Part shown: positions 1-64,000 of the stretch, piece by piece
Numbering within the stretch: the first letter of the stretch is position 1
How the letters are laid out: the number at the start of each line of letters is the position of its first letter
Source of the DNA: Halobacteriovoraceae bacterium
Lineage (GTDB): Bacteria > Bdellovibrionota > Bacteriovoracia > Bacteriovoracales > Bacteriovoracaceae
DNA length: 64,000 bases
Assembly (NCBI GenBank): GCA_002712005.1
Contig: PASP01000015.1
Span: 62,001-126,000, forward strand
Direction: 5' to 3'
The notes under the pieces: model-generated
Seen by the model: only the letters and a program-made list of their open reading frames with translations
Told to the model about the DNA's origin: nothing
The model's database searches: none
Translations under genes and position numbers: made by a program

Positions 1-1268
1 TTTGAAATATAAGTATTGATAGCAGCATTATATTTCTTTGCTACAGTTTGCGTTGATGTATTTACATCAACCTTAAAGTTAGAAACAGGATTGAATGATA
101 TATCTACAGCTGATTGATCTCCGTAAATTTTCCATTTTCCATTATCGAGCGCGAGGACATCGGTTTCAACTTCATCAAATTTACCATTAACGAGAAGGTC
201 GTAACGAATAACGACATAGTCTCCCGTATCGCTCAGGTCATTATTATCATTAACATCATTTATTTTGATGATATTGATATTTGTGAGCGAAAAGTTTCCT
301 TCATCATGAAGCTTGTCGCAGTCAGATACAGTAAAGTTTGGGGCATTTGAATAATCCAAGTCATCACAGACCCAATGCCAAGCATCTTGAGTACGGTTGA
401 GACCTTCTGAAAGAAAGTCTGGGTGCAGATGGTCTTCCATCATATCATGTGCATTTTGAATACTTGTTGAATCTGTCGCTCCATCTTCCAGAGCATTAAT
501 ATCACTCGCAATTTTATTCATGAAAGTTTTTATTTCTGAAAGCATAGATACTGAACTTGAAACTTCAGTAGAAACATCAGCAGGAGTTACATCGTCCTCT
601 TCATCTGTGAGGTCATCACTAAATATGGTGGTTCCCATCTTTGTTTTAATTTCTGCCGTACCTGAAGAAACTTCAACATTCAAAGCATCAAGCACTTTAT
701 CCATTCCCTGACTGGTTCCGGCCTTAAGTTCTCCATTTAAAATATCAATATCATCGTCCACACTAAGAGCTTGGAAAACTCCACGAAGCTTTTCTTTTAG
801 AGCAGTCTTTTGAGATTCGATTTTATCTTTTGTGATATTGGCAGCTACTGATGTGAAGGAATCAAACCCTTGTTGAGCGTCGCCCTTTCCAATGACATTA
901 GAGACGATAATGTGAGAAAGAGGACTTATGTTTATCTTCTTTTTAGCTTTTACGTCTTCATCTGAAGCAATGGAAAGGAAAGACTCCCCATTTTGACTTG
1001 TAACCTTGACTAACAGAGGTGTGCTAAGCCCTTCAATATTTACAGAATAGGCACCTTCTGAATCGGTGCTAACTTGCACGGAAGATTTTCCACTTTTATC
1101 TTTAAGAACAACAAAACCATTGGCTATAGGAGCCCCTGTTGCTGCAACACCCTGTAATGTATTGCTGTCACTTCCTGAGCTTGTTGATGCACTTCCAGAG
1201 TCTCCACCACAAGAAGCTAGAGTTAATAGGGCCGTTGTCGCCATGCCCGCTATAAATTTTTTCTTCAT
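1..1268 (-). CDS. Secreted lipoprotein, C-terminus cut off by window edge
   Basis: The reading frame is open from an ATG at 1268 to the first base of the window, so at least 422 residues are present and the C-terminus is missing. The N-terminus is a lipoprotein signal with lipobox LTLASC and the lipidated Cys at residue 20, followed by a Ser/Gly-rich linker. Residues about 40-105 (GVAATGAPIANGFVVLKD, then a DSEGAYSV turn) look like a carboxypeptidase-regulatory-like beta domain. The rest is acidic, Ser/Thr-rich and not recognised. A GGAGGATA ribosome site lies just upstream. It probably sits in the envelope facing the periplasm or the outside; its role is unknown. Confidence 0.8.
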   Translation of the reverse strand, partial: MKKKFIAGMATTALLTLASCGGDSGSASTSSGSDSNTLQGVAATGAPIANGFVVLKDKSGKSSVQVSTDSEGAYSVNIEGLSTPLLVKVTSQNGESFLSIASDEDVKAKKKINISPLSHIIVSNVIGKGDAQQGFDSFTSVAANITKDKIESQKTALKEKLRGVFQALSVDDDIDILNGELKAGTSQGMDKVLDALNVEVSSGTAEIKTKMGTTIFSDDLTDEEDDVTPADVSTEVSSSVSMLSEIKTFMNKIASDINALEDGATDSTSIQNAHDMMEDHLHPDFLSEGLNRTQDAWHWVCDDLDYSNAPNFTVSDCDKLHDEGNFSLTNINIIKINDVNDNNDLSDTGDYVVIRYDLLVNGKFDEVETDVLALDNGKWKIYGDQSAVDISFNPVSNFKVDVNTSTQTVAKKYNAAINTYIS

Positions 1269-1378
1269 ATCTATCCTCCATATATTTTTATATTTTTTCG
1301 GAGGGAAATGAATTCAATTGACTCAAAATTTCTTGAATAAATTGGAGATAGACCTATGATGCTAGTAAAAACAGGGCC

Positions 1379-2383
1379 TTATCGGTTCTTAGTCATGCGA
1401 AGATAGTCTTGAAAGACTTCGGAAGGGGAAAAACTGGATAGGCAGATCATAGAGTCGCAGGTTGAGAGGCCACAGTAGTGAGCATTTTGGGTACGACACT
1501 CAAGCCCTTCTTTGTAGTAATAAGGATGATCATTTGTGGAGTAGGGATGCCATTCTGTTGGGGGCTCTGGGCCGAAGAAGCTTAGAGTGGGAATGCCAAG
1601 AGCAATGGAGATGTGCTTGAGTCCAGTATCGTTACCAATATAGAGTTTGGATTCAGCTAGTGCTTTGGGAAGGGCATCTAGTTTTTCTTTGATGATATGG
1701 CAATTTCTTGGGAAGTCGAGTTCGTAAATTTTATTTTCGATTTCGTCGTCACCTGGGCCTAAAGGGATGATGATCTTCATATTGGGATCATCATTATAGA
1801 TGAGCCTGGCCAAGTCACGATAGGATTCCATGGACCACATTTTTGTTTCTCTTGTCGCTACTACTCCAAAAGTAATTTGATGTTTTTTTTCTACGTGTAA
1901 ACCCATTGAGGGGGTGTAGTGGATGTAGTCCGGCAAATGGTCTGGATTTCCAAAATAGGTCCATGCTGCATCTAAGTCTCTCTGAATATTAGATTTAATC
2001 ACACCTTGATCATGGACATCACCAACTTTCTTGTGGTGGTTATGATAGAAATATTTGAATCGACCTAATGACGAAAAGAAGCGAAAGAATTTACTTGTTC
2101 GACCACTTTGGAAAAACTCTAGGACAGAATCAACTTCAAAGGCCCGAATAACCTTATAAGACTCCCACCAGTCGGACATCGTTTTGAAGTCCATGGGGAT
2201 AACCTTATGAGCCGCTGTTTGGACATCCTTATATAGAGGATAGGTCCATGAAGGAACGGCATAAATAATTTCAGTGTCTTTGAGGGTATCACGCAAATAT
2301 TGTATCGCGCCCAGAGTTATCACGGAGTCGCCTAATGCTCGGTTCTTTATAACCAATAATGTATTGGGTGTGGTCTTCTTCAT
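1379..2383 (-). CDS. Glycosyltransferase family 9 (heptosyltransferase-like)
   Basis: This 334-residue protein has the GT9 layout of ADP-heptose:LPS heptosyltransferases. The N-terminal Rossmann half opens with VIKNRALGDSVITLGAI, where family members bind the acceptor. The C-terminal half carries the nucleotide-sugar site GNDTGLKHISIALG followed by PTLSFFGPEPPTEWHP. A Cys-rich tail (four Cys near residues 295-315) is unusual but of unclear meaning. It starts 37 bp from a divergent family 2 glycosyltransferase gene of the LPS-core type, which supports a role in building the LPS inner core at the cytoplasmic membrane. The exact sugar cannot be told from sequence. Confidence 0.85.
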   Translation of the reverse strand: MKKTTPNTLLVIKNRALGDSVITLGAIQYLRDTLKDTEIIYAVPSWTYPLYKDVQTAAHKVIPMDFKTMSDWWESYKVIRAFEVDSVLEFFQSGRTSKFFRFFSSLGRFKYFYHNHHKKVGDVHDQGVIKSNIQRDLDAAWTYFGNPDHLPDYIHYTPSMGLHVEKKHQITFGVVATRETKMWSMESYRDLARLIYNDDPNMKIIIPLGPGDDEIENKIYELDFPRNCHIIKEKLDALPKALAESKLYIGNDTGLKHISIALGIPTLSFFGPEPPTEWHPYSTNDHPYYYKEGLECRTQNAHYCGLSTCDSMICLSSFSPSEVFQDYLRMTKNR

Positions 2384-2420
2384 AGATAATTATTATACTG
2401 GGGAAAAGGAGATCTGTCTT

Positions 2421-3200
2421 TTGGATACAGTGAATAAGATATCAGCAACCGTTATTTGTTTTAATGAAGAGGATAAAATAGGCCTTTGCCTAGGTTCCCT
2501 CCAAGATGTTGTAGACGAGATTATCGTAGTCGACTCTTTTTCGACAGATCGTACTAAGGAAATTTGTGAATCTTACGCAAAAGTGAAATTCTATGAAAAT
2601 CCTTTTAAAGGGCATATTGAGCAGAAAAACTTCGCTCTCACTCTCTGTAATCACGAATATATTCTAAGTCTTGATGCTGATGAAGCTCTAAGTAAAGAAT
2701 TAAGACAATCCCTTCTTGAAATAAAGAATCACCTAAATTTTGATGCCTACAAGTTTAATCGCCTGACCAATTATAATGGTTTTTGGGTTAGGCATTGTGG
2801 TTGGTATCCTGACACCAAACTAAGGCTTATTAAAAAAGGCAGTGCCTCTTGGTAGGGAAAAAATCCTCACGATATTCTCATTCCCTTGAAAACAGATACA
2901 AAGGTCGGATTTCTCAGTGGAGATCTTCTCCATTATAGCTATGACTCTATAACGGATCATGTTGATCAAACGAATCGGTTCACGACCATAGCAGCTAAGG
3001 CGGCTTTCGAGTCAGGTACTCGTTCAAGTCTTTTTAAGATTATTTCTAGGCCTATACTTAAATTTTTGAAAGATTATTTTTTGAAGGGCGGGATTTTAGA
3101 TGGGAGATACGGGCTAATTATTTGTTCAATTAATGCGTTATCTGCTTTTTTAAAGTATTCAAAGATTAAAGAGCTTCAAGATCAGAGAAGAATCGACTAA
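2421..3200 (+). pseudogene. Glycosyltransferase family 2 (WaaE/KdtX-like), interrupted by in-frame TAG
   Basis: From a TTG at 2421 (AAAGGAGA eight bases upstream) the frame encodes a GT2 enzyme of the LPS-core WaaE/KdtX kind: ATVICFNEE near residue 10, IIVVDSFSTDRT, and the metal-binding LSLDADEA. It matches family features up to ...GWYPDTKLRLIKKG and then meets a TAG at 2853-2855 (codon 145). Without any frame change the protein continues with GKNPHDILIP, the conserved block that normally follows, to a TAA at 3198-3200 (259 codons in all). One nonsense base change, a sequencing error, or stop readthrough would each explain this. A downstream restart would lack the catalytic half. Confidence 0.8.
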
Positions 3201-4123
3201 GAAATCTCTAGGGCTGGGGGCTCTTTGCCTATGACCCCCCGAATGTAACTAATATTTTCAAATTGCTCCGGTTCATAAGAAGTTGTGAGAAAGAGATTGG
3301 TATGACCCTTATTATGAAGCTCTTGCGCAATTTGCAGACCTGATTTCTCCTTTAAGTTTACATCGATAAATATAAGGGCATCTTTTTCTGGAGGATTCTG
3401 CGGATTAATAACGAGTTTCATTCCAGAGTTTCTATAAGTTTGTTTCCATAAATTAATGAATAAAGGTTCGTCTTCATAGAGCACAACAGTTTTACCAAGA
3501 TTAGAGACGAGGGGAATCTGGAGAAGAACATCAGCTCCACCCTCTGGGCGGTTACTTAGTTTGAATTCTCCTCCAGATTCCTGAATGATTTGTTTGATAC
3601 AATTGAGCCCAAGTCCGAGCCCTCTTGCAGAAGGTGGGTTTGATGATCCATCAAGTAGTTCAGGTGGGAAGCCACATCCATTGTCGCTTAAAGAAAGGTA
3701 AAAATATTGTTTGCAATTATAAGAAGTAATCGAAATTTCTGGGTTAGAAATATTATTGGCCTTAAATTCACCAATAGCATTTCCAATAAGATTAAAGAGT
3801 AAACGATTGAAATTAAGGGGGTCGATATTTAATAAAGAGAGGTCATCAATTTTTGATTGAAGCTCTGTCTTAAAATTAACTTTTTCATTTCTAAAAAGAT
3901 CCATTTTATCGTTAAGAATTTGAATGATGGAATGATTAGACTGAGGCTTTGCCGGAAGACCAAAGTAGCGACTGACGATACCTTCTAAATACTGTGTGCA
4001 GCTTGCAAGAGAGTCTTGAATCTCTTTAGGAAGATTTTGGCCAGCTCCAAGAGTTGAGAGCATGGCAATAGGAGTTCTAAGGTCGTGAATGAGATGATCA
4101 TTAAGATGTGTATTAGAATTCAT
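3197..4123 (-). CDS. Hybrid histidine kinase without sensor domain
   Basis: The 308-residue protein starts almost at its phosphoacceptor site, LIHDLRTPIAML with His13, so it has no sensor, membrane segment or HAMP domain. An HATPase_c domain follows at about residues 100-205 with N box NLIGNAIGEF, G1 box DNGCGFPPEL and G2 box GLGLGLNCIKQ. The last 95 residues form a receiver-like domain: acidic YEDEP, candidate phospho-Asp in LIFIDVNLKEKSG, Thr in LFLTTS and Lys in GVIGKEPP. It is therefore a soluble cytoplasmic kinase-receiver, needing a partner or localisation for input. It overlaps the convergent glycosyltransferase frame by 4 bp. A sigma-54 response regulator and a histidine-hairpin mini-protein lie 2-3 kb away. 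Confidence 0.85.
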   Translation of the reverse strand: MNSNTHLNDHLIHDLRTPIAMLSTLGAGQNLPKEIQDSLASCTQYLEGIVSRYFGLPAKPQSNHSIIQILNDKMDLFRNEKVNFKTELQSKIDDLSLLNIDPLNFNRLLFNLIGNAIGEFKANNISNPEISITSYNCKQYFYLSLSDNGCGFPPELLDGSSNPPSARGLGLGLNCIKQIIQESGGEFKLSNRPEGGADVLLQIPLVSNLGKTVVLYEDEPLFINLWKQTYRNSGMKLVINPQNPPEKDALIFIDVNLKEKSGLQIAQELHNKGHTNLFLTTSYEPEQFENISYIRGVIGKEPPALEIS

Positions 4124-4569
4124 TTGGCTAAGCTCCTTTGCTGCCTTGGTACGAAAGCATTAATAGGAAACTTCATGGAATAAATAAATACACTTTTCAT
4201 AACGTTTTCATTGCGATGTGTAGAAATGAAATCTATGGACGTAAGTAATTGTTTTTCTCTTAAAACACTATTTCATATTCTTACTTGGGAAGTTAATGAA
4301 AGACTTAATGAAATTGACTATATTAAATCAGCAACTTAAGTGGCCTTATCAAGTATGAAATACTTTCACTCTTTCATTGAAAAACGTTTATTCAAAAAAA
4401 CAGGGCTATTTTGTCACTTAAATAACTCTTATTAATTAAGGAGAAGCAAAACCAAGATCTATAAATAATACACCTTTGTATAAATAAAATTGTATCTACA
4501 TAAAGAGCATGTCAAAACAGTGGACATAAAACAGCACAACACTATGTAGGTTAAAAGGGGAACATAAAG
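4124..4569. other. 446-bp intergenic stretch, probably regulatory
   Basis: This AT-rich gap between the divergent kinase gene and the 4570 gene holds the promoters of both, though no convincing -35/-10 pair stands out. A 37-codon frame on the plus strand (4226-4339, starting MKSMDVSN and containing an amphipathic LKTLFHILTWEVNERL) has no clear ribosome site and may be chance. No terminator or tRNA was seen. Confidence 0.4.
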
Positions 4570-5409
4570 GTGGAAGCTCAAGTCGAAAAAACGACGACTG
4601 CCAAACCACAGGCCATAGTTGAACAGCTTTTGGATATTGCCAAAAACAATGATGCTATGGACGTGATAGGTGGATCAACTAGCTGGCGCTGGCAAGAGGG
4701 ATTAATCACTCGAATGCCGAAAACAAAAACAGTCGCAGCAATTCTCACAAAAGCATTTAATTCTGAAGATCCGAATGTTTGGATTAATCAAATAGGTAAT
4801 GGAGAACTTTTAGATTTCTTAAAGGGAACATTTAAAGCAAGAATTACTACGAATATAGACCTTGGTGAGTATATTCAAGATATCTATGATTCGCTTTTTA
4901 TAATGCTTGCAATGAAAAAGAGTGGTGTTCTTCATTCTGAGGTATTGTATAATTTTTCTTATTTTAAATATGCCTCATCTTTTGAAAATACTGAGTACTT
5001 TGAAATACCTACGGAGTCTGCTTTATTTACGATGTATGGTAAGTGGGCAGTTTCAAAATTAGAGTCAATTTTAAATAAATGTCCTACATATAAGTTAGAA
5101 GGCGATAGATTAAGAATTGAAGAGTCGCAAATAACAAGTGAATTACACACTCAAAATATTTTAGAGATTTCTAAGTTAAGAAATAAAATGATTGGCTTTA
5201 ATTCGAAGCACGATATGTGGAGAACTGCATATATAGACTTAACTGACGAAGAACATATATATTTAGAAAGACAAATGCTGGACTATTATAAAAATCTTTT
5301 AGAAGATTTAAAAACTTTTTCTAAGTCTAGTTTCCAACACAAAAAAACAAGAGCTTTTTCTATAAGTAGCTTTACTCTACCTCAAGGAAAGATGGAGGGG
5401 ATGTCATGA
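4570..5409 (+). CDS. Conserved-type hypothetical protein, cytoplasmic
   Basis: GTG start at 4570 with AGGGGA nine bases upstream. The 279-residue product has no signal peptide or membrane segment. The N-terminal 60 residues contain SWRWQEGLITRMPKTK and the remainder is helical. The C-terminal part, AYIDLTDEEHIYLERQMLDY, vaguely recalls the DUF4423 region of the TIGR02147 proteins common in Bdellovibrio and Fibrobacter, but no helix-turn-helix is obvious and this link is weak. Its stop codon overlaps the start of a small secreted protein in an ATGA junction, so the two are surely cotranscribed and translationally coupled. Function unknown. Confidence 0.75.
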   Translation: MEAQVEKTTTAKPQAIVEQLLDIAKNNDAMDVIGGSTSWRWQEGLITRMPKTKTVAAILTKAFNSEDPNVWINQIGNGELLDFLKGTFKARITTNIDLGEYIQDIYDSLFIMLAMKKSGVLHSEVLYNFSYFKYASSFENTEYFEIPTESALFTMYGKWAVSKLESILNKCPTYKLEGDRLRIEESQITSELHTQNILEISKLRNKMIGFNSKHDMWRTAYIDLTDEEHIYLERQMLDYYKNLLEDLKTFSKSSFQHKKTRAFSISSFTLPQGKMEGMS

Positions 5410-5753
5410 AATTGTTAAATATAGTTTATGTTATTTTATTATCTTTTAGTATTAATGCTGGACCAGGAGATACTGGAGGTGGTGGACCGGGACTAACCCA
5501 ACCGCTGCGTTTTATTGTTGAGGCGAGTAAAGAGACGGCACCTGTTTTTACGATCAAAGATGCGGTGGATGTGACACTTGCAGATGATGAAGTTCTTGAT
5601 ATTCAGGAACTCCAGGATCGCTTTGGAGATGAGGTGACTAAGGATGGAGATGATCTTAAGATATCTCATAAAATTCCAGTTACTGATTTTCAAAATCACC
5701 AAGGTGAAGTGATAAGAATTGAAAGAGATCATCGTTTTAATGGTCAAAACTGA
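5406..5753 (+). CDS. Small secreted hypothetical protein
   Basis: The 115-residue protein has a Sec signal peptide (KLLNIVYVILLSFSINAG, cleavage near residue 19), then a Gly-rich stretch DTGGGGPG and a mostly acidic, beta-rich body. No Cys is present and no family is recognised. It shares an ATGA overlap with the 4570 gene and is followed by a strong terminator, so the pair is a two-gene operon. A cytoplasmic protein coupled to a small exported one is a recurrent arrangement in predatory deltaproteobacteria-like genomes, but the role is not known. Confidence 0.75.
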   Translation: MKLLNIVYVILLSFSINAGPGDTGGGGPGLTQPLRFIVEASKETAPVFTIKDAVDVTLADDEVLDIQELQDRFGDEVTKDGDDLKISHKIPVTDFQNHQGEVIRIERDHRFNGQN

Positions 5754-5791
5754 TTCTTATAATTTAAGAAGAAAAATTTATTTTTGAATAT

Positions 5792-5816
5792 AGGCCTTCT
5801 TATGAAGGCCTTTTTT
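5792..5816 (+). terminator. Rho-independent terminator
   Basis: Stem AGGCCTTC / GAAGGCC with a four-base TTAT loop followed by TTTTTT. It lies 38 bp after the stop of the small secreted protein and ends that operon. Confidence 0.9.
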
Positions 5817-5879
5817 GTTGGAAGTATTCCTAGATTAATAGATTGAAGTTTGAGGCTGCGAAAGAAGTCTGGAGTGGTA

Positions 5880-6065
5880 TTAGCGGGGGCGAAGTTCGCG
5901 TACTTGATCAAGAAGAGCTTGGCTTTTTGTCATTTCTTCTTCAAATTGATCAATGTGACTTTGTGTACTTTCATCATTTTCTGAATGGGAAAACATTTGA
6001 ATGAGTATTTTCATCTTCAGATTGGATTCTTTTAAGTCGTGAATGAGTTTCGCTTGATTATCCAT
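5880..6065 (-). CDS. 61-residue helical-hairpin protein with a histidine-kinase-like H-box
   Basis: ATG at 6065 overlaps the end of the sigma-54 regulator gene by 8 bp, and GGAG lies eight bases upstream, so translation is coupled and the frame is credible. The protein is predicted by eye as two amphipathic helices (about residues 4-28 and 36-59) joined by a polar turn. The first helix carries LIHDLKESN with His9-Asp10, matching the LIHDLRTPI H-box of the kinase at 3197-4123. There is no ATPase domain. It resembles a bare dimerisation/histidine-phosphotransfer domain. Inference: it may pass phosphate to, or bind, the neighbouring receiver domain. It could instead be a structural coiled coil with a chance HD pair. 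Confidence 0.65.
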   Translation of the reverse strand: MDNQAKLIHDLKESNLKMKILIQMFSHSENDESTQSHIDQFEEEMTKSQALLDQVRELRPR

Positions 6066-7395
6066 GGGTAGGCTCCAGTTGGGCTTGAAGCCGGTAAAAT
6101 ACGGATTTTGAGATCTTGAGAGCGTCGCAGATTTTATTTGGCTTCATTCCATAGAGAGAGACAACCTTTTTGAAAGCTTCAAATTCAAGCCTTCTTACGG
6201 CCTCTGGTAATCCATGAGTGAGAATATCATTGGATAGCTTGGGAGTGAGGAAGGTATTTGAGTGATCGTCGCTATTTTTAGGTTGAGTGAGTTTTTTGAT
6301 AATATCTTCTGTAATGAGTGATTCTCTTTGAGAGCTTAAGGAAGTGAGTAGAGATTGAAGTTCTCTAAAGTTTCCTGGCCAGTCATAGTTTTTAAGAGTG
6401 TTTAGGGCATCATCTGTAAAGAAGAGCTTTCGAGTTTGATTATCATTGTAGTCGCGAATGACTTTATCGAGATCGTTGATTCTGTCTTTTAAAGCAGGAA
6501 TAGGCATTTCTATTCCCTTAATCCTAAAATAGAAATCTACTCTAAACTCACCATTTTGAATTTTAGATTGGAGATCGTCACAGGTGGCCGTAATCAGTTT
6601 AAAATCGACTTTGATTTCTTCGGTAGAACCGACTGGAGTTATAATCTTTTCTTCAAGTACTTTGAGAAGCTTTACTTGGGCTTTAGGGCTGAGGGATCCG
6701 ATTTCATCTAAAAATAGAGTTCCGCCATTTGCTTTTTCAATCCAGCCTTTCTTGTCTTCTAGAGCACCGGTGAACGCACCTTTTTTATGACCAAATAATT
6801 CAGATTCGATGACATGATCGCTCAGCTCACTTAAGTTTTTGGAGACAAAAGGCCCAGCTTGGTCAGTGAAGGAATGAATGACCTTGGCGAGATGAGTTTT
6901 TCCGACTCCCGTATCCCCAGTAAGGAGGATTGGGGTATTTGAATATTGACTTCTTTCAAGGACAGACTTGAGTAGAGCACGGTAATCAGAGCAGGTCGTA
7001 TTTAAGTAGCGATCGATATACTTTTCAATAGGATCTCCTAAAGTATTTCGAATAATTCGCTCAAGCTCCGACTCAAATTCATCTTTTACAAGATAATGAG
7101 AACAACCTTTTTGAAAGGCCTGTTGAATGACGGCTTCTTCACCATGGCTCGTGAGAACGACGCTTGGGATATTGCGCTCTTTACAAGTTTCTATGACTTC
7201 AAGACCCTCTAGGCTTTCCTTCGTTGGAATGAGATTGAGATCGGTGAAAACGAGATCAAAGTGGGTTTGAGAAATCGCCTTTTTTGCACTTTGCAGATCC
7301 CTGCAGAGAAAGGCCCTGTGATGTTTGGAGACAATCTCTTTGAGATAGGCTCCAATAAGCTGATCATCTTCGACTATAAGTATCTGAAATCCCAT
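6058..7395 (-). CDS. Sigma-54-dependent response regulator, NtrC family
   Basis: The 445-residue protein has three domains in standard order. The receiver (about 1-120) has acidic VEDDQ, phospho-Asp in LVFTDLNL, Thr in VLTSHGEE and Lys in YLVKDEF. The AAA+ sigma-54 interaction domain (about 140-375) has Walker A GDTGVGKTH, the sigma-54 contact loop GAFTGA, Walker B GGTLFLDEIGS and a C-terminal WPGNFRELQ. A Fis-type helix-turn-helix follows (KICDALKISKSVFYRLQ). All functional motifs are intact, so it should activate sigma-54 promoters when phosphorylated. It is the first gene of a unit with the 61-residue histidine-hairpin protein. The targets are not evident from this window. Confidence 0.95.
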   Translation of the reverse strand: MGFQILIVEDDQLIGAYLKEIVSKHHRAFLCRDLQSAKKAISQTHFDLVFTDLNLIPTKESLEGLEVIETCKERNIPSVVLTSHGEEAVIQQAFQKGCSHYLVKDEFESELERIIRNTLGDPIEKYIDRYLNTTCSDYRALLKSVLERSQYSNTPILLTGDTGVGKTHLAKVIHSFTDQAGPFVSKNLSELSDHVIESELFGHKKGAFTGALEDKKGWIEKANGGTLFLDEIGSLSPKAQVKLLKVLEEKIITPVGSTEEIKVDFKLITATCDDLQSKIQNGEFRVDFYFRIKGIEMPIPALKDRINDLDKVIRDYNDNQTRKLFFTDDALNTLKNYDWPGNFRELQSLLTSLSSQRESLITEDIIKKLTQPKNSDDHSNTFLTPKLSNDILTHGLPEAVRRLEFEAFKKVVSLYGMKPNKICDALKISKSVFYRLQAQLEPTHG

Positions 7396-7468
7396 ATATT
7401 TTCCTTCGGTCCATTTTAAACTGATGAGTCGAAATGGTACCGAAGGGGACTATATAGCAAAAAATCAT

Positions 7469-10400
7469 TTAGGTTAAGAGGGACTCGAAATCTTTCATGG
7501 TTAGCTTTCCAGTGAAGAGGTTTTCCTCATCATCAGGGAGAAGATCGTGAAAGAGCTCTTTTTTCATTTTCTGAAGTTCAAGAACCTTTTCTTCAACAGA
7601 GCCTTTAATAATAGGTCTGTAGACGGTAAGCGTGTTTTGCTGACCAATTCTGTGGGCCCTATCGATTGCCTGACTTTCGACGGCCGGGTTCCACCAAGGA
7701 TCCATGATAAAAACATAACTAGCGGCAGTTAGGTTGAGTCCAACCCCACCAGCTTTTAGGGAGATAAGAAAAATGGGAGCCTTTCCTTCTTGAAAGAGCT
7801 CCACTTGAGTTTGACGTTTTTTTACACTTTGAGTTCCATCAATTCGAGCAAACTTCCAGTGGCGCTCTCTTACTATTTTCTGAATAAGGTCTAAATAGGT
7901 TGTAAATTGACTGAAGATAATGGCCTGATGTCCTTCTTCAATAATTTGATCCAGGGTCTCCATGAGAAATTGGACCTTCGTTGAATCAATATTGGCCTCA
8001 CGAAAAGTCATTTCTCCTTTTCTATTTTGCCATAGACACTTTTGTCTGAGTTCAAGAAGACCTCTAAGAATTTCACCATATTTCTTCTTAGAAGGAGCAT
8101 TATCAATTTTACTCTTAATCTTAATTAAGCTCGACTTGTAGTCGCTATCTTCATGATCAGAAAAACTAAGCATGACATTATTTTCAATTTTTGGTGGAAG
8201 ATCCGTTAATACCTGGGCCTTGGTTCTTCGTAAGATAAAGGGGGCGGCATTCTTTCGGGCCAGTAGACGACTCTTTTTACTTGAGGCCGTGCGAACAAAT
8301 TGAAGATCACCCCAAATTCCAGGAATGGAGAGATCAAGAATATTGTAAAATTCTGCTAAGTCATTTTCTACCGGCGTACCTGTTAAGCAGATTCTAAAGT
8401 CAGCTTTTAGCTGTCTAGCGGCTAAAGCCCCTAAAGATCGTATATTTTTGAGGTGCTGTACTTCATCGAGAATGACGATATCGAAATTTTGCTGTGAAAA
8501 AGTTTCATCTATTTCTCTTTTCATAACTCCGTAGGAGGTAAGAATGATTTTATGATCGGACTCAATCGTTCTTTCACCACCATGATAGATATGAACATCG
8601 ATGTCTGAGAATTTCTTAAATTCCGCTTCCCAGTTTAAAAGTATGGATACGGGACATACGATGAGGACTTTATCAATCTTTTCATAGATGGAAGTGAGAA
8701 AGGTAATGGTTTGAAGAGTCTTCCCAAGACCCATATCATCAGCTAAACAGGCCCCTAATTTATTCTCGTGAAGAAAACGCAGCCAATTGTAACCATTTCT
8801 TTGATAAGGTCTTAGAACATCTTCGAGATGTTCTGGAAGTTTATACTCGGGCATTTTTTCCAAGGTCGCCAATGATTCACAGAGTTCTATTTCCTCGGGG
8901 GTAAGAGCGCCGTCAATTCCAAGCTTTCTTAGTTCAAAGAGCTCAAAGATTCTTGCTCTGTTGAAGGGAAGGACAAAGCGGTTAACGGTTTCTCCATCTT
9001 CTCCTTCATTATTATTTTCATCATTCTTATTTTGAGTATATTTATTTTGAGCTTCGTATTGAGTGTACTTTTTAACAAACTTAAGAACATCCTTTTGTTC
9101 TTTTGTGAGAAGTACGAGTCCATCTTTTGAAAGGGATAGACCATTGTCGAGATCGAGATTTTTAATAATCTCCATATCATCTTCGCCAACTTCTAATTCA
9201 AGATCAAACCAATTTGTCGCCGTACTCTTTCTTTCAAAACGAATCTTTGAAGACCAGCGTCCAATTTCATTGCGATTATAGTAGAGATGAACACCGTGTA
9301 AGGTCGCTCTGGCATGAAACTCACTTAAACCTTGAAATAAAGTAGAAGAGGGAAGAGCATAAGTGAGCTCTCGTGTTTCAGAATCATATTTGGAGAAACG
9401 AAAGAATCCATCTCCAAAAGATTTATATAAAGAGAGAAAGAAGTCTCTTAGGAAATCATTTCTATATTTACACATCACTCTCGTTTTACCGTTATAAAGC
9501 ATGGCCTCTTCTTGAGTGAGAGTGTATTCAATCAGATTCCCCCAATAATTCTTTTGAGAACTCGGATGTAATGCTGTTTTATAAGCATCACTTCCTTCTT
9601 CAAATGAACTATAAAGTTTTTGAACAAACTCATAGGCATCTTTCTTGGTTCTGAAACTTGAAAGTTTACCGCCGCTGAAAGTGAAGGCCTTTAAGAAATC
9701 TGGACCATGAAGAATATTTTCATTTTGATCGGTAAAGATAAGAGAAATATTGATCTGATTTCCCTTCTTTGCTTTGTCGAGGTGGATACGTGGAGTTGTT
9801 TCAATAACAGGTATTTCTGTAAGAGGAAGCTCATCAACAATAACATCAATATATTGCTCTGAAATACCTTGGCATATTTTAATAAGATCGTTCACATCTA
9901 GGTGAGTGAGGTTGATTCTTAGTTTTTGAATAAGATCTTTCAATTCACTCGGAAGGTGAAAGCATTGACCATTGGCCCAGTTAAAGAGGTAGAGGTTTTC
10001 AAATAGAGAAATCTCTCTAAGAATATTTCCTTCTTTATTTTGATATTTAAATCTCAACATTGGAAGAGCGTCTTGCTCACCACTATTTTGTTCAAAGTAA
10101 TCTCTACTTGTTACTTGAATAATAAGCTTACCTTCCCATTGAGCAGGAATAGGAAAGTTGATGATTTTCTTGGTATGAAGAAGGTATTGAAGAGAAGAGT
10201 AGGCTGAATTACTTGGAGCTCTTTCTAGTTGATGGGGGCCACCTACAATCGTTCCATATTCATAAGCACTTACAGCAAAAGTAGACTCAAGGGGAATAGG
10301 AGGGTGAGACATATTGTCTTCCGCTGCATCGAAATTTTTCTCATGCAGAAGATGAATGTGATAAGTGAGAAAAAGAGCTACGGAGTGTTCACAGATTCCT

Positions 10401-10672
10401 GCTTCTTGCCATTTATGGCAGTCACAATTAGATGAAATAGGACCTTCTTCTGTTCCTTCAAGTCTTTTCTTATAAACAACCTTGGTCTCGTGGGAGCGAT
10501 CACCTTTTACGATTCCAGAAACGATGAAGTAAGTTTCTGGGCCACCCTTGGAAAAGGATATACTTACTCTAGAGAGTTGAAGAAGTTGTTTGGCCTTGGC
10601 CAAAAGAGCTGGGTCAAAATACTTATTGGCCTCAACATCTACAGATTCGGGGATTTTCCAAGCGGAATTCAT
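7469..10672 (-). CDS. SWIM zinc-finger SNF2-family helicase/ATPase
   Basis: This 1067-residue protein starts with a SWIM zinc finger at about residues 75-105 (CDCHKWQEAGICEH, the CxC...CxH pattern). A long middle region follows, and then a complete SNF2 motor in the C-terminal half: motif I DDMGLGKTLQT, motif II ILDEVQH, motif III LTGTPVEN, and the helicase C block with IFSQFTTYLD, FLISLKAGGVGLNLT and RAHRIGQ. Such SWIM-SNF2 proteins occur widely in bacteria and are thought to remodel DNA-bound protein or RNA polymerase complexes as ATP-driven translocases; the exact substrate is unknown. It is a single-gene unit. The N-terminal half is of the usual length for the family. Confidence 0.93.
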   Translation of the reverse strand: MNSAWKIPESVDVEANKYFDPALLAKAKQLLQLSRVSISFSKGGPETYFIVSGIVKGDRSHETKVVYKKRLEGTEEGPISSNCDCHKWQEAGICEHSVALFLTYHIHLLHEKNFDAAEDNMSHPPIPLESTFAVSAYEYGTIVGGPHQLERAPSNSAYSSLQYLLHTKKIINFPIPAQWEGKLIIQVTSRDYFEQNSGEQDALPMLRFKYQNKEGNILREISLFENLYLFNWANGQCFHLPSELKDLIQKLRINLTHLDVNDLIKICQGISEQYIDVIVDELPLTEIPVIETTPRIHLDKAKKGNQINISLIFTDQNENILHGPDFLKAFTFSGGKLSSFRTKKDAYEFVQKLYSSFEEGSDAYKTALHPSSQKNYWGNLIEYTLTQEEAMLYNGKTRVMCKYRNDFLRDFFLSLYKSFGDGFFRFSKYDSETRELTYALPSSTLFQGLSEFHARATLHGVHLYYNRNEIGRWSSKIRFERKSTATNWFDLELEVGEDDMEIIKNLDLDNGLSLSKDGLVLLTKEQKDVLKFVKKYTQYEAQNKYTQNKNDENNNEGEDGETVNRFVLPFNRARIFELFELRKLGIDGALTPEEIELCESLATLEKMPEYKLPEHLEDVLRPYQRNGYNWLRFLHENKLGACLADDMGLGKTLQTITFLTSIYEKIDKVLIVCPVSILLNWEAEFKKFSDIDVHIYHGGERTIESDHKIILTSYGVMKREIDETFSQQNFDIVILDEVQHLKNIRSLGALAARQLKADFRICLTGTPVENDLAEFYNILDLSIPGIWGDLQFVRTASSKKSRLLARKNAAPFILRRTKAQVLTDLPPKIENNVMLSFSDHEDSDYKSSLIKIKSKIDNAPSKKKYGEILRGLLELRQKCLWQNRKGEMTFREANIDSTKVQFLMETLDQIIEEGHQAIIFSQFTTYLDLIQKIVRERHWKFARIDGTQSVKKRQTQVELFQEGKAPIFLISLKAGGVGLNLTAASYVFIMDPWWNPAVESQAIDRAHRIGQQNTLTVYRPIIKGSVEEKVLELQKMKKELFHDLLPDDEENLFTGKLTMKDFESLLT

Positions 10673-10801
10673 ATAATCTACGTGTCCTGAAGGTTGTGCA
10701 TAAAAGCCTGATTATAACCGAAAAGTTCCTAAAAATCTCACTTTTGACCTGAATCTAACAGAAATGTAGGGGATTTCTTGATTGAGTTAATCAATCTTTC
10801 T

Positions 10802-12820
10802 TTATGGCCTTGGTGCACCAGCAAAGTTCTTGTAAGTTTCAACAACTTCCTTACTAAACTCACTAGAATACTCAGCTATTCGCATCGCATAGGGAGCCAG
10901 ATCTTCTTTTGATATTGCTGTGTTCACTGCCGCAATTATTTTATTTGCTTTTTCATTTTGATGGGTGGCCACTCGATATAGTCTTTGCTGTTTGACATAG
11001 GCCTTCCTTACAGCTTCTTGAATACCCGCTATAGAAGAAGTATCAATATCAACGCCATCAATTCGAGATGAAATCCCATTATCATAATTAATCATAATCC
11101 TTTGACTACTGATATCGAGGACGCCTTCTCTACGTAGAGACTCAATGAGCTGTTCTGGATTCTTATCGCCTTGACCTTTAATCCATTCATAGGCCTTACT
11201 TAAGAATTCCCCATTTCTTCGACTCATATTTTGTGCTTTTGTCGCAACATGAGTGACTCCTTGGGCTGAAGTCTTTATATTTTGAAGATTTTTAGTTAGG
11301 CCTCTATGATCCCCTTGCCTCAACTTGGAAAGAATATTTCGAGCATGAGTTCCAACATCTCTACTGAAAGTATAAACTTCTTGTGCCGTCATATAATGAG
11401 AATATCCCTTGGGACGACTTCCTACGTTTCCGTCGAGATCAATATCTCCATTCGCTTTATAGGATTGATTATAAATGGAATCAGTTCCATTGCTTCTTTG
11501 ATTATAGAGCATAAGATGTCTTAGTTCGTGCTTTGCCGTATGAGTCGCTTGATTTATAGGAAGAAGAGCGGCTTGCTCTGGGCCCAGTTCAATTCTTCCT
11601 AGATATTGAAACCCATGAGAACCTTCCATTGTTGTTTCATAGAGACTTATCGTTACACTATCGCCACCAAATTTTTCTTGTGCTCTTCTGAAAAGCTGTT
11701 GGGTTCTATTATCGAGTCTTCCCTGATGTTTTGGGACAACATTAAGAACAAGTACTCCTGGCTCTCTTGAACTTTTTCCAACTGTGGTGAGTATCCCTTG
11801 AGACATATAAAGCGTGTTTAACTCTTTTACATATTGATTATTCACTTCTTTCATTCGATCCTCTAGTTCTGCCTTAAGGCGAGGATCTAATTCAAACTCC
11901 CATTCCACATGGAGGTCTTCCATTTTCTGTTCATATCTTTTGGTGAGTTCATCTACTTTGCCAGAGAGTCCATAAGTTCTATCGTGTCTTTTTTGAGCTT
12001 GAGGATAAGGATTATCTGGTCGGTAGGAGAGATTAATATCTGGACCTTGAGAGTCTAAGCTCTTGGAGGCGTTCGAGATTCTATTTAAATATTTCGTTCC
12101 CTTGCTAAAAAGAGAGATGAACATTCCAGTTGGTGGAATGGTGAGATCAGCAACTGCTTTACATATTTTCTCTGAACGATGTTCAGGAGCATAGCAACCG
12201 AGTTGATTGAAATCCGTCGTCAACTTATCGACAAGCTTTTGGACCATGGAGCCGATCAGTCCATGAAAAACGGCGCGACTTGCTTTAGCTCTTTGAAACC
12301 ATTCACCTTCATGCTCATCCATGGCCTTTTGCCATTCAATACTAAAATAATTCTTTACAGAACTGTAAAAATCTCCTGATTGTTCAGGGATTTTCTTGGC
12401 CAGCTCTGTAACAAAGTCTACGCTGTCTGTGACAAGCCATACGACCGCATCTTTTAAGAACTCAACCATCTCTTTGATACTTCTCCATATGCCCGAAGCA
12501 CAATTAGAAATGAAGTTCCAAGAAGTGATATCTATTTCATCTTGTTCATATTGATTACAGTTCACTCTTTTTTCCGGCTCTATTGCTTGGCATAGAGGTG
12601 AGTTTGAAAAAATATTACAGATTTGAGTAAAGTTACTTTCATCTATGGTTTGCCCTCTTAATTCTGGATTGAGGCAAACCCTTTCGTATGAGCTATAAGT
12701 CGAAGTATTCTTTTCGAAGTCGAGCATACCTATGACATCATCAACTTCAACAGCATAAAGAGATGAGGTCGTGAAGAGAGTTAAAGTAATTAAATAGAGT
12801 GATAAAATTGTCTTATTCAT
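10802..12820 (-). CDS. Secreted protein with HExxH motif, possible metalloprotease
   Basis: The 672-residue product has a signal peptide (ILSLYLITLTLFTTSSLYA, cleavage near residue 23) and several Cys in the first 100 mature residues, as in exported proteins. Around residue 440 it has THTAKHELRHLMLYNQ, an HExxH zinc-binding motif, followed about 50 residues later by MTAQEVYTFSRD, whose Glu could be the third ligand of a gluzincin. The middle is rich in charged coiled-coil-like segments (about 280-345). No known peptidase family is recognised with certainty. The next gene upstream encodes a small secreted protein and overlaps it by 8 bp, so they form an operon and may act together outside the cytoplasm. 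Confidence 0.8.
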   Translation of the reverse strand: MNKTILSLYLITLTLFTTSSLYAVEVDDVIGMLDFEKNTSTYSSYERVCLNPELRGQTIDESNFTQICNIFSNSPLCQAIEPEKRVNCNQYEQDEIDITSWNFISNCASGIWRSIKEMVEFLKDAVVWLVTDSVDFVTELAKKIPEQSGDFYSSVKNYFSIEWQKAMDEHEGEWFQRAKASRAVFHGLIGSMVQKLVDKLTTDFNQLGCYAPEHRSEKICKAVADLTIPPTGMFISLFSKGTKYLNRISNASKSLDSQGPDINLSYRPDNPYPQAQKRHDRTYGLSGKVDELTKRYEQKMEDLHVEWEFELDPRLKAELEDRMKEVNNQYVKELNTLYMSQGILTTVGKSSREPGVLVLNVVPKHQGRLDNRTQQLFRRAQEKFGGDSVTISLYETTMEGSHGFQYLGRIELGPEQAALLPINQATHTAKHELRHLMLYNQRSNGTDSIYNQSYKANGDIDLDGNVGSRPKGYSHYMTAQEVYTFSRDVGTHARNILSKLRQGDHRGLTKNLQNIKTSAQGVTHVATKAQNMSRRNGEFLSKAYEWIKGQGDKNPEQLIESLRREGVLDISSQRIMINYDNGISSRIDGVDIDTSSIAGIQEAVRKAYVKQQRLYRVATHQNEKANKIIAAVNTAISKEDLAPYAMRIAEYSSEFSKEVVETYKNFAGAPRP

Positions 12821-13256
12821 GAAGCTGAATGAGCTCCTGTTTTAATTGGTCGATAGATTTATAAGTAATCCTCTCTGGAGAGGTTAGTAGAATTTGAGTG
12901 ATTTCTTTTCCTGAATAAATATGAACTTCAAAGAAATAGGTTTGAGTACCTGATCGGTCTTTATATTGACCTTCAAAAAAAAGTTGGTCTTTATCTGTCT
13001 TTGAATTACTGATTTTCCAATCACTAATGCCTGAGAAACTTAACATTTCTTTTCTTTGATTGATAAGTTCCTCTGTTCTCTTGGGAATGGGGGCTCTTTG
13101 TTTACTTTGAGAAATAGAGACATAGGATTTCTTAATTGTCTTAGATCGCCAAAGAGAACTCTTCTCTTCTTTTCGAAGTTGTACCCAGTCCTGAACGGAG
13201 GCACTTGCTTGATGGGTGATCATAATAAAGAAAATGAGTAAGGTAATAAACTTCAT
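12813..13256 (-). CDS. Small secreted hypothetical protein
   Basis: The 147-residue protein starts with a clear signal peptide (KFITLLIFFIMITHQASA, cleavage near residue 19). The mature part is basic at first (KKSYVSISQSKQRAPIPKR) and then beta-rich. No family is recognised. It is the first gene of the unit with the HExxH protein and overlaps it by 8 bp; its C-terminus ends inside the start of that gene. No Shine-Dalgarno sequence is visible. Instead, an inverted repeat abuts the ATG. A chaperone, inhibitor or adaptor role for the larger secreted partner is a guess from the arrangement. Confidence 0.7.
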   Translation of the reverse strand: MKFITLLIFFIMITHQASASVQDWVQLRKEEKSSLWRSKTIKKSYVSISQSKQRAPIPKRTEELINQRKEMLSFSGISDWKISNSKTDKDQLFFEGQYKDRSGTQTYFFEVHIYSGKEITQILLTSPERITYKSIDQLKQELIQLHE

Positions 13257-13319
13257 GATTATCTTATCGATAATCTTTTGAAATCATTTGCTTTTCCAAA
13301 ATAAAAGCTATGGATTGGG

Positions 13320-13348
13320 AAAAAAAAGCCCAAGGATAAACCTTGGGC
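13320..13348 (-). terminator. Rho-independent terminator of rpoD
   Basis: On the minus strand the stem GCCCAAGG / CCTTGGGC with a five-base loop is followed by a run of T. It lies 38 bp after the rpoD stop and closes the trmB-dnaG-rpoD unit. Confidence 0.9.
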
Positions 13349-13385
13349 ATTTATTAAGCGATAATTTTAGTCAGAATAAAGTGGC

Positions 13386-15158
13386 TTATTGCTCGCGATC
13401 ACTACCTGGAATTGTTCCTTCTAGATAGGCCTTGAGTAGTTTGGCACGACTTGGATGACGTAGCTTTCTTAATGCCTTGGCCTCAATCTGACGGATACGT
13501 TCACGTGTTACAAAGAAGTCCTGACCAACCTCTTCAAGAGTGTGGTCAGATTTCTCACCGATACCAAAACGCATTCTAAGAACTTTCTCTTCTCTTGGTG
13601 TAAGAGTTGAAAGAACAGAACGAGTTTGCTCTGACAGAGTCACACTCATAACAGCATCAGCTGGAGAGATGATCTTCTTGTCTTCGATGAAGTCACCAAG
13701 AGATGAATCTTCTTCCTCACCAATTGGTGTTTCAAGAGAGATAGGCTCTTTAGAGATCTTTTGTACTTTCTTAACTTTTTCAACAGGAAGTTCCATTCTC
13801 TCAGCAATTTCTTCAGGAGTTGGCTCACGCCCTAACTCTTGAACAAGTTGACGTTGAGTACGAACCATCTTGTTGATCGTTTCAATCATGTGAACTTGGA
13901 TACGGATTGTTCTTGCTTGGTCAGCAATGGCACGAGTAATGGCCTGACGAATCCACCAAGTTGCATAAGTTGAAAATTTATAACCACGACGATACTCAAA
14001 TTTATCTACCGCTTTCATAAGACCGATATTTCCTTCTTGGATAAGATCCAAGAACTGGAGACCACGGTTTGTGTATTTCTTAGCGATAGAAACAACAAGT
14101 CTTAGGTTGGCTTCAACAAGTGATGCTTTTGCAAGGTCAGCTTTAGATTCACCATCTAAGATAATCTTGTAAACACGGTGGATGTCATCAAATTCCATTC
14201 CTGCGTCTAAAGATAGACGACGAAGTTTTCTAATAACATCTTCTTGGTTACGGATAAGTTGTTCAATCTTTGCATCAGTAGTGAAAAGGTCACGTGCAAG
14301 CTTTCTTTTGAAAGCATCATCTTCCATAACCTTATCATAGAGAACCTTGTAATCTTCTTCTCCCTCAACTTCGAGGAACTTGAAGATACGATCTTGTTGA
14401 TCGTAAAGCTCTTTGAATTGCATGAAGTATTTCTTCACAGGCTCAACAAAGCTATTGATGATCTTACGATTAAAGGTAAGGTCAGCTAGAGTTTCCCCGA
14501 TCTTTTCCATGCGCTTTGATTGTTCTTCGTCGAATTTCTTAAGGGTACCGTCTTCGTTTTCTACTTCTTTAAGCAGGTCAGAGATATTGTCACAAGTCTC
14601 GTAAATAGTTTTTTGATATTTATTTATCTCACGAGTTGTTGAGTCATCATCTAAACCACGAACGAGTTCCTTAACGAATTCGCTTTGATTTTCTTGAGAT
14701 TCAATTTTGTCTTTAAGGGCCGCGATCTCATTAAGTGCGTGAGAAGATTTAAGACAGGAAAGAATAATTTCTCTTTCACCTTCTTCAATCTCTTTAGCAA
14801 TTTCAACCTCTCCTTCACGAGTAAGGAGGGCAACGGAACCCATTCTCTTAAGGTATAGCTTAACAGGATCTGTTGAAGCTGACTTAAGTTCTGCTTTCTC
14901 TTCTTTTGAAAGAGTTTCTTCGATAATCTCAGTACCGTCTAAACGGATGCCATCATCATCCTCTTCGGTTTCCTGATTTTGAATGTCAATTCTCGCTTCC
15001 TGAATCGTATTCATGATCTCGTCAATCATATCGGGATCAACAATACTCGCGGGGATTGCGTCGTTAATTTCCTCTGGTGTGAGGTAGCTTTGATCTTTCC
15101 CCTTGATCAGTAGTTTTGAGAAATCTTTGGAGTTAATAAATGCGCCAACAACTGACAT
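13386..15158 (-). CDS. rpoD: RNA polymerase primary sigma factor (sigma-70)
   Basis: This 590-residue protein has the full primary-sigma layout: a short region 1.1, region 1.2 ([18 protein letters not shown]), an acidic non-conserved insert (about 170-320), region 2 with [16 protein letters not shown] and [17 protein letters not shown], region 3, and region 4 ending [18 protein letters not shown]. It binds core RNA polymerase and recognises the main -35/-10 promoters. One oddity is at the region 2/3 boundary: the almost invariant RTIRIPVHM reads RTIRIQVHM. It lies downstream of dnaG and trmB on the same strand, 56 bp after dnaG, with AAAAGGAGAAC as ribosome site. Confidence 0.97.
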
Positions 15159-15214
15159 TAGTTCTCCTTTTGGTATTGAACCTTATATATAATAAAACCT
15201 TTCGGTTTAAATCA

Positions 15215-17131
15215 CTACACCTTGGTGTTAGGGCCACGTCGAACTTGTGCAAGTTTTTTGTCGATTTCCATAAGTTGAGTTAATGCTTCCATTTGCTCTT
15301 CTTTATTTTGGGCCGACAAGTGCTTTTGCTTGAGAAGTTTTTTTTCCTCTAGCAGCTGTTCGATTTGTAGCTTCTTCTTAATATCTTCAATCATCTTCTG
15401 AGCAACTTTTTCATTCAGTGAAGTTTCTCTATACTTATAAAGAGCACCACCTGCTATCGCGATGACTTCTGCTGAATATTGCTCATCACTCATCAAACTA
15501 TTTACGATCGATGGATATTCCGATTCATCGATTTCATACATCAGTTCTCTAAGCCTTAAAATATACCCTTTTACCTCATCATTTCCCACAAAATCAAGGA
15601 GTTCAGCCGTTTCATCTAACAATAAAAGTTCTGGATGTTGGACTAGATTTTGCAAGAGCCTGGTCTCTACGGCCGTAATTCTCCTTTCAATTTCAACTCT
15701 CTCTTCATAGATCTCATCGGCAAATGGATTCTCTTCGTTCCAACCTGGAGGTGGTCCATCAATATCCATAGTCGGTGCAACTGGTGGAGAGGCTTGAAGT
15801 TGTTGGGGTTTATGACCTTTAAGGTATTCAGAGTAATTTCGGATGATTGTCGAAGAATCTGAATGAAGTCCTAGCTTTTTAGCCCAACTCACTGCTCTTT
15901 CTGTGGCAGAAAGTGAGTCTTTTAAGGGACTTAGAACTTCAAAAATTTGGTTAAGTAACTCAAGCTTTCGTTCGGCGAGTTCAGGAATCTCACCTGGAAG
16001 CATCCTTTCTAGCTGGATATCGATGAAAGGTTTAGCATCTTCAAGTCGTTTGGCCAGTGCATTTCGCCCTTCGGCATTGAGAAAGTCATCTGGGTCTTTA
16101 TGCTCGCCAAGATCGATAAAAAGAGGGGTGATTCCCTTTTCCATAAATTGAGCATTGATTCTTTCTCCAGCTTTTTGGCCGGCTTTATCGTTATCCAAAC
16201 AAAGTACAATATTTTTAGTAATAGGAAGTAGCCGAGTTAGTGAACGATCTCCTAGGGCCACTCCCATTATGGCCACGGTATTTTCAAAACCATTTTTGAA
16301 CATGGCCACTTGGTCCATATTTCCCTCCACGAGAATCACTTGATCGCGCTCTCTTATGCTATTTTTTGCAAGGTGGAGGCCATAGAGGAGGTCTTTCTTA
16401 CTAAAGAGGAAAGAATCTATTGAATTTAGGTACTTAGGCTTCTGATCATCTTGAGTGGCCCTACTGGTAAAGCCAATGACTTGGCCAAAGTGATCCCAGA
16501 TAGGGAAGATGATTCGGTCCCGAAAGGTATCATAATGAGACTTATTCCCAAAGGTGCTAGGTTTGATCATTCCCAGCTCTTGGGCAATGGAAATCGCAAA
16601 ATTGCGCTCTTTTTCATTTTTGATGGAGCTAATATAGTCAAAAAAGACAGTCCCATTGGGAGCGTAGCCTAATTGGTAATTTTTAGCGATTTCTTCAGAT
16701 AGACCACGATTTTTGAGAAAGTCTTGAAAAGGCTGATACTGACCCGTTTCTGCAATTTTCTTAAAGAGTTTCATGCCGTTAGTGAGAAGCTTCTTACCCA
16801 TCTCTACTTTTGGCGATGCCTTTTTTTCTTGATGATAGTCATTGAAATTCCATCCCAGCTTATCGCAGATGTCTTTTAGAGCATCAAGGAATTCGAGCTT
16901 ACGATAGAGCATGACAAAGCGGATAGCGTCGCCACCCATATTGTCTACAAAACAAAACCACATACCTCTTTGGTCATTGATAGTAAGAGAGGGATCGTGA
17001 TCATCGTGAAATGGACAGACGGCTTGAGTTTGAGTCCCTTTTTTAACCACGTGAACATAGCGGCTCAATATTTCAGAGACCGGTACATCTTTAATACGTG
17101 ATTTTAACTCATCAATTGTTCCAGCACTCAT
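15215..17131 (-). CDS. dnaG: DNA primase
   Basis: The 638-residue enzyme makes RNA primers at the replication fork and works with the replicative helicase. The CHC2 zinc-binding domain is at residues 35-75, the DnaG N-terminal core runs to about 250, and the Toprim domain carries VILVEGNMDQVAMF and NIVLCLDNDKAG, the acidic metal ligands. A helicase-binding-type helical C-terminus follows (about 480-610). In the zinc site the first three ligands are present (C39, H42, C60), but the fourth, normally Cys in CFxCG, is D63 in CFVDNMGGD. It sits between trmB and rpoD, 33 bp after the trmB stop. Confidence 0.96.
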   Translation of the reverse strand: MSAGTIDELKSRIKDVPVSEILSRYVHVVKKGTQTQAVCPFHDDHDPSLTINDQRGMWFCFVDNMGGDAIRFVMLYRKLEFLDALKDICDKLGWNFNDYHQEKKASPKVEMGKKLLTNGMKLFKKIAETGQYQPFQDFLKNRGLSEEIAKNYQLGYAPNGTVFFDYISSIKNEKERNFAISIAQELGMIKPSTFGNKSHYDTFRDRIIFPIWDHFGQVIGFTSRATQDDQKPKYLNSIDSFLFSKKDLLYGLHLAKNSIRERDQVILVEGNMDQVAMFKNGFENTVAIMGVALGDRSLTRLLPITKNIVLCLDNDKAGQKAGERINAQFMEKGITPLFIDLGEHKDPDDFLNAEGRNALAKRLEDAKPFIDIQLERMLPGEIPELAERKLELLNQIFEVLSPLKDSLSATERAVSWAKKLGLHSDSSTIIRNYSEYLKGHKPQQLQASPPVAPTMDIDGPPPGWNEENPFADEIYEERVEIERRITAVETRLLQNLVQHPELLLLDETAELLDFVGNDEVKGYILRLRELMYEIDESEYPSIVNSLMSDEQYSAEVIAIAGGALYKYRETSLNEKVAQKMIEDIKKKLQIEQLLEEKKLLKQKHLSAQNKEEQMEALTQLMEIDKKLAQVRRGPNTKV

Positions 17132-17164
17132 AGGGTTGGAAACATCCTTAAAAAGTGAGGGCCA

Positions 17165-17974
17165 CTATTTCTCTTTTTTTGATACGAGCTCAAAGGCCTT
17201 GATCGGAGTTTTCTGTTCAAGAAAAATCTTTTCAAACTTGGTTTGGAAACTTGCCAAGAAGTGCTCAGGAGCATCTTCGTAGAGATCAAATGTTCGAAGT
17301 CGTATATCAAAGAGTTTATGGGTGTCAGGGTTATCAACAAATTCTGCCATCCATTCTGCATAGCCATCATGGTCAGTCTTAACAAAGAGTGTACCACCGG
17401 GCGTTAAGACTTGATAGGCTGCCCGCAGAAAAGGCATTTGAAAAAGTCTTTTCTTATGGTGTTTCTTCTTTGGCCACGGATCTGGAAAGAAGTAGAAGAG
17501 CTTATCTACTTCAGAATCGGCAAACATAAACTCAATTCTTTCTCCACGGGCCCTTAGATATTTAAAATTTCTATAGGGATGTTTGGCCAAGCGACGAGCG
17601 AGGTTGTAAGAGCGCTTGAATCTAAAGTCGAGACCTATGAAATTAACATCGGGATTCTTTTCACAGTAATCATGCATGAAGTGGCCATAACCTGTTCCAA
17701 TTTCAACACATAATGGGGCTTCTCTATTAAAGACAGCTTCATTCCATTTTCCCACGTTTGACTCTGCCGCTTCGTCACGTAAAACGAACTCTTCAAATTC
17801 TGCCAACTTTTCGTGGTAGGGATTCTTGTGTTTATATTGAAAGTCCTTCTGATAAAGACGATCATTTTCCATGCCACGTTTGGCCTTTTCTTCACGTTCT
17901 TTATCTTTCAAAGCTTGTAATTCAAGCTCCTCAGGGCTTTTGGCCATTTCTTCATTTTTAATTTCATCGCTCAT
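17165..17974 (-). CDS. trmB: tRNA (guanine-N7-)-methyltransferase
   Basis: The 269-residue enzyme methylates G46 in tRNA variable loops using S-adenosylmethionine. The SAM motif is CVEIGTGYGHFMHDYC, followed by FIGLDFRFKRS, and the family signature is FFPDPWPKKKHHKKRL. A charged N-terminal extension of about 60 residues precedes the methyltransferase fold, making it longer than typical TrmB. The ATG at 17974 is chosen because the frame upstream is not protein-like, though no good ribosome site is visible there and an ATG at 18031 is possible. It is first in a unit with dnaG and rpoD, where many other bacteria have rpsU. Confidence 0.92.
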   Translation of the reverse strand: MSDEIKNEEMAKSPEELELQALKDKEREEKAKRGMENDRLYQKDFQYKHKNPYHEKLAEFEEFVLRDEAAESNVGKWNEAVFNREAPLCVEIGTGYGHFMHDYCEKNPDVNFIGLDFRFKRSYNLARRLAKHPYRNFKYLRARGERIEFMFADSEVDKLFYFFPDPWPKKKHHKKRLFQMPFLRAAYQVLTPGGTLFVKTDHDGYAEWMAEFVDNPDTHKLFDIRLRTFDLYEDAPEHFLASFQTKFEKIFLEQKTPIKAFELVSKKEK

Positions 17975-18101
17975 AACGCGGGAATCTATCAATAACTCAT
18001 TGCTTCGTCTACAGATTTTAAGTCTAATCATATGGGAACGTTCGTCCGAGTTGAAACTGAAGGGATATCAAAGAAATAGGATATCTAAAGAGGTAGTGGT
18101 A

Positions 18102-18770
18102 ATGAGAAAATTGATTTTATTGTTTGTTTTTGGGTTACATCATGTCTGTTTTGCATTGGACCTCTACGAAGAAGTAAGTACGGAGAGTGAGCCTTCAGTC
18201 TATGATTTAACTATAGATGATTTTGTACGGGCAAGAGATGAGAGAGTTTCGGAACAAACTTATGGACCTTGTCAGCTAGAACAGGCCATGAATTACTTGG
18301 AGCCCCAAAGCTTTCTTCAGGAAGAAGTTCAAAATATAGATTGGGAAGAAAGGGGAAATGATGGGGAAATCACGATGTTCTTCGTCGAAGAAAATACTGA
18401 TCTTTCCGAGCCCGAAACGATTAAGGTTATGGGGCTGACAGAGAGAGAGGCCCTCGAATTATCTAATGATCCTAATGGAGAAGCTTGCTCCAATAAGCAT
18501 AACCAAGGAGATGTTGCAAATCGTTGGTGTCACACTGTAATTGTGGATTATGTAAATAGAGGTCTCATGAAGGCCGGAGTAAATCCTATTGTAAGTCATG
18601 TTGCTGCCTCCGCATTCTTTCTTCCCAAAGAGTTCTTATACGATAAAAATCCCTCACTCTCAGATATGGGAACTCCAGATATTACGGTGTATAACAAAAA
18701 TCACGCAAAGGTTACAGTTACGCCCTTTGCGGATGGGGCTGTTTTTGTAACAGTAGATAAGAGATTCTAA
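18102..18770 (+). CDS. Secreted hypothetical protein
   Basis: ATG at 18102 is preferred over upstream in-frame starts because it gives a signal peptide (RKLILLFVFGLHHVCFA) and has AGAGG seven bases before it. The 222-residue product is acidic after cleavage and contains a Cys in GPCQLEQAMNYLEP and two more at CSNKHNQGDVANRWCHT, which could form disulfides. The C-terminal half includes YVNRGLMKAGVNPIVSHVAA. No family is recognised. It is divergent from trmB and lies 20 bp before msrB, so the two may share a transcript. Confidence 0.75.
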   Translation: MRKLILLFVFGLHHVCFALDLYEEVSTESEPSVYDLTIDDFVRARDERVSEQTYGPCQLEQAMNYLEPQSFLQEEVQNIDWEERGNDGEITMFFVEENTDLSEPETIKVMGLTEREALELSNDPNGEACSNKHNQGDVANRWCHTVIVDYVNRGLMKAGVNPIVSHVAASAFFLPKEFLYDKNPSLSDMGTPDITVYNKNHAKVTVTPFADGAVFVTVDKRF

Positions 18771-18790
18771 TTATCTGCTAAAAAGGAATA

Positions 18791-19243
18791 ATGATTGTGA
18801 GTGAATATAAGAAGACGAATGAGGCATTGGAGAAGTTATCTGAAGTAGAGTTTGAAGTAACTCAGAATGATGCTACTGAACCTCCGTTTCGCAATAAATT
18901 CTGGGATCATAAGGAAGAGGGGCTATATGTAGACATAGTCTCTGGTGAACCTCTCTTTAGTTCTCAGGAGAAGTTTGATAGCGGCTGTGGATGGCCTAGC
19001 TTCTTTGATACTTTGGCAAAAGAAAATGTCATTGAGAAAAAAGATGAAAGTCATGGAATGGTGAGAACGGAAGTAAGATCAAAATATGGGGATAGTCATA
19101 TTGGTCACGTTTTTAATGATGGGCCTCGAGATAAAACAGGACTGCGCTATTGTATCAATTCAGCCTCTCTTCGATTTATTCCTCTAAAGGATATGGAAGA
19201 AGAGGGCTATGGCGAATATATCAAATTCGTAAAAAAATCTTAG
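18791..19243 (+). CDS. msrB: Peptide-methionine (R)-S-oxide reductase, zinc-free type
   Basis: The 150-residue protein has the MsrB fold signatures: [23 protein letters not shown] and the catalytic-Cys block [11 protein letters not shown]. It reduces methionine-R-sulfoxide in proteins with thioredoxin as reductant. The two CxxC pairs that bind structural zinc in many homologues are both absent ([13 protein letters not shown] and [12 protein letters not shown] stand in their places), so this is the zinc-free variant; the Cys in SGCGW may be the resolving residue. No signal peptide is present, so it is cytoplasmic. An AAAGGA site lies five bases before the ATG. Confidence 0.95.
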
Positions 19244-20433
19244 TAACAATTGAAAGAGTGAGTGAAGTTTCCAAATTTGTCTTGACTGAATTTTTGGAAA
19301 CTAATTTCTCTACCTGCTTTATCTAAATATTTATCTATATTATTTCTAGTAAGTACGCTCCCTTCTGCATTGGTGGCATTAATATAGTAAACACCATTTC
19401 CTGTTTGAAGCACTTCTATCTCTTCTTTTCCTTGTAGAGTATAGTATCCATCAGTTATCCATGATCCACTTAGATTCTTGTAGTTGATCGCGACAAAAAG
19501 CTTGTCTCTACAATTATTCTTAATAAAAACATGAATTTTTCTGGTATTGGGCGCTACAACTTCTTTCCATTCTTCATAGAAGCCTTCACTTCTATAGTTT
19601 GAATTATCAAATTGACCACGAGTAATGTAACCAATGATTTTTCCACGTTCCTGAGAAAGGCGACTCCCATAATTGACTCTTCTTGATTCTGAGCTAATGA
19701 CTCCCTGTACATGGTGAGTATCGTACTCCTGAGAATAGATGAGAATAGGTGCCCCACTTTGGCCTTGGATAACATCACAGTTAAGTTCAAGAGTGTGGTC
19801 ACTACCGTACTCAATTTGAGAGCTACAGTTTGTTTCAAAAAACTGTTGAGAATTACCCTTGTCGTTAGGGTAACCAATACTGAGAATATTCGAGTTTTCA
19901 GGATAATCTCTCTTTCCCCAATATCCGAAAGTGCCGACTACTTCTCCCGCATATTTTCCATTTTCGTTTGCCTCAAGTTCCATAAGGGCAATGTCTTTTT
20001 CTGGATTAACTTGTCTTACTGAATAGAATTTAGGCATAAAAACTTTTTTAACTCTGTATTTTCCGTAAGGTGAGGTATTTGATTTATTAATTCCTGGATA
20101 GAAGAATTGGTTTTTCAAGATTTGACCATCGTTTCCAAAAGCACAATGGGCAGCTGTAAGGACATACTTCTTATGAATGAGAGCTGCGGTACAAGTATTG
20201 ATGCGATTACCAGTTATCGAAATTAATTGGCCTACTTTATTTTTGTAATCTCTATTAACATAAGCAATATGTTGAATGGGCTCTCTATTATCAGATCCAA
20301 GGACGGCCTTATCTTCAGTAACTTCAATTTCTGCCCTTTCACTATCGGAAGGAGTAATGATCATACTCTGTTGTTCACATGAGACTCCAAAGATGGAGAG
20401 GAGAACGAATGGAAGAATAAGATGTGATCTCAT
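19240..20433 (-). CDS. Secreted trypsin-like serine protease with C-terminal DUF1036-like domain
   Basis: The 397-residue protein is a lipoprotein by its N-terminus (LLSIFGVSC, lipid-modified Cys19). A chymotrypsin-fold S1 peptidase domain spans about 55-270. His is in [10 protein letters not shown], Asp in KDIALMELE and the nucleophile Ser in GQSGAPIL, so the triad is complete. Residues about 295-385 form a separate domain with [31 protein letters not shown] and GVYYINATN, which resembles DUF1036, a small beta domain found alone in alphaproteobacteria. It likely acts at the cell surface or in the periplasm and could degrade prey or host protein, but no substrate can be named. Its 3' end overlaps msrB by 4 bp. 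Confidence 0.9.
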
Positions 20434-20561
20434 AAGCGCCGTACTTGTTAGGGTTATTTTTATAAAGAATACAGTAACTTAAGGACAAATTCTGGAGAGT
20501 GAGAAATTTCTTTAGAGGGTGTTAATTTACTATACATTTTATGGAGTAAATAATTATAGTT

Positions 20562-20578
20562 AGTTAACACTGTTAACT
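20562..20578. promoter_or_regulatory. Perfect palindrome upstream of the GT4 gene
   Basis: AGTTAACA-C-TGTTAACT is a perfect 8-bp inverted repeat around one base, 15 bp before the ATG at 20594. A TATAGT just upstream (20555-20560) could be a -10 box, which would place the palindrome over the transcription start, as for a repressor operator. A palindrome of this size is expected a few times per window by chance, so only its position supports a role. Confidence 0.35.
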
Positions 20579-20593
20579 GATAGGGAAGTAAAA

Positions 20594-21697
20594 ATGAACC
20601 CCCAAAAAGTCTTATTCTTTAGTTTTTCAACTCGTTTTGGCGGGAGTGAAAGAGATACTCTAAGAAGAGCTCAATTTCTAAGCGAAAATGCTAGAGAAGT
20701 TACTTATGTGACAAATAATCAAGACGTATACTTTGAGCTTCAGCAAGTTCCTACTATCAAAGCCATTTTTTACGAAACTGAGAATAAAAAGCTATTTAAA
20801 AAAGAGATCAAAGAACTCATTAATAAAACAAAGTATCAGTTTATTCACACCTGTACCGTCAGTTTCTATTTTTTTACGATTTGTATGTCACTCAAAAATA
20901 GGATGAAGAGTTCGTTTTTCTTTGGGGGCTCTAGTGTATCTAAAGTTAATTTAAAAAGAGTAATTGCTTTAAATCTAGTAGATAGAGTCATTGTAAATTC
21001 TAGTGAAGCCCAAAGAAATATTCAAAAATACATTATTTTTAATTTGAACAAGGTAAAGCTTGTCTACAATATGATTGAGGCTCCAAAGCATATTGACACT
21101 TATATTAATGAATATCCTCATCTAAAAAATAAGTGTGTACTAGGATTTTGTGGCGGACTTAATGGGCATAAGGGAGCAGATCTCCTTTGTAAAGTCTATA
21201 GCGAGTTTAAAAAGACCAACAAGCTCCCGACTCATCTTCTCATTGCAGGTGATGGTCCGATGCTTACTCAAATTAAAAATGAGATAGAAAGATTAGACCT
21301 TCAAAATGAAGTTACCCTTTTAGGACATATTTCTGATATCTCAAAATTTTATAATTCAATAGATCTTTTTTTACTCTCTTCAAGAGACGAAGGAATGGCC
21401 AATGTTCTTTTTGAAGCAATGTCTCACCAATGTAAAATTGTGGCCACTCGAGTAAATGGAGTTGAGTTTGCTTTGAATCACGGGGAGAGAGGGATCATTG
21501 TTGAAAGTGAGAATATCTCTGAAATGGCAAAAGCGTTAGATCTTGCTTTGAAAACAGACTTTCCCTTAGAGGAAACAAGTAAGGATATTTTAAATCTTTA
21601 CTCTAAGGAAAAGTTCTTAGTTTCGAGTTCTGAATTAATTCTTTGCGAAGAAGGACTTAATTTCGGACACAACGGTGTCGATATTGTCCTGAGTTAG
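20594..21697 (+). CDS. Glycosyltransferase family 4
   Basis: The 367-residue protein has the GT-B fold of GT4 enzymes: an N-terminal acceptor half starting KVLFFSFSTRFGGSERDTLRR, and a C-terminal half with LGFCGGLNGHKGADLL, HLLIAGDGPML and the donor-binding DLFLLSSRDEGMANVLFEA followed by GIIVESEN. It should transfer a sugar from a nucleotide donor to a surface polysaccharide or lipid. An AGGGAAG site precedes the ATG. The 3' end runs 63 bp into the convergent aminotransferase gene; the last 20 residues (EEGLNFGHNGVDIVLS and before) do not look like a normal GT4 tail, so the end may have been altered by rearrangement. Confidence 0.9.
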   Translation: MNPQKVLFFSFSTRFGGSERDTLRRAQFLSENAREVTYVTNNQDVYFELQQVPTIKAIFYETENKKLFKKEIKELINKTKYQFIHTCTVSFYFFTICMSLKNRMKSSFFFGGSSVSKVNLKRVIALNLVDRVIVNSSEAQRNIQKYIIFNLNKVKLVYNMIEAPKHIDTYINEYPHLKNKCVLGFCGGLNGHKGADLLCKVYSEFKKTNKLPTHLLIAGDGPMLTQIKNEIERLDLQNEVTLLGHISDISKFYNSIDLFLLSSRDEGMANVLFEAMSHQCKIVATRVNGVEFALNHGERGIIVESENISEMAKALDLALKTDFPLEETSKDILNLYSKEKFLVSSSELILCEEGLNFGHNGVDIVLS

Positions 21698-22741
21698 AAA
21701 GGGAGTCATGGGAAGGCAAAGGGTCTTTCCTGCAAACTTCTTAGCGATCTCATCTTCTCCTACATATTGAGATAGAGCTGGTTCCTGAGATAGGGTTCTC
21801 TCATAAAAAGGCGTACAACCAATCCCTTTTTCTCTAAGGTGATTCATTAGATTTTCTCTAATCTCCACACTTTCAAGTTGAGTAGGGTAAAGATGCCAGC
21901 TTGATAGTTCAATAAACTTTTCTGGAAGAGCTTTAAGAGGAGTGCCTTCAAGAGCACGATGGTACATTTTTGCAACTTCTTTTCTTTGTTGGTTAAATTT
22001 TTCGATCTCTTCTAACTTGGTATAAAGAACGGCTGCTTGCATATGATCGCAACGAGAGTTTCGACCCATATTTTGCTCATCACCTCTTCCGTGATTTCTA
22101 TTAACAATTACTTTCTTGGCCAATTCTTCATCATGAGTGAGGATACATCCAGCGTCTCCAAAAGCAGAAAGGTTCTTCGTTGGATAAAATGAAAATGTAA
22201 TGAGATTTTTTGAATCTCCTACAGGTGAGTCTTTCTTATAGAAAGTACCTTGAGCCTGAGCCGCATCTTCTACAACCTTAATTCCTTGGGCTTCACAGTA
22301 TTGATTAATTTCATCCATTGGAGCAGGAAGTCCGTAGATATGCACTGGCATCACTGCCTTTAGATTATGTTTCTCATGAACTCTTTTGAGTGAAGTAGGG
22401 CAGAGTAGACCATCTTCTTCTTGAACATCAATCCATACTGGCTCTGCGCCAACATTGAGAACAGCTTCTGCGGTTGCATAAAAAGTTATTCCTGGCACTC
22501 CAACTTTATCACCAGGGCCAACTTCATAAACATTCAGTGCTATCTCTAGCGCATCAGTCCCATTGGCAACGAGAAGACAGTGATTAGACTTTTGCATCTG
22601 AGCAAATTCTTTTTCAAACTTAGTATTATATTCACCTTCTACGAAGGCATTATTATCGATAATATCATTAATACGTTTTTTTACTTTATCCTTGAATTCT
22701 GCATGATGGAGGTTGGCAAAATCATAGAAAGATACAGACAT
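21635..22741 (-). CDS. DegT/DnrJ/EryC1/StrS-family PLP aminotransferase
   Basis: The 368-residue enzyme is a type I PLP-fold sugar aminotransferase. Signatures are NGTDALEIALNV, VEDAAQAQGTFYK, and the PLP lysine in FYPTKNLSAFGDAGCI; NRNHGRGDEQNMGRNSRCDH contains the residues that contact the phosphate of the neighbouring subunit. Close relatives act in making UDP-amino sugars or dTDP-amino sugars for LPS and polysaccharides (for example WbpE-like enzymes), but the sugar cannot be set from sequence. It converges on the GT4 gene with a 63-bp overlap, which suggests a shared surface-sugar role but separate transcription. Confidence 0.92.
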   Translation of the reverse strand: MSVSFYDFANLHHAEFKDKVKKRINDIIDNNAFVEGEYNTKFEKEFAQMQKSNHCLLVANGTDALEIALNVYEVGPGDKVGVPGITFYATAEAVLNVGAEPVWIDVQEEDGLLCPTSLKRVHEKHNLKAVMPVHIYGLPAPMDEINQYCEAQGIKVVEDAAQAQGTFYKKDSPVGDSKNLITFSFYPTKNLSAFGDAGCILTHDEELAKKVIVNRNHGRGDEQNMGRNSRCDHMQAAVLYTKLEEIEKFNQQRKEVAKMYHRALEGTPLKALPEKFIELSSWHLYPTQLESVEIRENLMNHLREKGIGCTPFYERTLSQEPALSQYVGEDEIAKKFAGKTLCLPMTPFLTQDNIDTVVSEIKSFFAKN

Positions 22742-22820
22742 AAATAATCCTTTATTAGCTTTAATGAAGCTTTATTGCATATAAGGGATAATATATACCT
22801 TTCGATTGATTGTAGCTAGA

Positions 22821-22850
22821 AAGAAAAAAGCCTCTGAGAACAGAGGCTTT
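22821..22850 (-). terminator. Rho-independent terminator
   Basis: Stem AAAGCCTCTG / CAGAGGCTTT with an AGAA loop; on the minus strand it runs into TTTTTCTT. It ends the transcript of the two small genes at 22868-23343. Confidence 0.88.
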
Positions 22851-22867
22851 GTTGGAGTATTTTTGTC

Positions 22868-23110
22868 TTACTTTTTTGTGGAGGCATTGAGCATTTTTTC
22901 GATGATCAAAGCCGCCTTCTTTGCTGCTTCCGGATCTTCTTTGAAGCGTCGAGAAATTTTATGTTTTAAAATTTCAACTTCTTGTTTTTCGTGCCTGGAC
23001 TGAGGAACTTTACGCTTAATCTCGGTTACTTTCTCTATTGCTTGATTCATTGGTTTTTCCTTTTTAGGAGCACCAAAGAAAAGTTCTTTGAGTTTCTTTG
23101 CAGCACCCAT
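22868..23110 (-). CDS. Small basic hypothetical protein
   Basis: The 80-residue protein is highly charged and helical (KKLKELFFGAPKKEKPMNQ, EVEILKHKISRRFKEDPEAA) with no signal or membrane segment and no Cys. It ends ALIIEKMLNASTKK. No family is recognised. It starts 8 bp after the stop of the 74-residue gene and shares its terminator, so the two are one operon. Its coding quality (regular codons, AAGGAAAAACC context) supports a real gene, but function cannot be stated. Confidence 0.7.
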   Translation of the reverse strand: MGAAKKLKELFFGAPKKEKPMNQAIEKVTEIKRKVPQSRHEKQEVEILKHKISRRFKEDPEAAKKAALIIEKMLNASTKK

Positions 23111-23118
23111 ATTATCGA

Positions 23119-23343
23119 TTAGGCTACTTTTTCAGGGGCTCTTTGATGTTGAGCTACTTTCATCATATGCTCTTCAATTACTTCGTAGAGCTCAAGCTTT
23201 GTCGTATAAGGATCCATTCCATCTGGAAGTTGAGAGTAAACCACGTCACCAGCGATTTCTGTAAAAACAAACCAAGTTGATCCTAGCTTTTGGAAAAGTA
23301 CTTCATTTTCTAAATTTGTGTTGGCCGTTGTAGTTGTTGACAT
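23119..23343 (-). CDS. Small hypothetical protein
   Basis: ATG at 23343 is chosen because GGAGGG lies six bases upstream; the frame extends further upstream only without a good start. The 74-residue product begins STTTTANTNLENEVLF and is soluble, with FVFTEIAGDVVYSQLP and an acidic helix LYEVIEEHMMKVAQH. No signal or Cys. It is first in a two-gene operon with the basic 80-residue protein. The acidic/basic pairing could mean that the two bind each other, but that is only a guess. Confidence 0.7.
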   Translation of the reverse strand: MSTTTTANTNLENEVLFQKLGSTWFVFTEIAGDVVYSQLPDGMDPYTTKLELYEVIEEHMMKVAQHQRAPEKVA

Positions 23344-23599
23344 GATTCCCTCCTGGATTCGTGTGGTGCTCAAATTCTTTTTAAGCATTTTTATCATCTA
23401 CAGTTCTTATCGACGCAATGCGTATTAACTTTAGAAAAAAATGATCTTTTTTTTGGGTTCTAAGTGGTTGAATATATAGAGATTATTCTTTTTTATTCAA
23501 AAAGGGAGTTTTTAATTCTTTTAATTAGGAAATAGTTATTGATTAGCTGACTGTTAGAGTACGGAATATTTAGTAGCTACGTACTCAATTCGAAGAAGA

Positions 23600-24655
23600 C
23601 TAATAATAGCTTTGGATTCCAATGACAGCAGACCATTGAGCACTAAATGGAATATCGATCTGATCTTCACTAGATCCAAAGCTTCTCCAGGCCGTATTTA
23701 ATGTAGGCTCTTTAGAAGTCGTAAGCGAGTGAGGAAGATAAATCTGTGTCTGTATTCCCGCTACGATAGCAAGATCAGGGACATTGGTTTGAATCTGAGC
23801 AAAGGTAGAAAAGACTGGAGTTACAGTGAAAGCACTAAAAAGTCTCTGTTCTTCTCCAAAGGGATGGTTTTGTGTAACGAGATTCCTATCGTAGTTAAAG
23901 AGTACCCCTCCGCTAAAAGTAAGCGTGAAGTCTTTATTTCTCCACGGGTCGTAACTAATAAAAGGTCCAATCCCAAGTTGTGACTTATCTTCAGTGGCAG
24001 AGCGATTATCATTATAGAGTCTGAATCTACTTTTAGAGGTCCAGCCCCTAAGCATTCCCCCAAAGTAAAATCTATTCTCTTTATCCCATCCAGCTTTACG
24101 CGAATATTTAAGTTCAAATCCATAGTGATTTGAAAAATCTTCTTCGGCCAATACAGAATTATAATTGTAATTTGTCTTTAAATCAGGGCCCATTGAGAAG
24201 TTAAAAACCGCCCTATATTTATTTTTTTCAACCAGGGGATAATTCTTTGGAAGAGGCTCCTCTAATCGATAGTCGTTTGGATCTGGATTGTAGGGAGTAA
24301 TATTTTGAGTAAATTCTCTCACATCATGGGTGATGAGCTTTACATAGCGAGTGGATATATAGGCCGTTTGACCATTTCGATCTTTCGTTTGATAAAAACC
24401 CTCTCCCTTATCATTCATATTAATGGGAAAAAAACCCGTGTCTGCACTATTGTCATAGCTGATCTCAAGGGGACCATTTTTAAAGTGTTTGTCATGTATA
24501 TAGAGTTTTTCACCTTTTCTAATGAGCTGTCTAACTTGAGAAGTCATGCTGGGACTGCTCATAATAGGAGCTTCTAAAGTCGTGATGATACCTTGACCTG
24601 CAAACACGGAGTGGGAAAGAAAGAGCAAGAGAATATGAGAGCAAGTCTTGATCAT
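23600..24655 (-). CDS. Outer-membrane barrel-type protein with SH3-like N-terminus
   Basis: The ATG at 24655 forms an ATGA overlap with the upstream gene, so it is preferred over an ATG nine bases earlier. The roughly 351-residue protein has a signal peptide (SHILLLFLSHSVFAG). Residues about 20-105 look like a bacterial SH3-type domain (GIITTLEAPIMSS, EKLYIHDKHF, AYISTRYVKLI). The rest is alternating aromatic/polar beta strands (FYFGGMLRGWTSKSRFRLY, LTFSGGVLFNYDRN) ending in Tyr-Tyr, as in outer-membrane barrels. It is translationally coupled to the 24652-25737 gene, whose product has a similar plan, so the two likely form an envelope pair. Confidence 0.78.
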   Translation of the reverse strand: MIKTCSHILLLFLSHSVFAGQGIITTLEAPIMSSPSMTSQVRQLIRKGEKLYIHDKHFKNGPLEISYDNSADTGFFPINMNDKGEGFYQTKDRNGQTAYISTRYVKLITHDVREFTQNITPYNPDPNDYRLEEPLPKNYPLVEKNKYRAVFNFSMGPDLKTNYNYNSVLAEEDFSNHYGFELKYSRKAGWDKENRFYFGGMLRGWTSKSRFRLYNDNRSATEDKSQLGIGPFISYDPWRNKDFTLTFSGGVLFNYDRNLVTQNHPFGEEQRLFSAFTVTPVFSTFAQIQTNVPDLAIVAGIQTQIYLPHSLTTSKEPTLNTAWRSFGSSEDQIDIPFSAQWSAVIGIQSYY

Positions 24656-25737
24656 AGCGTCCATCCAAAGTTGTAATTGATATAAGCTCCAAAGCTTGAA
24701 ATTTCACCTTTGTTAGCAATATTCTCGAGGTATTCAGTACTGTCTTTCACAGATGACTTCATCCAAGTGTATTTAACGCCAAGAGAGTAATTTCCATAAT
24801 TCGAAAAGAATTCTTTTTCGAATTCTAATTGCATTCCAACTGATGAAAACTTGTGACGGTCAGGATTTTTCTGAGACTCATGAAATAAAGACTTAAAGAG
24901 ATTGAGATGTATATTCCAACGACCTTTTTTCTTTTGCCAAAATGACGTCATAAAGCTTGGACCTATATGAAGCGCAGACCACGTAACTGTACCGATCGAG
25001 GGATCATCCCAGTAGCCAAATTGGTATTGTAGGTTTAGTCCAAAGTTATAGGGCGTATCTTCCGTTAAAAGATAGGTCTTTCCTTCAATCGTATAGTTTT
25101 GGGCACTTTGTTTTTCACCTCGATAGATCGTGGCATAGTATTGAGTGTTTATAGACTCAATATGAAAACCTAAGTATGTGGAGAAATTAAGATCCTTATC
25201 TTCAGAATGATAATTACTTTTATCGGTATAAACGGCGATAGGATCAATTTGGGGTCTTAAGGTTACTTCATGTTCAATATTGATAGCGTTTCGAGTTTGA
25301 GTTGTGTATTTCTCGTTACCGTTCTTATCGAGAATATAAGTTTGGTGAGAGCCCACAAAAGTCTCTTTGGCCTTTACTATAACTTCCCTAAAAACTTTGA
25401 CTCTCTTTCCAGATTTAACATGAGTGAGAATTGATCCTTCTTTTAATTGAGCAGTATAGGGCTTTGTTTCAGTAAAGATTCGAGGCTTTGTTGGAGGAGG
25501 TTCTTTCCACTGGAGCTTTTCTGTAACTTTCTCTTTTTGATTTCTTAAGCGATCAATGAAGTTATAATTATTCTGCTCTAGCCCTTCGAGGTTTTTATAA
25601 TCTTCGATGACTTGAGGATCGTCCAAAAATTGGTCCACATCCTCATTCCAACTTTGTTGAGCATAAGTTGAGGACATTCCAATAGAGGTTATGACGAGAG
25701 AATAGAGGAGAAACCATCCGCGTTTCATTGTTTTCAA
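24652..25737 (-). CDS. Outer-membrane barrel-type protein
   Basis: The product is about 361 residues from a TTG at 25737, which has AAGAAGG seven bases upstream, or 358 from the ATG at 25728, which has no good site. A signal peptide (FLLYSLVITSIGMSSTYAQ) is followed by a charged helical region (about 30-75), an SH3-like stretch (YTAQLKEGSILTHVKSGKRV) and beta-rich sequence ending in FGAYINYNFGWTL, typical of a C-terminal barrel strand. It is first in an operon with the 23600 gene and resembles it in plan. Role unknown; a structural or assembly role in the outer membrane is likely. Confidence 0.78.
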   Translation of the reverse strand: MKTMKRGWFLLYSLVITSIGMSSTYAQQSWNEDVDQFLDDPQVIEDYKNLEGLEQNNYNFIDRLRNQKEKVTEKLQWKEPPPTKPRIFTETKPYTAQLKEGSILTHVKSGKRVKVFREVIVKAKETFVGSHQTYILDKNGNEKYTTQTRNAINIEHEVTLRPQIDPIAVYTDKSNYHSEDKDLNFSTYLGFHIESINTQYYATIYRGEKQSAQNYTIEGKTYLLTEDTPYNFGLNLQYQFGYWDDPSIGTVTWSALHIGPSFMTSFWQKKKGRWNIHLNLFKSLFHESQKNPDRHKFSSVGMQLEFEKEFFSNYGNYSLGVKYTWMKSSVKDSTEYLENIANKGEISSFGAYINYNFGWTL

Positions 25738-25965
25738 ATTAAGGCCTTCTTCCTAAAAGCATTATTTACTCTATTGTAGCAGAAAGAGCTTGAGTTGTGG
25801 GCCATAAATAGGCGTTAAAATAGAGAAAATCTTCATATTTTGCCCGTATCTTGTGGCATGAAATCTCTAAGTTCTTAAATTCTTATTTCCTAAATGTGAA
25901 GATCTGAGGTTGTTGCTGCTGTTTGTCAGTCTGATATGCTTTCGAAGCAGCTTGAGGAGGCCCCT

Positions 25966-27180
25966 ATGTTTGAACACGATCAACAAACTCTTGTTATGCC
26001 TATTGGTGGGTTTGATCTTTACTACCATTCCTATACAAAACCTATGAATGCCCACAAGACACCTATCGTGATAATTAGTGGTCCGCTAAGAGGAATCAAT
26101 ACCTATGCTTCCGAAGTTGAACAATTTACTAAAGATTATCCTGTTTACTTAGTTGAGATTCCAACTTTTGAAGAAGCGACTGGTGAGATTATTTCACGTT
26201 CAGAAAGTATATCGCTACTTAAGCAATTTCTTTTTAACTTGGGAATTGATCGCAGTACTTTAATGGCTTCCTCATTCAACTCTCTTTTAATTTATGAGTA
26301 CGCAGCAGAGTTTCCGGAGCATGTAGAGTCTCTTCTTATTAACGGTATTACTAAGAAGTTGAGAGATAGTGTTCTCTATACTTTAGAGGAATCATTACAT
26401 GAGTTGGACTCAAATAATATGGAGTCTTTTGCTTCAAGTGTTGTTTTGAATTTTATGAATTTTAGCCAAAGAGCTAAAATCCCACAGTCCGAGCGCATTG
26501 CAGAGGGACTATTTGAAAAAGTATATAATTTAAATATTTTCGAAAAGAGAATGATACGTGCCCATATTTCTAAGATGCTCTCTTTGGAGGGGATTGGCAG
26601 AAGTCCTCAATGTCCGATTCTTTTTATTACGGGAGAGTTTGATAATTTTATGACTCCATTTGAAGCTCACCAAATTGCAAGAAATTGTCCTCAATCTACT
26701 TCGGTAATAATTAGAGGAACTGATCATATGGTGGGGTTAGAAAAGAAAGATATTTTTACCCGATTATGTCGTCGTTTCTTAGCGGGACAGCCTCTTAATA
26801 GAATGAAAGACATCGACCTCTTAGAAACAAATAGCTTTCCAAGAGAAAAAATTAGAATGGAACCTCGATGGCTGTTAAATGATATAGGCTTTTTAGATAC
26901 GGGCAATGGGGTTTTTGTTCCGACCAATATAGTGGATATCAATAATTTTGGATGCCGTTTGTATACATCATTTGAAGATCATAGGTCTCTTAACAAGACA
27001 GACAAACTTCTGCTTCATTTCCCAGATGATGATCTTCAAATGGAAATTATCCTTTTTAAGCAAACCGATAACGGTCATTTCCGTGGAGTTTTTCAACATA
27101 GAAACTTTGAATCGACCAAACGATTTGAAGGATTCATTGATAAGGTGGCCACAACCTGCAACTCAGCCTATGCGGCATAA
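25966..27180 (+). CDS. Alpha/beta hydrolase with C-terminal PilZ-like domain
   Basis: ATG at 25966 is chosen for GAGGAGG five bases upstream. The 404-residue protein has an alpha/beta-hydrolase core (about 25-275) with IVIISGPLRGIN near the oxyanion loop, a nucleophile-elbow position LMASSFNSLLIYEYA, acid residue in FITGEFDNFMTP and His in IRGTDHMVGLE. The elbow is ASSFN instead of GxSxG, so activity is uncertain. Residues about 300-404 (EKIRMEPRWLLNDIG, NNFGCRLYTSF, GHFRGVFQHRN) resemble an atypical PilZ domain; the usual RxxxR and D/NxSxxG motifs are poorly kept, so c-di-GMP binding is a guess. No signal peptide: cytoplasmic. Confidence 0.75.
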   Translation: MFEHDQQTLVMPIGGFDLYYHSYTKPMNAHKTPIVIISGPLRGINTYASEVEQFTKDYPVYLVEIPTFEEATGEIISRSESISLLKQFLFNLGIDRSTLMASSFNSLLIYEYAAEFPEHVESLLINGITKKLRDSVLYTLEESLHELDSNNMESFASSVVLNFMNFSQRAKIPQSERIAEGLFEKVYNLNIFEKRMIRAHISKMLSLEGIGRSPQCPILFITGEFDNFMTPFEAHQIARNCPQSTSVIIRGTDHMVGLEKKDIFTRLCRRFLAGQPLNRMKDIDLLETNSFPREKIRMEPRWLLNDIGFLDTGNGVFVPTNIVDINNFGCRLYTSFEDHRSLNKTDKLLLHFPDDDLQMEIILFKQTDNGHFRGVFQHRNFESTKRFEGFIDKVATTCNSAYAA

Positions 27181-27231
27181 ATCAAAAAAGGTATCGAGGC
27201 CTAGAAGTTAGGGGTCTAGATGATCTAGATC

Positions 27232-27258
27232 TTCTTGGTGGTTCTTGGGTCTTCTTGG
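27232..27258. repeat. Three TTCTTGG copies at exact 10-bp spacing
   Basis: TTCTTGG occurs at 27232, 27242 and 27252, one helical turn apart, directly after the palindrome GATCTAGATC at 27222-27231. It lies in the 3' untranslated region of the hydrolase gene, before its terminator. It could be a protein- or RNA-binding array, or chance. Confidence 0.5.
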
Positions 27259-27269
27259 CCTTGTAAATG

Positions 27270-27311
27270 AGCTGGAGAGTGGGAATGGAGAGTCCTCTCT
27301 CCAGCTTTTTT
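27270..27311 (+). terminator. Rho-independent terminator
   Basis: Stem AGCTGGAGAG / CTCTCCAGCT with a loop of about 15 bases, followed by TTTTTT. It ends the transcript of the hydrolase-PilZ-like gene. Just before it lie a TCTAGATGATCTAGA repeat and three TTCTTGG copies. Confidence 0.85.
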
Positions 27312-27431
27312 GATGCGCTGCTTTTGAGGAAAAATATTTCCAATCTACTCATTATTAATGGATTATAGCCACTTGCTGCGTGGAGTAATCAATTGCCACT
27401 ATGTGTAGGAAAATGGTAAGTTATTCCGACT

Positions 27432-28085
27432 ATGCAGGAAATAATTTACAACATTGCTATCGGACTTCCCGGATTTTTATTTGCAATCGTTTTTCATGAG
27501 TGGGCCCACGCTAGAGTGGCCCTTTATTTTGGAGACGAAACGGCTAAATCTCAAGGAAGGCTGAGTTTAGATCCTTTGGTTCATGCTGATCCAATAGGAA
27601 CTATTGTTTTTCCCTTGGTGAGTGCCGGATTAGGTGGAGTTCTATTTGGTTGGGCAAAACCAGTGACCGTAGATCCTAGAAGATTTAAGAAATTTAAGTC
27701 TGGAGTTTTCTGGGTGAGTTTTGCGGGACCTTTAGCTAATATCATTTTGGCCATCGTCTCTGCATTGTTCTTTGCCATTGTGGTTACCCAAGTTTCTTCT
27801 TCATTTGAATACTTCGACGTTCTTCAGAATATGGCCAAGTCTTCGATTACAATTAATCTTGTTCTTGCCGTATTTAATTTGTTGCCCATCCCACCACTCG
27901 ATGGTTCGAAAATGGTAACGACTTTTCTAGACTATAATCAAGCTCGTAAATACGAACAATTAGGACAGTACTCTTTCCTTCTTATTATCGTATTTTGGAT
28001 GACTAATTTATTTAGCTATATCATGCTTCCCGCTATTATTTTTGGGAACTGGGTGACAACTTTATTTATCAGAATGCTGGTATAG
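27432..28085 (+). CDS. Site-2 protease-like membrane metalloprotease, peptidase family M50
   Basis: The 217-residue protein has four to six hydrophobic segments and the intramembrane zinc motif FHEWAHA (HExxH, about residues 22-28). The third ligand is in NLLPIPPLDGSKM (Asp near 156). This matches the short M50 group without PDZ domain (YwhC/SpoIVFB-like). Such proteases cut membrane-anchored regulators within the bilayer; the substrate here is unknown. It is the first gene of a unit with scpA and scpB (27 bp to scpA), an order conserved in many bacteria, where trpS often lies in between but here is 12 kb away. Confidence 0.92.
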   Translation: MQEIIYNIAIGLPGFLFAIVFHEWAHARVALYFGDETAKSQGRLSLDPLVHADPIGTIVFPLVSAGLGGVLFGWAKPVTVDPRRFKKFKSGVFWVSFAGPLANIILAIVSALFFAIVVTQVSSSFEYFDVLQNMAKSSITINLVLAVFNLLPIPPLDGSKMVTTFLDYNQARKYEQLGQYSFLLIIVFWMTNLFSYIMLPAIIFGNWVTTLFIRMLV

Positions 28086-28112
28086 AGTTTATTTTAAGAA
28101 GGTAAGAGGCTT

Positions 28113-29048
28113 ATGCTCGAAACAACCATTCAAGTCAAAACAGATCATTTTGATGGCCCTTTGGGACTTCTTCTTTTACTCGTTCAAAAAGAGGAAATGG
28201 ATGTTAGAAAGTTAGACCTTACTAATATTACGAAACAATATCTTAATTATCTTTCTCAAATGAAAGACCTAAACTTTGATGTTGCTGGGGACTACCTCTA
28301 TTTGGCAGCGACTCTTCTTTTATTAAAGTCTAAAACGGCCATTAGTGAAGAAGAAGTTGCTCGTTTAAAAGAGGGCTCGGAAAGTGAACTCAATATCACT
28401 TCTGAAGCTGAACTTATTCGTCGCCTTGAAGAATTACAGCACTTTCAAAGAATGGGGGAGAAGCTTTGGGCTCTCCCTAAAAAAGGCCATGAAATCTTTG
28501 TAAAGCCTAAGATAAATAGGAAGGCGATTGTTAATTCTATTTTAGTTCCCATGGAATTAGAGAAGTTAACAGAAGCCATGATGGATTTTCTAATAAATGA
28601 AAAGAGAAAATATACAGTCGTCAGAAGAGATAAGCTTAGTATTAAAGAAAAGCTCGTATTCTTGAAAAGCCATTTAAAGATAGGTGAGAAGACTGAATTT
28701 CAACATATCCTTGATGCTGATGGAGGTAACTCTATCGATAATGTCGTGATTACTTTTATTTCTTTATTAGAATTAGCTCGTCTCAAGAGACTTACCGTAT
28801 TCCAAAATGAAGGTTTCGGAACTATTTATGTACAGGTTGTAAAATCTCTCGATGACTTTGATGTTGAAAGCGCGAATGGCTTCGAAGAAGAAGAAGGAAA
28901 TAGTACTCCTTCTGAAGAAGAGCTTGAAAGAGAAATTAATCAGGCGATGGCACAAGAAAATGATACAGAACTACCAAATATACCAGATTTAAATGACACA
29001 CACCCAACACAAGAGACAACAGGAGCTGAAGGGCAAACCCTTCAGTAA
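28113..29048 (+). CDS. scpA: Segregation and condensation protein A (kleisin)
   Basis: The 311-residue protein is the kleisin of the SMC-ScpAB complex that compacts and separates chromosomes. The N-terminal domain, which binds the SMC neck, has FDGPLGLLLLLVQKEEMDVRK and DYLYLAATLLLLKSKTA. The C-terminal winged helix, which binds the SMC head, is at about 195-255 (FISLLELARLKRLTVFQNE). A tail of about 55 acidic residues (FEEEEGNSTPSEEELERE) extends past the usual end. A GAAGGTAAGAGG site precedes the ATG, and scpB follows after 14 bp, so both are made together. Confidence 0.95.
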   Translation: MLETTIQVKTDHFDGPLGLLLLLVQKEEMDVRKLDLTNITKQYLNYLSQMKDLNFDVAGDYLYLAATLLLLKSKTAISEEEVARLKEGSESELNITSEAELIRRLEELQHFQRMGEKLWALPKKGHEIFVKPKINRKAIVNSILVPMELEKLTEAMMDFLINEKRKYTVVRRDKLSIKEKLVFLKSHLKIGEKTEFQHILDADGGNSIDNVVITFISLLELARLKRLTVFQNEGFGTIYVQVVKSLDDFDVESANGFEEEEGNSTPSEEELEREINQAMAQENDTELPNIPDLNDTHPTQETTGAEGQTLQ

Positions 29049-29062
29049 CGTAGAGGCAAACT

Positions 29063-30682
29063 ATGGATAACATGGATAATGTTGAAGAAAATTCAAAATT
29101 AGAAAACCAAACTGAAATAGAGATTGAGGAAGTCACAGACTCCTCACAACAACAGAACGAGTTAAGTAAGGATGAAGTACCTGCTATGGAAGAGCCTCAT
29201 GCAGATGATGTTCAAGAAGAGTGGGAACTTCACCCTTGCTTACCTTCTGAAGAAGACCTCCTTTATCCAGGACAAGATTTATTAGAACTGGAAGCAGAGT
29301 TTCTTGATGATGAGAAACAAGAAGACTCTCTATGGCAAGCGAGAACGGGCTTAAACTTTGATACTCTTTGTGGAGCGATTGAAACGATTATTTTCATGAG
29401 TGATAAGCCAGTTCCTATTAGCAAAATTAAATCACTTATTGATGAAGACATGCCTCTTCGTGTGATTCATCAATCTCTTATGCGCTTGCAAGAAGAATAT
29501 GAAAGCCGCCATCATGGGCTTAGATTAGTAGAGGTTGCTGAAGGATATCAGTATAGAACAAAGGCCACTTATTCTAAGTATGTTCAGGATCTCTTTAAAG
29601 TAAATAGTCTTGTTCTTTCTCCAACCGCTCTTGAAGTTCTTGCTATCATTGCCTACAAGCAGCCTGTTGCTAAAACAGAAGTAGATAAGATTCGTGGAGT
29701 AGATTCAGGACATATCGTGAGAGGTCTCATTGATAAGCGTCTTGTTAAAGTTTGTGGACGCTCAGATGAGATGGGCCGTCCTGTTCTTTATGGAACGACC
29801 GCTGAATTTTTAGAAGTTTTTAACTTGGCCAATATTGATGAACTTCCTCCTCAGCACGAGTTAGAAGAATCGATTGAAAACAATGTTGGTAAAATTTCAG
29901 ATATCAAAACAATTGTACATGATGGGGATAAAGCCCAATTCGTATTTGATGATATGGAAGAACTTGAAGGACTTGCGTCTTCAATTAAAGAAATTGCTGC
30001 TGATACAGATTTTACAAGTGCTCTTAAGAGTCAGGAAAAGAATAAGGCCAAAATGGCTAAAGCTGCAGCAGCGGAAGATGCTGGAACTGATGAAGGCTCT
30101 GGAGCTTCTCAAGAAGCTGAAGGACCAAGAACGGCATTTGATATTCTTGAAGAATATGTTTCAAAGCAACTTATCATTAATGTAAATAATGAATCTCTTG
30201 TATCTGAAATGATGTCCATGTCTGCAGATCCTATTGTGATTTCTGATCTTACCGCTGGTCCATTCAATGTTCCTGAGGATATTGAAGAAGAGGAAGAAGA
30301 GTTTCAAATGATCGATCTTGATACGGGACTTCCTATAGAAGATGATTTTGAGTTTGAAATTGAAGTAGAACTCTCTGATGAAAGTGAAGAGGATAGTGAA
30401 CCAGAATATATCCAAGGGGAAGATCTCGTTGGAGATAGTGATACAGAAGCTGAAGAATTGGCCCGTGCTCTAGATGATGCCTTTGAAAGATTAACTGGAG
30501 AGAGCCTAGATCAAGCAGACAAGGAAACCACAAATCCTGTTGAGCAAGATGAGTTAGGACTTCGTGACTCTACACTTGAAGATAAAGAAACTGACCTGGA
30601 TGAGCTTGCAAAAGATATCTCTGAAAAGGCAAAAGATCTCGATATTGACCTCGATTTCTTAAATGATTTTTCTCAAGAATAA
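29063..30682 (+). CDS. scpB: Segregation and condensation protein B with long acidic extensions
   Basis: At 539 residues this is more than twice the usual ScpB length of about 200. The two winged-helix domains occupy about 98-260: LCGAIETIIFMSDKPVPISK, then LSPTALEVLAIIAYKQPVAK and VDKIRGVDSGHIVRGLIDK with GRPVLYGTT. ScpB dimers bind the kleisin ScpA. Residues 1-97 and about 265-539 are extra, very acidic and low in complexity (for example EDIEEEEEEFQMIDL). The frame stays open and codon use is like the neighbours, so this is one gene. It follows scpA by 14 bp. Confidence 0.95.
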   Translation: MDNMDNVEENSKLENQTEIEIEEVTDSSQQQNELSKDEVPAMEEPHADDVQEEWELHPCLPSEEDLLYPGQDLLELEAEFLDDEKQEDSLWQARTGLNFDTLCGAIETIIFMSDKPVPISKIKSLIDEDMPLRVIHQSLMRLQEEYESRHHGLRLVEVAEGYQYRTKATYSKYVQDLFKVNSLVLSPTALEVLAIIAYKQPVAKTEVDKIRGVDSGHIVRGLIDKRLVKVCGRSDEMGRPVLYGTTAEFLEVFNLANIDELPPQHELEESIENNVGKISDIKTIVHDGDKAQFVFDDMEELEGLASSIKEIAADTDFTSALKSQEKNKAKMAKAAAAEDAGTDEGSGASQEAEGPRTAFDILEEYVSKQLIINVNNESLVSEMMSMSADPIVISDLTAGPFNVPEDIEEEEEEFQMIDLDTGLPIEDDFEFEIEVELSDESEEDSEPEYIQGEDLVGDSDTEAEELARALDDAFERLTGESLDQADKETTNPVEQDELGLRDSTLEDKETDLDELAKDISEKAKDLDIDLDFLNDFSQE

Positions 30683-30704
30683 TAAATCTAAATACTTAAA
30701 TGAT

Positions 30705-30729
30705 GAGCAAGGTAATATCTACCTTGCTC
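30705..30729 (+). terminator. Hairpin after scpB, probable terminator
   Basis: A perfect 10-bp stem, GAGCAAGGTA / TACCTTGCTC, with a five-base ATATC loop lies 22 bp after the scpB stop. The run of T after it is weak (TATTG), so it may only attenuate transcription into the rluB-type gene. Confidence 0.55.
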
Positions 30730-30811
30730 TATTGACCTGAGCCTCTAATATCTATATATTCCGGGGCATCTATTAACACTTAAACCGTCGTGATGACAGA
30801 TTGGAGTGACC

Positions 30812-31846
30812 ATGAGTAATCAATCTATACGTTTACAAAAAGCAATTGCCGATGCCGGTATTACTTCTCGCCGAAAGGCCGAAGAGATGATTCTTCAAGG
30901 AAGAGTACAAGTTAATGGCGAAAAAGTTAGGCTCTTAGGAACAAAAGTTAACCCAGACCATGATGCCGTGGTTGTCGATGGTGATCCTATCGACATGGGA
31001 AGAAAAGAGAATATCTATATTGTTCTGAATAAGCCTCGTGGAATTATTACGTCAATGAGTGACCCTGAAGGTCGTAAGACTGTTATGGATCTTGTTCAAG
31101 ATGTAACGGAAAGAATTTATCCTGTTGGAAGATTAGATTATCTTTCTGAGGGTCTTCTCTTAATGACTAATGATGGTGAACTCGCGAATAATATTATTCA
31201 CCCAAGAGAGGGAATTACTAAAGTTTACGAAGTTAAAGTTTTTGGAGCTGTAACTCCTGATATTCTAAAAAAGCTTAGAGGTGGTTATCAGTCAGATGTT
31301 GGCTTTTTAAAGCCTAAGGCCGTGAGAGTTATTAAGCAGCTTAAAGCTAAGACTTGGCTTGAGTTTAGGCTTACTGATGGTAAAAACAGAGAGATCAGAA
31401 GACTATGTGAAGCTTATGGCCTCACTGTAGATAAGCTAAAGCGTGTGGCGATTGGTGGACTGACAGTAGAGGGGATTACTCCTGGCGGATATAGGGCCCT
31501 AAGTAAGAAACAGCTTTTAAATCTCATCGGTATTGATAGGGAAGGAACGATCATTTCTGATGTAGAGTATCAGTCTCCTAAGAAATCAATTAATCTTAGA
31601 CTTAAAGGTCCACAAAACTGTACACCAGCCGATGATAAGGCTTTTGTGAAGTTTAGAAAGGATACCTACTTCCATGCCATTAAAGATATCGATGAGAAGA
31701 AGGTCAGAGAAGCTCAAGAGAAAAGAGACGCAGAATTTAGAGAAAAAGAAGAGCGTCATCAAAAACGTCAGCTTAAGAAGAAGCAGCGAATGGCGAAGAA
31801 AGAAGAGCAGAAAAAATCAGTACATGCTGAAATCATTAAATGGTAA
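30812..31846 (+). CDS. rluB: 23S rRNA pseudouridine synthase, RluB/RsuA family
   Basis: The ATG at 30812 (GGAG five bases before) is preferred to a GTG six bases earlier. The 344-residue protein has an N-terminal S4 RNA-binding domain (RLQKAIADAGITSRRKAEEM) and a pseudouridine synthase domain with catalytic Asp in GRLDYLSEGLLLMTNDGEL and NREIRRLCEA. The family isomerises a uridine in 23S rRNA (position 2605 for RluB). A Lys/Arg/Glu-rich tail of about 90 residues (EERHQKRQLKKKQRMAKKEE) extends the usual length and may add RNA affinity. RluB is favoured over RluE/F by position next to scpAB, but the target base is inferred. Confidence 0.9.
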   Translation: MSNQSIRLQKAIADAGITSRRKAEEMILQGRVQVNGEKVRLLGTKVNPDHDAVVVDGDPIDMGRKENIYIVLNKPRGIITSMSDPEGRKTVMDLVQDVTERIYPVGRLDYLSEGLLLMTNDGELANNIIHPREGITKVYEVKVFGAVTPDILKKLRGGYQSDVGFLKPKAVRVIKQLKAKTWLEFRLTDGKNREIRRLCEAYGLTVDKLKRVAIGGLTVEGITPGGYRALSKKQLLNLIGIDREGTIISDVEYQSPKKSINLRLKGPQNCTPADDKAFVKFRKDTYFHAIKDIDEKKVREAQEKRDAEFREKEERHQKRQLKKKQRMAKKEEQKKSVHAEIIKW

Positions 31847-31850
31847 TACT

Positions 31851-31876
31851 AAAGGGGCTTTGAGCCCCTTTTTTAT
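31851..31876 (+). terminator. Rho-independent terminator
   Basis: Stem AAAGGGGCT / AGCCCCTTT with a TTG loop and then TTTT. It ends the rluB transcript. Its last bases overlap the end of the convergent TetR gene. Confidence 0.9.
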
Positions 31877-32472
31877 TTCTTACTAAAAGAGCGAACAAAG
31901 AAATCTAATGTATTCTTTTTAATCTCTTCAAGATTTAAATTGTCCTTAGATTTGAATCCAAGAATAATCGGCCAATAAATTTTACCTTTTAAAATCGAGT
32001 GGAACTGGTTGGCCATTTCATCTGGAGAAAGCTCCTTGGTGAGAAGATCATCATTTTGAGCCTGTTTAATCCAATTAATGAATAGAGATTCAGATTGATT
32101 CATTCTTTCTAGTTGCTGATCTGAAGGGCTTCTGCCTTTTAGAAGCTCCCCAAAAATAATTTTAGAAACCTTTAAAAATGATTCTGATAAAGTAAGTTTG
32201 ATTTTGGCATCTATTACTGAAGAGATGAGCTCTTGTAGACTTTGATCCTTATTGTAAGTAAAGCTATGCATGTCACTAACTTGATCAAGAATGCTATCAA
32301 TTAGAGCGAAGTAGAGATCTTCCTTAGAGGGATAGTATTTATAAAGAGTTCGTTTTGAGACTTCTGCCTTAAGGGCAATATTATGCATTGAGGCTGCATC
32401 TATTCCTTTAGATAGGAACTCTTCAGTTGTTGCCTCAAGTATAAGATTATTTTTTTCAGGCTTCTTATCCAT
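31873..32472 (-). CDS. TetR/AcrR-family transcriptional regulator
   Basis: The 199-residue protein has the TetR N-terminal helix-turn-helix: ILEATTEEFLSKGIDAASMH, then IALKAEVSKRTLYKYYPSKE with the recognition helix ending in the usual YKYYPSKEDL. The C-terminal ligand and dimer domain is variable and includes FSSILKGKIYWPI-like sequence (QFHSILKGKIYWPIILG). It is divergent from a metallo-beta-lactamase-fold gene, and two near-identical palindromes lie between them, so it very likely represses both that gene and itself and is released by a small molecule. The inducer is unknown. Confidence 0.93.
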   Translation of the reverse strand: MDKKPEKNNLILEATTEEFLSKGIDAASMHNIALKAEVSKRTLYKYYPSKEDLYFALIDSILDQVSDMHSFTYNKDQSLQELISSVIDAKIKLTLSESFLKVSKIIFGELLKGRSPSDQQLERMNQSESLFINWIKQAQNDDLLTKELSPDEMANQFHSILKGKIYWPIILGFKSKDNLNLEEIKKNTLDFFVRSFSKK

Positions 32473-32519
32473 AAAACTGCCTTTGTAAGCTATTAATTTT
32501 ATTAAAGAATGAAATGTTT

Positions 32520-32537
32520 GTACACACTAGTGTTTAC
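32520..32537. promoter_or_regulatory. Probable TetR operator 1
   Basis: GTACACACTAGTGTTTAC: the left half matches the reverse complement of the right half at 8 of 9 positions. It agrees with the second copy at 16 of 18 bases. It lies 48 bp upstream of the TetR start, over or near its promoter. Confidence 0.75.
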
Positions 32538-32571
32538 TTTTGTGTTGTGAGAAATCTCTTTCTCTTATAAA

Positions 32572-32589
32572 GTATACACAAGTGTTTAC
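32572..32589. promoter_or_regulatory. Probable TetR operator 2
   Basis: GTATACACAAGTGTTTAC, second copy of the palindrome, 52 bp from the first. It directly follows a candidate -10 box (TATAAA, 32566-32571) of the divergent gene, with TTGTGA 15 bp before that, so binding here would cover the transcription start. Confidence 0.75.
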
Positions 32590-32618
32590 CTATCTTCTAG
32601 TGTTCAAAAGGATTATAC

Positions 32619-33716
32619 GTGAAGTTTCTTGGTGTTTTAATCATTCTATTTATTGCGATTTCCTATTTCTTGTTAAGGCCAAGATTTGGTTACTATCCTC
32701 AAAAACGTTATTTAACTCAATCTCTTCACTACAATATCGATAAATCAATTTTTGAAAATCGTAGAAAGAAAATTATAGAAGAAATGACGAAGAAGAATAT
32801 GAACTTTAAAAATATTCTGAGTTTCTTTAAGGCTCGCGAAAATGCCATTCCTTTAAATAAAATGCCAGAAGTTAAAATAGACCCAAAAATTTTATTATCA
32901 AAAAATAAAAGCGACATAAATTTATCTTGGTTGGGGCATTCTAGTTTTCTTCTCTCCTTAAATAAGAAGATGATTTTGGTAGATCCAGTATTTTCAAATG
33001 CTGCATCTCCTATACCTTTTATGATTAAGAGGTTTCAGGCGCCAGTCATAGCTTTGGAAGAACTGCCAAAGATCGATTATATCGTTATTTCCCATGATCA
33101 TTATGATCATCTTGATATGGAAACAATAAAGTTTTTCTCTGAACATAAGCATATTAAGTTTCTGGTTCCTCTTGGGGTAGGTGCCCATCTTGAAGGGTGG
33201 GGAGTTCCAAGAAAACAAATTATTGAAAGGGATTGGTGGGAGAGTTATCAATCATAAGATATTGATTTTATAGCAGCTCCTGCTCAACATTTTTCAGGAA
33301 GAGGTCTCTTTGATAGGAATGCAACTCAATGGGCTTCTTGGATAATTAAATCCTCTGAGAAAAGCATTTATTTTAGTGGGGACTCTGGTTATGACATTCA
33401 TTTTAAAGAGATTGGAAGTCGCTTCGGACCTTTTGATCTCGCTCTTGTAGAGACTGGTCAATACAATCAGAATTGGAGAGAAGTCCATATGTTACCTGAG
33501 GAGTCTATTAAGGCCTTTAAAGATTTAAGAGCAGATAAGTTTATACCCGTTCATTGGGGGATGTTTGTTCTTTCGTATCACTCGTGGAATGAGCCGCCTG
33601 AAAAATTATTTGAACTTTATGATGGGGACCATAAGGATATTATTGTCCCTAGAATTGGAGAAGTCGTCAGACTAAGTGACGACTTCGAGCCGAGCTATTG
33701 GTGGCGAGATAATTAA
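32619..33716 (+). pseudogene. Metallo-beta-lactamase-fold hydrolase (NAPE-PLD/RomA-like), interrupted by in-frame TAA
   Basis: GTG start at 32619 with AAGG eight bases before. An N-terminal membrane anchor (FLGVLIILFIAISYFLL) precedes an MBL fold: LSWLGHSSFLLSL, zinc motif SHDHYDHLD, then APAQHFSGRGLFDRN, GDSGYD and a final VHWGMF. The order matches bacterial relatives of N-acyl-phosphatidylethanolamine phospholipase D. A TAA at 33255-33257 (codon 213 of 366) breaks the frame between the zinc motif and the APAQHFSG block, with no frameshift. Upstream of the stop the product would lack part of the active site. A nonsense mutation, sequencing error or readthrough are the options. It is divergent from a TetR gene with two operators between them. 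Confidence 0.82.
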
Positions 33717-34039
33717 TTATCGTAGTTGATTACTTTAGAAGTGCTCATTTGGTCTTGAAGAATATCAATAGAGAATTCAAGGGCCTGTTGAGCATAAGGA
33801 ATATTACTCTCACTCATGTCATCTATAAAATTAGCCTGCTTAATTAATGAGGCACAAAGTCTCATAGCTTCAGATGAAGCATCAAAGAATTCACCTTCTG
33901 CATCTGTAGTGAGGGTATGATTAAGAAGCATATTCAAAGTTTTTAAAGCCCTGATTTGAGCAGCTGATAATTCAGTCGCATCAATCTCAATAAAAAGTTT
34001 TTCTTTCTTTGCTGTGTCTGTTGGGCCTTTGAAGTTCAT
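33713..34039 (-). CDS. Small hypothetical protein
   Basis: The 108-residue protein is acidic and mainly helical (LSAAQIRALKTLNMLLNHTL, SEAMRLCASLIKQANFI) with no signal or membrane segment and a single Cys. An AGGATAATATT context precedes the ATG. It overlaps the end of the MBL-fold gene by 4 bp on the opposite strand. No family is recognised. Regular codon use and length support a real gene. Confidence 0.65.
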   Translation of the reverse strand: MNFKGPTDTAKKEKLFIEIDATELSAAQIRALKTLNMLLNHTLTTDAEGEFFDASSEAMRLCASLIKQANFIDDMSESNIPYAQQALEFSIDILQDQMSTSKVINYDN

Positions 34040-34169
34040 AATATTATCCTCGACATTTAAACATTTTGGTTTGTTTAACCTTTCATTACTGAACTTATCG
34101 ACAAAAAAATGAATGATTTTAGGAATTTATGTCAGAGTAAATTTATAAGAAATAATTTAGGAATAAGGC

Positions 34170-34196
34170 TGGACATAAGAGAGGAGATGCTATAGT
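34170..34196 (+). promoter_or_regulatory. Candidate promoter of the initiator tRNA gene
   Basis: TGGACA (5 of 6 to the -35 consensus) and TATAGT (5 of 6 to -10) are 15 bp apart, slightly short but workable. The start would be near 34203, about 34 bp before the tRNA. Confidence 0.45.
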
Positions 34197-34236
34197 CTAC
34201 CCCATACCAAATTGAATAAGAATTTCAATAGTTTAA

Positions 34237-34313
<77 letters not shown>

Positions 34314-34480
34314 AACTTCTTCTTTCTTCAAAATCCACAATATTCATGAATTTTTAAGCTTTTTAATCTTTTTAAAAAGAGAGTTTTCTCTGTCTTTTTG
34401 AGAATAGGGAAAGTTGTAGTAAAGAGAAGGCCACAACATAAACATGGAAGTCATGGCCAATCAGTAACTCGAGAAGTCTC

Positions 34481-34732
34481 TTAGTTGTTAAACCAGTCGT
34501 CTTGGCATTCAACAATCTCTGTGTCCACGATATAGCACCAGTTCGGTCTTGTTTCACCATAGGAAGTCACTTCAAATTGAGCAACATATCCTACGTAAGC
34601 ATCTGCTACTGTGGTTACTTCTACTGTTCCTGAGAAAGATAATTTCTCTTGTAGAAGTGTTTGGAATTCATCTGATAGATTTCCTGCAAATGCAGAAGAC
34701 ATCATTAAAGCAGCTAAAATAATTTTTTTCAT
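34481..34732 (-). CDS. Small secreted hypothetical protein
   Basis: The 83-residue protein has a signal peptide (KKIILAALMMSSAFAG, cleavage near residue 17) and a GGGAGGG ribosome site just upstream. The mature part is acidic with two Cys near the end (WCYIVDTEIVECQDDW), which could form a disulfide. No family is recognised. It stands alone between the initiator tRNA and the 570-residue secreted protein. Confidence 0.75.
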   Translation of the reverse strand: MKKIILAALMMSSAFAGNLSDEFQTLLQEKLSFSGTVEVTTVADAYVGYVAQFEVTSYGETRPNWCYIVDTEIVECQDDWFNN

Positions 34733-34818
34733 TTTGCCCTCCCAGAGCTTATTTCTAATATTTTTTAATATAGGTAAATAATTGACTTAGATTTGATAAG
34801 TTTGTGAGTTAAAACTAT

Positions 34819-34847
34819 AGGAGGCACTCCTAGAAAGGGAATGCCTC
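34819..34847 (-). terminator. Hairpin after the 570-residue secreted protein gene
   Basis: On the minus strand GAGGCATTCC pairs with GGAGTGCCTC (one G-U pair) around a seven-base loop; on the plus strand the same position is a mismatch, so it suits minus-strand RNA. The T run after it is weak. Confidence 0.6.
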
Positions 34848-34857
34848 ATATAAGTTC

Positions 34858-36570
34858 TTAGTAAAGAAGTTCTTCAATATTAATTTGAGGAGATTGTCTT
34901 ACTCCTAGTCCTGAACTCCCAAGCTCGTTGAGCTCGTAACCCATGAACTTAGAGTAGTCACGTTCAATCTGATTTCGAAGAGGTTGTTCTTCTCTATACC
35001 AGTCCCACTTATCTTCTGATTGAGAACAAGTGTTTAGATCATCTCCTGATAGTCCCCATCTTAATTCAATACAATGGTAGGGATCAAAAGATAGTTTAAA
35101 GAGGGCCTGCAACGAATCTTTTAAATTTGTTTGGAAAGAAACTCCATTTGATTTCTTAAAAGAATATTTACAACTTTTGGTTTTGGCCGTGAAGATCTTA
35201 GCTAAGTCGCCTTTTAAATTGGCGCCATTATATTCAACTTCTAGACCTGAGCTAAGAGAAGGATCAAGATATTCTCTGACTGTATTATAGATTTCTCTTA
35301 CTGATGCTTTTAGTCTAGCATCCCTAGATGGAGTCGAATAGGTTTCCCATTCTCCATCTGTCCCGTAAATATTCTCAGGTAAAGCTTTGGGGTGCTTCTT
35401 GTCGTGAAGTCCTGCCGCTACCGCCTTATCTACTGAATCCACACGATCTTTAAAGTCTATACATAGATCATCAAGGGCCACAGCAAACTCTTCGATTGGG
35501 TTAACACTTAGTCCATCTAGAGAAAGACGCGCTCTTACGAAATGGTAGTAATCCATTTCTGTACCATTGAAGTTATATTCTGCCTTTCTGAAATCAACAT
35601 AAGGATTTTCCGGATAACCATAAAATTGTTCAAGAGCATATCCATCAAGGTCTTTATTGGCCACGGGACGATAGTTTCCGTTAGAGTAAGAATATGGTCT
35701 CCAATTAACAAAACCAGCACCTCTAGATACAGGACTTCTTGAGAATTTTTCTCCATAGGCAATATAAGTAATACTGTTATCTGGGTGAGCATCTATAAGA
35801 TAGATTTTTCCTGAGTCCGTGACTTCTGAAACGAGTGCTATATGTCCGGCTGGATCGTAGAGGACTGTTCCTGGCTTAAGGTTTTCTCTATCTAGTTTAA
35901 TAGCATAAGTGTCTTTGAAAACACTACCTTGATCAAAGCGAGAGGCATCAACTCTAAAAGATGCTGTAGACACTGAACCAACAATTTGATCAAGGATGCT
36001 ATTGATATTTTCTCCACCTTGGATTTTCTTAAGAGCAGTAATCTTATTACCAGATCTTGAGTAACGAATATCCTTACCAGCGTCTTTTAATAGATCTTCT
36101 AGCTTATCTTTAAGGTCTTTGTAACGGCTACGAACTTCTCTTGGACGATTCCAAAAGCTGTAGCGATCATATTCAGCCTTGGCTCTATAGTATTCAGCTC
36201 TGGTCTGCTCTATTTCAGGAGAATAGAAGGTTACTCCTTGAGGAAATACAAAAGGAAGTCCTCTCATAAAAGCAAAGTATCCTCTAAGTACATAGGGAAG
36301 GTCGGCACAGTCACTGAAGATTTCAGATAGTCCAGAGGGATTCTTCTTAGCAAAGAGAGGATTAGCTATTGGACTTCTTAAACATTGGTCTGTAGTGAAA
36401 CATTTTCTACTTTTTACAGCTTTACCAATAGTCGAAATAAATTCAGAGAAGAGTTCTTCTTCAGTTTCGTTCCACTGGCGAGTAATTTCCCACTTAACCC
36501 CTGCTCCATGAATCGATGGAATAAGGCAAAGGAGAACAAGCAAATACTTGATTTTGTGTGTGTGAATCAT
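34858..36570 (-). CDS. Secreted protein, possible NlpC/CHAP-like cysteine amidase fold
   Basis: The 570-residue protein starts with a signal peptide (IKYLLVLLCLIPSIHGAG). A Cys in FSDCADLPYVLRGYFAF and a later GHIALVSEV with IDAHPDN match, in order and spacing style, the Cys-His arrangement of papain-like NlpC/P60 or CHAP enzymes (about residues 85-280), which often cut peptidoglycan. The match is loose and the domain boundaries are not clear. The C-terminal 250 residues are unlike any family I recognise and include DLCIDFKDRVD and a Cys-Trp-rich end (CIELRWGLSGDDLNTC). It may be a secreted wall or prey-directed enzyme, which is an inference. Confidence 0.75.
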   Translation of the reverse strand: MIHTHKIKYLLVLLCLIPSIHGAGVKWEITRQWNETEEELFSEFISTIGKAVKSRKCFTTDQCLRSPIANPLFAKKNPSGLSEIFSDCADLPYVLRGYFAFMRGLPFVFPQGVTFYSPEIEQTRAEYYRAKAEYDRYSFWNRPREVRSRYKDLKDKLEDLLKDAGKDIRYSRSGNKITALKKIQGGENINSILDQIVGSVSTASFRVDASRFDQGSVFKDTYAIKLDRENLKPGTVLYDPAGHIALVSEVTDSGKIYLIDAHPDNSITYIAYGEKFSRSPVSRGAGFVNWRPYSYSNGNYRPVANKDLDGYALEQFYGYPENPYVDFRKAEYNFNGTEMDYYHFVRARLSLDGLSVNPIEEFAVALDDLCIDFKDRVDSVDKAVAAGLHDKKHPKALPENIYGTDGEWETYSTPSRDARLKASVREIYNTVREYLDPSLSSGLEVEYNGANLKGDLAKIFTAKTKSCKYSFKKSNGVSFQTNLKDSLQALFKLSFDPYHCIELRWGLSGDDLNTCSQSEDKWDWYREEQPLRNQIERDYSKFMGYELNELGSSGLGVRQSPQINIEELLY

Positions 36571-36656
36571 TTTGTTACCCCGTTATAAATTTTGTTTTAT
36601 TCATATCTCTAACAAGGGTAGGGAGCAAGATAACCTATAAAAATGACATAAGATTA

Positions 36657-36692
36657 AGCCTAGGCAATGAAGATATTTCAAGAACCTAGGCT
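36657..36692. repeat. Two-tier inverted repeat between secreted-protein genes
   Basis: AGCCTAGG and CCTAGGCT form a perfect 8-bp stem; inside it TGAA / TTCA can add a second stem around GATAT. It lies 18 bp past the stop of the OmpA-like gene (minus strand). It could be its terminator, though no T run follows, or an RNA processing or stability element. Confidence 0.6.
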
Positions 36693-36710
36693 ATGAGAAA
36701 TTGAATGATT

Positions 36711-37394
36711 CTAATTAAGGACTTTAATTTCAACTCTTCTATTTTTCTTTCTCCCTGAGAAAGTTGAGTTGTCCGCCATAGGCTCTGTTTGACCATAGCC
36801 CTTGGCCTCTAGACGAGATGAAGAAATACCGTGTTGATTGATGAGATACTGCTTTACTGCATTTGATCTACTTTGAGAAAGAATGCGATTATAGGCTGTC
36901 GTTCCAGTAGTATCTGTATGGCCTTGGATTTCTATCTTAAGGTTTTTATTTCTCTTTAGAGTCGAAGCAAGTTTATCTATATCAGTTGTATAGTCTGACT
37001 GAATTTTAGCCTTGTTGAGTGAGAATTTTACATCAAGAGTGATTCTCTCTTTTACTTCTGTAGAGCACCCAAGGGAATTTACGGAATGACCAGCTGGAGT
37101 GTTGGGGCAGTGATCAGCAGCATTTGAAACTGAATCATTATCGCTATCTTTTACTTCAGTGACTTTCTTTATCTCTTTTACTGGATTGGAATCCACCATG
37201 GCCTTTTCTACCCGCCAATAAGGTCTCCCAAACTCGTGCCAAATTTTTTCATTGGGATAAGGTGAGTATTCATATTCTTTTCTTTGATTGATGTTGTTGT
37301 AACCCTCTTTGTTTTTAGAAGGGGTTTCAATTTTCGAAAAGACTGAAAATGAAGATAATGCTGAAAGAATGAGTAGATAATTAATCTTTTTCAT
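36711..37394 (-). CDS. OmpA-family outer-membrane protein
   Basis: The ATG at 37394 has AAAGGAG six bases before it and gives a signal peptide (KKINYLLILSALSSFSVFS), so it is preferred over an upstream in-frame start. The 227-residue product contains a calcium-binding thrombospondin type 3-like repeat (DSDNDSVSNAADHCPNTPAG, about 85-105) and then the OmpA C-terminal peptidoglycan-binding domain (about 120-225): IEIQGHTDTTGTTAYN and LSQSRSNAVKQYL, ending with GRKKNRRVEIKVLN. No barrel domain is present, so it acts as a periplasmic tether of the Pal/OmpA type. Confidence 0.93.
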   Translation of the reverse strand: MKKINYLLILSALSSFSVFSKIETPSKNKEGYNNINQRKEYEYSPYPNEKIWHEFGRPYWRVEKAMVDSNPVKEIKKVTEVKDSDNDSVSNAADHCPNTPAGHSVNSLGCSTEVKERITLDVKFSLNKAKIQSDYTTDIDKLASTLKRNKNLKIEIQGHTDTTGTTAYNRILSQSRSNAVKQYLINQHGISSSRLEAKGYGQTEPMADNSTFSGRKKNRRVEIKVLN

Positions 37395-37537
37395 ATAGAC
37401 TCCTTTTAAATTCAATTTTAGGAAGACTATATTCTTTGTAAATGACTTTGATAAGTTTTTGTCTAGTTTGGAAGATTACTTTACATTTATACTAATGATA
37501 TAGCGTTTATGAACCTTTAACAAAAAAAGAAAAAAAC

Positions 37538-38845
37538 ATGGACAATCTACTTGCAGCAAGAATTCAAATGGGGACTTCCTTGGCCTTTCACATTATTTTT
37601 GCTTGCATAGGTATGGTCATGCCTGCTTTGATGACCTCCAGTTATGCTAAATATATTAGAACTCGCGATGAAGAATATCTTCGCCTGACCAAGATGTGGA
37701 TGAAGGGAGTTGCTATATTTTTTGCCGTTGGTGCTGTTTCAGGGACTCTTTTAAGTTTTGAACTGGGACTTTTGTGGCCGAATTTTATGGAGCATGCTGG
37801 ACCCATTTTTGGAATGCCTTTTTCCTATGAAGGTGCAGCCTTTTTTTTAGAGGCGATATTTTTAGGAATATTCCTCTATGGTTTTGATCGTGTACCTGAA
37901 AAAATCCATTGGATTTCTTCTTTGATGGTGAGTATTTCAGGAGTTCTATCAGGTATCTTTATAACCAGTGCTAATGCTTGGATGAATTCTCCTTCTGGAT
38001 TTAAATTTGATCCAGTTACTAAAATCTATTCAGATATTGATCCCATCGCAGCGATGTTCAATGATGCCTGGGCATCCCAAGCGACACATATGATCCTTGC
38101 TGCGTTCAGTGCTTCTAGTATTGCGGTCATTGGGATACATAGTCTCCTTGTTTTAAAAGGGATCAATTTAGATTTTAATAAAAAGGCCATTAAGATTGCT
38201 CTTCCTTTTTTCCTTGTTTCTAGTCTTCTTCAACCTTTAAGTGGTGACCTAAGTGCAAAGGATATAGCACAAAGGCAACCTGAAAAACTTGCTGCTATGG
38301 AAGCTCACTTCAAAACAGAAAAAGGAGCCTCACTCTTAATTGGTGGGCTCCCTAATGAGGAAGAAGAGACGGTCGAATGGGGAATTAAAATTCCTTACTT
38401 ATTAAGTATTTTAAGTTTTGGCGATCCTCAGGCAGTCGTAAAAGGACTAGAGGAGTTTCCTAAAGAAGAGAGACCTCCTGTATTAATTCCCCACTTAGCT
38501 TTTCAAATTATGGTGGGAATAGGGACGTTATTCTTATTGATCTCTTTATACACTCTATTTTTGATCGTACGTAAAAAAACGAGTTTTCCTCGAAACCTCT
38601 ATCGAATATTTGCTCTTTGTACACCTCTTGGATTTTTAGCAGTGGAAGCAGGATGGACAGTGACAGAAGTGGGAAGACAGCCTTGGATTATTTATAAAGT
38701 AATGAAAACAAGTGAAGCCTTAACTCCAATGGAGGGCATAGGATATAGTGCCTTTTTCTTTATTTTCCTCTATGTCTTCTTAGGGGTTCTCGTGACTTGG
38801 TTATTTTATCGACAGGTTAAAAAGTATCAAGGATACAAATTATGA
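37538..38845 (+). CDS. cydA: Cytochrome bd-type quinol oxidase subunit I
   Basis: The 435-residue integral membrane protein carries the haem-binding and quinol-oxidising sites. Conserved features are MGTSLAFHIIFACIGM near the N-terminus (haem ligand His about 18), the QPEKLAAMEAHF quinol-site segment, and GRQPWIIYKVMKT near the C-terminus. The Q loop is short, as in the cyanide-insensitive (CIO) group. About nine membrane spans can be read. The gene overlaps cydB in an ATGA junction, so the two subunits are coupled. It provides high-affinity oxygen reduction with quinol. Confidence 0.95.
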   Translation: MDNLLAARIQMGTSLAFHIIFACIGMVMPALMTSSYAKYIRTRDEEYLRLTKMWMKGVAIFFAVGAVSGTLLSFELGLLWPNFMEHAGPIFGMPFSYEGAAFFLEAIFLGIFLYGFDRVPEKIHWISSLMVSISGVLSGIFITSANAWMNSPSGFKFDPVTKIYSDIDPIAAMFNDAWASQATHMILAAFSASSIAVIGIHSLLVLKGINLDFNKKAIKIALPFFLVSSLLQPLSGDLSAKDIAQRQPEKLAAMEAHFKTEKGASLLIGGLPNEEEETVEWGIKIPYLLSILSFGDPQAVVKGLEEFPKEERPPVLIPHLAFQIMVGIGTLFLLISLYTLFLIVRKKTSFPRNLYRIFALCTPLGFLAVEAGWTVTEVGRQPWIIYKVMKTSEALTPMEGIGYSAFFFIFLYVFLGVLVTWLFYRQVKKYQGYKL

Positions 38846-39870
38846 CTTTTGTTTTAGCCGTTCTCTTTATTTCTTTATGGCTTTATCTTATTTTTGCAGG
38901 GGCTGACTTTGGAGCTGGCATTCTCGAGATTTTTAAAGGTAAGAAGTTTCAACGTGAACAAGAGGCCCTCGTCAATAAGGCCATGGGGCCGGTGTGGGAA
39001 GCTAATCACATTTGGCTGATTCTCGCCCTTGTTATTTTATTTGTTGGTTTTCCAAAGTTATTTAAGGAAGTTTGCATTGTATTGCATATACCCATAACTG
39101 CCATTTTGATTGGTATTGTCTTTCGAGGTAGTGCTTTCACCTTTAGGCACTATGATGCGATAAAGGATAAGAGTCAAAACTGGTATTCCGGTTTCTTTGC
39201 CTGGTCTAGTCTTTGGACGACATTTTGGATAGGGGTTAGTGTTGGAGCGATCATGGAAGGTCACTTCTATGTTGAAAAAGTTGATTTCTTTCAGACCTAT
39301 ATTAGGCCTTGGTTAAGTGGATTTCCCATATTGGTTGGTTTCTTTCTTTGCACTCTCTTAAGTTATATCACGGCTACGTTTATGGTGGCGGAGGCGAGTA
39401 GCAAAGAAGGGGAAGTGCGGGATTACCTCAAAGATTTATATAAGAGAAGAGCGCAGTACTCGATAGGCGTCGCTATTCCAATCGGAGCTGTCATTATTTC
39501 CTACGGATACTTTTATAATATATATTCGTTAAATGAATTTTTTAATAATACATTCACTTTAATCTGTCTCGGGCTATCGAGTATTCTCTTACTTCTTCAA
39601 TACGTAGTGATAAAAAAAAATCAATTACATTTTCTAAAGTATATCGGTGTGACTCAGCTTTCTCTTATTTTTTTAGGGGTCGCTTACAATCAATTTCCCT
39701 TCCTTATTCATAATGAGCAGACTCATTACTTTTTGAGTTTCTATCGCTCAGCTGCACCTGATGCAGTAATTGATCAACTGGTAATAGCGCTGATTATAGT
39801 GACTGTTATTATCTTCCCTCCGTATATTTATTTGATGAAAATATTTAAGGAAGAAACGATCAAGGCTTAG
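38842..39870 (+). CDS. cydB: Cytochrome bd-type quinol oxidase subunit II
   Basis: The 342-residue membrane protein pairs with CydA. The N-terminus has FAGADFGAGILEIF and GPVWEANHIWLILALVILF, the conserved GPVWE.NH block of CydB. About eight membrane spans are visible. The start overlaps the cydA stop by 4 bp (ATGA). No small CydX-type gene is evident just after it. No terminator was found before trpS, which starts 93 bp later with its own ribosome site. Confidence 0.95.
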   Translation: MTFVLAVLFISLWLYLIFAGADFGAGILEIFKGKKFQREQEALVNKAMGPVWEANHIWLILALVILFVGFPKLFKEVCIVLHIPITAILIGIVFRGSAFTFRHYDAIKDKSQNWYSGFFAWSSLWTTFWIGVSVGAIMEGHFYVEKVDFFQTYIRPWLSGFPILVGFFLCTLLSYITATFMVAEASSKEGEVRDYLKDLYKRRAQYSIGVAIPIGAVIISYGYFYNIYSLNEFFNNTFTLICLGLSSILLLLQYVVIKKNQLHFLKYIGVTQLSLIFLGVAYNQFPFLIHNEQTHYFLSFYRSAAPDAVIDQLVIALIIVTVIIFPPYIYLMKIFKEETIKA

Positions 39871-39963
39871 TTTCGCAGATTCCTGATAAGTTCTTTGAGG
39901 CCAAAGAAAGGCTGATAGTGTAACCTTAGGCCATAGAACAAATTACATCCTTATGAGGAGTTT

Positions 39964-40971
39964 ATGGCAGATCAGAAAAAAGTAATCCTTTCAGGCTCGA
40001 CAGTAACTGGTGATTTAACGCTCGGAAATTATATTGGAGCGATGAATAATTGGAAGAGCTTACAAGAACAATACAATTGTTACTATTTTATCGCTGATCT
40101 TCATGCTCTAACCGTTGCTCAAGATCCTAAGCAGTTGAAAGAGAGATGTTTTAGCTTCTTTGCCCAGTACCTAGCTCTTGGACTTGATCCAAAAGAAAAT
40201 ACGATTTTTGTTCAATCTCATATTCATGAACACGCTGAACTCTCTTGGATACTCACATGTTTGACCCCTATGGGTTATTTAAATCGTATGACCCAGTTTA
40301 AAGAGAAGTCTCAAAAGCACGTGAAAAATATTAATGCTGGTTTATTCACTTATCCTGTTTTGATGGCCGCTGATATACTTCTTTATCAAGCGGATCTCGT
40401 CCCTGTTGGAGAGGATCAAAGACAGCATATGGAACTTTGTAGAGATATAGTTACTTTCTTCGATAATCGTTACGGAGAAGGAAAGATTAAAATGCCAGAA
40501 GCCTATATTGGAAAACAAGGGGCAAGGGTCATGGCCTTGCAAGACCCGAGTAAGAAGATGAGTAAGTCTGATGATAATGAGAAGAACTTTGTCTCTATCA
40601 TTGATACTCCAAAGAAAATACAAAAGAAGATAAAGTCTGCTCAAACAGACTCAGATACAGTGGTAACATTTGATAAAGAAGCAAAGCCAGGTCTAGCTAA
40701 TCTTTTAACGATTTATTCAGTTCTTTCAGAGCAGCCGATTGATAAAATTGTAGCTCAGTATGAAGGCAAAATGTATGGTCACTTAAAAGTTGATTTGGCC
40801 GATCTTGTAGTAGAGACTTTAAATCCAATTCGTGAAAAGTATGAAGATTTAATGAATGATAAAGCGTATCTAGAAGATCTAATGGAGCAAGGAGCTATCA
40901 AAGCTAGAGAAAGGGCCAGAGACACTCTAAAACTTGTCTATGAAACGACTGGCTTAATCTATCGTCGATAG
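39964..40971 (+). CDS. trpS: Tryptophanyl-tRNA synthetase
   Basis: The 335-residue class Ic enzyme charges tRNA-Trp with tryptophan. The HIGH-type motif is TGDLTLGNYIGAM (TxGN, as in many TrpRS) and the KMSKS motif is SKKMSKSDDN. GEDQRQHMELCRDIV is the usual central block that binds Trp. The length is normal for the bacterial family. GAGGAG lies six bases before the ATG, and an Lrp-type gene follows after 16 bp, so the two may be cotranscribed. In related genomes trpS often sits next to scpA; here it does not. Confidence 0.97.
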   Translation: MADQKKVILSGSTVTGDLTLGNYIGAMNNWKSLQEQYNCYYFIADLHALTVAQDPKQLKERCFSFFAQYLALGLDPKENTIFVQSHIHEHAELSWILTCLTPMGYLNRMTQFKEKSQKHVKNINAGLFTYPVLMAADILLYQADLVPVGEDQRQHMELCRDIVTFFDNRYGEGKIKMPEAYIGKQGARVMALQDPSKKMSKSDDNEKNFVSIIDTPKKIQKKIKSAQTDSDTVVTFDKEAKPGLANLLTIYSVLSEQPIDKIVAQYEGKMYGHLKVDLADLVVETLNPIREKYEDLMNDKAYLEDLMEQGAIKARERARDTLKLVYETTGLIYRR

Positions 40972-40987
40972 GAAATTGGAGTAAAGT

Positions 40988-41473
40988 ATGCAAGGACAGC
41001 AGCCCATTTATCCTCTCGATAAGCTTGATCGCGAAATACTGAGAAAGTTATTGGAAGACTCTCGTAAGTCTTATCAAGAAATTGCAAGAGAGCTCATTGT
41101 CTCTGGTGGGACCATTCATGTTCGTACTGGGAAAATGAAAGAGGCTGGGGTCATTAAAGGATCGCAACTTGTAATCGATTACCAAAGGCTAGGCTTAGAA
41201 GTGACCGCTTTTGTTGGTATTAACTTGGCCAGTGCTGGAGATTATCAAGTTGTTCTCCCAAAGTTACAGAAGTTTCCTGAAGTTACTGAAGTTCATTATA
41301 CAACGGGCCAGTACTCACTCTTTGTAAAAATTGTAACAAGTAATACGAGAGAACTTCATCTTTTCTTAATTGAAAAGCTTCAATCAATTAAAGAAGTTCA
41401 ATCAACGGAAACTCTTATCTCCTTAGATAATCCAATTGCAAGAGATCCAAGTATTCCTGAAGTTGAAGAATAG
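40988..41473 (+). CDS. Lrp/AsnC-family transcriptional regulator
   Basis: The 161-residue protein has an N-terminal winged helix-turn-helix (LDREILRKLLEDSRKSYQEI and a recognition helix VSGGTIHVRTGKMKEAG) and a C-terminal RAM/AsnC ligand domain (about 70-150: FVGINLASAGDYQVVLPKL, EVTEVHYTTGQYSLFVKIV). Family members sense amino acids and control their metabolism. The position directly after trpS suggests that Trp or another amino acid may be sensed, which is an inference. GGAG lies nine bases before the ATG. The stop codon abuts the convergent rlmH gene without a gap. Confidence 0.93.
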   Translation: MQGQQPIYPLDKLDREILRKLLEDSRKSYQEIARELIVSGGTIHVRTGKMKEAGVIKGSQLVIDYQRLGLEVTAFVGINLASAGDYQVVLPKLQKFPEVTEVHYTTGQYSLFVKIVTSNTRELHLFLIEKLQSIKEVQSTETLISLDNPIARDPSIPEVEE

Positions 41474-41932
41474 CTATTTGTTATAGGGATGCCCAATATA
41501 TATCGTTTCAGCACGATAGATTTGCTCTATGAGAATAAGTCTTGCCATTTTATGGGGAAAGGTAAGAGGAGAGAGACTCATCTCCTGATGCGAAGCTTGA
41601 TATACTTTCTCCCCATGACCTGATGCTCCTCCAATAATCAAAATCACTGAAGTTGATATTTCGAAGAGCTTATAGAGCCAATTTGAAAATTGAACGCTAT
41701 TTCTCTTTTCTCCTTTTTCTGTCAGGAGAATGATTTTGGCCTTTCCATTTTTTTCAATTTGATTAATTTTTTTGAGAACTTCGTCTGCTTCTCGATCTAG
41801 ATTTTCTTCATGAGATTTTACTTCATGAATATTAAACTGAATGTCTTTTAAGCGTTTAAGATATTCAGATTCTAATGAAAGATAAGACTTATCTTTTAAT
41901 TTTCCGACTGTAATAAGATGAAGAGACTTCAT
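41474..41932 (-). CDS. rlmH: 23S rRNA pseudouridine-1915 N3-methyltransferase
   Basis: The 152-residue SPOUT-fold enzyme methylates pseudouridine 1915 in 23S rRNA helix 69 in assembled ribosomes. Conserved parts are KIILLTEKGEKRNSVQFSNW, the SAM knot region IIGGASGHGEKV, and the end MARLILIEQIYRAETIYIGHPY, which is diagnostic of RlmH. It begins 5 bp after the rsfS stop, making an rsfS-rlmH pair as in many bacteria. The stop abuts that of the convergent Lrp-type gene. Confidence 0.96.
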   Translation of the reverse strand: MKSLHLITVGKLKDKSYLSLESEYLKRLKDIQFNIHEVKSHEENLDREADEVLKKINQIEKNGKAKIILLTEKGEKRNSVQFSNWLYKLFEISTSVILIIGGASGHGEKVYQASHQEMSLSPLTFPHKMARLILIEQIYRAETIYIGHPYNK

Positions 41933-41937
41933 AGTTT

Positions 41938-42411
41938 TTAGAAGAAGTCTCTTCCTTTCTTATCGGTAGCATTTTCAGCAGCTTCAGCATCTTCACTTGA
42001 AAAGTAGTAATCATTTGGAATTTTAACCTGTTTAGCTTCAGTCCAAACAGACTCTAATTCATAAACGTCACGAGCTGATTCTTGGAAAATATGAACGATG
42101 ATATCTCCACCGTCGAGAAGTATCCAATCTGATCCGCTAACACCTTCTTTAGAAATAAATTTCATTCCATTTCTTCTAAGGTTAGCAGAGATAGCGTCGG
42201 CCATGGAGTTGGCCTGCGTTGAGTTACTTGCACTTGCAAGTACGTAGAAGTCAGCAAGAGAGGAAGATGAAGAAACATCAAAAACTTTAAGATTGATACC
42301 TTTTAGGTTCCCAAGAATCCATGCTGCTGCCATGGCCATATTTTGAGGGTATTCAAATTCTTTACTTTTTATAATTTTATCAACTTCTGCTGCAACAAAT
42401 TCTTGTGACAT
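41938..42411 (-). CDS. rsfS: Ribosomal silencing factor RsfS
   Basis: The 157-residue protein belongs to the RsfS/DUF143 family, which binds ribosomal protein L14 and blocks subunit joining under nutrient limitation. Typical parts are KGINLKVFDVSSSSSLADFY, ASNSTQANSMADAI, and SDWILLDGGDIIVHIFQESARDVYE (shown in parts: DWILLDGGDIIVHIF). A short charged tail of about 25 residues follows. It is 53 bp after obgE and 5 bp before rlmH on the same strand, the common obg-rsfS-rlmH order. Confidence 0.95.
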   Translation of the reverse strand: MSQEFVAAEVDKIIKSKEFEYPQNMAMAAAWILGNLKGINLKVFDVSSSSSLADFYVLASASNSTQANSMADAISANLRRNGMKFISKEGVSGSDWILLDGGDIIVHIFQESARDVYELESVWTEAKQVKIPNDYYFSSEDAEAAENATDKKGRDFF

Positions 42412-42464
42412 GGGTATATCCTTCTTTCTTTTAACCTTTTTTGGTTTTTAGTCTTCTTGTCTTC

Positions 42465-43490
<1,026 letters not shown>

Positions 43491-43494
43491 TTAA

Positions 43495-43526
43495 CAAAAA
43501 AAAAGGGAATTCGATAGAATTCCCTT
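43495..43526 (-). terminator. Rho-independent terminator after rpmA
   Basis: Stem AAGGGAATTC / GAATTCCCTT with a GATA loop; on the minus strand it runs into a long T tract. It separates rplU-rpmA from obgE. Confidence 0.9.
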
Positions 43527-43553
43527 CTTTTAATGAAATAATTTTATACGTAA

Positions 43554-43808
43554 TTAAGCTTCTACAACAGAAACAAGCTTAGTTGTTTTGTTGTACCAAG
43601 AAAATTGAACTTTCCCTTCAGCAGTTGCGAAAAGAGTGAAGTCTTTTCCCATACCTACGTTATTTCCAGCATGAAACTTAGTTCCACACTGACGTACGAT
43701 GATGTTTCCTGGAACAACTTTTTGTCCACCAAACATTTTTACACCGCGCATTTTTGGGTTTGAATCTCTACCGTTATTTGTTGAACCACCGGCTTTTTTG
43801 TGTGCCAT
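43554..43808 (-). CDS. rpmA: 50S ribosomal protein L27
   Basis: The 84-residue protein starts [18 protein letters not shown], the conserved flexible L27 N-terminus that reaches the peptidyl-transferase centre, and continues [20 protein letters not shown]. The start is direct, with no cleavable extension of the Firmicutes type. It follows rplU by 75 bp, the standard rplU-rpmA order, and ends at a strong terminator. Confidence 0.97.
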
Positions 43809-43883
43809 ATTTAACTCCTGTTTCGGAACCTTAGAAAGTTAGCCTTCAAAAGTTCCTAATAATTCATATTTTATATTCTATAA

Positions 43884-44249
43884 TTACTTAAGGTATTTCT
43901 TTGCAGTTGCTGAGTCAGCATCAATCTTTGCAGTATTACCGCTTCCATCCTGAATTTCAGTGATAAGAAGTGATGTGTAATGCTGACGGTGACCGTTTTT
44001 ACGCTTGTAAGCACCAGGCTTTCTTTTGAAAACGATAACTTTCTTTGATCTGTCATGCTTAATTACTTTAGCAACAACTTTAGCACCTTCAACAGTTGGT
44101 TTACCAATAACAGCTTTATCACCACCAACAAAGAGAACTTGGTCAAGTTCAACTGTTGTACCAGCTTCGTCAGCTAGCTTTTGCACGTCAAGAACATCTC
44201 CAGCTTCTACACGATACTGATGTCCACTAATTTCTACTACTCCGTACAT
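43884..44249 (-). CDS. rplU: 50S ribosomal protein L21
   Basis: The 121-residue protein matches L21 along its length: YGVVEISGHQYRVEAGD, VLFVGGDKAVIGKP, and the rRNA-binding VFKRKPGAYKRKNGHRQHY. It is somewhat longer than the usual 103 residues because of a C-terminal tail (GSGNTAKIDADSATAKKYLK). An AAGGAGAAGG site precedes the ATG and a sigma-70 promoter is visible 100-130 bp upstream. It is the first gene of the rplU-rpmA unit. Confidence 0.97.
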   Translation of the reverse strand: MYGVVEISGHQYRVEAGDVLDVQKLADEAGTTVELDQVLFVGGDKAVIGKPTVEGAKVVAKVIKHDRSKKVIVFKRKPGAYKRKNGHRQHYTSLLITEIQDGSGNTAKIDADSATAKKYLK

Positions 44250-44350
44250 GCCTTCTCCTTAGTTGAGACAAAATGGGGCGGTCTACTTCTCAAGACAGGT
44301 AAGCTGTCTGGACACTTAAAGTTCCCCAAGTTTAGTCGATAGAACGGAGA

Positions 44351-44379
44351 TTTTTAGTCAATTTTGGGCCCTTTGTCAA
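44351..44379 (-). promoter_or_regulatory. Sigma-70 promoter of rplU-rpmA
   Basis: On the minus strand a consensus TTGACA (-35, 44374-44379) is followed after 17 bp by TAAAAA (-10, 44351-44356, 4 of 6). The spacing is ideal and the start would fall about 95 bp before the rplU ATG. Confidence 0.7.
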
Positions 44380-44519
44380 CGAAAGAATGTCTGTGGAAGA
44401 AATCTCTTGCTAAGTTTTACCTTTTTTCCTGAACATTTTTGCCGAGATGAGTTAAAAATGACGTTATAAATAACCTTCGTGGACCTTTTTGTCGAATAGG
44501 AGGGAGACCGGAGGCATAT

Positions 44520-45347
44520 ATGGAGACTAAACAAAATTCTCTTTTTCAGTACCATTTGGATTCAGATTTTCCCATTTTTATAAAAATTGTGGATGATCTG
44601 GAAGGAAAGGATAAGGGCAATCTCAAGACCCTTCTCGATCAAATGAAGTTTAGAGAATTATCTGGGCACGAGGAAGATAGCGTAGAGAAAACTCTCTCTG
44701 AAAATCCTAAGGCCAGGATGTTAACTCTTAAGGTTGCTTCTTTTAAACTTTCAGGACAAATAAACTCTGTGGCTTCGTCTGATAGATATGGCCTTGAGTC
44801 GGTCTTACCAAAGTCAGGTTATAAAGTTTATCGCTATAAGAATATGGCGCTAATGGTTTACTCCTTCGCTGCCGCTTCTTGGGAATGTGGAGTTACGGAT
44901 AGATTTTGTGTCGGTGAAGATGGAGTCTTTGCGGCTCGAAGCATTTTGGATCGTTTTCTAACTTGGTCTCTTGCCAATCTCGGTGTTGTCGGATTTTGGG
45001 GTGTTCCTGTTGATGAGGGATTTGTTGTTCTCAATCAAAAGGAGTCGCAAGGTGAGGCTATTTTTATCGATGTCATGAATGGAAAACTCTTTAGCTGTGA
45101 CGGAGTTAAAGATGTTTCAGGTGGACTAGAGATTCTACGTTTAGATAGTGCTATAAAGGGGAGAAGTATCCTCATGCGCCCAACGGAACTTTTGAGTTTT
45201 CTCTCGGTCAAAACAAGCTACTTAGACCCTCAGGGCATTAGTATTCCTATTAGACAGCTTATCAATCAGCTTGCTAAGCAGGCGACAGGAAAGGTTTATC
45301 CGAGAAGTAGTTTTCAACCAAGATCTAGTGGCGAGATAGATGCTTAG
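44520..45347 (+). CDS. Hypothetical cytoplasmic protein
   Basis: The 275-residue protein has no signal peptide. GGAGG lies seven bases before the ATG. The middle contains MALMVYSFAAASWECGVTD and ILDRFLTWSLANLGVVGFWG, two hydrophobic stretches that look like a buried core and not membrane spans. The C-terminus is Ser/Arg-rich (PRSSFQPRSSGEIDA). No family is recognised. It stands alone between rplU (divergent) and lgt, so the context gives no function. Confidence 0.75.
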   Translation: METKQNSLFQYHLDSDFPIFIKIVDDLEGKDKGNLKTLLDQMKFRELSGHEEDSVEKTLSENPKARMLTLKVASFKLSGQINSVASSDRYGLESVLPKSGYKVYRYKNMALMVYSFAAASWECGVTDRFCVGEDGVFAARSILDRFLTWSLANLGVVGFWGVPVDEGFVVLNQKESQGEAIFIDVMNGKLFSCDGVKDVSGGLEILRLDSAIKGRSILMRPTELLSFLSVKTSYLDPQGISIPIRQLINQLAKQATGKVYPRSSFQPRSSGEIDA

Positions 45348-45459
45348 ATCATGAAATTCTTGCTTTAGCTGACCATAGGTGTATCATGTTTTCATAGTAT
45401 TGAAGACATCTCTAAGCTTTTTGAAGAGTTCATAAAGTGAACTCTATTACAGAAAGAAA

Positions 45460-46254
45460 GTGTATAAATTTATGGTAGTTGATTTTGATCCCAATATTTT
45501 TTCAATAGGCCCTTTGCATATTCGTTGGTATGGAATGATGTATGTTATCGGCTTTGTTCTTGCAAACTTTCTTCTAAAGAAATTAGTTAAGCGAGGATTC
45601 TTTAAAGTTGAAAAAGATAAAGTGGATAGTCTAATCAGCATAATGTTCATTTGTATGTTTCTTGGTGCCCGAGTTTTTTATGTCTTCATTTACAACTGGG
45701 AATACTATCAACATCACATTACTGAACTCTTTGCAGTATGGAATGGTGGACTTTCTTTTCATGGAGCCCTAGCTGGACTTTTACTCGGTGGTTATATTTT
45801 TGCCAAGAGAGAAGGTATTTCTTGGGCACAAGTTATGGATAATGTGGCCTTGGCGGGTGCCCCGGGACTCTTTTTTGGAAGAATGGGGAATTTTATTAAC
45901 GGTGAACTTTATGGACGTATTACTGGTACCGATTACGGACTTATTTTTCCAGCAGGAGGACCCTATCCTCGCCATCCTTCTCAGCTGTATGAAGGATTCT
46001 TAGAGGGAATTGTTTTGTCACTTATTCTTTGGTTTCTCTTACCAAGGGTAAAGCACTACGGTTATTTAGCTTCGACCTTTTTAATTGGATATGGAGTTTT
46101 TAGATATATCGTAGAATTTTTCAGAGAAGCGGACTCTCAGTTGGGATACTACTTTGGTGGGACAACAACGATGGGACAAATACTTTGTTTGATTATGATT
46201 ATGATCGGTGTAACAGCTCTCATTTTTGTTAGAAAAAAGAAATTAGAAAATTAA
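45460..46254 (+). CDS. lgt: Prolipoprotein diacylglyceryl transferase
   Basis: The 264-residue membrane enzyme adds diacylglycerol to the lipobox Cys of prolipoproteins, the first step in lipoprotein maturation. Conserved parts are HIRWYGMMYVIGF, GGLSFHGALAGLLLGGYIF, the signature GRMGNFINGELYGR and RHPSQLYEGFLEG. About seven spans are visible. The GTG at 45460 is used; the ATG at 45472 is an alternative, and neither has a strong ribosome site. Its substrates include the several lipoproteins in this window. It ends 4 bp inside a convergent gene. Confidence 0.95.
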   Translation: MYKFMVVDFDPNIFSIGPLHIRWYGMMYVIGFVLANFLLKKLVKRGFFKVEKDKVDSLISIMFICMFLGARVFYVFIYNWEYYQHHITELFAVWNGGLSFHGALAGLLLGGYIFAKREGISWAQVMDNVALAGAPGLFFGRMGNFINGELYGRITGTDYGLIFPAGGPYPRHPSQLYEGFLEGIVLSLILWFLLPRVKHYGYLASTFLIGYGVFRYIVEFFREADSQLGYYFGGTTTMGQILCLIMIMIGVTALIFVRKKKLEN

Positions 46255-46814
46255 TATAATTTTTCGAAAGCCCTTTGTAAGAGATAAGGGCTTTCTTTAA
46301 ACTCAGAAGGCAACTCTACTTTTTCAGCCTGTAAGAACATGGGGAAACAGGTAATTGTACATTGACCTTGGTAAGTGTATTTCACCCCTTCTTCATTCTT
46401 CCAAATATAAATATCGGCATTATCTTTCTTTGAGTAAAGATCCTGCTTTTCATAGCGATTGATTAAACTTTGATGAAATACATCATGTAAGAAATAGGAA
46501 GGAAGTCTTGCAAAATATCCTATTGATTGGTCTTGATAGAGAGAAACAAAAATAGGGAATTTATAACGAATATGTTTGATATAATATTTGATTATTTTAA
46601 TCTCTTTATCTTTTTGAATAAGATCACCCTTTCCATACTTCTTGGTTATCTCATCTAATTTTGTGTTTGGTGCGAAGTCTTTAAATTGATCTAGAGAGAA
46701 GTCATAGTTCTTTGGATCAACTTTTCCGTATATTTTGGTCGGAAATAAAAAGCTACTCCCTAAGATTATTCTTAAAAGAAAAGGGAGAAAATATATCATT
46801 TTTTTATTTTGCAT
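46251..46814 (-). CDS. Secreted hypothetical protein
   Basis: The 187-residue protein begins with a hydrophobic N-terminus (MIYFLPFLLRIILGSSFLFP) that is either a signal peptide or an anchor. The body is Lys/Tyr-rich with KLDEITKKYGKGDLIQKDK, recalling the start of SmpA/OmlA-like lipoprotein folds (a KIxxxxGxPD pattern), but the match is slight. Two Cys are close together in GQCTITCFPMFLQ. No family is assigned. It converges on lgt with a 4-bp overlap. Confidence 0.7.
   Translation of the reverse strand: MQNKKMIYFLPFLLRIILGSSFLFPTKIYGKVDPKNYDFSLDQFKDFAPNTKLDEITKKYGKGDLIQKDKEIKIIKYYIKHIRYKFPIFVSLYQDQSIGYFARLPSYFLHDVFHQSLINRYEKQDLYSKKDNADIYIWKNEEGVKYTYQGQCTITCFPMFLQAEKVELPSEFKESPYLLQRAFEKLY
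46266..46298 (+). terminator. Terminator of lgt, inside the convergent gene
   Basis: Stem GAAAGCCCTT / AAGGGCTTTC with a ten-base loop and a short T run. It lies within the last codons of the gene on the other strand, so it serves lgt while also being coding sequence. Confidence 0.65.
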
Positions 46815-46964
46815 ACTGTTATTACAAGACTTTAGTTACAATAGTTCCCTATATTGTACTAGATAGATTATTACACAAGCAAAGAGGCATTCTATACCTT
46901 CGTAAATCTCTAGTGCATGGGCATTGAGTTAGTTAATTACATTTAAAAATATAAGGGGATATTC

Positions 46965-48248
46965 ATGCAGGAAGCATCAAAGAAAGAGGCCAAAAGAATT
47001 GGCTTTGCTATGGTCGGAGGTCTCGTCATAGGCTTGGCCATCCACGCTCTTGGGCAAGGAGAGTGGGTTTCATATGTTAAACCATTGGGTGATATTTTTA
47101 TTCGTCTCTTAAAAATGGTTATCGTTCCTCTTGTATTTTCTTCGATCTTTATGTCTATGACGAATCTTGGTACTCCTGAAGCATTGGGGTCCATGGGGAG
47201 AAAGGCCGTTGCTTACTATTTTATGACAACGGTAATTGCCGTACTCTTTGGTCTTATTCTTGTTAATATCATTAACCCTGGAGTAGGTGCTGATCTTGGT
47301 ACAGCAGGTCTTCAAGCTCTCGAAGGGGATATGGCAGTAGCTGTTTCTGAGAAGAAGGGACTATACGAAACCATTCTTGGGGTTCTCATAAACTCAGTTC
47401 CTACTAATCCTGCTGAAGCATTGGCCGGTGCAAATATCTTACAAATTATTGTCTTTGCCATTTTTATGGGAATTGTTGCTCTTTACACCAAGGAAAAAGC
47501 AAAGCCTGTTGTTGCTTTAATGGAAGGTCTTGAAGAGATGACTTTAAAGTTAACCCACGGAATTATGAGATTTGCTCCCATTGGTATTTTCGTCTTAATG
47601 ATGGATGTGATGGCCAAAAGTGGAACCGATGCCATTATTTCCCTGAGTAAATATATTCTTACGGTTGTTGTGGGATTAACTTGTCACGCTATCTTTTTGC
47701 TCTTTGTAGCCTCTGTAAGACTTAAGCAGTCACCCCTTTATATTATCAAAGGAGTTTCCGCTCCTTTATTAACCGCTTTTTCTACCTCCTCTTCTGCAGC
47801 TACTCTTCCTATTACGATGACGGCCGTGGAAGAAAATCTTGGGGTAAGAAAAGATACAGCAAAATTTGTTCTGCCTTTGGGCGCGACGATCAATATGGAT
47901 GGAACGGCTCTTTATGAATCCGTAGCTGCTATTTTTATTGCTCAAGCTTATTCAATCCATCTGACTATTGGGCAACAGGTTGTTATTTTCATGACGGCCT
48001 CTTTAGCCGCCATTGGCGCTGCTGCCATTCCTGGTGCTGGACTTATTACCATGTCGATTGTACTTGGAGCAGTTGGTCTTCCTCTAGAGGGAATTGGATT
48101 AATTTTAGCTGTTGATAGGTTACTTGATATGTTTAGAACAACAGTTAATGTCTTCGGTGATGCCGTAGGAACTATTGTGGTCGATTCTTTCTTAAAAACC
48201 GATGAAATTGGTCAAAAGGAAGAAGTTAACCAAGAATTGACGAATTAG
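46965..48248 (+). CDS. Dicarboxylate/amino acid:cation symporter (DAACS family)
   Basis: The 427-residue membrane protein is a GltP/DctA-type symporter that imports glutamate, aspartate or C4-dicarboxylates with H+ or Na+. Diagnostic parts are the serine-rich hairpin FSTSSSAATLPITM, the substrate/ion site LPLGATINMDGTALYE, the second hairpin AAIPGAGLITMSIVL and DRLLDMFRTTVNVFGD. Eight spans and two re-entrant loops fit the sequence. A GGGGATATTC context precedes the ATG. It stands alone. For a predator, uptake of prey amino acids is a likely use, but that is inference. Confidence 0.95.
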   Translation: MQEASKKEAKRIGFAMVGGLVIGLAIHALGQGEWVSYVKPLGDIFIRLLKMVIVPLVFSSIFMSMTNLGTPEALGSMGRKAVAYYFMTTVIAVLFGLILVNIINPGVGADLGTAGLQALEGDMAVAVSEKKGLYETILGVLINSVPTNPAEALAGANILQIIVFAIFMGIVALYTKEKAKPVVALMEGLEEMTLKLTHGIMRFAPIGIFVLMMDVMAKSGTDAIISLSKYILTVVVGLTCHAIFLLFVASVRLKQSPLYIIKGVSAPLLTAFSTSSSAATLPITMTAVEENLGVRKDTAKFVLPLGATINMDGTALYESVAAIFIAQAYSIHLTIGQQVVIFMTASLAAIGAAAIPGAGLITMSIVLGAVGLPLEGIGLILAVDRLLDMFRTTVNVFGDAVGTIVVDSFLKTDEIGQKEEVNQELTN

Positions 48249-48375
48249 TCCTCGTATTTTTAGGGGCTTGAGCGTAATCTAATGCGCACGCATTCTCCCA
48301 TTGACCCTGATTAGGGAAAAAGGGAAAATAGAGAACGCTCAAAGAGTTTTATTTTGAGTATGAGGAGTTTCTTTA

Positions 48376-49911
48376 GTGCTAAGTAATAAATTTTCGAAGT
48401 CTCTAGTCGTTCTATCGATAGGGATAGCATTCAATTCATGTTCACACTTTAATTCTGAAAAGGCTAAAGAAGTAGTTTTAGTTGAAGAAGAAAAAAATAA
48501 AGAAGAAATTGTAGTTACTTCTGAGCTTAGAAGAAAGGCCATTGAAGCCGCAAGACAAGCTGAAGAAAATGATAATAATTCTGTCATTATTGGAAGCTCC
48601 AGTATTGATAAGCCCCATGACTATGGAAAGAAGACCTATTATCTCTATGGTGCTGACCACTTAAATTTAGAAAATTATTACTTTGATATACCTGTTGTTT
48701 ACAATGATGCTGTAAAGAAATGGATCAATTATTTTTTAAACAGAGGAAGGGGCTTTTTTGAGCGATACAGTGCTCGTGCAGGAAGGTATGCTCCAATACT
48801 TGGGAAAATATTAGAAGAACATGGTTTGCCGAGAGATCTTATCTTTTTGGCCATGGCCGAAAGTGGTTTCCAAAATAAAGCTAAGTCTTGGGCTCGTGCA
48901 GTTGGACCTTGGCAGTTCATGCCCTATACCGGGAAACGCTTTGGTCTGCATATCGATTGGTATGTAGATGAAAGAAGAGATCCCATTAAGGCCACTATCG
49001 CAGCTTCTCGTTACTTGAAAAAACTTTACAGCGAATTTGGTTCTTGGGAACTTGCTGCGGCTGCATACAATGCTGGTGAATGCAAGATTGGTCGTGCGAT
49101 TAGAAGATATAAAACGGAAAGCTTTTGGAAGATCAGAAAAGGTCGCTATTTAAAAGCAGAAACAAAGAACTACGTTCCTAAGATCATGGCCTTGGCCATT
49201 ATTGGAAAGAACTTAAAAACTTTTGGATTTGAAGAGATAGATTTCCATGAGCCGTTAGACTTCGAAGAAGTGGAATTGGCTCCGGCAACCGATCTTTATA
49301 AAGTGGCTTTACAACTCAATGTCGACTTTGAGGAACTTCAACGTTTAAACCCGGAAATTCTACGCTGGTTTACTCCTCCTCAAAATACTTCTTACAAATT
49401 AAGAATACCAGTAGGTAAAGCTCAGCAGTTTGCGAGTTGCTGTTCACAAGATCCTAGTACTCTCATTGCTACAGACTTTATGAAATATAGAATTAGAGGA
49501 AAGCGTTCAGTTCTCAATGATGTGGCGAAGAAGTTCAAAATAAAAGATAAGAATGTTCTCGTGTGGCTAAACGATCAAAGACCTTCAAAAAGATTAAAGA
49601 GGGGACAACTGGTTCTGCTTCCTTTTAGAGAAGGGCATAATATTAGAAAGAATAATATGTATGCTGATCTATATGAAAGGCCAAGGAAAGCAGTTCGTAA
49701 AAGAAGAGCATGGAATAAGAGAATTAGAAGAGCTCTTAGTAGAGGGCGAAAGATTGCCAGCCCATCTGGATTTTATACTGTGAGAAGAGGAGACTCTCTT
49801 TGGACTGTATCAAAGAAAACAGGAACGAATCTCGATACTTTAATCGTTTCTAATTACCATATCTTAAAGCGACGTCGAATTCGCGCAGGTGATAAACTCG
49901 TCGTCAAATAA
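48376..49911 (+). CDS. mltD: Membrane-bound lytic murein transglycosylase D-like, with LysM
   Basis: GTG start with GAGGAG eight bases before. The 511-residue protein has a possible lipobox (IAFNSC, Cys22). An SLT domain (about 140-260) includes the catalytic Glu in FLAMAESGFQNKAKSWARA and the typical VGPWQFMPYTGKRFGL and AAAAYNAGECKIGRAI. A degenerate LysM-like segment (about 310-350) and a clear C-terminal LysM (FYTVRRGDSLWTVSKKTG, last 45 residues) bind peptidoglycan. It cleaves glycan strands to 1,6-anhydro products in wall turnover; in a predator it could also act on prey wall. An Arg/Lys-rich linker precedes the final LysM. Confidence 0.93.
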   Translation: MLSNKFSKSLVVLSIGIAFNSCSHFNSEKAKEVVLVEEEKNKEEIVVTSELRRKAIEAARQAEENDNNSVIIGSSSIDKPHDYGKKTYYLYGADHLNLENYYFDIPVVYNDAVKKWINYFLNRGRGFFERYSARAGRYAPILGKILEEHGLPRDLIFLAMAESGFQNKAKSWARAVGPWQFMPYTGKRFGLHIDWYVDERRDPIKATIAASRYLKKLYSEFGSWELAAAAYNAGECKIGRAIRRYKTESFWKIRKGRYLKAETKNYVPKIMALAIIGKNLKTFGFEEIDFHEPLDFEEVELAPATDLYKVALQLNVDFEELQRLNPEILRWFTPPQNTSYKLRIPVGKAQQFASCCSQDPSTLIATDFMKYRIRGKRSVLNDVAKKFKIKDKNVLVWLNDQRPSKRLKRGQLVLLPFREGHNIRKNNMYADLYERPRKAVRKRRAWNKRIRRALSRGRKIASPSGFYTVRRGDSLWTVSKKTGTNLDTLIVSNYHILKRRRIRAGDKLVVK

Positions 49912-50022
49912 CTCAATATTTAAACTCTATTCTGAGTGTATTGGTAAGTTTTTAATGACAAGAAGTCTAATCCTTAGGTACTATCGTGCAAAAGCATAGT
50001 ATTTATCGGGAGTTCGACCGCC

Positions 50023-51228
50023 ATGTCATCTGGTTTTAATTTACTTAGCCTTAAGAAAGAAGACAATCAAACACAAAAGAAGATCTATAAAAGACACCTT
50101 GTTATTGGCGAGGATGCTTTTAGTGTTTCTTTATATAATGACTTGGTTAAGAAACTCGGAGAATCTGAAGTCGGCTGGATTTGTTCTCATGAACTCACTC
50201 AAAATGATGTTGCCTTATTGGGCCCTTCTACCCTTCGAGGCAAGGCCAATATTGAGAAGGTAAAAACCTATTTTCCTGATTTAGAAATCACTTTAAAAGA
50301 AGGCCCTGAACTTTTTTACAAAGATATGAAATGGAAAGAGTTTGGAGGAAGAGCAAAGTCTGAAAAACTATTGTGGAATGAAGAGTATTTTACAGTAGGA
50401 AGATCAGATGTTGAGCTATCTGATTTTCTTGGTTGCTTAAGTGAAGAAGGCTTTTTAGAGCGAGTTAATGGGCAAAGAATGGACTATAAAGTTAAGTCTA
50501 TAGCTCATAAGTTGCCAGAGGATTTAGCAGAACCTTCTCATTTTGAAGTCACTGTAGCGAGTGGTGAATTAGTCTATTGTGAAAGCCTATATTGGGGCAT
50601 GGGTCCTAGTGAGTACCTCAATCTCTATGAGAAAAAGAATGATTTAAGTAATGAGTTCATTGAGTTTTGTGAATCGACCCAAACTCCTGCAGCCCTCTAT
50701 ATGCGATATGATTTCGAGAAGCCCATAACAGATATGGTGGAAACGCTGTTTATTCCACTTTCTTATACGCATGAGTGGGGACATTTTGTTGGAGAATTTA
50801 AAGAAATAGAAAAGCTCGTAGAAGTTCGTATTGAAAATGATGACGATGAAGTCGAGATTTCAATGCAAAAAAAGAAAGTTCAAAGAGGTGAATTTGTAAC
50901 TTTTATGGATATTGGCCATACAAGTGAAGATGAAATCTCAAAAAAAATACGCCTTTTGAAGAAAAATTTAGACAAAATTTTCGGTGAAAATTCGTGTGAA
51001 TTTTTATCTGAATTTATTAAGCTTGCTCCCCAATCAGGGTGTCTGAAAATTGACGATGAATTGGGCTCTGAAGCGCTACAGAAATATCAAAACTTAAATT
51101 TCTATGGTTATAATGCGCCTTTGAAGCATTTTGTGAATGACGAAAAATCATGCGAAGATTCTGGCGCACGGCCGTCCTTTTTAGCAAGAGCTCTTAGTCG
51201 ACACCAAGAAATTATTCATTCTCTTTAA
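50023..51228 (+). CDS. Hypothetical protein
   Basis: The 401-residue protein has no signal peptide. An early RHLVIGEDAFSVSLYNDLV could be the beta-alpha-beta start of a Rossmann-like domain, as in FAD/NAD-binding proteins, but the glycine pattern is wrong for a dinucleotide site. The middle is acidic (ENDDDEVEISMQKKKVQRGE). The last third is mainly helical, ending FLARALSRHQEIIHSL. Codon use is normal. It stands alone between mltD and the porin-like genes. Function unknown. Confidence 0.75.
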   Translation: MSSGFNLLSLKKEDNQTQKKIYKRHLVIGEDAFSVSLYNDLVKKLGESEVGWICSHELTQNDVALLGPSTLRGKANIEKVKTYFPDLEITLKEGPELFYKDMKWKEFGGRAKSEKLLWNEEYFTVGRSDVELSDFLGCLSEEGFLERVNGQRMDYKVKSIAHKLPEDLAEPSHFEVTVASGELVYCESLYWGMGPSEYLNLYEKKNDLSNEFIEFCESTQTPAALYMRYDFEKPITDMVETLFIPLSYTHEWGHFVGEFKEIEKLVEVRIENDDDEVEISMQKKKVQRGEFVTFMDIGHTSEDEISKKIRLLKKNLDKIFGENSCEFLSEFIKLAPQSGCLKIDDELGSEALQKYQNLNFYGYNAPLKHFVNDEKSCEDSGARPSFLARALSRHQEIIHSL

Positions 51229-51403
51229 GTTAGAACTTTATTAGTCGCAGATTTTTTTTTGTTAAGTGGCCTTACAAATAGTTGACTTTTATCTGACTGC
51301 CCACCAAAATTTAAATAACTTATACAATTAATACGTTTTAATGTTGATAATTTTATTACGTTAAAAGTTAATTTTTAATTTTCTTTTTCAAGGAGAGAAT
51401 GAG

Positions 51404-52549
51404 ATGAAAAAGCAAATCGTACTTGCAACAATTGCAACGCTCGCTACTTCAAGCGCATGGGCAACAAAATCAAGAATGAACGCTCTTGGACAATACCAAG
51501 ATCGTGGATCATTCTACATCCAAGATACTCGTAACGTTTTCCGTAACGCTGCTCGTATCAACCAAACAAATAACTACATGGTTACTGAGTGGGGAGATGC
51601 TACTGCTGCTGGTGGTGCTTCAAATCCAAAAGCTGAAGGTGGATTCTTCAAGAATTCTGGATCTTTCAACTATGGTGTTTACCTTGGTTCAGATATTGGT
51701 GATTTCGATGGTCTTACTGAAGGTTATGCTGGAACAACAATTACTTCTCCTGGAACTTTCAAAGCTCGTTCAAATGATCTAGACCTTTTCTTTGGTGGAG
51801 ACATGGGTGTTGAGTGGGGTGCGAGACTTCACTATGCTAACGGGAAAGAAGAAGGAACTTTCGAAAAGAAACAAAATACACTAGGACTTGGTCTTGGTAT
51901 GGTTATGGGTGACCTTAACGCTTATGTTAACTACACAATCAATAGCGAGCACGAAGGTGCTGGTGAAGCTGGTGATAAGCTAGAAGATGACGGTTCAATG
52001 AACGTTGGTGTTGGTTATAAGTGGATGGATTACACATTCTTCGTAGATTATAACAAAGGTGCTGCTAAGTTAACTGATGCAGATACTGCTGCTAACAATC
52101 TTGAAACTGACCAAAGTGTTCTTAACGTTGGTGCTGGTTACATCAAAGAAGTATCTTCTACTTCTAGAATGTTTGCTGACATCGCTTTCAGAATGACTTC
52201 TCAAGAAGATAAAGGTAATGGTTCTACAACTGAAAGAGACTACAACGAGCTTCCACTTACTGTTGGTTTCGAAACAGATGCAACTTCTTGGCTAACTCTT
52301 AGAGGTTCAATCTCTCAAAATATCATTCTTAACTCTGTTAAGACTAAGACAACTGGTGCAGCTGAAGTTAAGTCAACTCGTGACAATACAACTTCTGTTC
52401 AAGCTGGTGCAACTCTTAACTTTGGTAAGTTAATGATTGACGGTATGATCGGTACTAATGGTAACGATGGAACTGCAGGTTCAGGAAACGGTGGAGTTCT
52501 TGATACTGACAGACTTCTTACTCAAGTTGCTGTTCACTACTGGTTCTAA
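51404..52549 (+). CDS. Porin-like outer-membrane barrel protein (first of tandem pair)
   Basis: The 381-residue protein has a signal peptide (ASSAWA-type end: IATLATSSAWA). The mature part is Gly/Asn/Asp-rich with alternating strands (NVGVGYKWMDYTFFVDYNKG) and ends TQVAVHYWF, with the terminal Phe needed for barrel insertion. The start shows SFYIQDTRNVFRNAARI and later NPKAEGGFFKNSGSFNYGVY, both shared with the next gene. A strong AAGGAGAGAATGAG site and very biased codons suggest high expression, so it may be a major outer-membrane protein. A terminator follows it. Confidence 0.88.
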   Translation: MKKQIVLATIATLATSSAWATKSRMNALGQYQDRGSFYIQDTRNVFRNAARINQTNNYMVTEWGDATAAGGASNPKAEGGFFKNSGSFNYGVYLGSDIGDFDGLTEGYAGTTITSPGTFKARSNDLDLFFGGDMGVEWGARLHYANGKEEGTFEKKQNTLGLGLGMVMGDLNAYVNYTINSEHEGAGEAGDKLEDDGSMNVGVGYKWMDYTFFVDYNKGAAKLTDADTAANNLETDQSVLNVGAGYIKEVSSTSRMFADIAFRMTSQEDKGNGSTTERDYNELPLTVGFETDATSWLTLRGSISQNIILNSVKTKTTGAAEVKSTRDNTTSVQAGATLNFGKLMIDGMIGTNGNDGTAGSGNGGVLDTDRLLTQVAVHYWF

Positions 52550-52565
52550 TAATAAATTGCGAAAA

Positions 52566-52594
52566 GGCCTGGCTTAATGCTGGGTCTTTTTTTT
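52566..52594 (+). terminator. Rho-independent terminator
   Basis: Stem GGCCTGGC / GCTGGGTC (three G-U pairs), TTAAT loop, followed by eight T. It lies between the two porin-like genes and may reduce readthrough into the second. Confidence 0.8.
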
Positions 52595-52659
52595 GCCTGT
52601 CAAAAAATAAAATTGTTAAGATATTTTAAGGTCTCTTGAAATATCAAGGAGAGAGGACA

Positions 52660-53982
52660 ATGAAAATGAATACTAAGGGATGGGTTTCGCTTCTACTTTT
52701 AGGATCGATGGTTCCTGCAAATGCCACAATTGCTCGTCTACAGGCCCTCGGGATGGATGAAACTGACAATGAAGGGTCTTACTATATTGAAGATAACAGA
52801 AATATCTTCTTAAACGCCGGTAATATTCATAAGTATGCTGATAGCTTAGTTATGGAGTGGGGTGATGAGGGAAATAATGTTCCCGCCGCTGGAACAGCTA
52901 GTCAGCTTGCAACAGATGAAATTACTAATCCTAAGGCAAAAGGTGGTTTCCTTAAGTCTCATGGTGATTGGACATATGGTCTTTATTTAGGAAATGAATC
53001 AAATACTTCAGCACTACTGAGAGCTCTTGCAACAGGTGCTGCCGCTGCTGCACAAACTGGAGCGACTTCTGGAGCTACGAATAATATGCTTGATGGTTCA
53101 GATAACCAATTGGATATTTTCTTCGGGAAGAAAAGTTCAATGTTTGATTGGGGTGTAAATCTAGTTTACACGAAAGATGATAACGATACCGGTAGTCAAG
53201 AAGACCATGGTTATGCTGCAAGACTTGGTTTAATTGGAGATCGCTGGGATGGTTTTTTAAATTTATCTCTAGCTTCAAACTCTAAGAGAACAGATACATT
53301 AGGTACTGTAGGTACAGTAACAGCTGGTACTCAAATCAACCATGAGTTTGATGGAAAGCTTGGTATTCACCTAGGTGGTGGGTATGAGATTCAAAAAGGT
53401 ATGAAAGTTTATGCCATGGCGAAGAAGTTTGATTGGGATCAAAAAGACAGTGTTGGTAGCTATGGTTCTACACAAGGTCAACAAGGTACAGTAGAAGGTG
53501 GATTCTTGACTTACGCTGTTGGACTTGGACGTGTTCATGAGTTTGGTGACTCTAAGCTTTTTACTAATATTGAGTATCGTAGTACTTCAATTGAAGTAAA
53601 ATTCAACAACAGAGCTGAAGCTGAAAATGTAGAAGTTCCTCTTACTTTTGGTTATGAGGTTAAGGCTACTGAATGGCTAACTCTTAGAGGATCTGTACGT
53701 CAACATCTGTATGGTTATAGAAAAAATAACAACTACAGTTCACTAAACGTAATTGGATCTAACTTTGCTAACCAAGTTTTTGGAGCGGATACTAATAATA
53801 AGAAAGTTACTTTCGATAATACTACTGATGTTAATGCTGGTATGAGCTTACCTTTTGGTCGTCTTGTTATCGATGGTCTTGTTGGATTCTCTGGAAATGA
53901 TGGAGTATCTGATGGTGATGAAGCAGGTGTTTTCGCTGCTGATAGACTTCTTACTCGTGTAGGTGCAACTTACAGCTTCTAA
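52660..53982 (+). CDS. Porin-like outer-membrane barrel protein (second of tandem pair)
   Basis: ATG at 52660 is used because AAGGAGAGAGG lies directly upstream; an in-frame TTG at 52636 lies before that site. The roughly 440-residue protein has a signal peptide (VSLLLLGSMVPANA). It is paralogous to the 51404 product: GSYYIEDNRNIFLNAGNI and NPKAKGGFLKSHGDWTYGLY align with it, as do the last strands (RLVIDGLVGFSGNDG, ADRLLTRVGATYSF). It is longer because of Ala/Thr-rich inserts (about 95-130). Codon bias is weaker than in the first copy. A terminator follows. Confidence 0.88.
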   Translation: MKMNTKGWVSLLLLGSMVPANATIARLQALGMDETDNEGSYYIEDNRNIFLNAGNIHKYADSLVMEWGDEGNNVPAAGTASQLATDEITNPKAKGGFLKSHGDWTYGLYLGNESNTSALLRALATGAAAAAQTGATSGATNNMLDGSDNQLDIFFGKKSSMFDWGVNLVYTKDDNDTGSQEDHGYAARLGLIGDRWDGFLNLSLASNSKRTDTLGTVGTVTAGTQINHEFDGKLGIHLGGGYEIQKGMKVYAMAKKFDWDQKDSVGSYGSTQGQQGTVEGGFLTYAVGLGRVHEFGDSKLFTNIEYRSTSIEVKFNNRAEAENVEVPLTFGYEVKATEWLTLRGSVRQHLYGYRKNNNYSSLNVIGSNFANQVFGADTNNKKVTFDNTTDVNAGMSLPFGRLVIDGLVGFSGNDGVSDGDEAGVFAADRLLTRVGATYSF

Positions 53983-54016
53983 TGGATTAGATCTAAAATT
54001 CACGGATGATTATAGG

Positions 54017-54048
54017 AAAGCCCGGCTTATGTCGGGCTTTTTCATTTT
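54017..54048 (+). terminator. Rho-independent terminator
   Basis: Stem AAAGCCCG / CGGGCTTT with an eight-base loop and then T-rich sequence. It ends the second porin-like gene and overlaps the end of the convergent trmL gene. Confidence 0.88.
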
Positions 54049-54542
54049 TGGAGATGGCGAAAGGCTTCGTATCCCGCAGTCGTAACGACACTGGCAAGGT
54101 TTAGGCTTCTTATATGAGTTCGGTCCATAGGAAGGTGATAGGTTTGGGCTTTGTATTTCTCTAGAAAATCATCGCCAAGCCCAGTGCTTTCTTTTCCAAA
54201 TATGAGAGCGCAGTTTTCTTGGTAGGGAGCTTGATAATAAACTTGAGACTCTTCTTTATAGGACTTGGCCGAGAAGAAGATCTTTTGGGAAGGATTCACT
54301 TTTTCGAGGAATTCTTCAAAATGGGAATATTCAAAAAGTTTTATATGTTGCCAATAATCTAACCCTGCCCTGCGGACGGCCTTTTCATTAATATCAAAAC
54401 CTAGAGGATGGATTAAGTGAAGGTGAGCTCCAAGAGCGAGACATGTTCTTCCGATACTTCCTGTATTACCTGGTATCTCAGGTTCAACTAAGACAATATG
54501 AAAAAGGGGATGCTGAGCATCCCCTTGGTGTTTGATTGTCAT
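54042..54542 (-). CDS. trmL: tRNA (cytidine/uridine-34 2'-O)-methyltransferase
   Basis: The 166-residue SPOUT-fold protein methylates the wobble ribose of certain tRNA-Leu species. Conserved parts are HIVLVEPEIPGNTGSIGRTC, HLIHPLGF, ALIFGKESTGLGDDFL and IPM-like MDRTHIRSLNLASVV, the knot and SAM-binding signature of TrmL/CspR. The N-terminus has about 10 extra residues. The start directly abuts the pepA stop (TAAATG), so the two are coupled. The end overlaps a terminator of the opposite strand. Confidence 0.95.
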   Translation of the reverse strand: MTIKHQGDAQHPLFHIVLVEPEIPGNTGSIGRTCLALGAHLHLIHPLGFDINEKAVRRAGLDYWQHIKLFEYSHFEEFLEKVNPSQKIFFSAKSYKEESQVYYQAPYQENCALIFGKESTGLGDDFLEKYKAQTYHLPMDRTHIRSLNLASVVTTAGYEAFRHLQK

Positions 54543-56057
54543 TTACTTTTGTGAACGCATGAACTCTACAAGAGTTCTTACCATTACACCTGAAGCACCT
54601 TTAGGAGGACAGTAAGGTAAGTGAGCTTGTGAATCTCCACAACCTGCAATATCGAGGTGGGCCCAAGCGATACCTTCTCCTACAAAGTTTTCTAAAAATG
54701 CAGCAGCTTTAGGAGTTCCTGCAAAGCGGTTGCTACCGATATTCTTAAGATCAGCAATATTGGATTTCATATCATCACGCCATTCTTGCATAATAGGAAG
54801 TTCCCAGATGTACTCATCAACATTACCAGCTGCTTTCTTAAGAGAATTTTTAAGCTTGTCATCATTACCCATAAGTCCGCAAACTTCAGTTCCAAGAGCT
54901 ACTAAACAAGCACCGGTAAGGGTAGCCGAATCAATAATAACGTCTGGCTTGTGGTTTGAAGCGTAAGTAAGAACATCACCCATAACAAGACGTCCTTCTG
55001 CATCAGTATTAAGAATTTCTACTGTTTTTCCATTCATCGCAGTAACGATAGAGTCAGGCATGGTAGCTAAAGAATTAACTGCATTATCCGTCATTCCAAG
55101 AAAACAAGAAACTTTAACTGGAAGTCCTAAAAGGGCAGCGGCTCTAAAAGCACCATATACAGTAGCAGATCCGGCCATATCAAACTTCATATTAACCATT
55201 GATCCACCTGGTTTTAGCGAGTATCCACCAGTATCAAAAGTAAGACCCTTACCAACAAAAGCAATATGCTTAGTGTTCTTAGTTACTTTACTTGGAGTAT
55301 AAGTCAAGTGAACAAGTTGAGGCTCATAAGCAGAACCGGCATTAACACTTAGAAACATACCCATTTTATGCTTTTTAAGATCGGCTTTACCAAGAACTTT
55401 GGCCTTAACCCCTTTGATTCCTTTAACATCTTTGAGAACTTCTTTTGCATAAGATTCAGAGTTAAGAATATTAGGTGGCTCATTAACAAAATTTCTTGCA
55501 ACATTAACAGACTCTGTAATTTTCTGAGCTTCATCGATCGCATTCTGAATTTTCTTAGCTGCAGTTTTCTTTTCTTTAGAATCAAAGTTTACTTTCTTTA
55601 ATTTTGCTTGTTTTTTATTAGAAAGATACTTGTCAAAGAAATAGGTCGTAAGCTCTAAGGCTTCAGTTAAAATAGAAGCAGTATTTTCAAGACCACCTTT
55701 GGCCATCATTGTATCTAATTGGAAAGAGGCAGAAGTGTGTGAATCTTTGATCGCCTTCACTACATTGGCAAAAGTTTTTCTAGCGTCTTCATTACCAAGA
55801 GCTTTCTTTTCTCCAAGTCCAAACGCTAGGTAACGAGTTCCTTCAAAATCGAAGAAGAATTGAGCACCTTTGTCTCCATTGAAAGATGAAGCGCTTTTAA
55901 GGCCGCTAAAATAGTCTTTAACTTCTTTTGGCCAATTGGTTAGAGAAGCAGCTTTAACTTCTTTTTTACCTTTCTTTTCCGTTGTAGCAAAAGATCCTAG
56001 TACAACGAGCTCTGAGCTTGTTGCTTCTTTTGAATTGAGGTTGAGTTTGATTTCCAT
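54543..56057 (-). CDS. pepA: Leucyl aminopeptidase, M17 family
   Basis: The 504-residue enzyme removes N-terminal amino acids from peptides with two metal ions. The signature NTDAEGRLVMGD and metal-site parts VGKGLTFDTGGYSLKPGG and FDMAGSATVYG are present, with MTDNAVNSLATMPDSIV between. The N-terminal macro-like domain is at about 1-165. No signal peptide: cytoplasmic, though E. coli PepA also binds DNA. AAGGGAG precedes the ATG. trmL follows with no gap. For a predator, prey-peptide breakdown is a plausible use. Confidence 0.96.
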   Translation of the reverse strand: MEIKLNLNSKEATSSELVVLGSFATTEKKGKKEVKAASLTNWPKEVKDYFSGLKSASSFNGDKGAQFFFDFEGTRYLAFGLGEKKALGNEDARKTFANVVKAIKDSHTSASFQLDTMMAKGGLENTASILTEALELTTYFFDKYLSNKKQAKLKKVNFDSKEKKTAAKKIQNAIDEAQKITESVNVARNFVNEPPNILNSESYAKEVLKDVKGIKGVKAKVLGKADLKKHKMGMFLSVNAGSAYEPQLVHLTYTPSKVTKNTKHIAFVGKGLTFDTGGYSLKPGGSMVNMKFDMAGSATVYGAFRAAALLGLPVKVSCFLGMTDNAVNSLATMPDSIVTAMNGKTVEILNTDAEGRLVMGDVLTYASNHKPDVIIDSATLTGACLVALGTEVCGLMGNDDKLKNSLKKAAGNVDEYIWELPIMQEWRDDMKSNIADLKNIGSNRFAGTPKAAAFLENFVGEGIAWAHLDIAGCGDSQAHLPYCPPKGASGVMVRTLVEFMRSQK

Positions 56058-56277
56058 GAATTTCTCCCTTCTTTATATAAGTTTCGAAAAATCGAATTAG
56101 ATAATGAGATGTGTCACAATAGATTATAATAATGGTCTTTCTAGCATGAATAAGTCTGCTATGTCTAAATTGATCACTAAGACAAAATGGCCTTATTCGC
56201 ACGTATATTCTTTTTCCTTTAAATCTATTACAATGTCCTATGCGTTTAAAGTGAAATAAAAAGAGGAAAGAAAGACC

Positions 56278-57471
56278 ATGTTGAGGAGAGTCCTCCCATT
56301 GACCATTGTTCAGAGGTATTTAGGAGCCCATTTTATAGCTCCTTTTGTCTTTTCGACCTTATTCTTTGTTGTCTTCCTTCTGACGTTTCAAATGTTTCGT
56401 ATCATTCGGATTGTTACTTCGAAGGGCGTCGACATAATCACGGTTTTTGAATTAATGGGTCATATTGCAGTGTCCTTTCTTCCAATGGCGATTCCTTTGT
56501 CGGCCCTATTTGCCATGATATTCACCTTAAATAAGCTCTCGGAAGACTCAGAAATCGTTGCTATGAGATCCTTTGGCCTTAAGAAAAGTAGGCTCATTCT
56601 TCCTTTCATCTTCCTCTCCTTATTAATTGCTGCAATGATTTTTGTTTTGAATCGAAATCTCATCCCTCATTCAAAAACAATGTTTAAAAATACGATCATT
56701 CAGCTTACCTCAAGAGGAAATATGACGGACATAAAGTCTGGTCAATTCTTCACTGAAATTCCAAATATTACTCTTTTCGCAGAGAATGTAGATGAAGGTG
56801 GTGTGAAACTAAACGAAGTCTTTATTCTCCAGAAAAAAGATATAGGGGAACATATTATCTTTGCCAAAAGAGGGGCGTTAATTAAACAGTCTCTTGGAGA
56901 ATTGAGAACTCCTGGTATGCGGCTGCATTTAGAAGAAGGAAATATAGTTAAATTTTCGAAGGGAGAGGAGACTGAAAAAATCTTATTTCAAGAATATGAT
57001 TTTCCAGTCATTTCTGGAGGGGGTTTACCTGGTTTTGTAACCAAAGATTCAATGCGTTCTAATGCTGAGTTAAAGGCCGTGATCAATGAAAGAAGAGCAG
57101 AAATTAATAAATTAGAAGCACTTAAGGCCAAGGGAAAGATTAGTCCCGAGCAAGAGAATGATTTAAATGATATAAAGAAGTATTTACCTAAGTCAGAAAT
57201 TGAGTTTTGGACTCGTTACAATACACCCATTCAGGTGATTCTTTTTATGTTCCTTGGATTTAGTCTAGGAATTAAGAGAGGACGAGGAAAGACTAAGAGC
57301 TCAGGTTCTCTAGGAATGATTTTTCTAATTAGCTACTATGTACTTTTCTTTGGTGGAGTGAGCTTAGCGCGAAAAGGAACCGCTCCCGCTTATATCGTAG
57401 TATTCTTGCCAACCTTCATTACTTTTATTTTAGGAGCACGCTTCTATCAGAAATTAGATTGGCAATCTTAA
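56278..57471 (+). CDS. LptF/LptG-family LPS export permease
   Basis: The 397-residue protein matches the YjgP/YjgQ permeases that, with LptB, extract LPS from the inner membrane. Three N-terminal spans (VQRYLGAHFIAPFVFSTLFF; MGHIAVSFLPMAIPLSALFA), a large periplasmic beta domain (about 120-270) and three C-terminal spans fit. The cytoplasmic coupling segment is LNKLSEDSEIVAMRSFGLKK. LptF and LptG cannot be told apart safely; no second copy is in this window, and LptG pairs with LptF elsewhere. A GAGGAAAG site precedes the ATG. It ends 12 bp from a convergent gene. Confidence 0.9.
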   Translation: MLRRVLPLTIVQRYLGAHFIAPFVFSTLFFVVFLLTFQMFRIIRIVTSKGVDIITVFELMGHIAVSFLPMAIPLSALFAMIFTLNKLSEDSEIVAMRSFGLKKSRLILPFIFLSLLIAAMIFVLNRNLIPHSKTMFKNTIIQLTSRGNMTDIKSGQFFTEIPNITLFAENVDEGGVKLNEVFILQKKDIGEHIIFAKRGALIKQSLGELRTPGMRLHLEEGNIVKFSKGEETEKILFQEYDFPVISGGGLPGFVTKDSMRSNAELKAVINERRAEINKLEALKAKGKISPEQENDLNDIKKYLPKSEIEFWTRYNTPIQVILFMFLGFSLGIKRGRGKTKSSGSLGMIFLISYYVLFFGGVSLARKGTAPAYIVVFLPTFITFILGARFYQKLDWQS

Positions 57472-57483
57472 TGAGATTCCTAT

Positions 57484-58986
57484 TTACTGGGGATTCTCTT
57501 CTAAATACTCTTCACTTGTGATTACTGAGCCATCTTTCTTGTAGATAAAGAGAGGTGTTACAAAATTACTTGATTGCTCTTGGGGAAAGATAAGGCTTTT
57601 TACCCCAGAGGAGGAAGAGACTTTTAAGGGCTTATTATTGAGAAAGATATTTACAGCCCCTAAGTTACCAATAAACACTCGAGTCAACTTTCCTCTAATA
57701 AGAATTGATCTTCCTTCTTTAAGTACAAATTTACGAATTTCTTCATCATCACTTTTATAAGTGAGCCAAGAATCACCTTGAGAAGCGGTAATAAAGACAG
57801 AGTAGATTCCTTCAGCAGGGTTCACTCTAAATCGAGAAGGGAGAAGTTCGTTAATTCTGTCTTGAGACATATCCTCGTCAAAGCTGTATAGGGTACGGGC
57901 CATTTTGTAGAAGTTTTGTTTTTCTTCGGCTTCTTCTTTTTGTTCTTCATTTTGTGTTGAGTCAGCTTCTTTCTTTTCCGTTTTGACGGTCTTTGTTGAA
58001 GTAGGAGCTGGTTCTTCTTCGGCGTTATTTTCTTTTGTTTCCGTCGATAGGCTTTGGTTTTCATCATCCTCTGAAACACTGGGCGTCGCCTCAGGTAATT
58101 CTTCTTGGAGGGGAGTTTCTGCTGTTAAAGTTTGAGGTGTGATTTCAGTATTTTCTTTTTCAATAGTTTCATTTTCTTGGATGGATGTTTTTTCTTCTAC
58201 TGCTGATTCATTGGTTTCCGATGAATCTCCTAAACTCATCCAGATCGTTACTGCGAGTACAATAACAATAAGAACTCCAATGACACCAGCTGCGATTTTA
58301 GCAATAGGTAGGGGAGCACTTACTGTAGGAGCATTCTGTGCTTGTGGAATGACGATCTCTTGAGGTCCTTGGTCTTTTCCAAATTTTTCATAAGTATAGT
58401 CAAGAAGCTTTAGAGCTTCACTTGTATTAAGGTTCAGAAGTTTTGCATAGCTCTTAACATATCCAGTGACATAGGCTTTGTCCGGAAGAGCTTCAAGGTT
58501 ATCAGATTCTAAATTCTCTAAATTAGTAAGACTGATCTTTGTTGATTGACCTACGTTCTTAAGCTGAATTCCCAGTCTTTCTCTTTCATTTTTCAAGTGA
58601 GGACCAATCGTATGTCCTGGAATAGATTCTTCTGTTTGCGGCTCAAAAGATACTTGTTCTTGTGTTGAGGCAGACTCTTGATAGTTAGGCATGCTTTCTT
58701 CTGTAGCTTGGTGGGATTGCTCAACTACAGGAGAAGCCTCCGGTGAATCGTCGACATTTGATAAGTTAGACGAGTCATTCATCTCAACCTTGGGGTTGTT
58801 AGCTTCATGAGATTCTTTAGAGTTATTTAAATTCTCATTGGGATTATTTTGAGTTTCCATATCACTATTCCATTCACTTTCTTCACCCATAATCTTTTGG
58901 GATTCAGGAACATCTGCAAGAAAGTCGGATTGTTCGTTATTATTTTGATTATGTTTTCTTTTTTGATTTTTTCTTTTCTTTGCCAT
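57484..58986 (-). CDS. RodZ-like membrane protein with helix-turn-helix
   Basis: The 500-residue protein has the RodZ plan: a helix-turn-helix of the HTH_25 type (about 127-200, IGPHLKNERERLGIQLKN), one membrane span (about 229-251), an acidic low-complexity linker (about 260-350) and a periplasmic DUF4115-like beta domain (about 385-480, IYSVFITASQGDSWLTY). RodZ links the MreB cytoskeleton to the wall machinery and keeps rod shape. Two features differ: an extra 125-residue Asn/Glu/Ser-rich N-terminus and the long linker. It follows a TPR lipoprotein gene by 16 bp, making one operon. Confidence 0.88.
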   Translation of the reverse strand: MAKKRKNQKRKHNQNNNEQSDFLADVPESQKIMGEESEWNSDMETQNNPNENLNNSKESHEANNPKVEMNDSSNLSNVDDSPEASPVVEQSHQATEESMPNYQESASTQEQVSFEPQTEESIPGHTIGPHLKNERERLGIQLKNVGQSTKISLTNLENLESDNLEALPDKAYVTGYVKSYAKLLNLNTSEALKLLDYTYEKFGKDQGPQEIVIPQAQNAPTVSAPLPIAKIAAGVIGVLIVIVLAVTIWMSLGDSSETNESAVEEKTSIQENETIEKENTEITPQTLTAETPLQEELPEATPSVSEDDENQSLSTETKENNAEEEPAPTSTKTVKTEKKEADSTQNEEQKEEAEEKQNFYKMARTLYSFDEDMSQDRINELLPSRFRVNPAEGIYSVFITASQGDSWLTYKSDDEEIRKFVLKEGRSILIRGKLTRVFIGNLGAVNIFLNNKPLKVSSSSGVKSLIFPQEQSSNFVTPLFIYKKDGSVITSEEYLEENPQ

Positions 58987-59002
58987 CGTATTTACGCCGT
59001 TA

Positions 59003-59929
59003 TTAAAATTGTAGGGCTTTTACAGGTTTAGGGGACCTTTCTTTATCATGTGCTGGTTCAAATGCTGGTCCATTATGTTGATTAAGAGAGGGAGTACCTC
59101 TTCTCATTTTTGATTCCAGAATTTTTCTTTGATTTTTACGATAGCTATTTACGCTAAGAGTTTTAATCTTACGGTTGGCCAGTATCGCTTCTTTACTCGT
59201 AGGAAACTTTTCTATAATTTCTTTGAACTTTAAAAGAGCTTTGGCATCTTCTCCTAAATTAAATAGAGAGACAGCTTCTTGATAATAGGGAGCCGGGTTA
59301 TTACCACAAGATCCCATATAAGCATTTTGAAAATATGTTGAGGCTTGGTGGTAATTATGTGATTGATAAGCTTGAAGGCCAAGCTCATACTGAGCTGGAC
59401 AATAGGTTTTATTCAATTCCACTGCCTTTCTAAAAAAAGCTGTAGCTTGATTAATTTTATTCTTTCTCTTCGCGAGTAATCCTAAATTATAATAAACTCT
59501 AAATTGTTTGGCATACTCTAGATCCTTGAGAACTACACGATAAAGCTTTTCTGCTTTCTCATATTCACCCTTATCAAAATAAACGGATGCGAGATTATTT
59601 TTGGCGTCACTATTTTTTTCATCTAGATCAATAGATTCATTGAGGTGATGAATGGCTTTTTTGTAATCACCTTTGAAAAAGTACGCCATCCCTAGATTAT
59701 TATGAAAGCGGCTATCATCATCGATTATAGAGACGGCCTTTTTAAGATTAGTTAAGGCCTTAGTGTAATCTTTAGCAACTAAGGCATTAGTGCCGTAGTC
59801 ATAATATAATTCAGCCTTCTTTTCTGTATTTGACTTTTGTTTAAGTTGTCCTGGAGCTCGAGTTGCACAACTTGCGAGTAAAGAAAGGAGCATCGCAAAA
59901 ATAAATAAATTCTTCTTGGAGCTAATCAT
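59003..59929 (-). CDS. TPR-repeat lipoprotein
   Basis: The 308-residue protein has a lipoprotein signal (AMLLSLLASC, Cys21). Six to seven tetratricopeptide repeats span about 35-250, for example DSRFHNNLGMAYFFKGDYKK and NSDAKNNLASVYFDKGEYEK. The C-terminus is basic (KIKTLSVNSYRKNQRKILES) and Pro-rich. The plan recalls PilF/PilW, the type IV pilus pilotin, and other TPR lipoproteins of the outer membrane. It precedes the RodZ-like gene by 16 bp, so a shared envelope role is likely; which partner it holds is unknown. Confidence 0.9.
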   Translation of the reverse strand: MISSKKNLFIFAMLLSLLASCATRAPGQLKQKSNTEKKAELYYDYGTNALVAKDYTKALTNLKKAVSIIDDDSRFHNNLGMAYFFKGDYKKAIHHLNESIDLDEKNSDAKNNLASVYFDKGEYEKAEKLYRVVLKDLEYAKQFRVYYNLGLLAKRKNKINQATAFFRKAVELNKTYCPAQYELGLQAYQSHNYHQASTYFQNAYMGSCGNNPAPYYQEAVSLFNLGEDAKALLKFKEIIEKFPTSKEAILANRKIKTLSVNSYRKNQRKILESKMRRGTPSLNQHNGPAFEPAHDKERSPKPVKALQF

Positions 59930-60058
59930 GTAATCTTCCTTGACTGGAGTTGTCGGTTTTTAGCGTATGATTAATTTTTATGCACCTCTTAAATTGTAAG
60001 GAAAGCTGCGCTTATAATCAACTCGAATACTGCGGAATAAGGAGGTTTATTGAGTTTT

Positions 60059-61225
60059 TTAGGCTTTTTTCAAGTGCACAAAACTCTCTAAATGATGCGT
60101 TGAAGGAAAGAGGTCGAGAAACTCTATCGAGTCGATTTTCCAACCTTGATTAAGTAGGGGAGTAATATCTCTAATTTGGGTATTTGGATTACAAGAAAGA
60201 TAGCTTATTTTCTCTGGAGACAGCTGATCTACAAATTCATTGAGATTCTTTAAACCACTACGAGGTGGATCAATGATTAGCCATTGAATCGGAATATCGC
60301 GACTAAAATTCTGTCCTAAATAATCAGTTAGCTGGTCAAGTGCATCGGAATCGTAAAGATTTTGGGAAAGAAACTTTTGATGATTTTGCTCGAGCCTTGG
60401 TGAGGTATAATAGTCAACTACTACAGTGGGTGCCCCTAAGCTCCTACTAAGATTTCCATCACCTCCAAAGAGGTCGAGGATAAGTCCATTGGCGAGGTTC
60501 TTTAAACCCGAGTGAAGAAAGAAATGATCAATGGAATCAATAATTTTTTGATTCATCTCTTGAAAAACCTGAGTAAAGCCAGCGTGAGCATATCTCTGGT
60601 TAACTGCCATACTTACTTGATACTCTTTTTCTTCGTAGATTTTATGATCACATTCCGTGAGATAAAGTTCAATATGGCCACGATTAGGTTGATCTTGAAC
60701 GTATTGAACCCATGAGTCATTTTCATAGAGCTTACCCATTCGTTCTTGAATTTGAGGATGGGGCAGCTGACACTGGGGAACAGGGAGAATTTCGTTATCT
60801 TTGATGAAGCCTAGGCGCATTTGCCTCTTGTCGTAGTGAAGTTGTATACGATTGCGATAAATGAGTCTTCTTGGGGCTTTCGTAAAGACGATATCTGAGG
60901 GATCAAAATATTTTCTAAATAAAAAGCTATAACTCTCTTTTTTTAACTCACACTCTTTTTCATAAGTTGTGTGTAAGAAAGCGCAGCTTGGACACTGGTT
61001 AAAGTGAATACAAGGAGGATCAATTCGATCAGGTGATTTCGTTGTGACCGACTCTAGCTTTGCAAATTGAACCTTTTTCCCTTTTTTGGCGATGACTTCA
61101 GCCGTTCCTTTCTCTCCTGGGAGAGTCTTGGGGATAAAGTTAACCTTTTCATTTGCAGGGTCAAAAGAGACCCCTTGCCCAAGGCCATCTACTCTTTCAA
61201 TAGAAAAAGGAATGATATGTTTCAT
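60059..61225 (-). CDS. Class I RNA m5U methyltransferase, TrmA/RlmD family
   Basis: The 388-residue protein has an N-terminal TRAM-like domain (about 1-60), an iron-sulfur-type Cys cluster (DPPCIHFNQCPSCAFLHTTY and a later Cys) and the methyltransferase domain with SAM motif LILDLFGGDGNLSRSLG, DPPRSGL and the catalytic Cys in LSCNPNTQIRDI. Family members convert a uridine to 5-methyluridine in 23S rRNA or tRNA; the target cannot be picked. It stands alone, divergent from the potassium-transporter gene 61 bp away. Confidence 0.92.
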   Translation of the reverse strand: MKHIIPFSIERVDGLGQGVSFDPANEKVNFIPKTLPGEKGTAEVIAKKGKKVQFAKLESVTTKSPDRIDPPCIHFNQCPSCAFLHTTYEKECELKKESYSFLFRKYFDPSDIVFTKAPRRLIYRNRIQLHYDKRQMRLGFIKDNEILPVPQCQLPHPQIQERMGKLYENDSWVQYVQDQPNRGHIELYLTECDHKIYEEKEYQVSMAVNQRYAHAGFTQVFQEMNQKIIDSIDHFFLHSGLKNLANGLILDLFGGDGNLSRSLGAPTVVVDYYTSPRLEQNHQKFLSQNLYDSDALDQLTDYLGQNFSRDIPIQWLIIDPPRSGLKNLNEFVDQLSPEKISYLSCNPNTQIRDITPLLNQGWKIDSIEFLDLFPSTHHLESFVHLKKA

Positions 61226-61286
61226 AGTGATTCTCTAAATTATTTCTTAAAATCAAGACCAGAAATAAGTATACCAAAGCTATCTA

Positions 61287-63044
61287 ATGGATGGGAATTG
61301 GTTTACCATAGAAGCAATGAATACCCTATGGCAAAAAATACCTTTTTTACTTGAGCTCTTCATCAATGGAACCTTCATCCTATTTTATTCTCTAAGGTCC
61401 ATGGATAAGATTCCAATGAAGTGGAGTCCAGAGCTTGTTGAAAATATCATCTTCTATGGTGCTCGCGCTGTTCCTGTTGTCATCATTATCCATCTTATCG
61501 TCCAATTTACCTATTCTAAGAGCATCGAATACTTTTTTAGGAAGTATATTTTCTCTTTAACGATCTTTGTCCCCCTTGTTATTACTTGGGGAGATGATGT
61601 CTTTGCATGGTGGCTTTCAAGTGCACACCTCTTAAGTTCTGTGCTTTCGGTTTATGATGATGATTCAAAATTAGAAGAAAAATCCAATCGTTTAAAAAAG
61701 GGTGTTTTTGATAACTTTAAGCTGAAGCCCGCTCAGTTGGTTATCCTTTCCTTTTCAGCGGTAATACTATTTGGAACTTTCTTTCTCATGCTTCCTTTTG
61801 CCTCTCAAAATAGCGAAAGCATGGGGTTTATTGACGCATTATTTATGGCTACATCTGCAACCTGTGTGACCGGGTTGTCGACTAAATCCCTTGCTTCAGA
61901 ATTTACTCTCTTTGGTCAAATTGTCATTCTTGTTCTTATTCAGATTGGTGGTTTATCGATTATGACTCTCTACTCCTCGATGACGATTTTACTTGGTCGC
62001 TCTTTGGGAATGAAAGATAGGGTGATTATGCAGGACTTATTAGATGTATCTTCTTTGGAAGATCTCTTTGTGATGATCATTGATATTGTTAAGTATACTT
62101 TTATTATCGAATTATGGGGGGCAATCGTTTTAACCATTGCTTTTACATTTGAAGGTTTTGAATTTGGGCAAGCCCTTTACTACGGCTTTTTCCATTCTAT
62201 TTCTGCTTTTTGTAATGCAGGTTTTGCTCTCTTTGATACATCATTAGAATCCTATGCCGTAAATCCTTTGATTACTGGAACCATAATGATCCTGATTACA
62301 CTAGGTGGTTTGGGTTTTGTTGTATTAAAAGAACTCAAAGAGATTGTTACAACTGGTAAAAAACTCGTGCGTCTTGGACTTCATGCAAAGATTGTTCTTG
62401 TTACATCTATGGTTCTGACGATTGTTGGTGCTGTTTTTATTTTCTTTGGGGAATTTCTCCATGCACTAGATAATTATACTCTTTTTGAAAAAATACAGGT
62501 CGCACTTTTTCAAAGTGTAACTTTAAGGACAGCCGGTTTTAATTCAATTCCTCTAACTGGTCTTCATACTTATACCTTGTATGCAATGACTCTTTTTATG
62601 TTTATTGGAGGCTCTCCTGGTTCAACAGCAGGTGGTGTGAAGACTACAACCTTGGCCATTTTAGTTCAATCGATTACTTCCACCCTAAAAGGTGAAAAGA
62701 GAGTTACAATTTTAGATCGAACTATTCCTGCGCCAATCGTTGTTAGAGTTATTGCTCTCATGTTTATTTCGATCATAATCACTTCTACCTTTATCCTTAT
62801 TTTAATGAAGTTTGAGCCCAATCAATCCTTCTTGGCCATCTTCTTCGAAGTGATTTCAGCATCCGGAACGGTGGGACTATCTCTAGGAATCACTCCATTT
62901 CTCACTGTTGCTGGGAAAATAGGAATCGCAATTCTTATGTTTATTGGAAGAATTGGTCCTCTAACTCTTATCCTAGGAATTGGTCAACAAGACTCATCTA
63001 AAGGATCTCATGAATATCCTGATGGTCGAATTATGATTGGTTAG
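61287..63044 (+). CDS. Potassium uptake protein, TrkH/KtrB family
   Basis: The 585-residue membrane protein has four pore repeats with selectivity-filter-like turns: ATCVTGLSTKSL, AFCNAGFALFDTS, TLRTAGFNSIPL and ASGTVGLSLGITPF. It moves K+ (often with Na+) and matches KtrB more than TrkH because the filters lack the TrkH insertions. An N-terminal extension of about 110 residues with three extra spans precedes the KtrB core. The ATG at 61287 is taken; ATG at 61317 is also possible, and neither has a clear ribosome site. No KtrA/TrkA regulator gene lies next to it here. Confidence 0.92.
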   Translation: MDGNWFTIEAMNTLWQKIPFLLELFINGTFILFYSLRSMDKIPMKWSPELVENIIFYGARAVPVVIIIHLIVQFTYSKSIEYFFRKYIFSLTIFVPLVITWGDDVFAWWLSSAHLLSSVLSVYDDDSKLEEKSNRLKKGVFDNFKLKPAQLVILSFSAVILFGTFFLMLPFASQNSESMGFIDALFMATSATCVTGLSTKSLASEFTLFGQIVILVLIQIGGLSIMTLYSSMTILLGRSLGMKDRVIMQDLLDVSSLEDLFVMIIDIVKYTFIIELWGAIVLTIAFTFEGFEFGQALYYGFFHSISAFCNAGFALFDTSLESYAVNPLITGTIMILITLGGLGFVVLKELKEIVTTGKKLVRLGLHAKIVLVTSMVLTIVGAVFIFFGEFLHALDNYTLFEKIQVALFQSVTLRTAGFNSIPLTGLHTYTLYAMTLFMFIGGSPGSTAGGVKTTTLAILVQSITSTLKGEKRVTILDRTIPAPIVVRVIALMFISIIITSTFILILMKFEPNQSFLAIFFEVISASGTVGLSLGITPFLTVAGKIGIAILMFIGRIGPLTLILGIGQQDSSKGSHEYPDGRIMIG

Positions 63045-63063
63045 AAATAAAGATTAAATAAAG

Positions 63064-63681
63064 ATGAATAAGAAGATGAATAAGAAGATTCAAACTGCTG
63101 TAGTCGGTACTTGGATTCTACTTATTTCCCTTGTTTTGGGGAGTATTCACTCATGGCACTTTGCTGATTATAGCCCAAAGAAAAGCTCTTTTATGGATTT
63201 TAAAGATGCCGTAGAAGAAACCGAGAATTTTGGAGTCATTCATTTTCTTACGCCAGCTTGCAGCTGTTCTACAGAGATTTTCAATCGCTTAATAAGACGA
63301 GGCCCATTGAAAGCAGAATATGCCAAAGAAAGTGTCGTCGTTATCGATGACAATCAACAGGAATTTTCAAAAAATCTATTAAAGAAAGGATTTCGAGCTC
63401 AAAAGTTTTCTTCCCAAGAAATACAGAAGAAATTTAATTCAAGTATTAAAGGTGTTCCTCTTCTTATGATTTATGATCACACTAAAACAATACAATATAT
63501 TGGAGGATATTCGCAAAACTTGATAAATCCTTTGGTTCAAATCAATATAATGAATTTCATAGAAAAAATTAAAAAGGGACAGGAACTAGAGTCTTTACCG
63601 GTAAGAGGCTGTAGTGTCAGTAAGGAATATCAAAAGATTTTGGATCCACTAGGCTTAAAATACAAAGAGGATAAAGTATGA
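63064..63681 (+). CDS. Membrane-anchored thioredoxin-fold protein
   Basis: The 205-residue protein has an N-terminal anchor or signal (AVVGTWILLISLVLGSI), then a thioredoxin-like domain: FLTPACSCSTEIFNRL has a CxC pair where thioredoxins have CxxC, and IKGVPLLMIYD holds the cis-Pro turn. The reducing or isomerase activity would be periplasmic. It lies 19 bp after the potassium-transporter gene and shares an ATGA overlap with the next gene, so it probably belongs to that operon. The role is not known; the unusual CxC suggests isomerase or metal-handling function. Confidence 0.8.
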   Translation: MNKKMNKKIQTAVVGTWILLISLVLGSIHSWHFADYSPKKSSFMDFKDAVEETENFGVIHFLTPACSCSTEIFNRLIRRGPLKAEYAKESVVVIDDNQQEFSKNLLKKGFRAQKFSSQEIQKKFNSSIKGVPLLMIYDHTKTIQYIGGYSQNLINPLVQINIMNFIEKIKKGQELESLPVRGCSVSKEYQKILDPLGLKYKEDKV

Positions 63682-64000
63682 GCGTGTATGAGAAAAACTT
63701 AAAACAAGTTTTAAAATATATGAATATTTTCTTCATTCTTCATATACCGATTTTCTACTATATGTCTTCATTCTTTGGGACAGAGAAGTATATTGCGTTG
63801 GGTGCGCCTATTATTCTTATTCTAGGTAATCTCTTTGTTGAATATATTTTTAAAAACTTAAAGCTTGCCTCTGCTTTAATGGGATTTAGTGCGATTTCAA
63901 TGTCGGCGATAATGATCCATTTAGGTAAGGGAATGATTGAATGGCATTTTCATATTTTTGTAATGATTGGAATTCTGTCTTTATTTGCAAATCCTATGAC
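63678..64000 (+). CDS. Membrane sensor-type protein, cut off by window edge
   Basis: ATG at 63678 overlaps the previous stop (ATGA). The 107 residues present hold four hydrophobic segments and end WHFHIFVMIGILSLFANP. This recalls the membrane module MHFHFFVMIAVLALY, which precedes signalling output domains such as methyl-accepting chemotaxis or GGDEF domains in several groups. The output domain lies beyond the window, so the class is uncertain. Coupling to the thioredoxin-fold gene suggests that the sensor may respond to the same envelope or redox state. Confidence 0.7.
   Translation, partial: MSVYEKNLKQVLKYMNIFFILHIPIFYYMSSFFGTEKYIALGAPIILILGNLFVEYIFKNLKLASALMGFSAISMSAIMIHLGKGMIEWHFHIFVMIGILSLFANPM

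Follow-up and report, generated by a model that had tools for sequence, protein, structure and literature searches.

In the window, which is the whole 64,000-nucleotide stretch of Halobacteriovoraceae DNA analysed here, a frame for a protein of only 61 residues begins inside the 3' end of a gene for an NtrC-type response regulator, and the question is what so small a product could do for its neighbour. A sequence-only reading had noted the LIHDLK motif of this frame and its 8-bp overlap with the regulator gene, both confirmed from the sequence, and had proposed a stand-alone phosphotransfer or dimer-capping hairpin that might form one relay with a nearby hybrid kinase. The features concerned are collected in Table 1, and we refer to the 61-residue product as the mini-protein.

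Table 1. Features around the mini-protein gene, in window coordinates.
Feature	Position	Strand	Remarks
Family-2 glycosyltransferase gene	2274-3200	+	in-frame TAG at about 2853-2855
Sensor-less hybrid kinase	3197..4123	-	H-box LIHDLRTP (HLIHDLRTP), HATPase_c, weakly scoring C-terminal REC (Pfam)
Two genes between kinase and mini-protein: first	4570-5409	+	279-aa product, no known domain; overlaps the second by 4 bp
Two genes between kinase and mini-protein: second	5406-5753	+	115-aa product with a GGGGP stretch
Terminator-like hairpin	near 5788-5818		3' of the two preceding genes
Mini-protein, 61-aa DHp-like hairpin	5880..6065	-	ATG start, MDNQAKLIHDLKESNLKMKILIQMFSHSENDESTQSHIDQFEEEMTKSQALLDQVRELRPR
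Overlap of regulator and mini-protein genes	6058..6065	-	ATGGATAA, 8 bp; regulator stop and mini-protein start
NtrC-type response regulator, partner gene of the mini-protein	6058..7395	-	REC residues 5-115, sigma-54 AAA+ with GAFTGA, C-terminal tail
SNF2-type helicase	7469..10672	-	upstream of the regulator, same strand

The mini-protein is encoded by a real gene under purifying selection. A GGAG sequence lies about 7 nt 5' of its ATG, inside the regulator gene. Full-length orthologues of the regulator were found in five genomes of the same family, at 41-44% identity, and each of the five best regulator orthologues is overlapped at its 3' end by a small open frame with an aligned His; scanning the genome contigs with the whole regulator gave nothing more specific than NtrC-type relatives, mostly at 30-37%. 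In most orthologous pairs of regulator and mini-protein genes, the overlap measures about 1-29 bp. Estimates of dN/dS for the mini-protein ranged from 0.08 to 0.23 where they could be made, synonymous sites being saturated in most pairs. A spurious frame or the decaying remnant of a kinase is ruled out by the synteny, the invariant His and the dN/dS values. Annotation easily overlooks genes this small, and the window protein used as a single query returned only noise at E 0.03-1, its Pfam matches being likewise noise. The five orthologous small frames were picked by position and not by motif; their products share 16-26% identity with the window protein, and His9, near the start of the first helix within LIHDLK, is the sole invariant residue besides Met1.

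Using a first profile built from these six sequences, we detected further bare mini-proteins. The resulting profile, A3, identified them in 45 of the 129 genomes of the class, which in the genome collection used are the same 129 genomes as those of the order and the family; matches to kinases were set aside, and one further genome had a kinase match only. A second subfamily, with the motif HD[IM]NSxLSAI, was found by position behind the next tier of regulators; its profile, A5, adds 27 genomes, and genome G122 adds one more by position, so that bare mini-proteins occur in about 73 of the 129 genomes (A3, A5 and position combined, counted from tables). They are 46-73 residues long. By coordinates, the mini-protein gene immediately follows a sigma-54 response regulator gene on the same strand in at least 38 genomes of the class, and in another family of the phylum (genome G362, locus L249) it overlaps a REC and sigma-54 regulator gene by 4 bp. 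Across 48 distant genomes of other groups, no small open frame was matched by the mini-protein profile, and all eight profile matches at E<=1e-3 were the H-boxes of long kinases. At the profile sensitivity used, the bare form is thus restricted to one part of the phylum, the one studied here.

Among the 20 copies of the A3 alignment, His is kept in all 20 and Asn occupies H+4 in 19, the window protein, with Glu13, being the exception. Conservation of a His-Asp pair, which the sequence-only reading had put forward as a test, held for its first half: His is kept in 68 of 68 distinct small proteins, and Asp is not strict at the next position (D 61, E 4, N 2, Q 1), which is acidic in 65 of the 68. 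The profiles contain the His, yet at the 50-100 bits of most matches a copy lacking it would still have surfaced. At H+4, the same copies carry N in 40, S in 20, A in 5 and E, K or G in one each.

Pairing with a regulator is not universal, and many relatives (clades g36, g43 and g27) have no response regulator adjoining. Among the loci L181, L182, L183, L188, L189 and L190, the g36 and g43 genes lie between an FAH-family hydrolase gene and an ApaG-like gene, and the g27 genes overlap an AlkB-like gene, with no regulator nearby in either case. Other loci vary the regulator. In genome G060 (L186:7370-8942, minus strand), some 17 bp separate the mini-protein gene from a preceding regulator gene; by alignment, the AAA+ domain of this regulator lacks the GAFTGA region while REC is kept, and it is possible that this is a sigma-54-independent receiver partner. 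At L135:1071-1707 (plus strand), a CheY-like receiver gene overlaps an 87-aa frame with HHNINNSLAKI; this may be a similar arrangement built on a single-domain receiver. Behind the mini-protein genes of the second subfamily (L239, L242, L243, L245 and L230) lies a gene for a protein of about 275 aa, with a DUF4214 match in L245 and an N-terminus resembling a signal or membrane segment, and so does, on the other strand, a lysyl-tRNA-synthetase-like gene (EpmA-like by eye); the cluster is conserved. Related sigma-54 regulators without a mini-protein have instead, 36-70 bp downstream, a gene for a protein of about 110 aa with the motif FPNxxL...TGIQxTRVFRIxNGxEMKxxEYE, HTH-like by eye (L200, L201, L203, L204, L207, L208, L209, L212, L215, L216, L217 and L220).

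The wider neighbourhood is conserved in part. The SNF2-type helicase gene directly adjoins the regulator gene also in genomes G073 and G127, which share the order helicase, regulator, mini-protein with the window, and it lies in the same stretch in G001, G112 and G113; a glycosyltransferase gene is found on the far side of the mini-protein locus in G000, G001 and G073. The family-2 glycosyltransferase gene of the window is broken by its in-frame stop codon, and its relatives in G073 and G001 (254 aa) are intact; a pseudogene, readthrough or an assembly error are the options. The two plus-strand genes next to the mini-protein gene have no counterpart at the other mini-protein loci read, and their products, the shorter of which is probably secreted, match no Pfam or NCBIfam family; the pair looks like an inserted cassette.

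What kind of protein is it? Among long proteins of the class, the bare mini-protein profile matched mostly histidine kinases, with the His in register; their H-boxes read AHEINNPLT, AHDIRNPLT, GHDLKNPLT, SHDISNSLT, THDISNSLN and RHELSNPLF (independent kinases retrieved by regular expression came to only 4 sequences). Pfam HisKA (PF00512) matches 9 of the 20 A3 members at E<=1, the best at 4.2e-5, and NCBIfam ChpT is matched weakly by 3 of 22 members (best E 0.006). The window mini-protein alone has no Pfam match at E<=1 to HisKA or to Hpt (PF01627). No HATPase_c domain was matched in its 61 residues, and no degenerate CA domain follows the DHp, the protein ending after the second helix. It shows the His followed by an acidic residue that is typical of HisKA (His9-Asp10), and Glu13 stands where the phosphatase motif, which is not universal in HisKA proteins, has Thr or Asn at H+4. 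A profile search of PDB sequences gave EnvZ DHp constructs as the main family, at E 0.004-0.03 and with the His in register; its best single match, a telomerase subunit, was judged to be helical noise. Family-level evidence places the mini-protein in the HisKA superfamily, the window sequence alone failing the HisKA model. AlphaFold2 predicts the anticipated two-helix hairpin for the window protein (helices 3-27 and 32-58, pLDDT 88.9), as it does for a member of the second subfamily (pLDDT 93.1). The shape of a 61-residue hairpin is unspecific, and a PDB fold search placed the kinase 4kp4 at rank 8, with no match at E<=0.001.

The regulator matches Pfam Response_reg (2.3e-14) and Sigma54_activat (2.7e-54), which makes it a REC and sigma-54 AAA+ regulator, and D10, D52, T82 and K104 of REC (acidic pair, acceptor Asp, Thr and Lys) are kept in all six aligned orthologues. 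The mini-protein, as far as its sequence tells, has the DHp essentials for exchanging phosphate with a receiver, and not much more. These essentials, together with the kept receiver residues, make phosphotransfer between the hairpin and the receiver of its coupled regulator the preferred reading. We therefore read the mini-protein, with a rough probability of 0.6, as a bare DHp and a dimeric phosphotransfer partner of the regulator's receiver, similar to Spo0B or ChpT without the pseudo-catalytic domain. Two copies would pair into a four-helix bundle, in which His9, with Asp10 as its acidic neighbour, would exchange a phosphoryl group with D52 of the receiver. Translationally coupled to the regulator, the mini-protein would shuttle phosphate between the sigma-54 activator and another receiver or kinase; in this picture its dimerization, its phosphorylation, the direction in which phosphate moves and the kinase at the start are inferred. 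Published work on DHp domains agrees with it: that of HK853 by itself engages RR468 (PMC5727384), and EnvZ stays functional with HisKA and HATPase on separate chains (PMC3591291). The stand-alone phosphotransfer hairpin of the sequence-only reading is thus supported by the kept His, the kinase-specific profile and the predicted fold. Several points speak against a DHp: the window protein, alone without a HisKA match, is also the only A3 copy without Asn at H+4, the fold search is unspecific, no conserved kinase partner was identified, and many relatives adjoin FAH/ApaG or AlkB-like genes and no response regulator.

The first alternative to weigh, unlikely as it is, is that the hairpin serves mainly as a phosphatase of the phosphorylated regulator, like the DHp half of a bifunctional kinase, the coupling of the genes keeping regulator and brake in step. 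Kinase activity in HisKA proteins depends on the acidic residue that follows the His, and phosphatase activity on Thr or Asn at H+4 (PMC3510030); most homologues read H-D/E-x-x-N. The HK853 DHp domain alone engages its regulator RR468 and acts on the phosphorylated form (PMC5727384), and EnvZ without its catalytic domain does the like, according to a title cited in the same paper. Against a brake stand the Glu at H+4 of the window copy and the Ser in 20 of the 68 copies, and also the acidic neighbour of the His, kept in 65 of 68 yet not obviously needed by a pure phosphatase. With Glu in place of Asn, Ser or Thr, transfer rather than phosphatase activity is to be expected of the window copy, so a relay would be the better guess there, whereas for copies with Asn at H+4 a brake may be as likely as a relay.

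It is improbable that the mini-protein is instead the phospho-acceptor half of a split kinase, which would take its phosphate from a separate HATPase protein and donate it to the regulator. Such a division is known in principle, from CheA3/CheA4 and from EnvZ, which works in vitro with HisKA and HATPase on separate chains (PMC3591291), and the H-box of the mini-protein is kinase-like; but no conserved HATPase-only gene lies beside the mini-protein genes in the 19 loci read (open frames clustered, part of them domain-scanned).

A non-catalytic accessory, in which the hairpin would bind the regulator at its receiver or dimer interface and control it without phosphate chemistry, seems very doubtful. 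The protein is very small and divergent, and some copies have no regulator nearby, as such a role would allow; but a single, absolutely kept H-box His at about 15-25% identity is hard to explain without chemistry. The dimer-capping element suggested earlier is not favoured either, because conservation centres on the His and not on a surface.

Just as doubtful is the three-gene relay with the hybrid kinase as dedicated donor: the kinase lies in the same genome neighbourhood, shares the LIHDL string and, with its terminal REC, needs a phosphotransfer protein, but two opposite-strand genes separate it from the mini-protein gene, which makes a common transcript unlikely, 123 other genomes of the family contain no relative of it at E<=1e-25, it is absent from the other mini-protein loci read, and it is not short of partners, since eight canonical Hpt domains, the mini-protein not among them, are encoded in the genome and could serve it. 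As the third member of a conserved module, the kinase is ruled out.

The recurring pairing of mini-protein and regulator, with the key His, suggests a minimal type of phosphate-transfer or phosphate-removing partner. At slightly better than even odds, the mini-proteins form a lineage-wide class of DHp-only proteins, with two subfamilies translationally coupled to sigma-54 response regulators and others tied to genes outside signalling (FAH, AlkB), in which the hairpin, free and exchangeable, would serve as a node that either passes phosphate to receivers or takes it off them; they would then rank with the smallest histidine-phosphotransfer modules in nature. The open-licence literature yielded no description of a family of bare DHp hairpins. 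Should its His indeed carry phosphate, the hairpin would be natural proof that a DHp alone, without sensor or ATPase, is a selectable signalling unit, and a step between two-component systems and phosphorelays, the evidence for which has so far come from dissected domains (EnvZ, HK853) and pseudo-kinases (Spo0B, ChpT). Proteins of 46-73 residues with natural partner receivers, and with Asn, Ser and Glu as natural alternatives at H+4, offer material for studying specificity and the choice between phosphatase and transfer.

Among known systems, the mini-protein resembles EnvZ domain A (1joy, 5b1o; a HisKA DHp) in having an H-D-[IL]-x-[NT] H-box where helix 1 begins, in the helical hairpin of about 60 residues and in the profile match in register. 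Unlike HisKA kinases, members of the mini-protein family are naturally free-standing, with neither sensor nor HATPase, and the aligned members lack the Pro that typical kinase H-boxes have at H+5. HisKA proteins without HATPase are not new as a count: a 2013 SMART survey listed 1556, of which 711 carried HE/DxxN/T, as possible split kinases, and in the part of that survey considered here they are counted, not characterised, with no family of bare hairpins overlapping response regulators named (PMC3591291). With canonical Hpt proteins (PF01627), the mini-protein would share the role of a stand-alone carrier of a phospho-accepting His, possibly in a relay; Hpt differs from it in motif and in being a larger, monomeric helical bundle. 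The H-box of Spo0B reads HDxxN, without Pro, and Spo0B carries a degenerate CA domain. ChpT is likewise a DHp-type phosphotransferase with a degenerate catalytic (CA) domain (PMC9981736). In both, as in the mini-protein, a DHp-type phosphotransfer element is separate from the kinase; the weak ChpT matches are a further resemblance, and the mini-protein differs in having no CA domain. Lacking that domain, it is not a member of Spo0B/ChpT, nor is it an Hpt, and we infer that it works like a phosphotransferase of the Spo0B/ChpT type.
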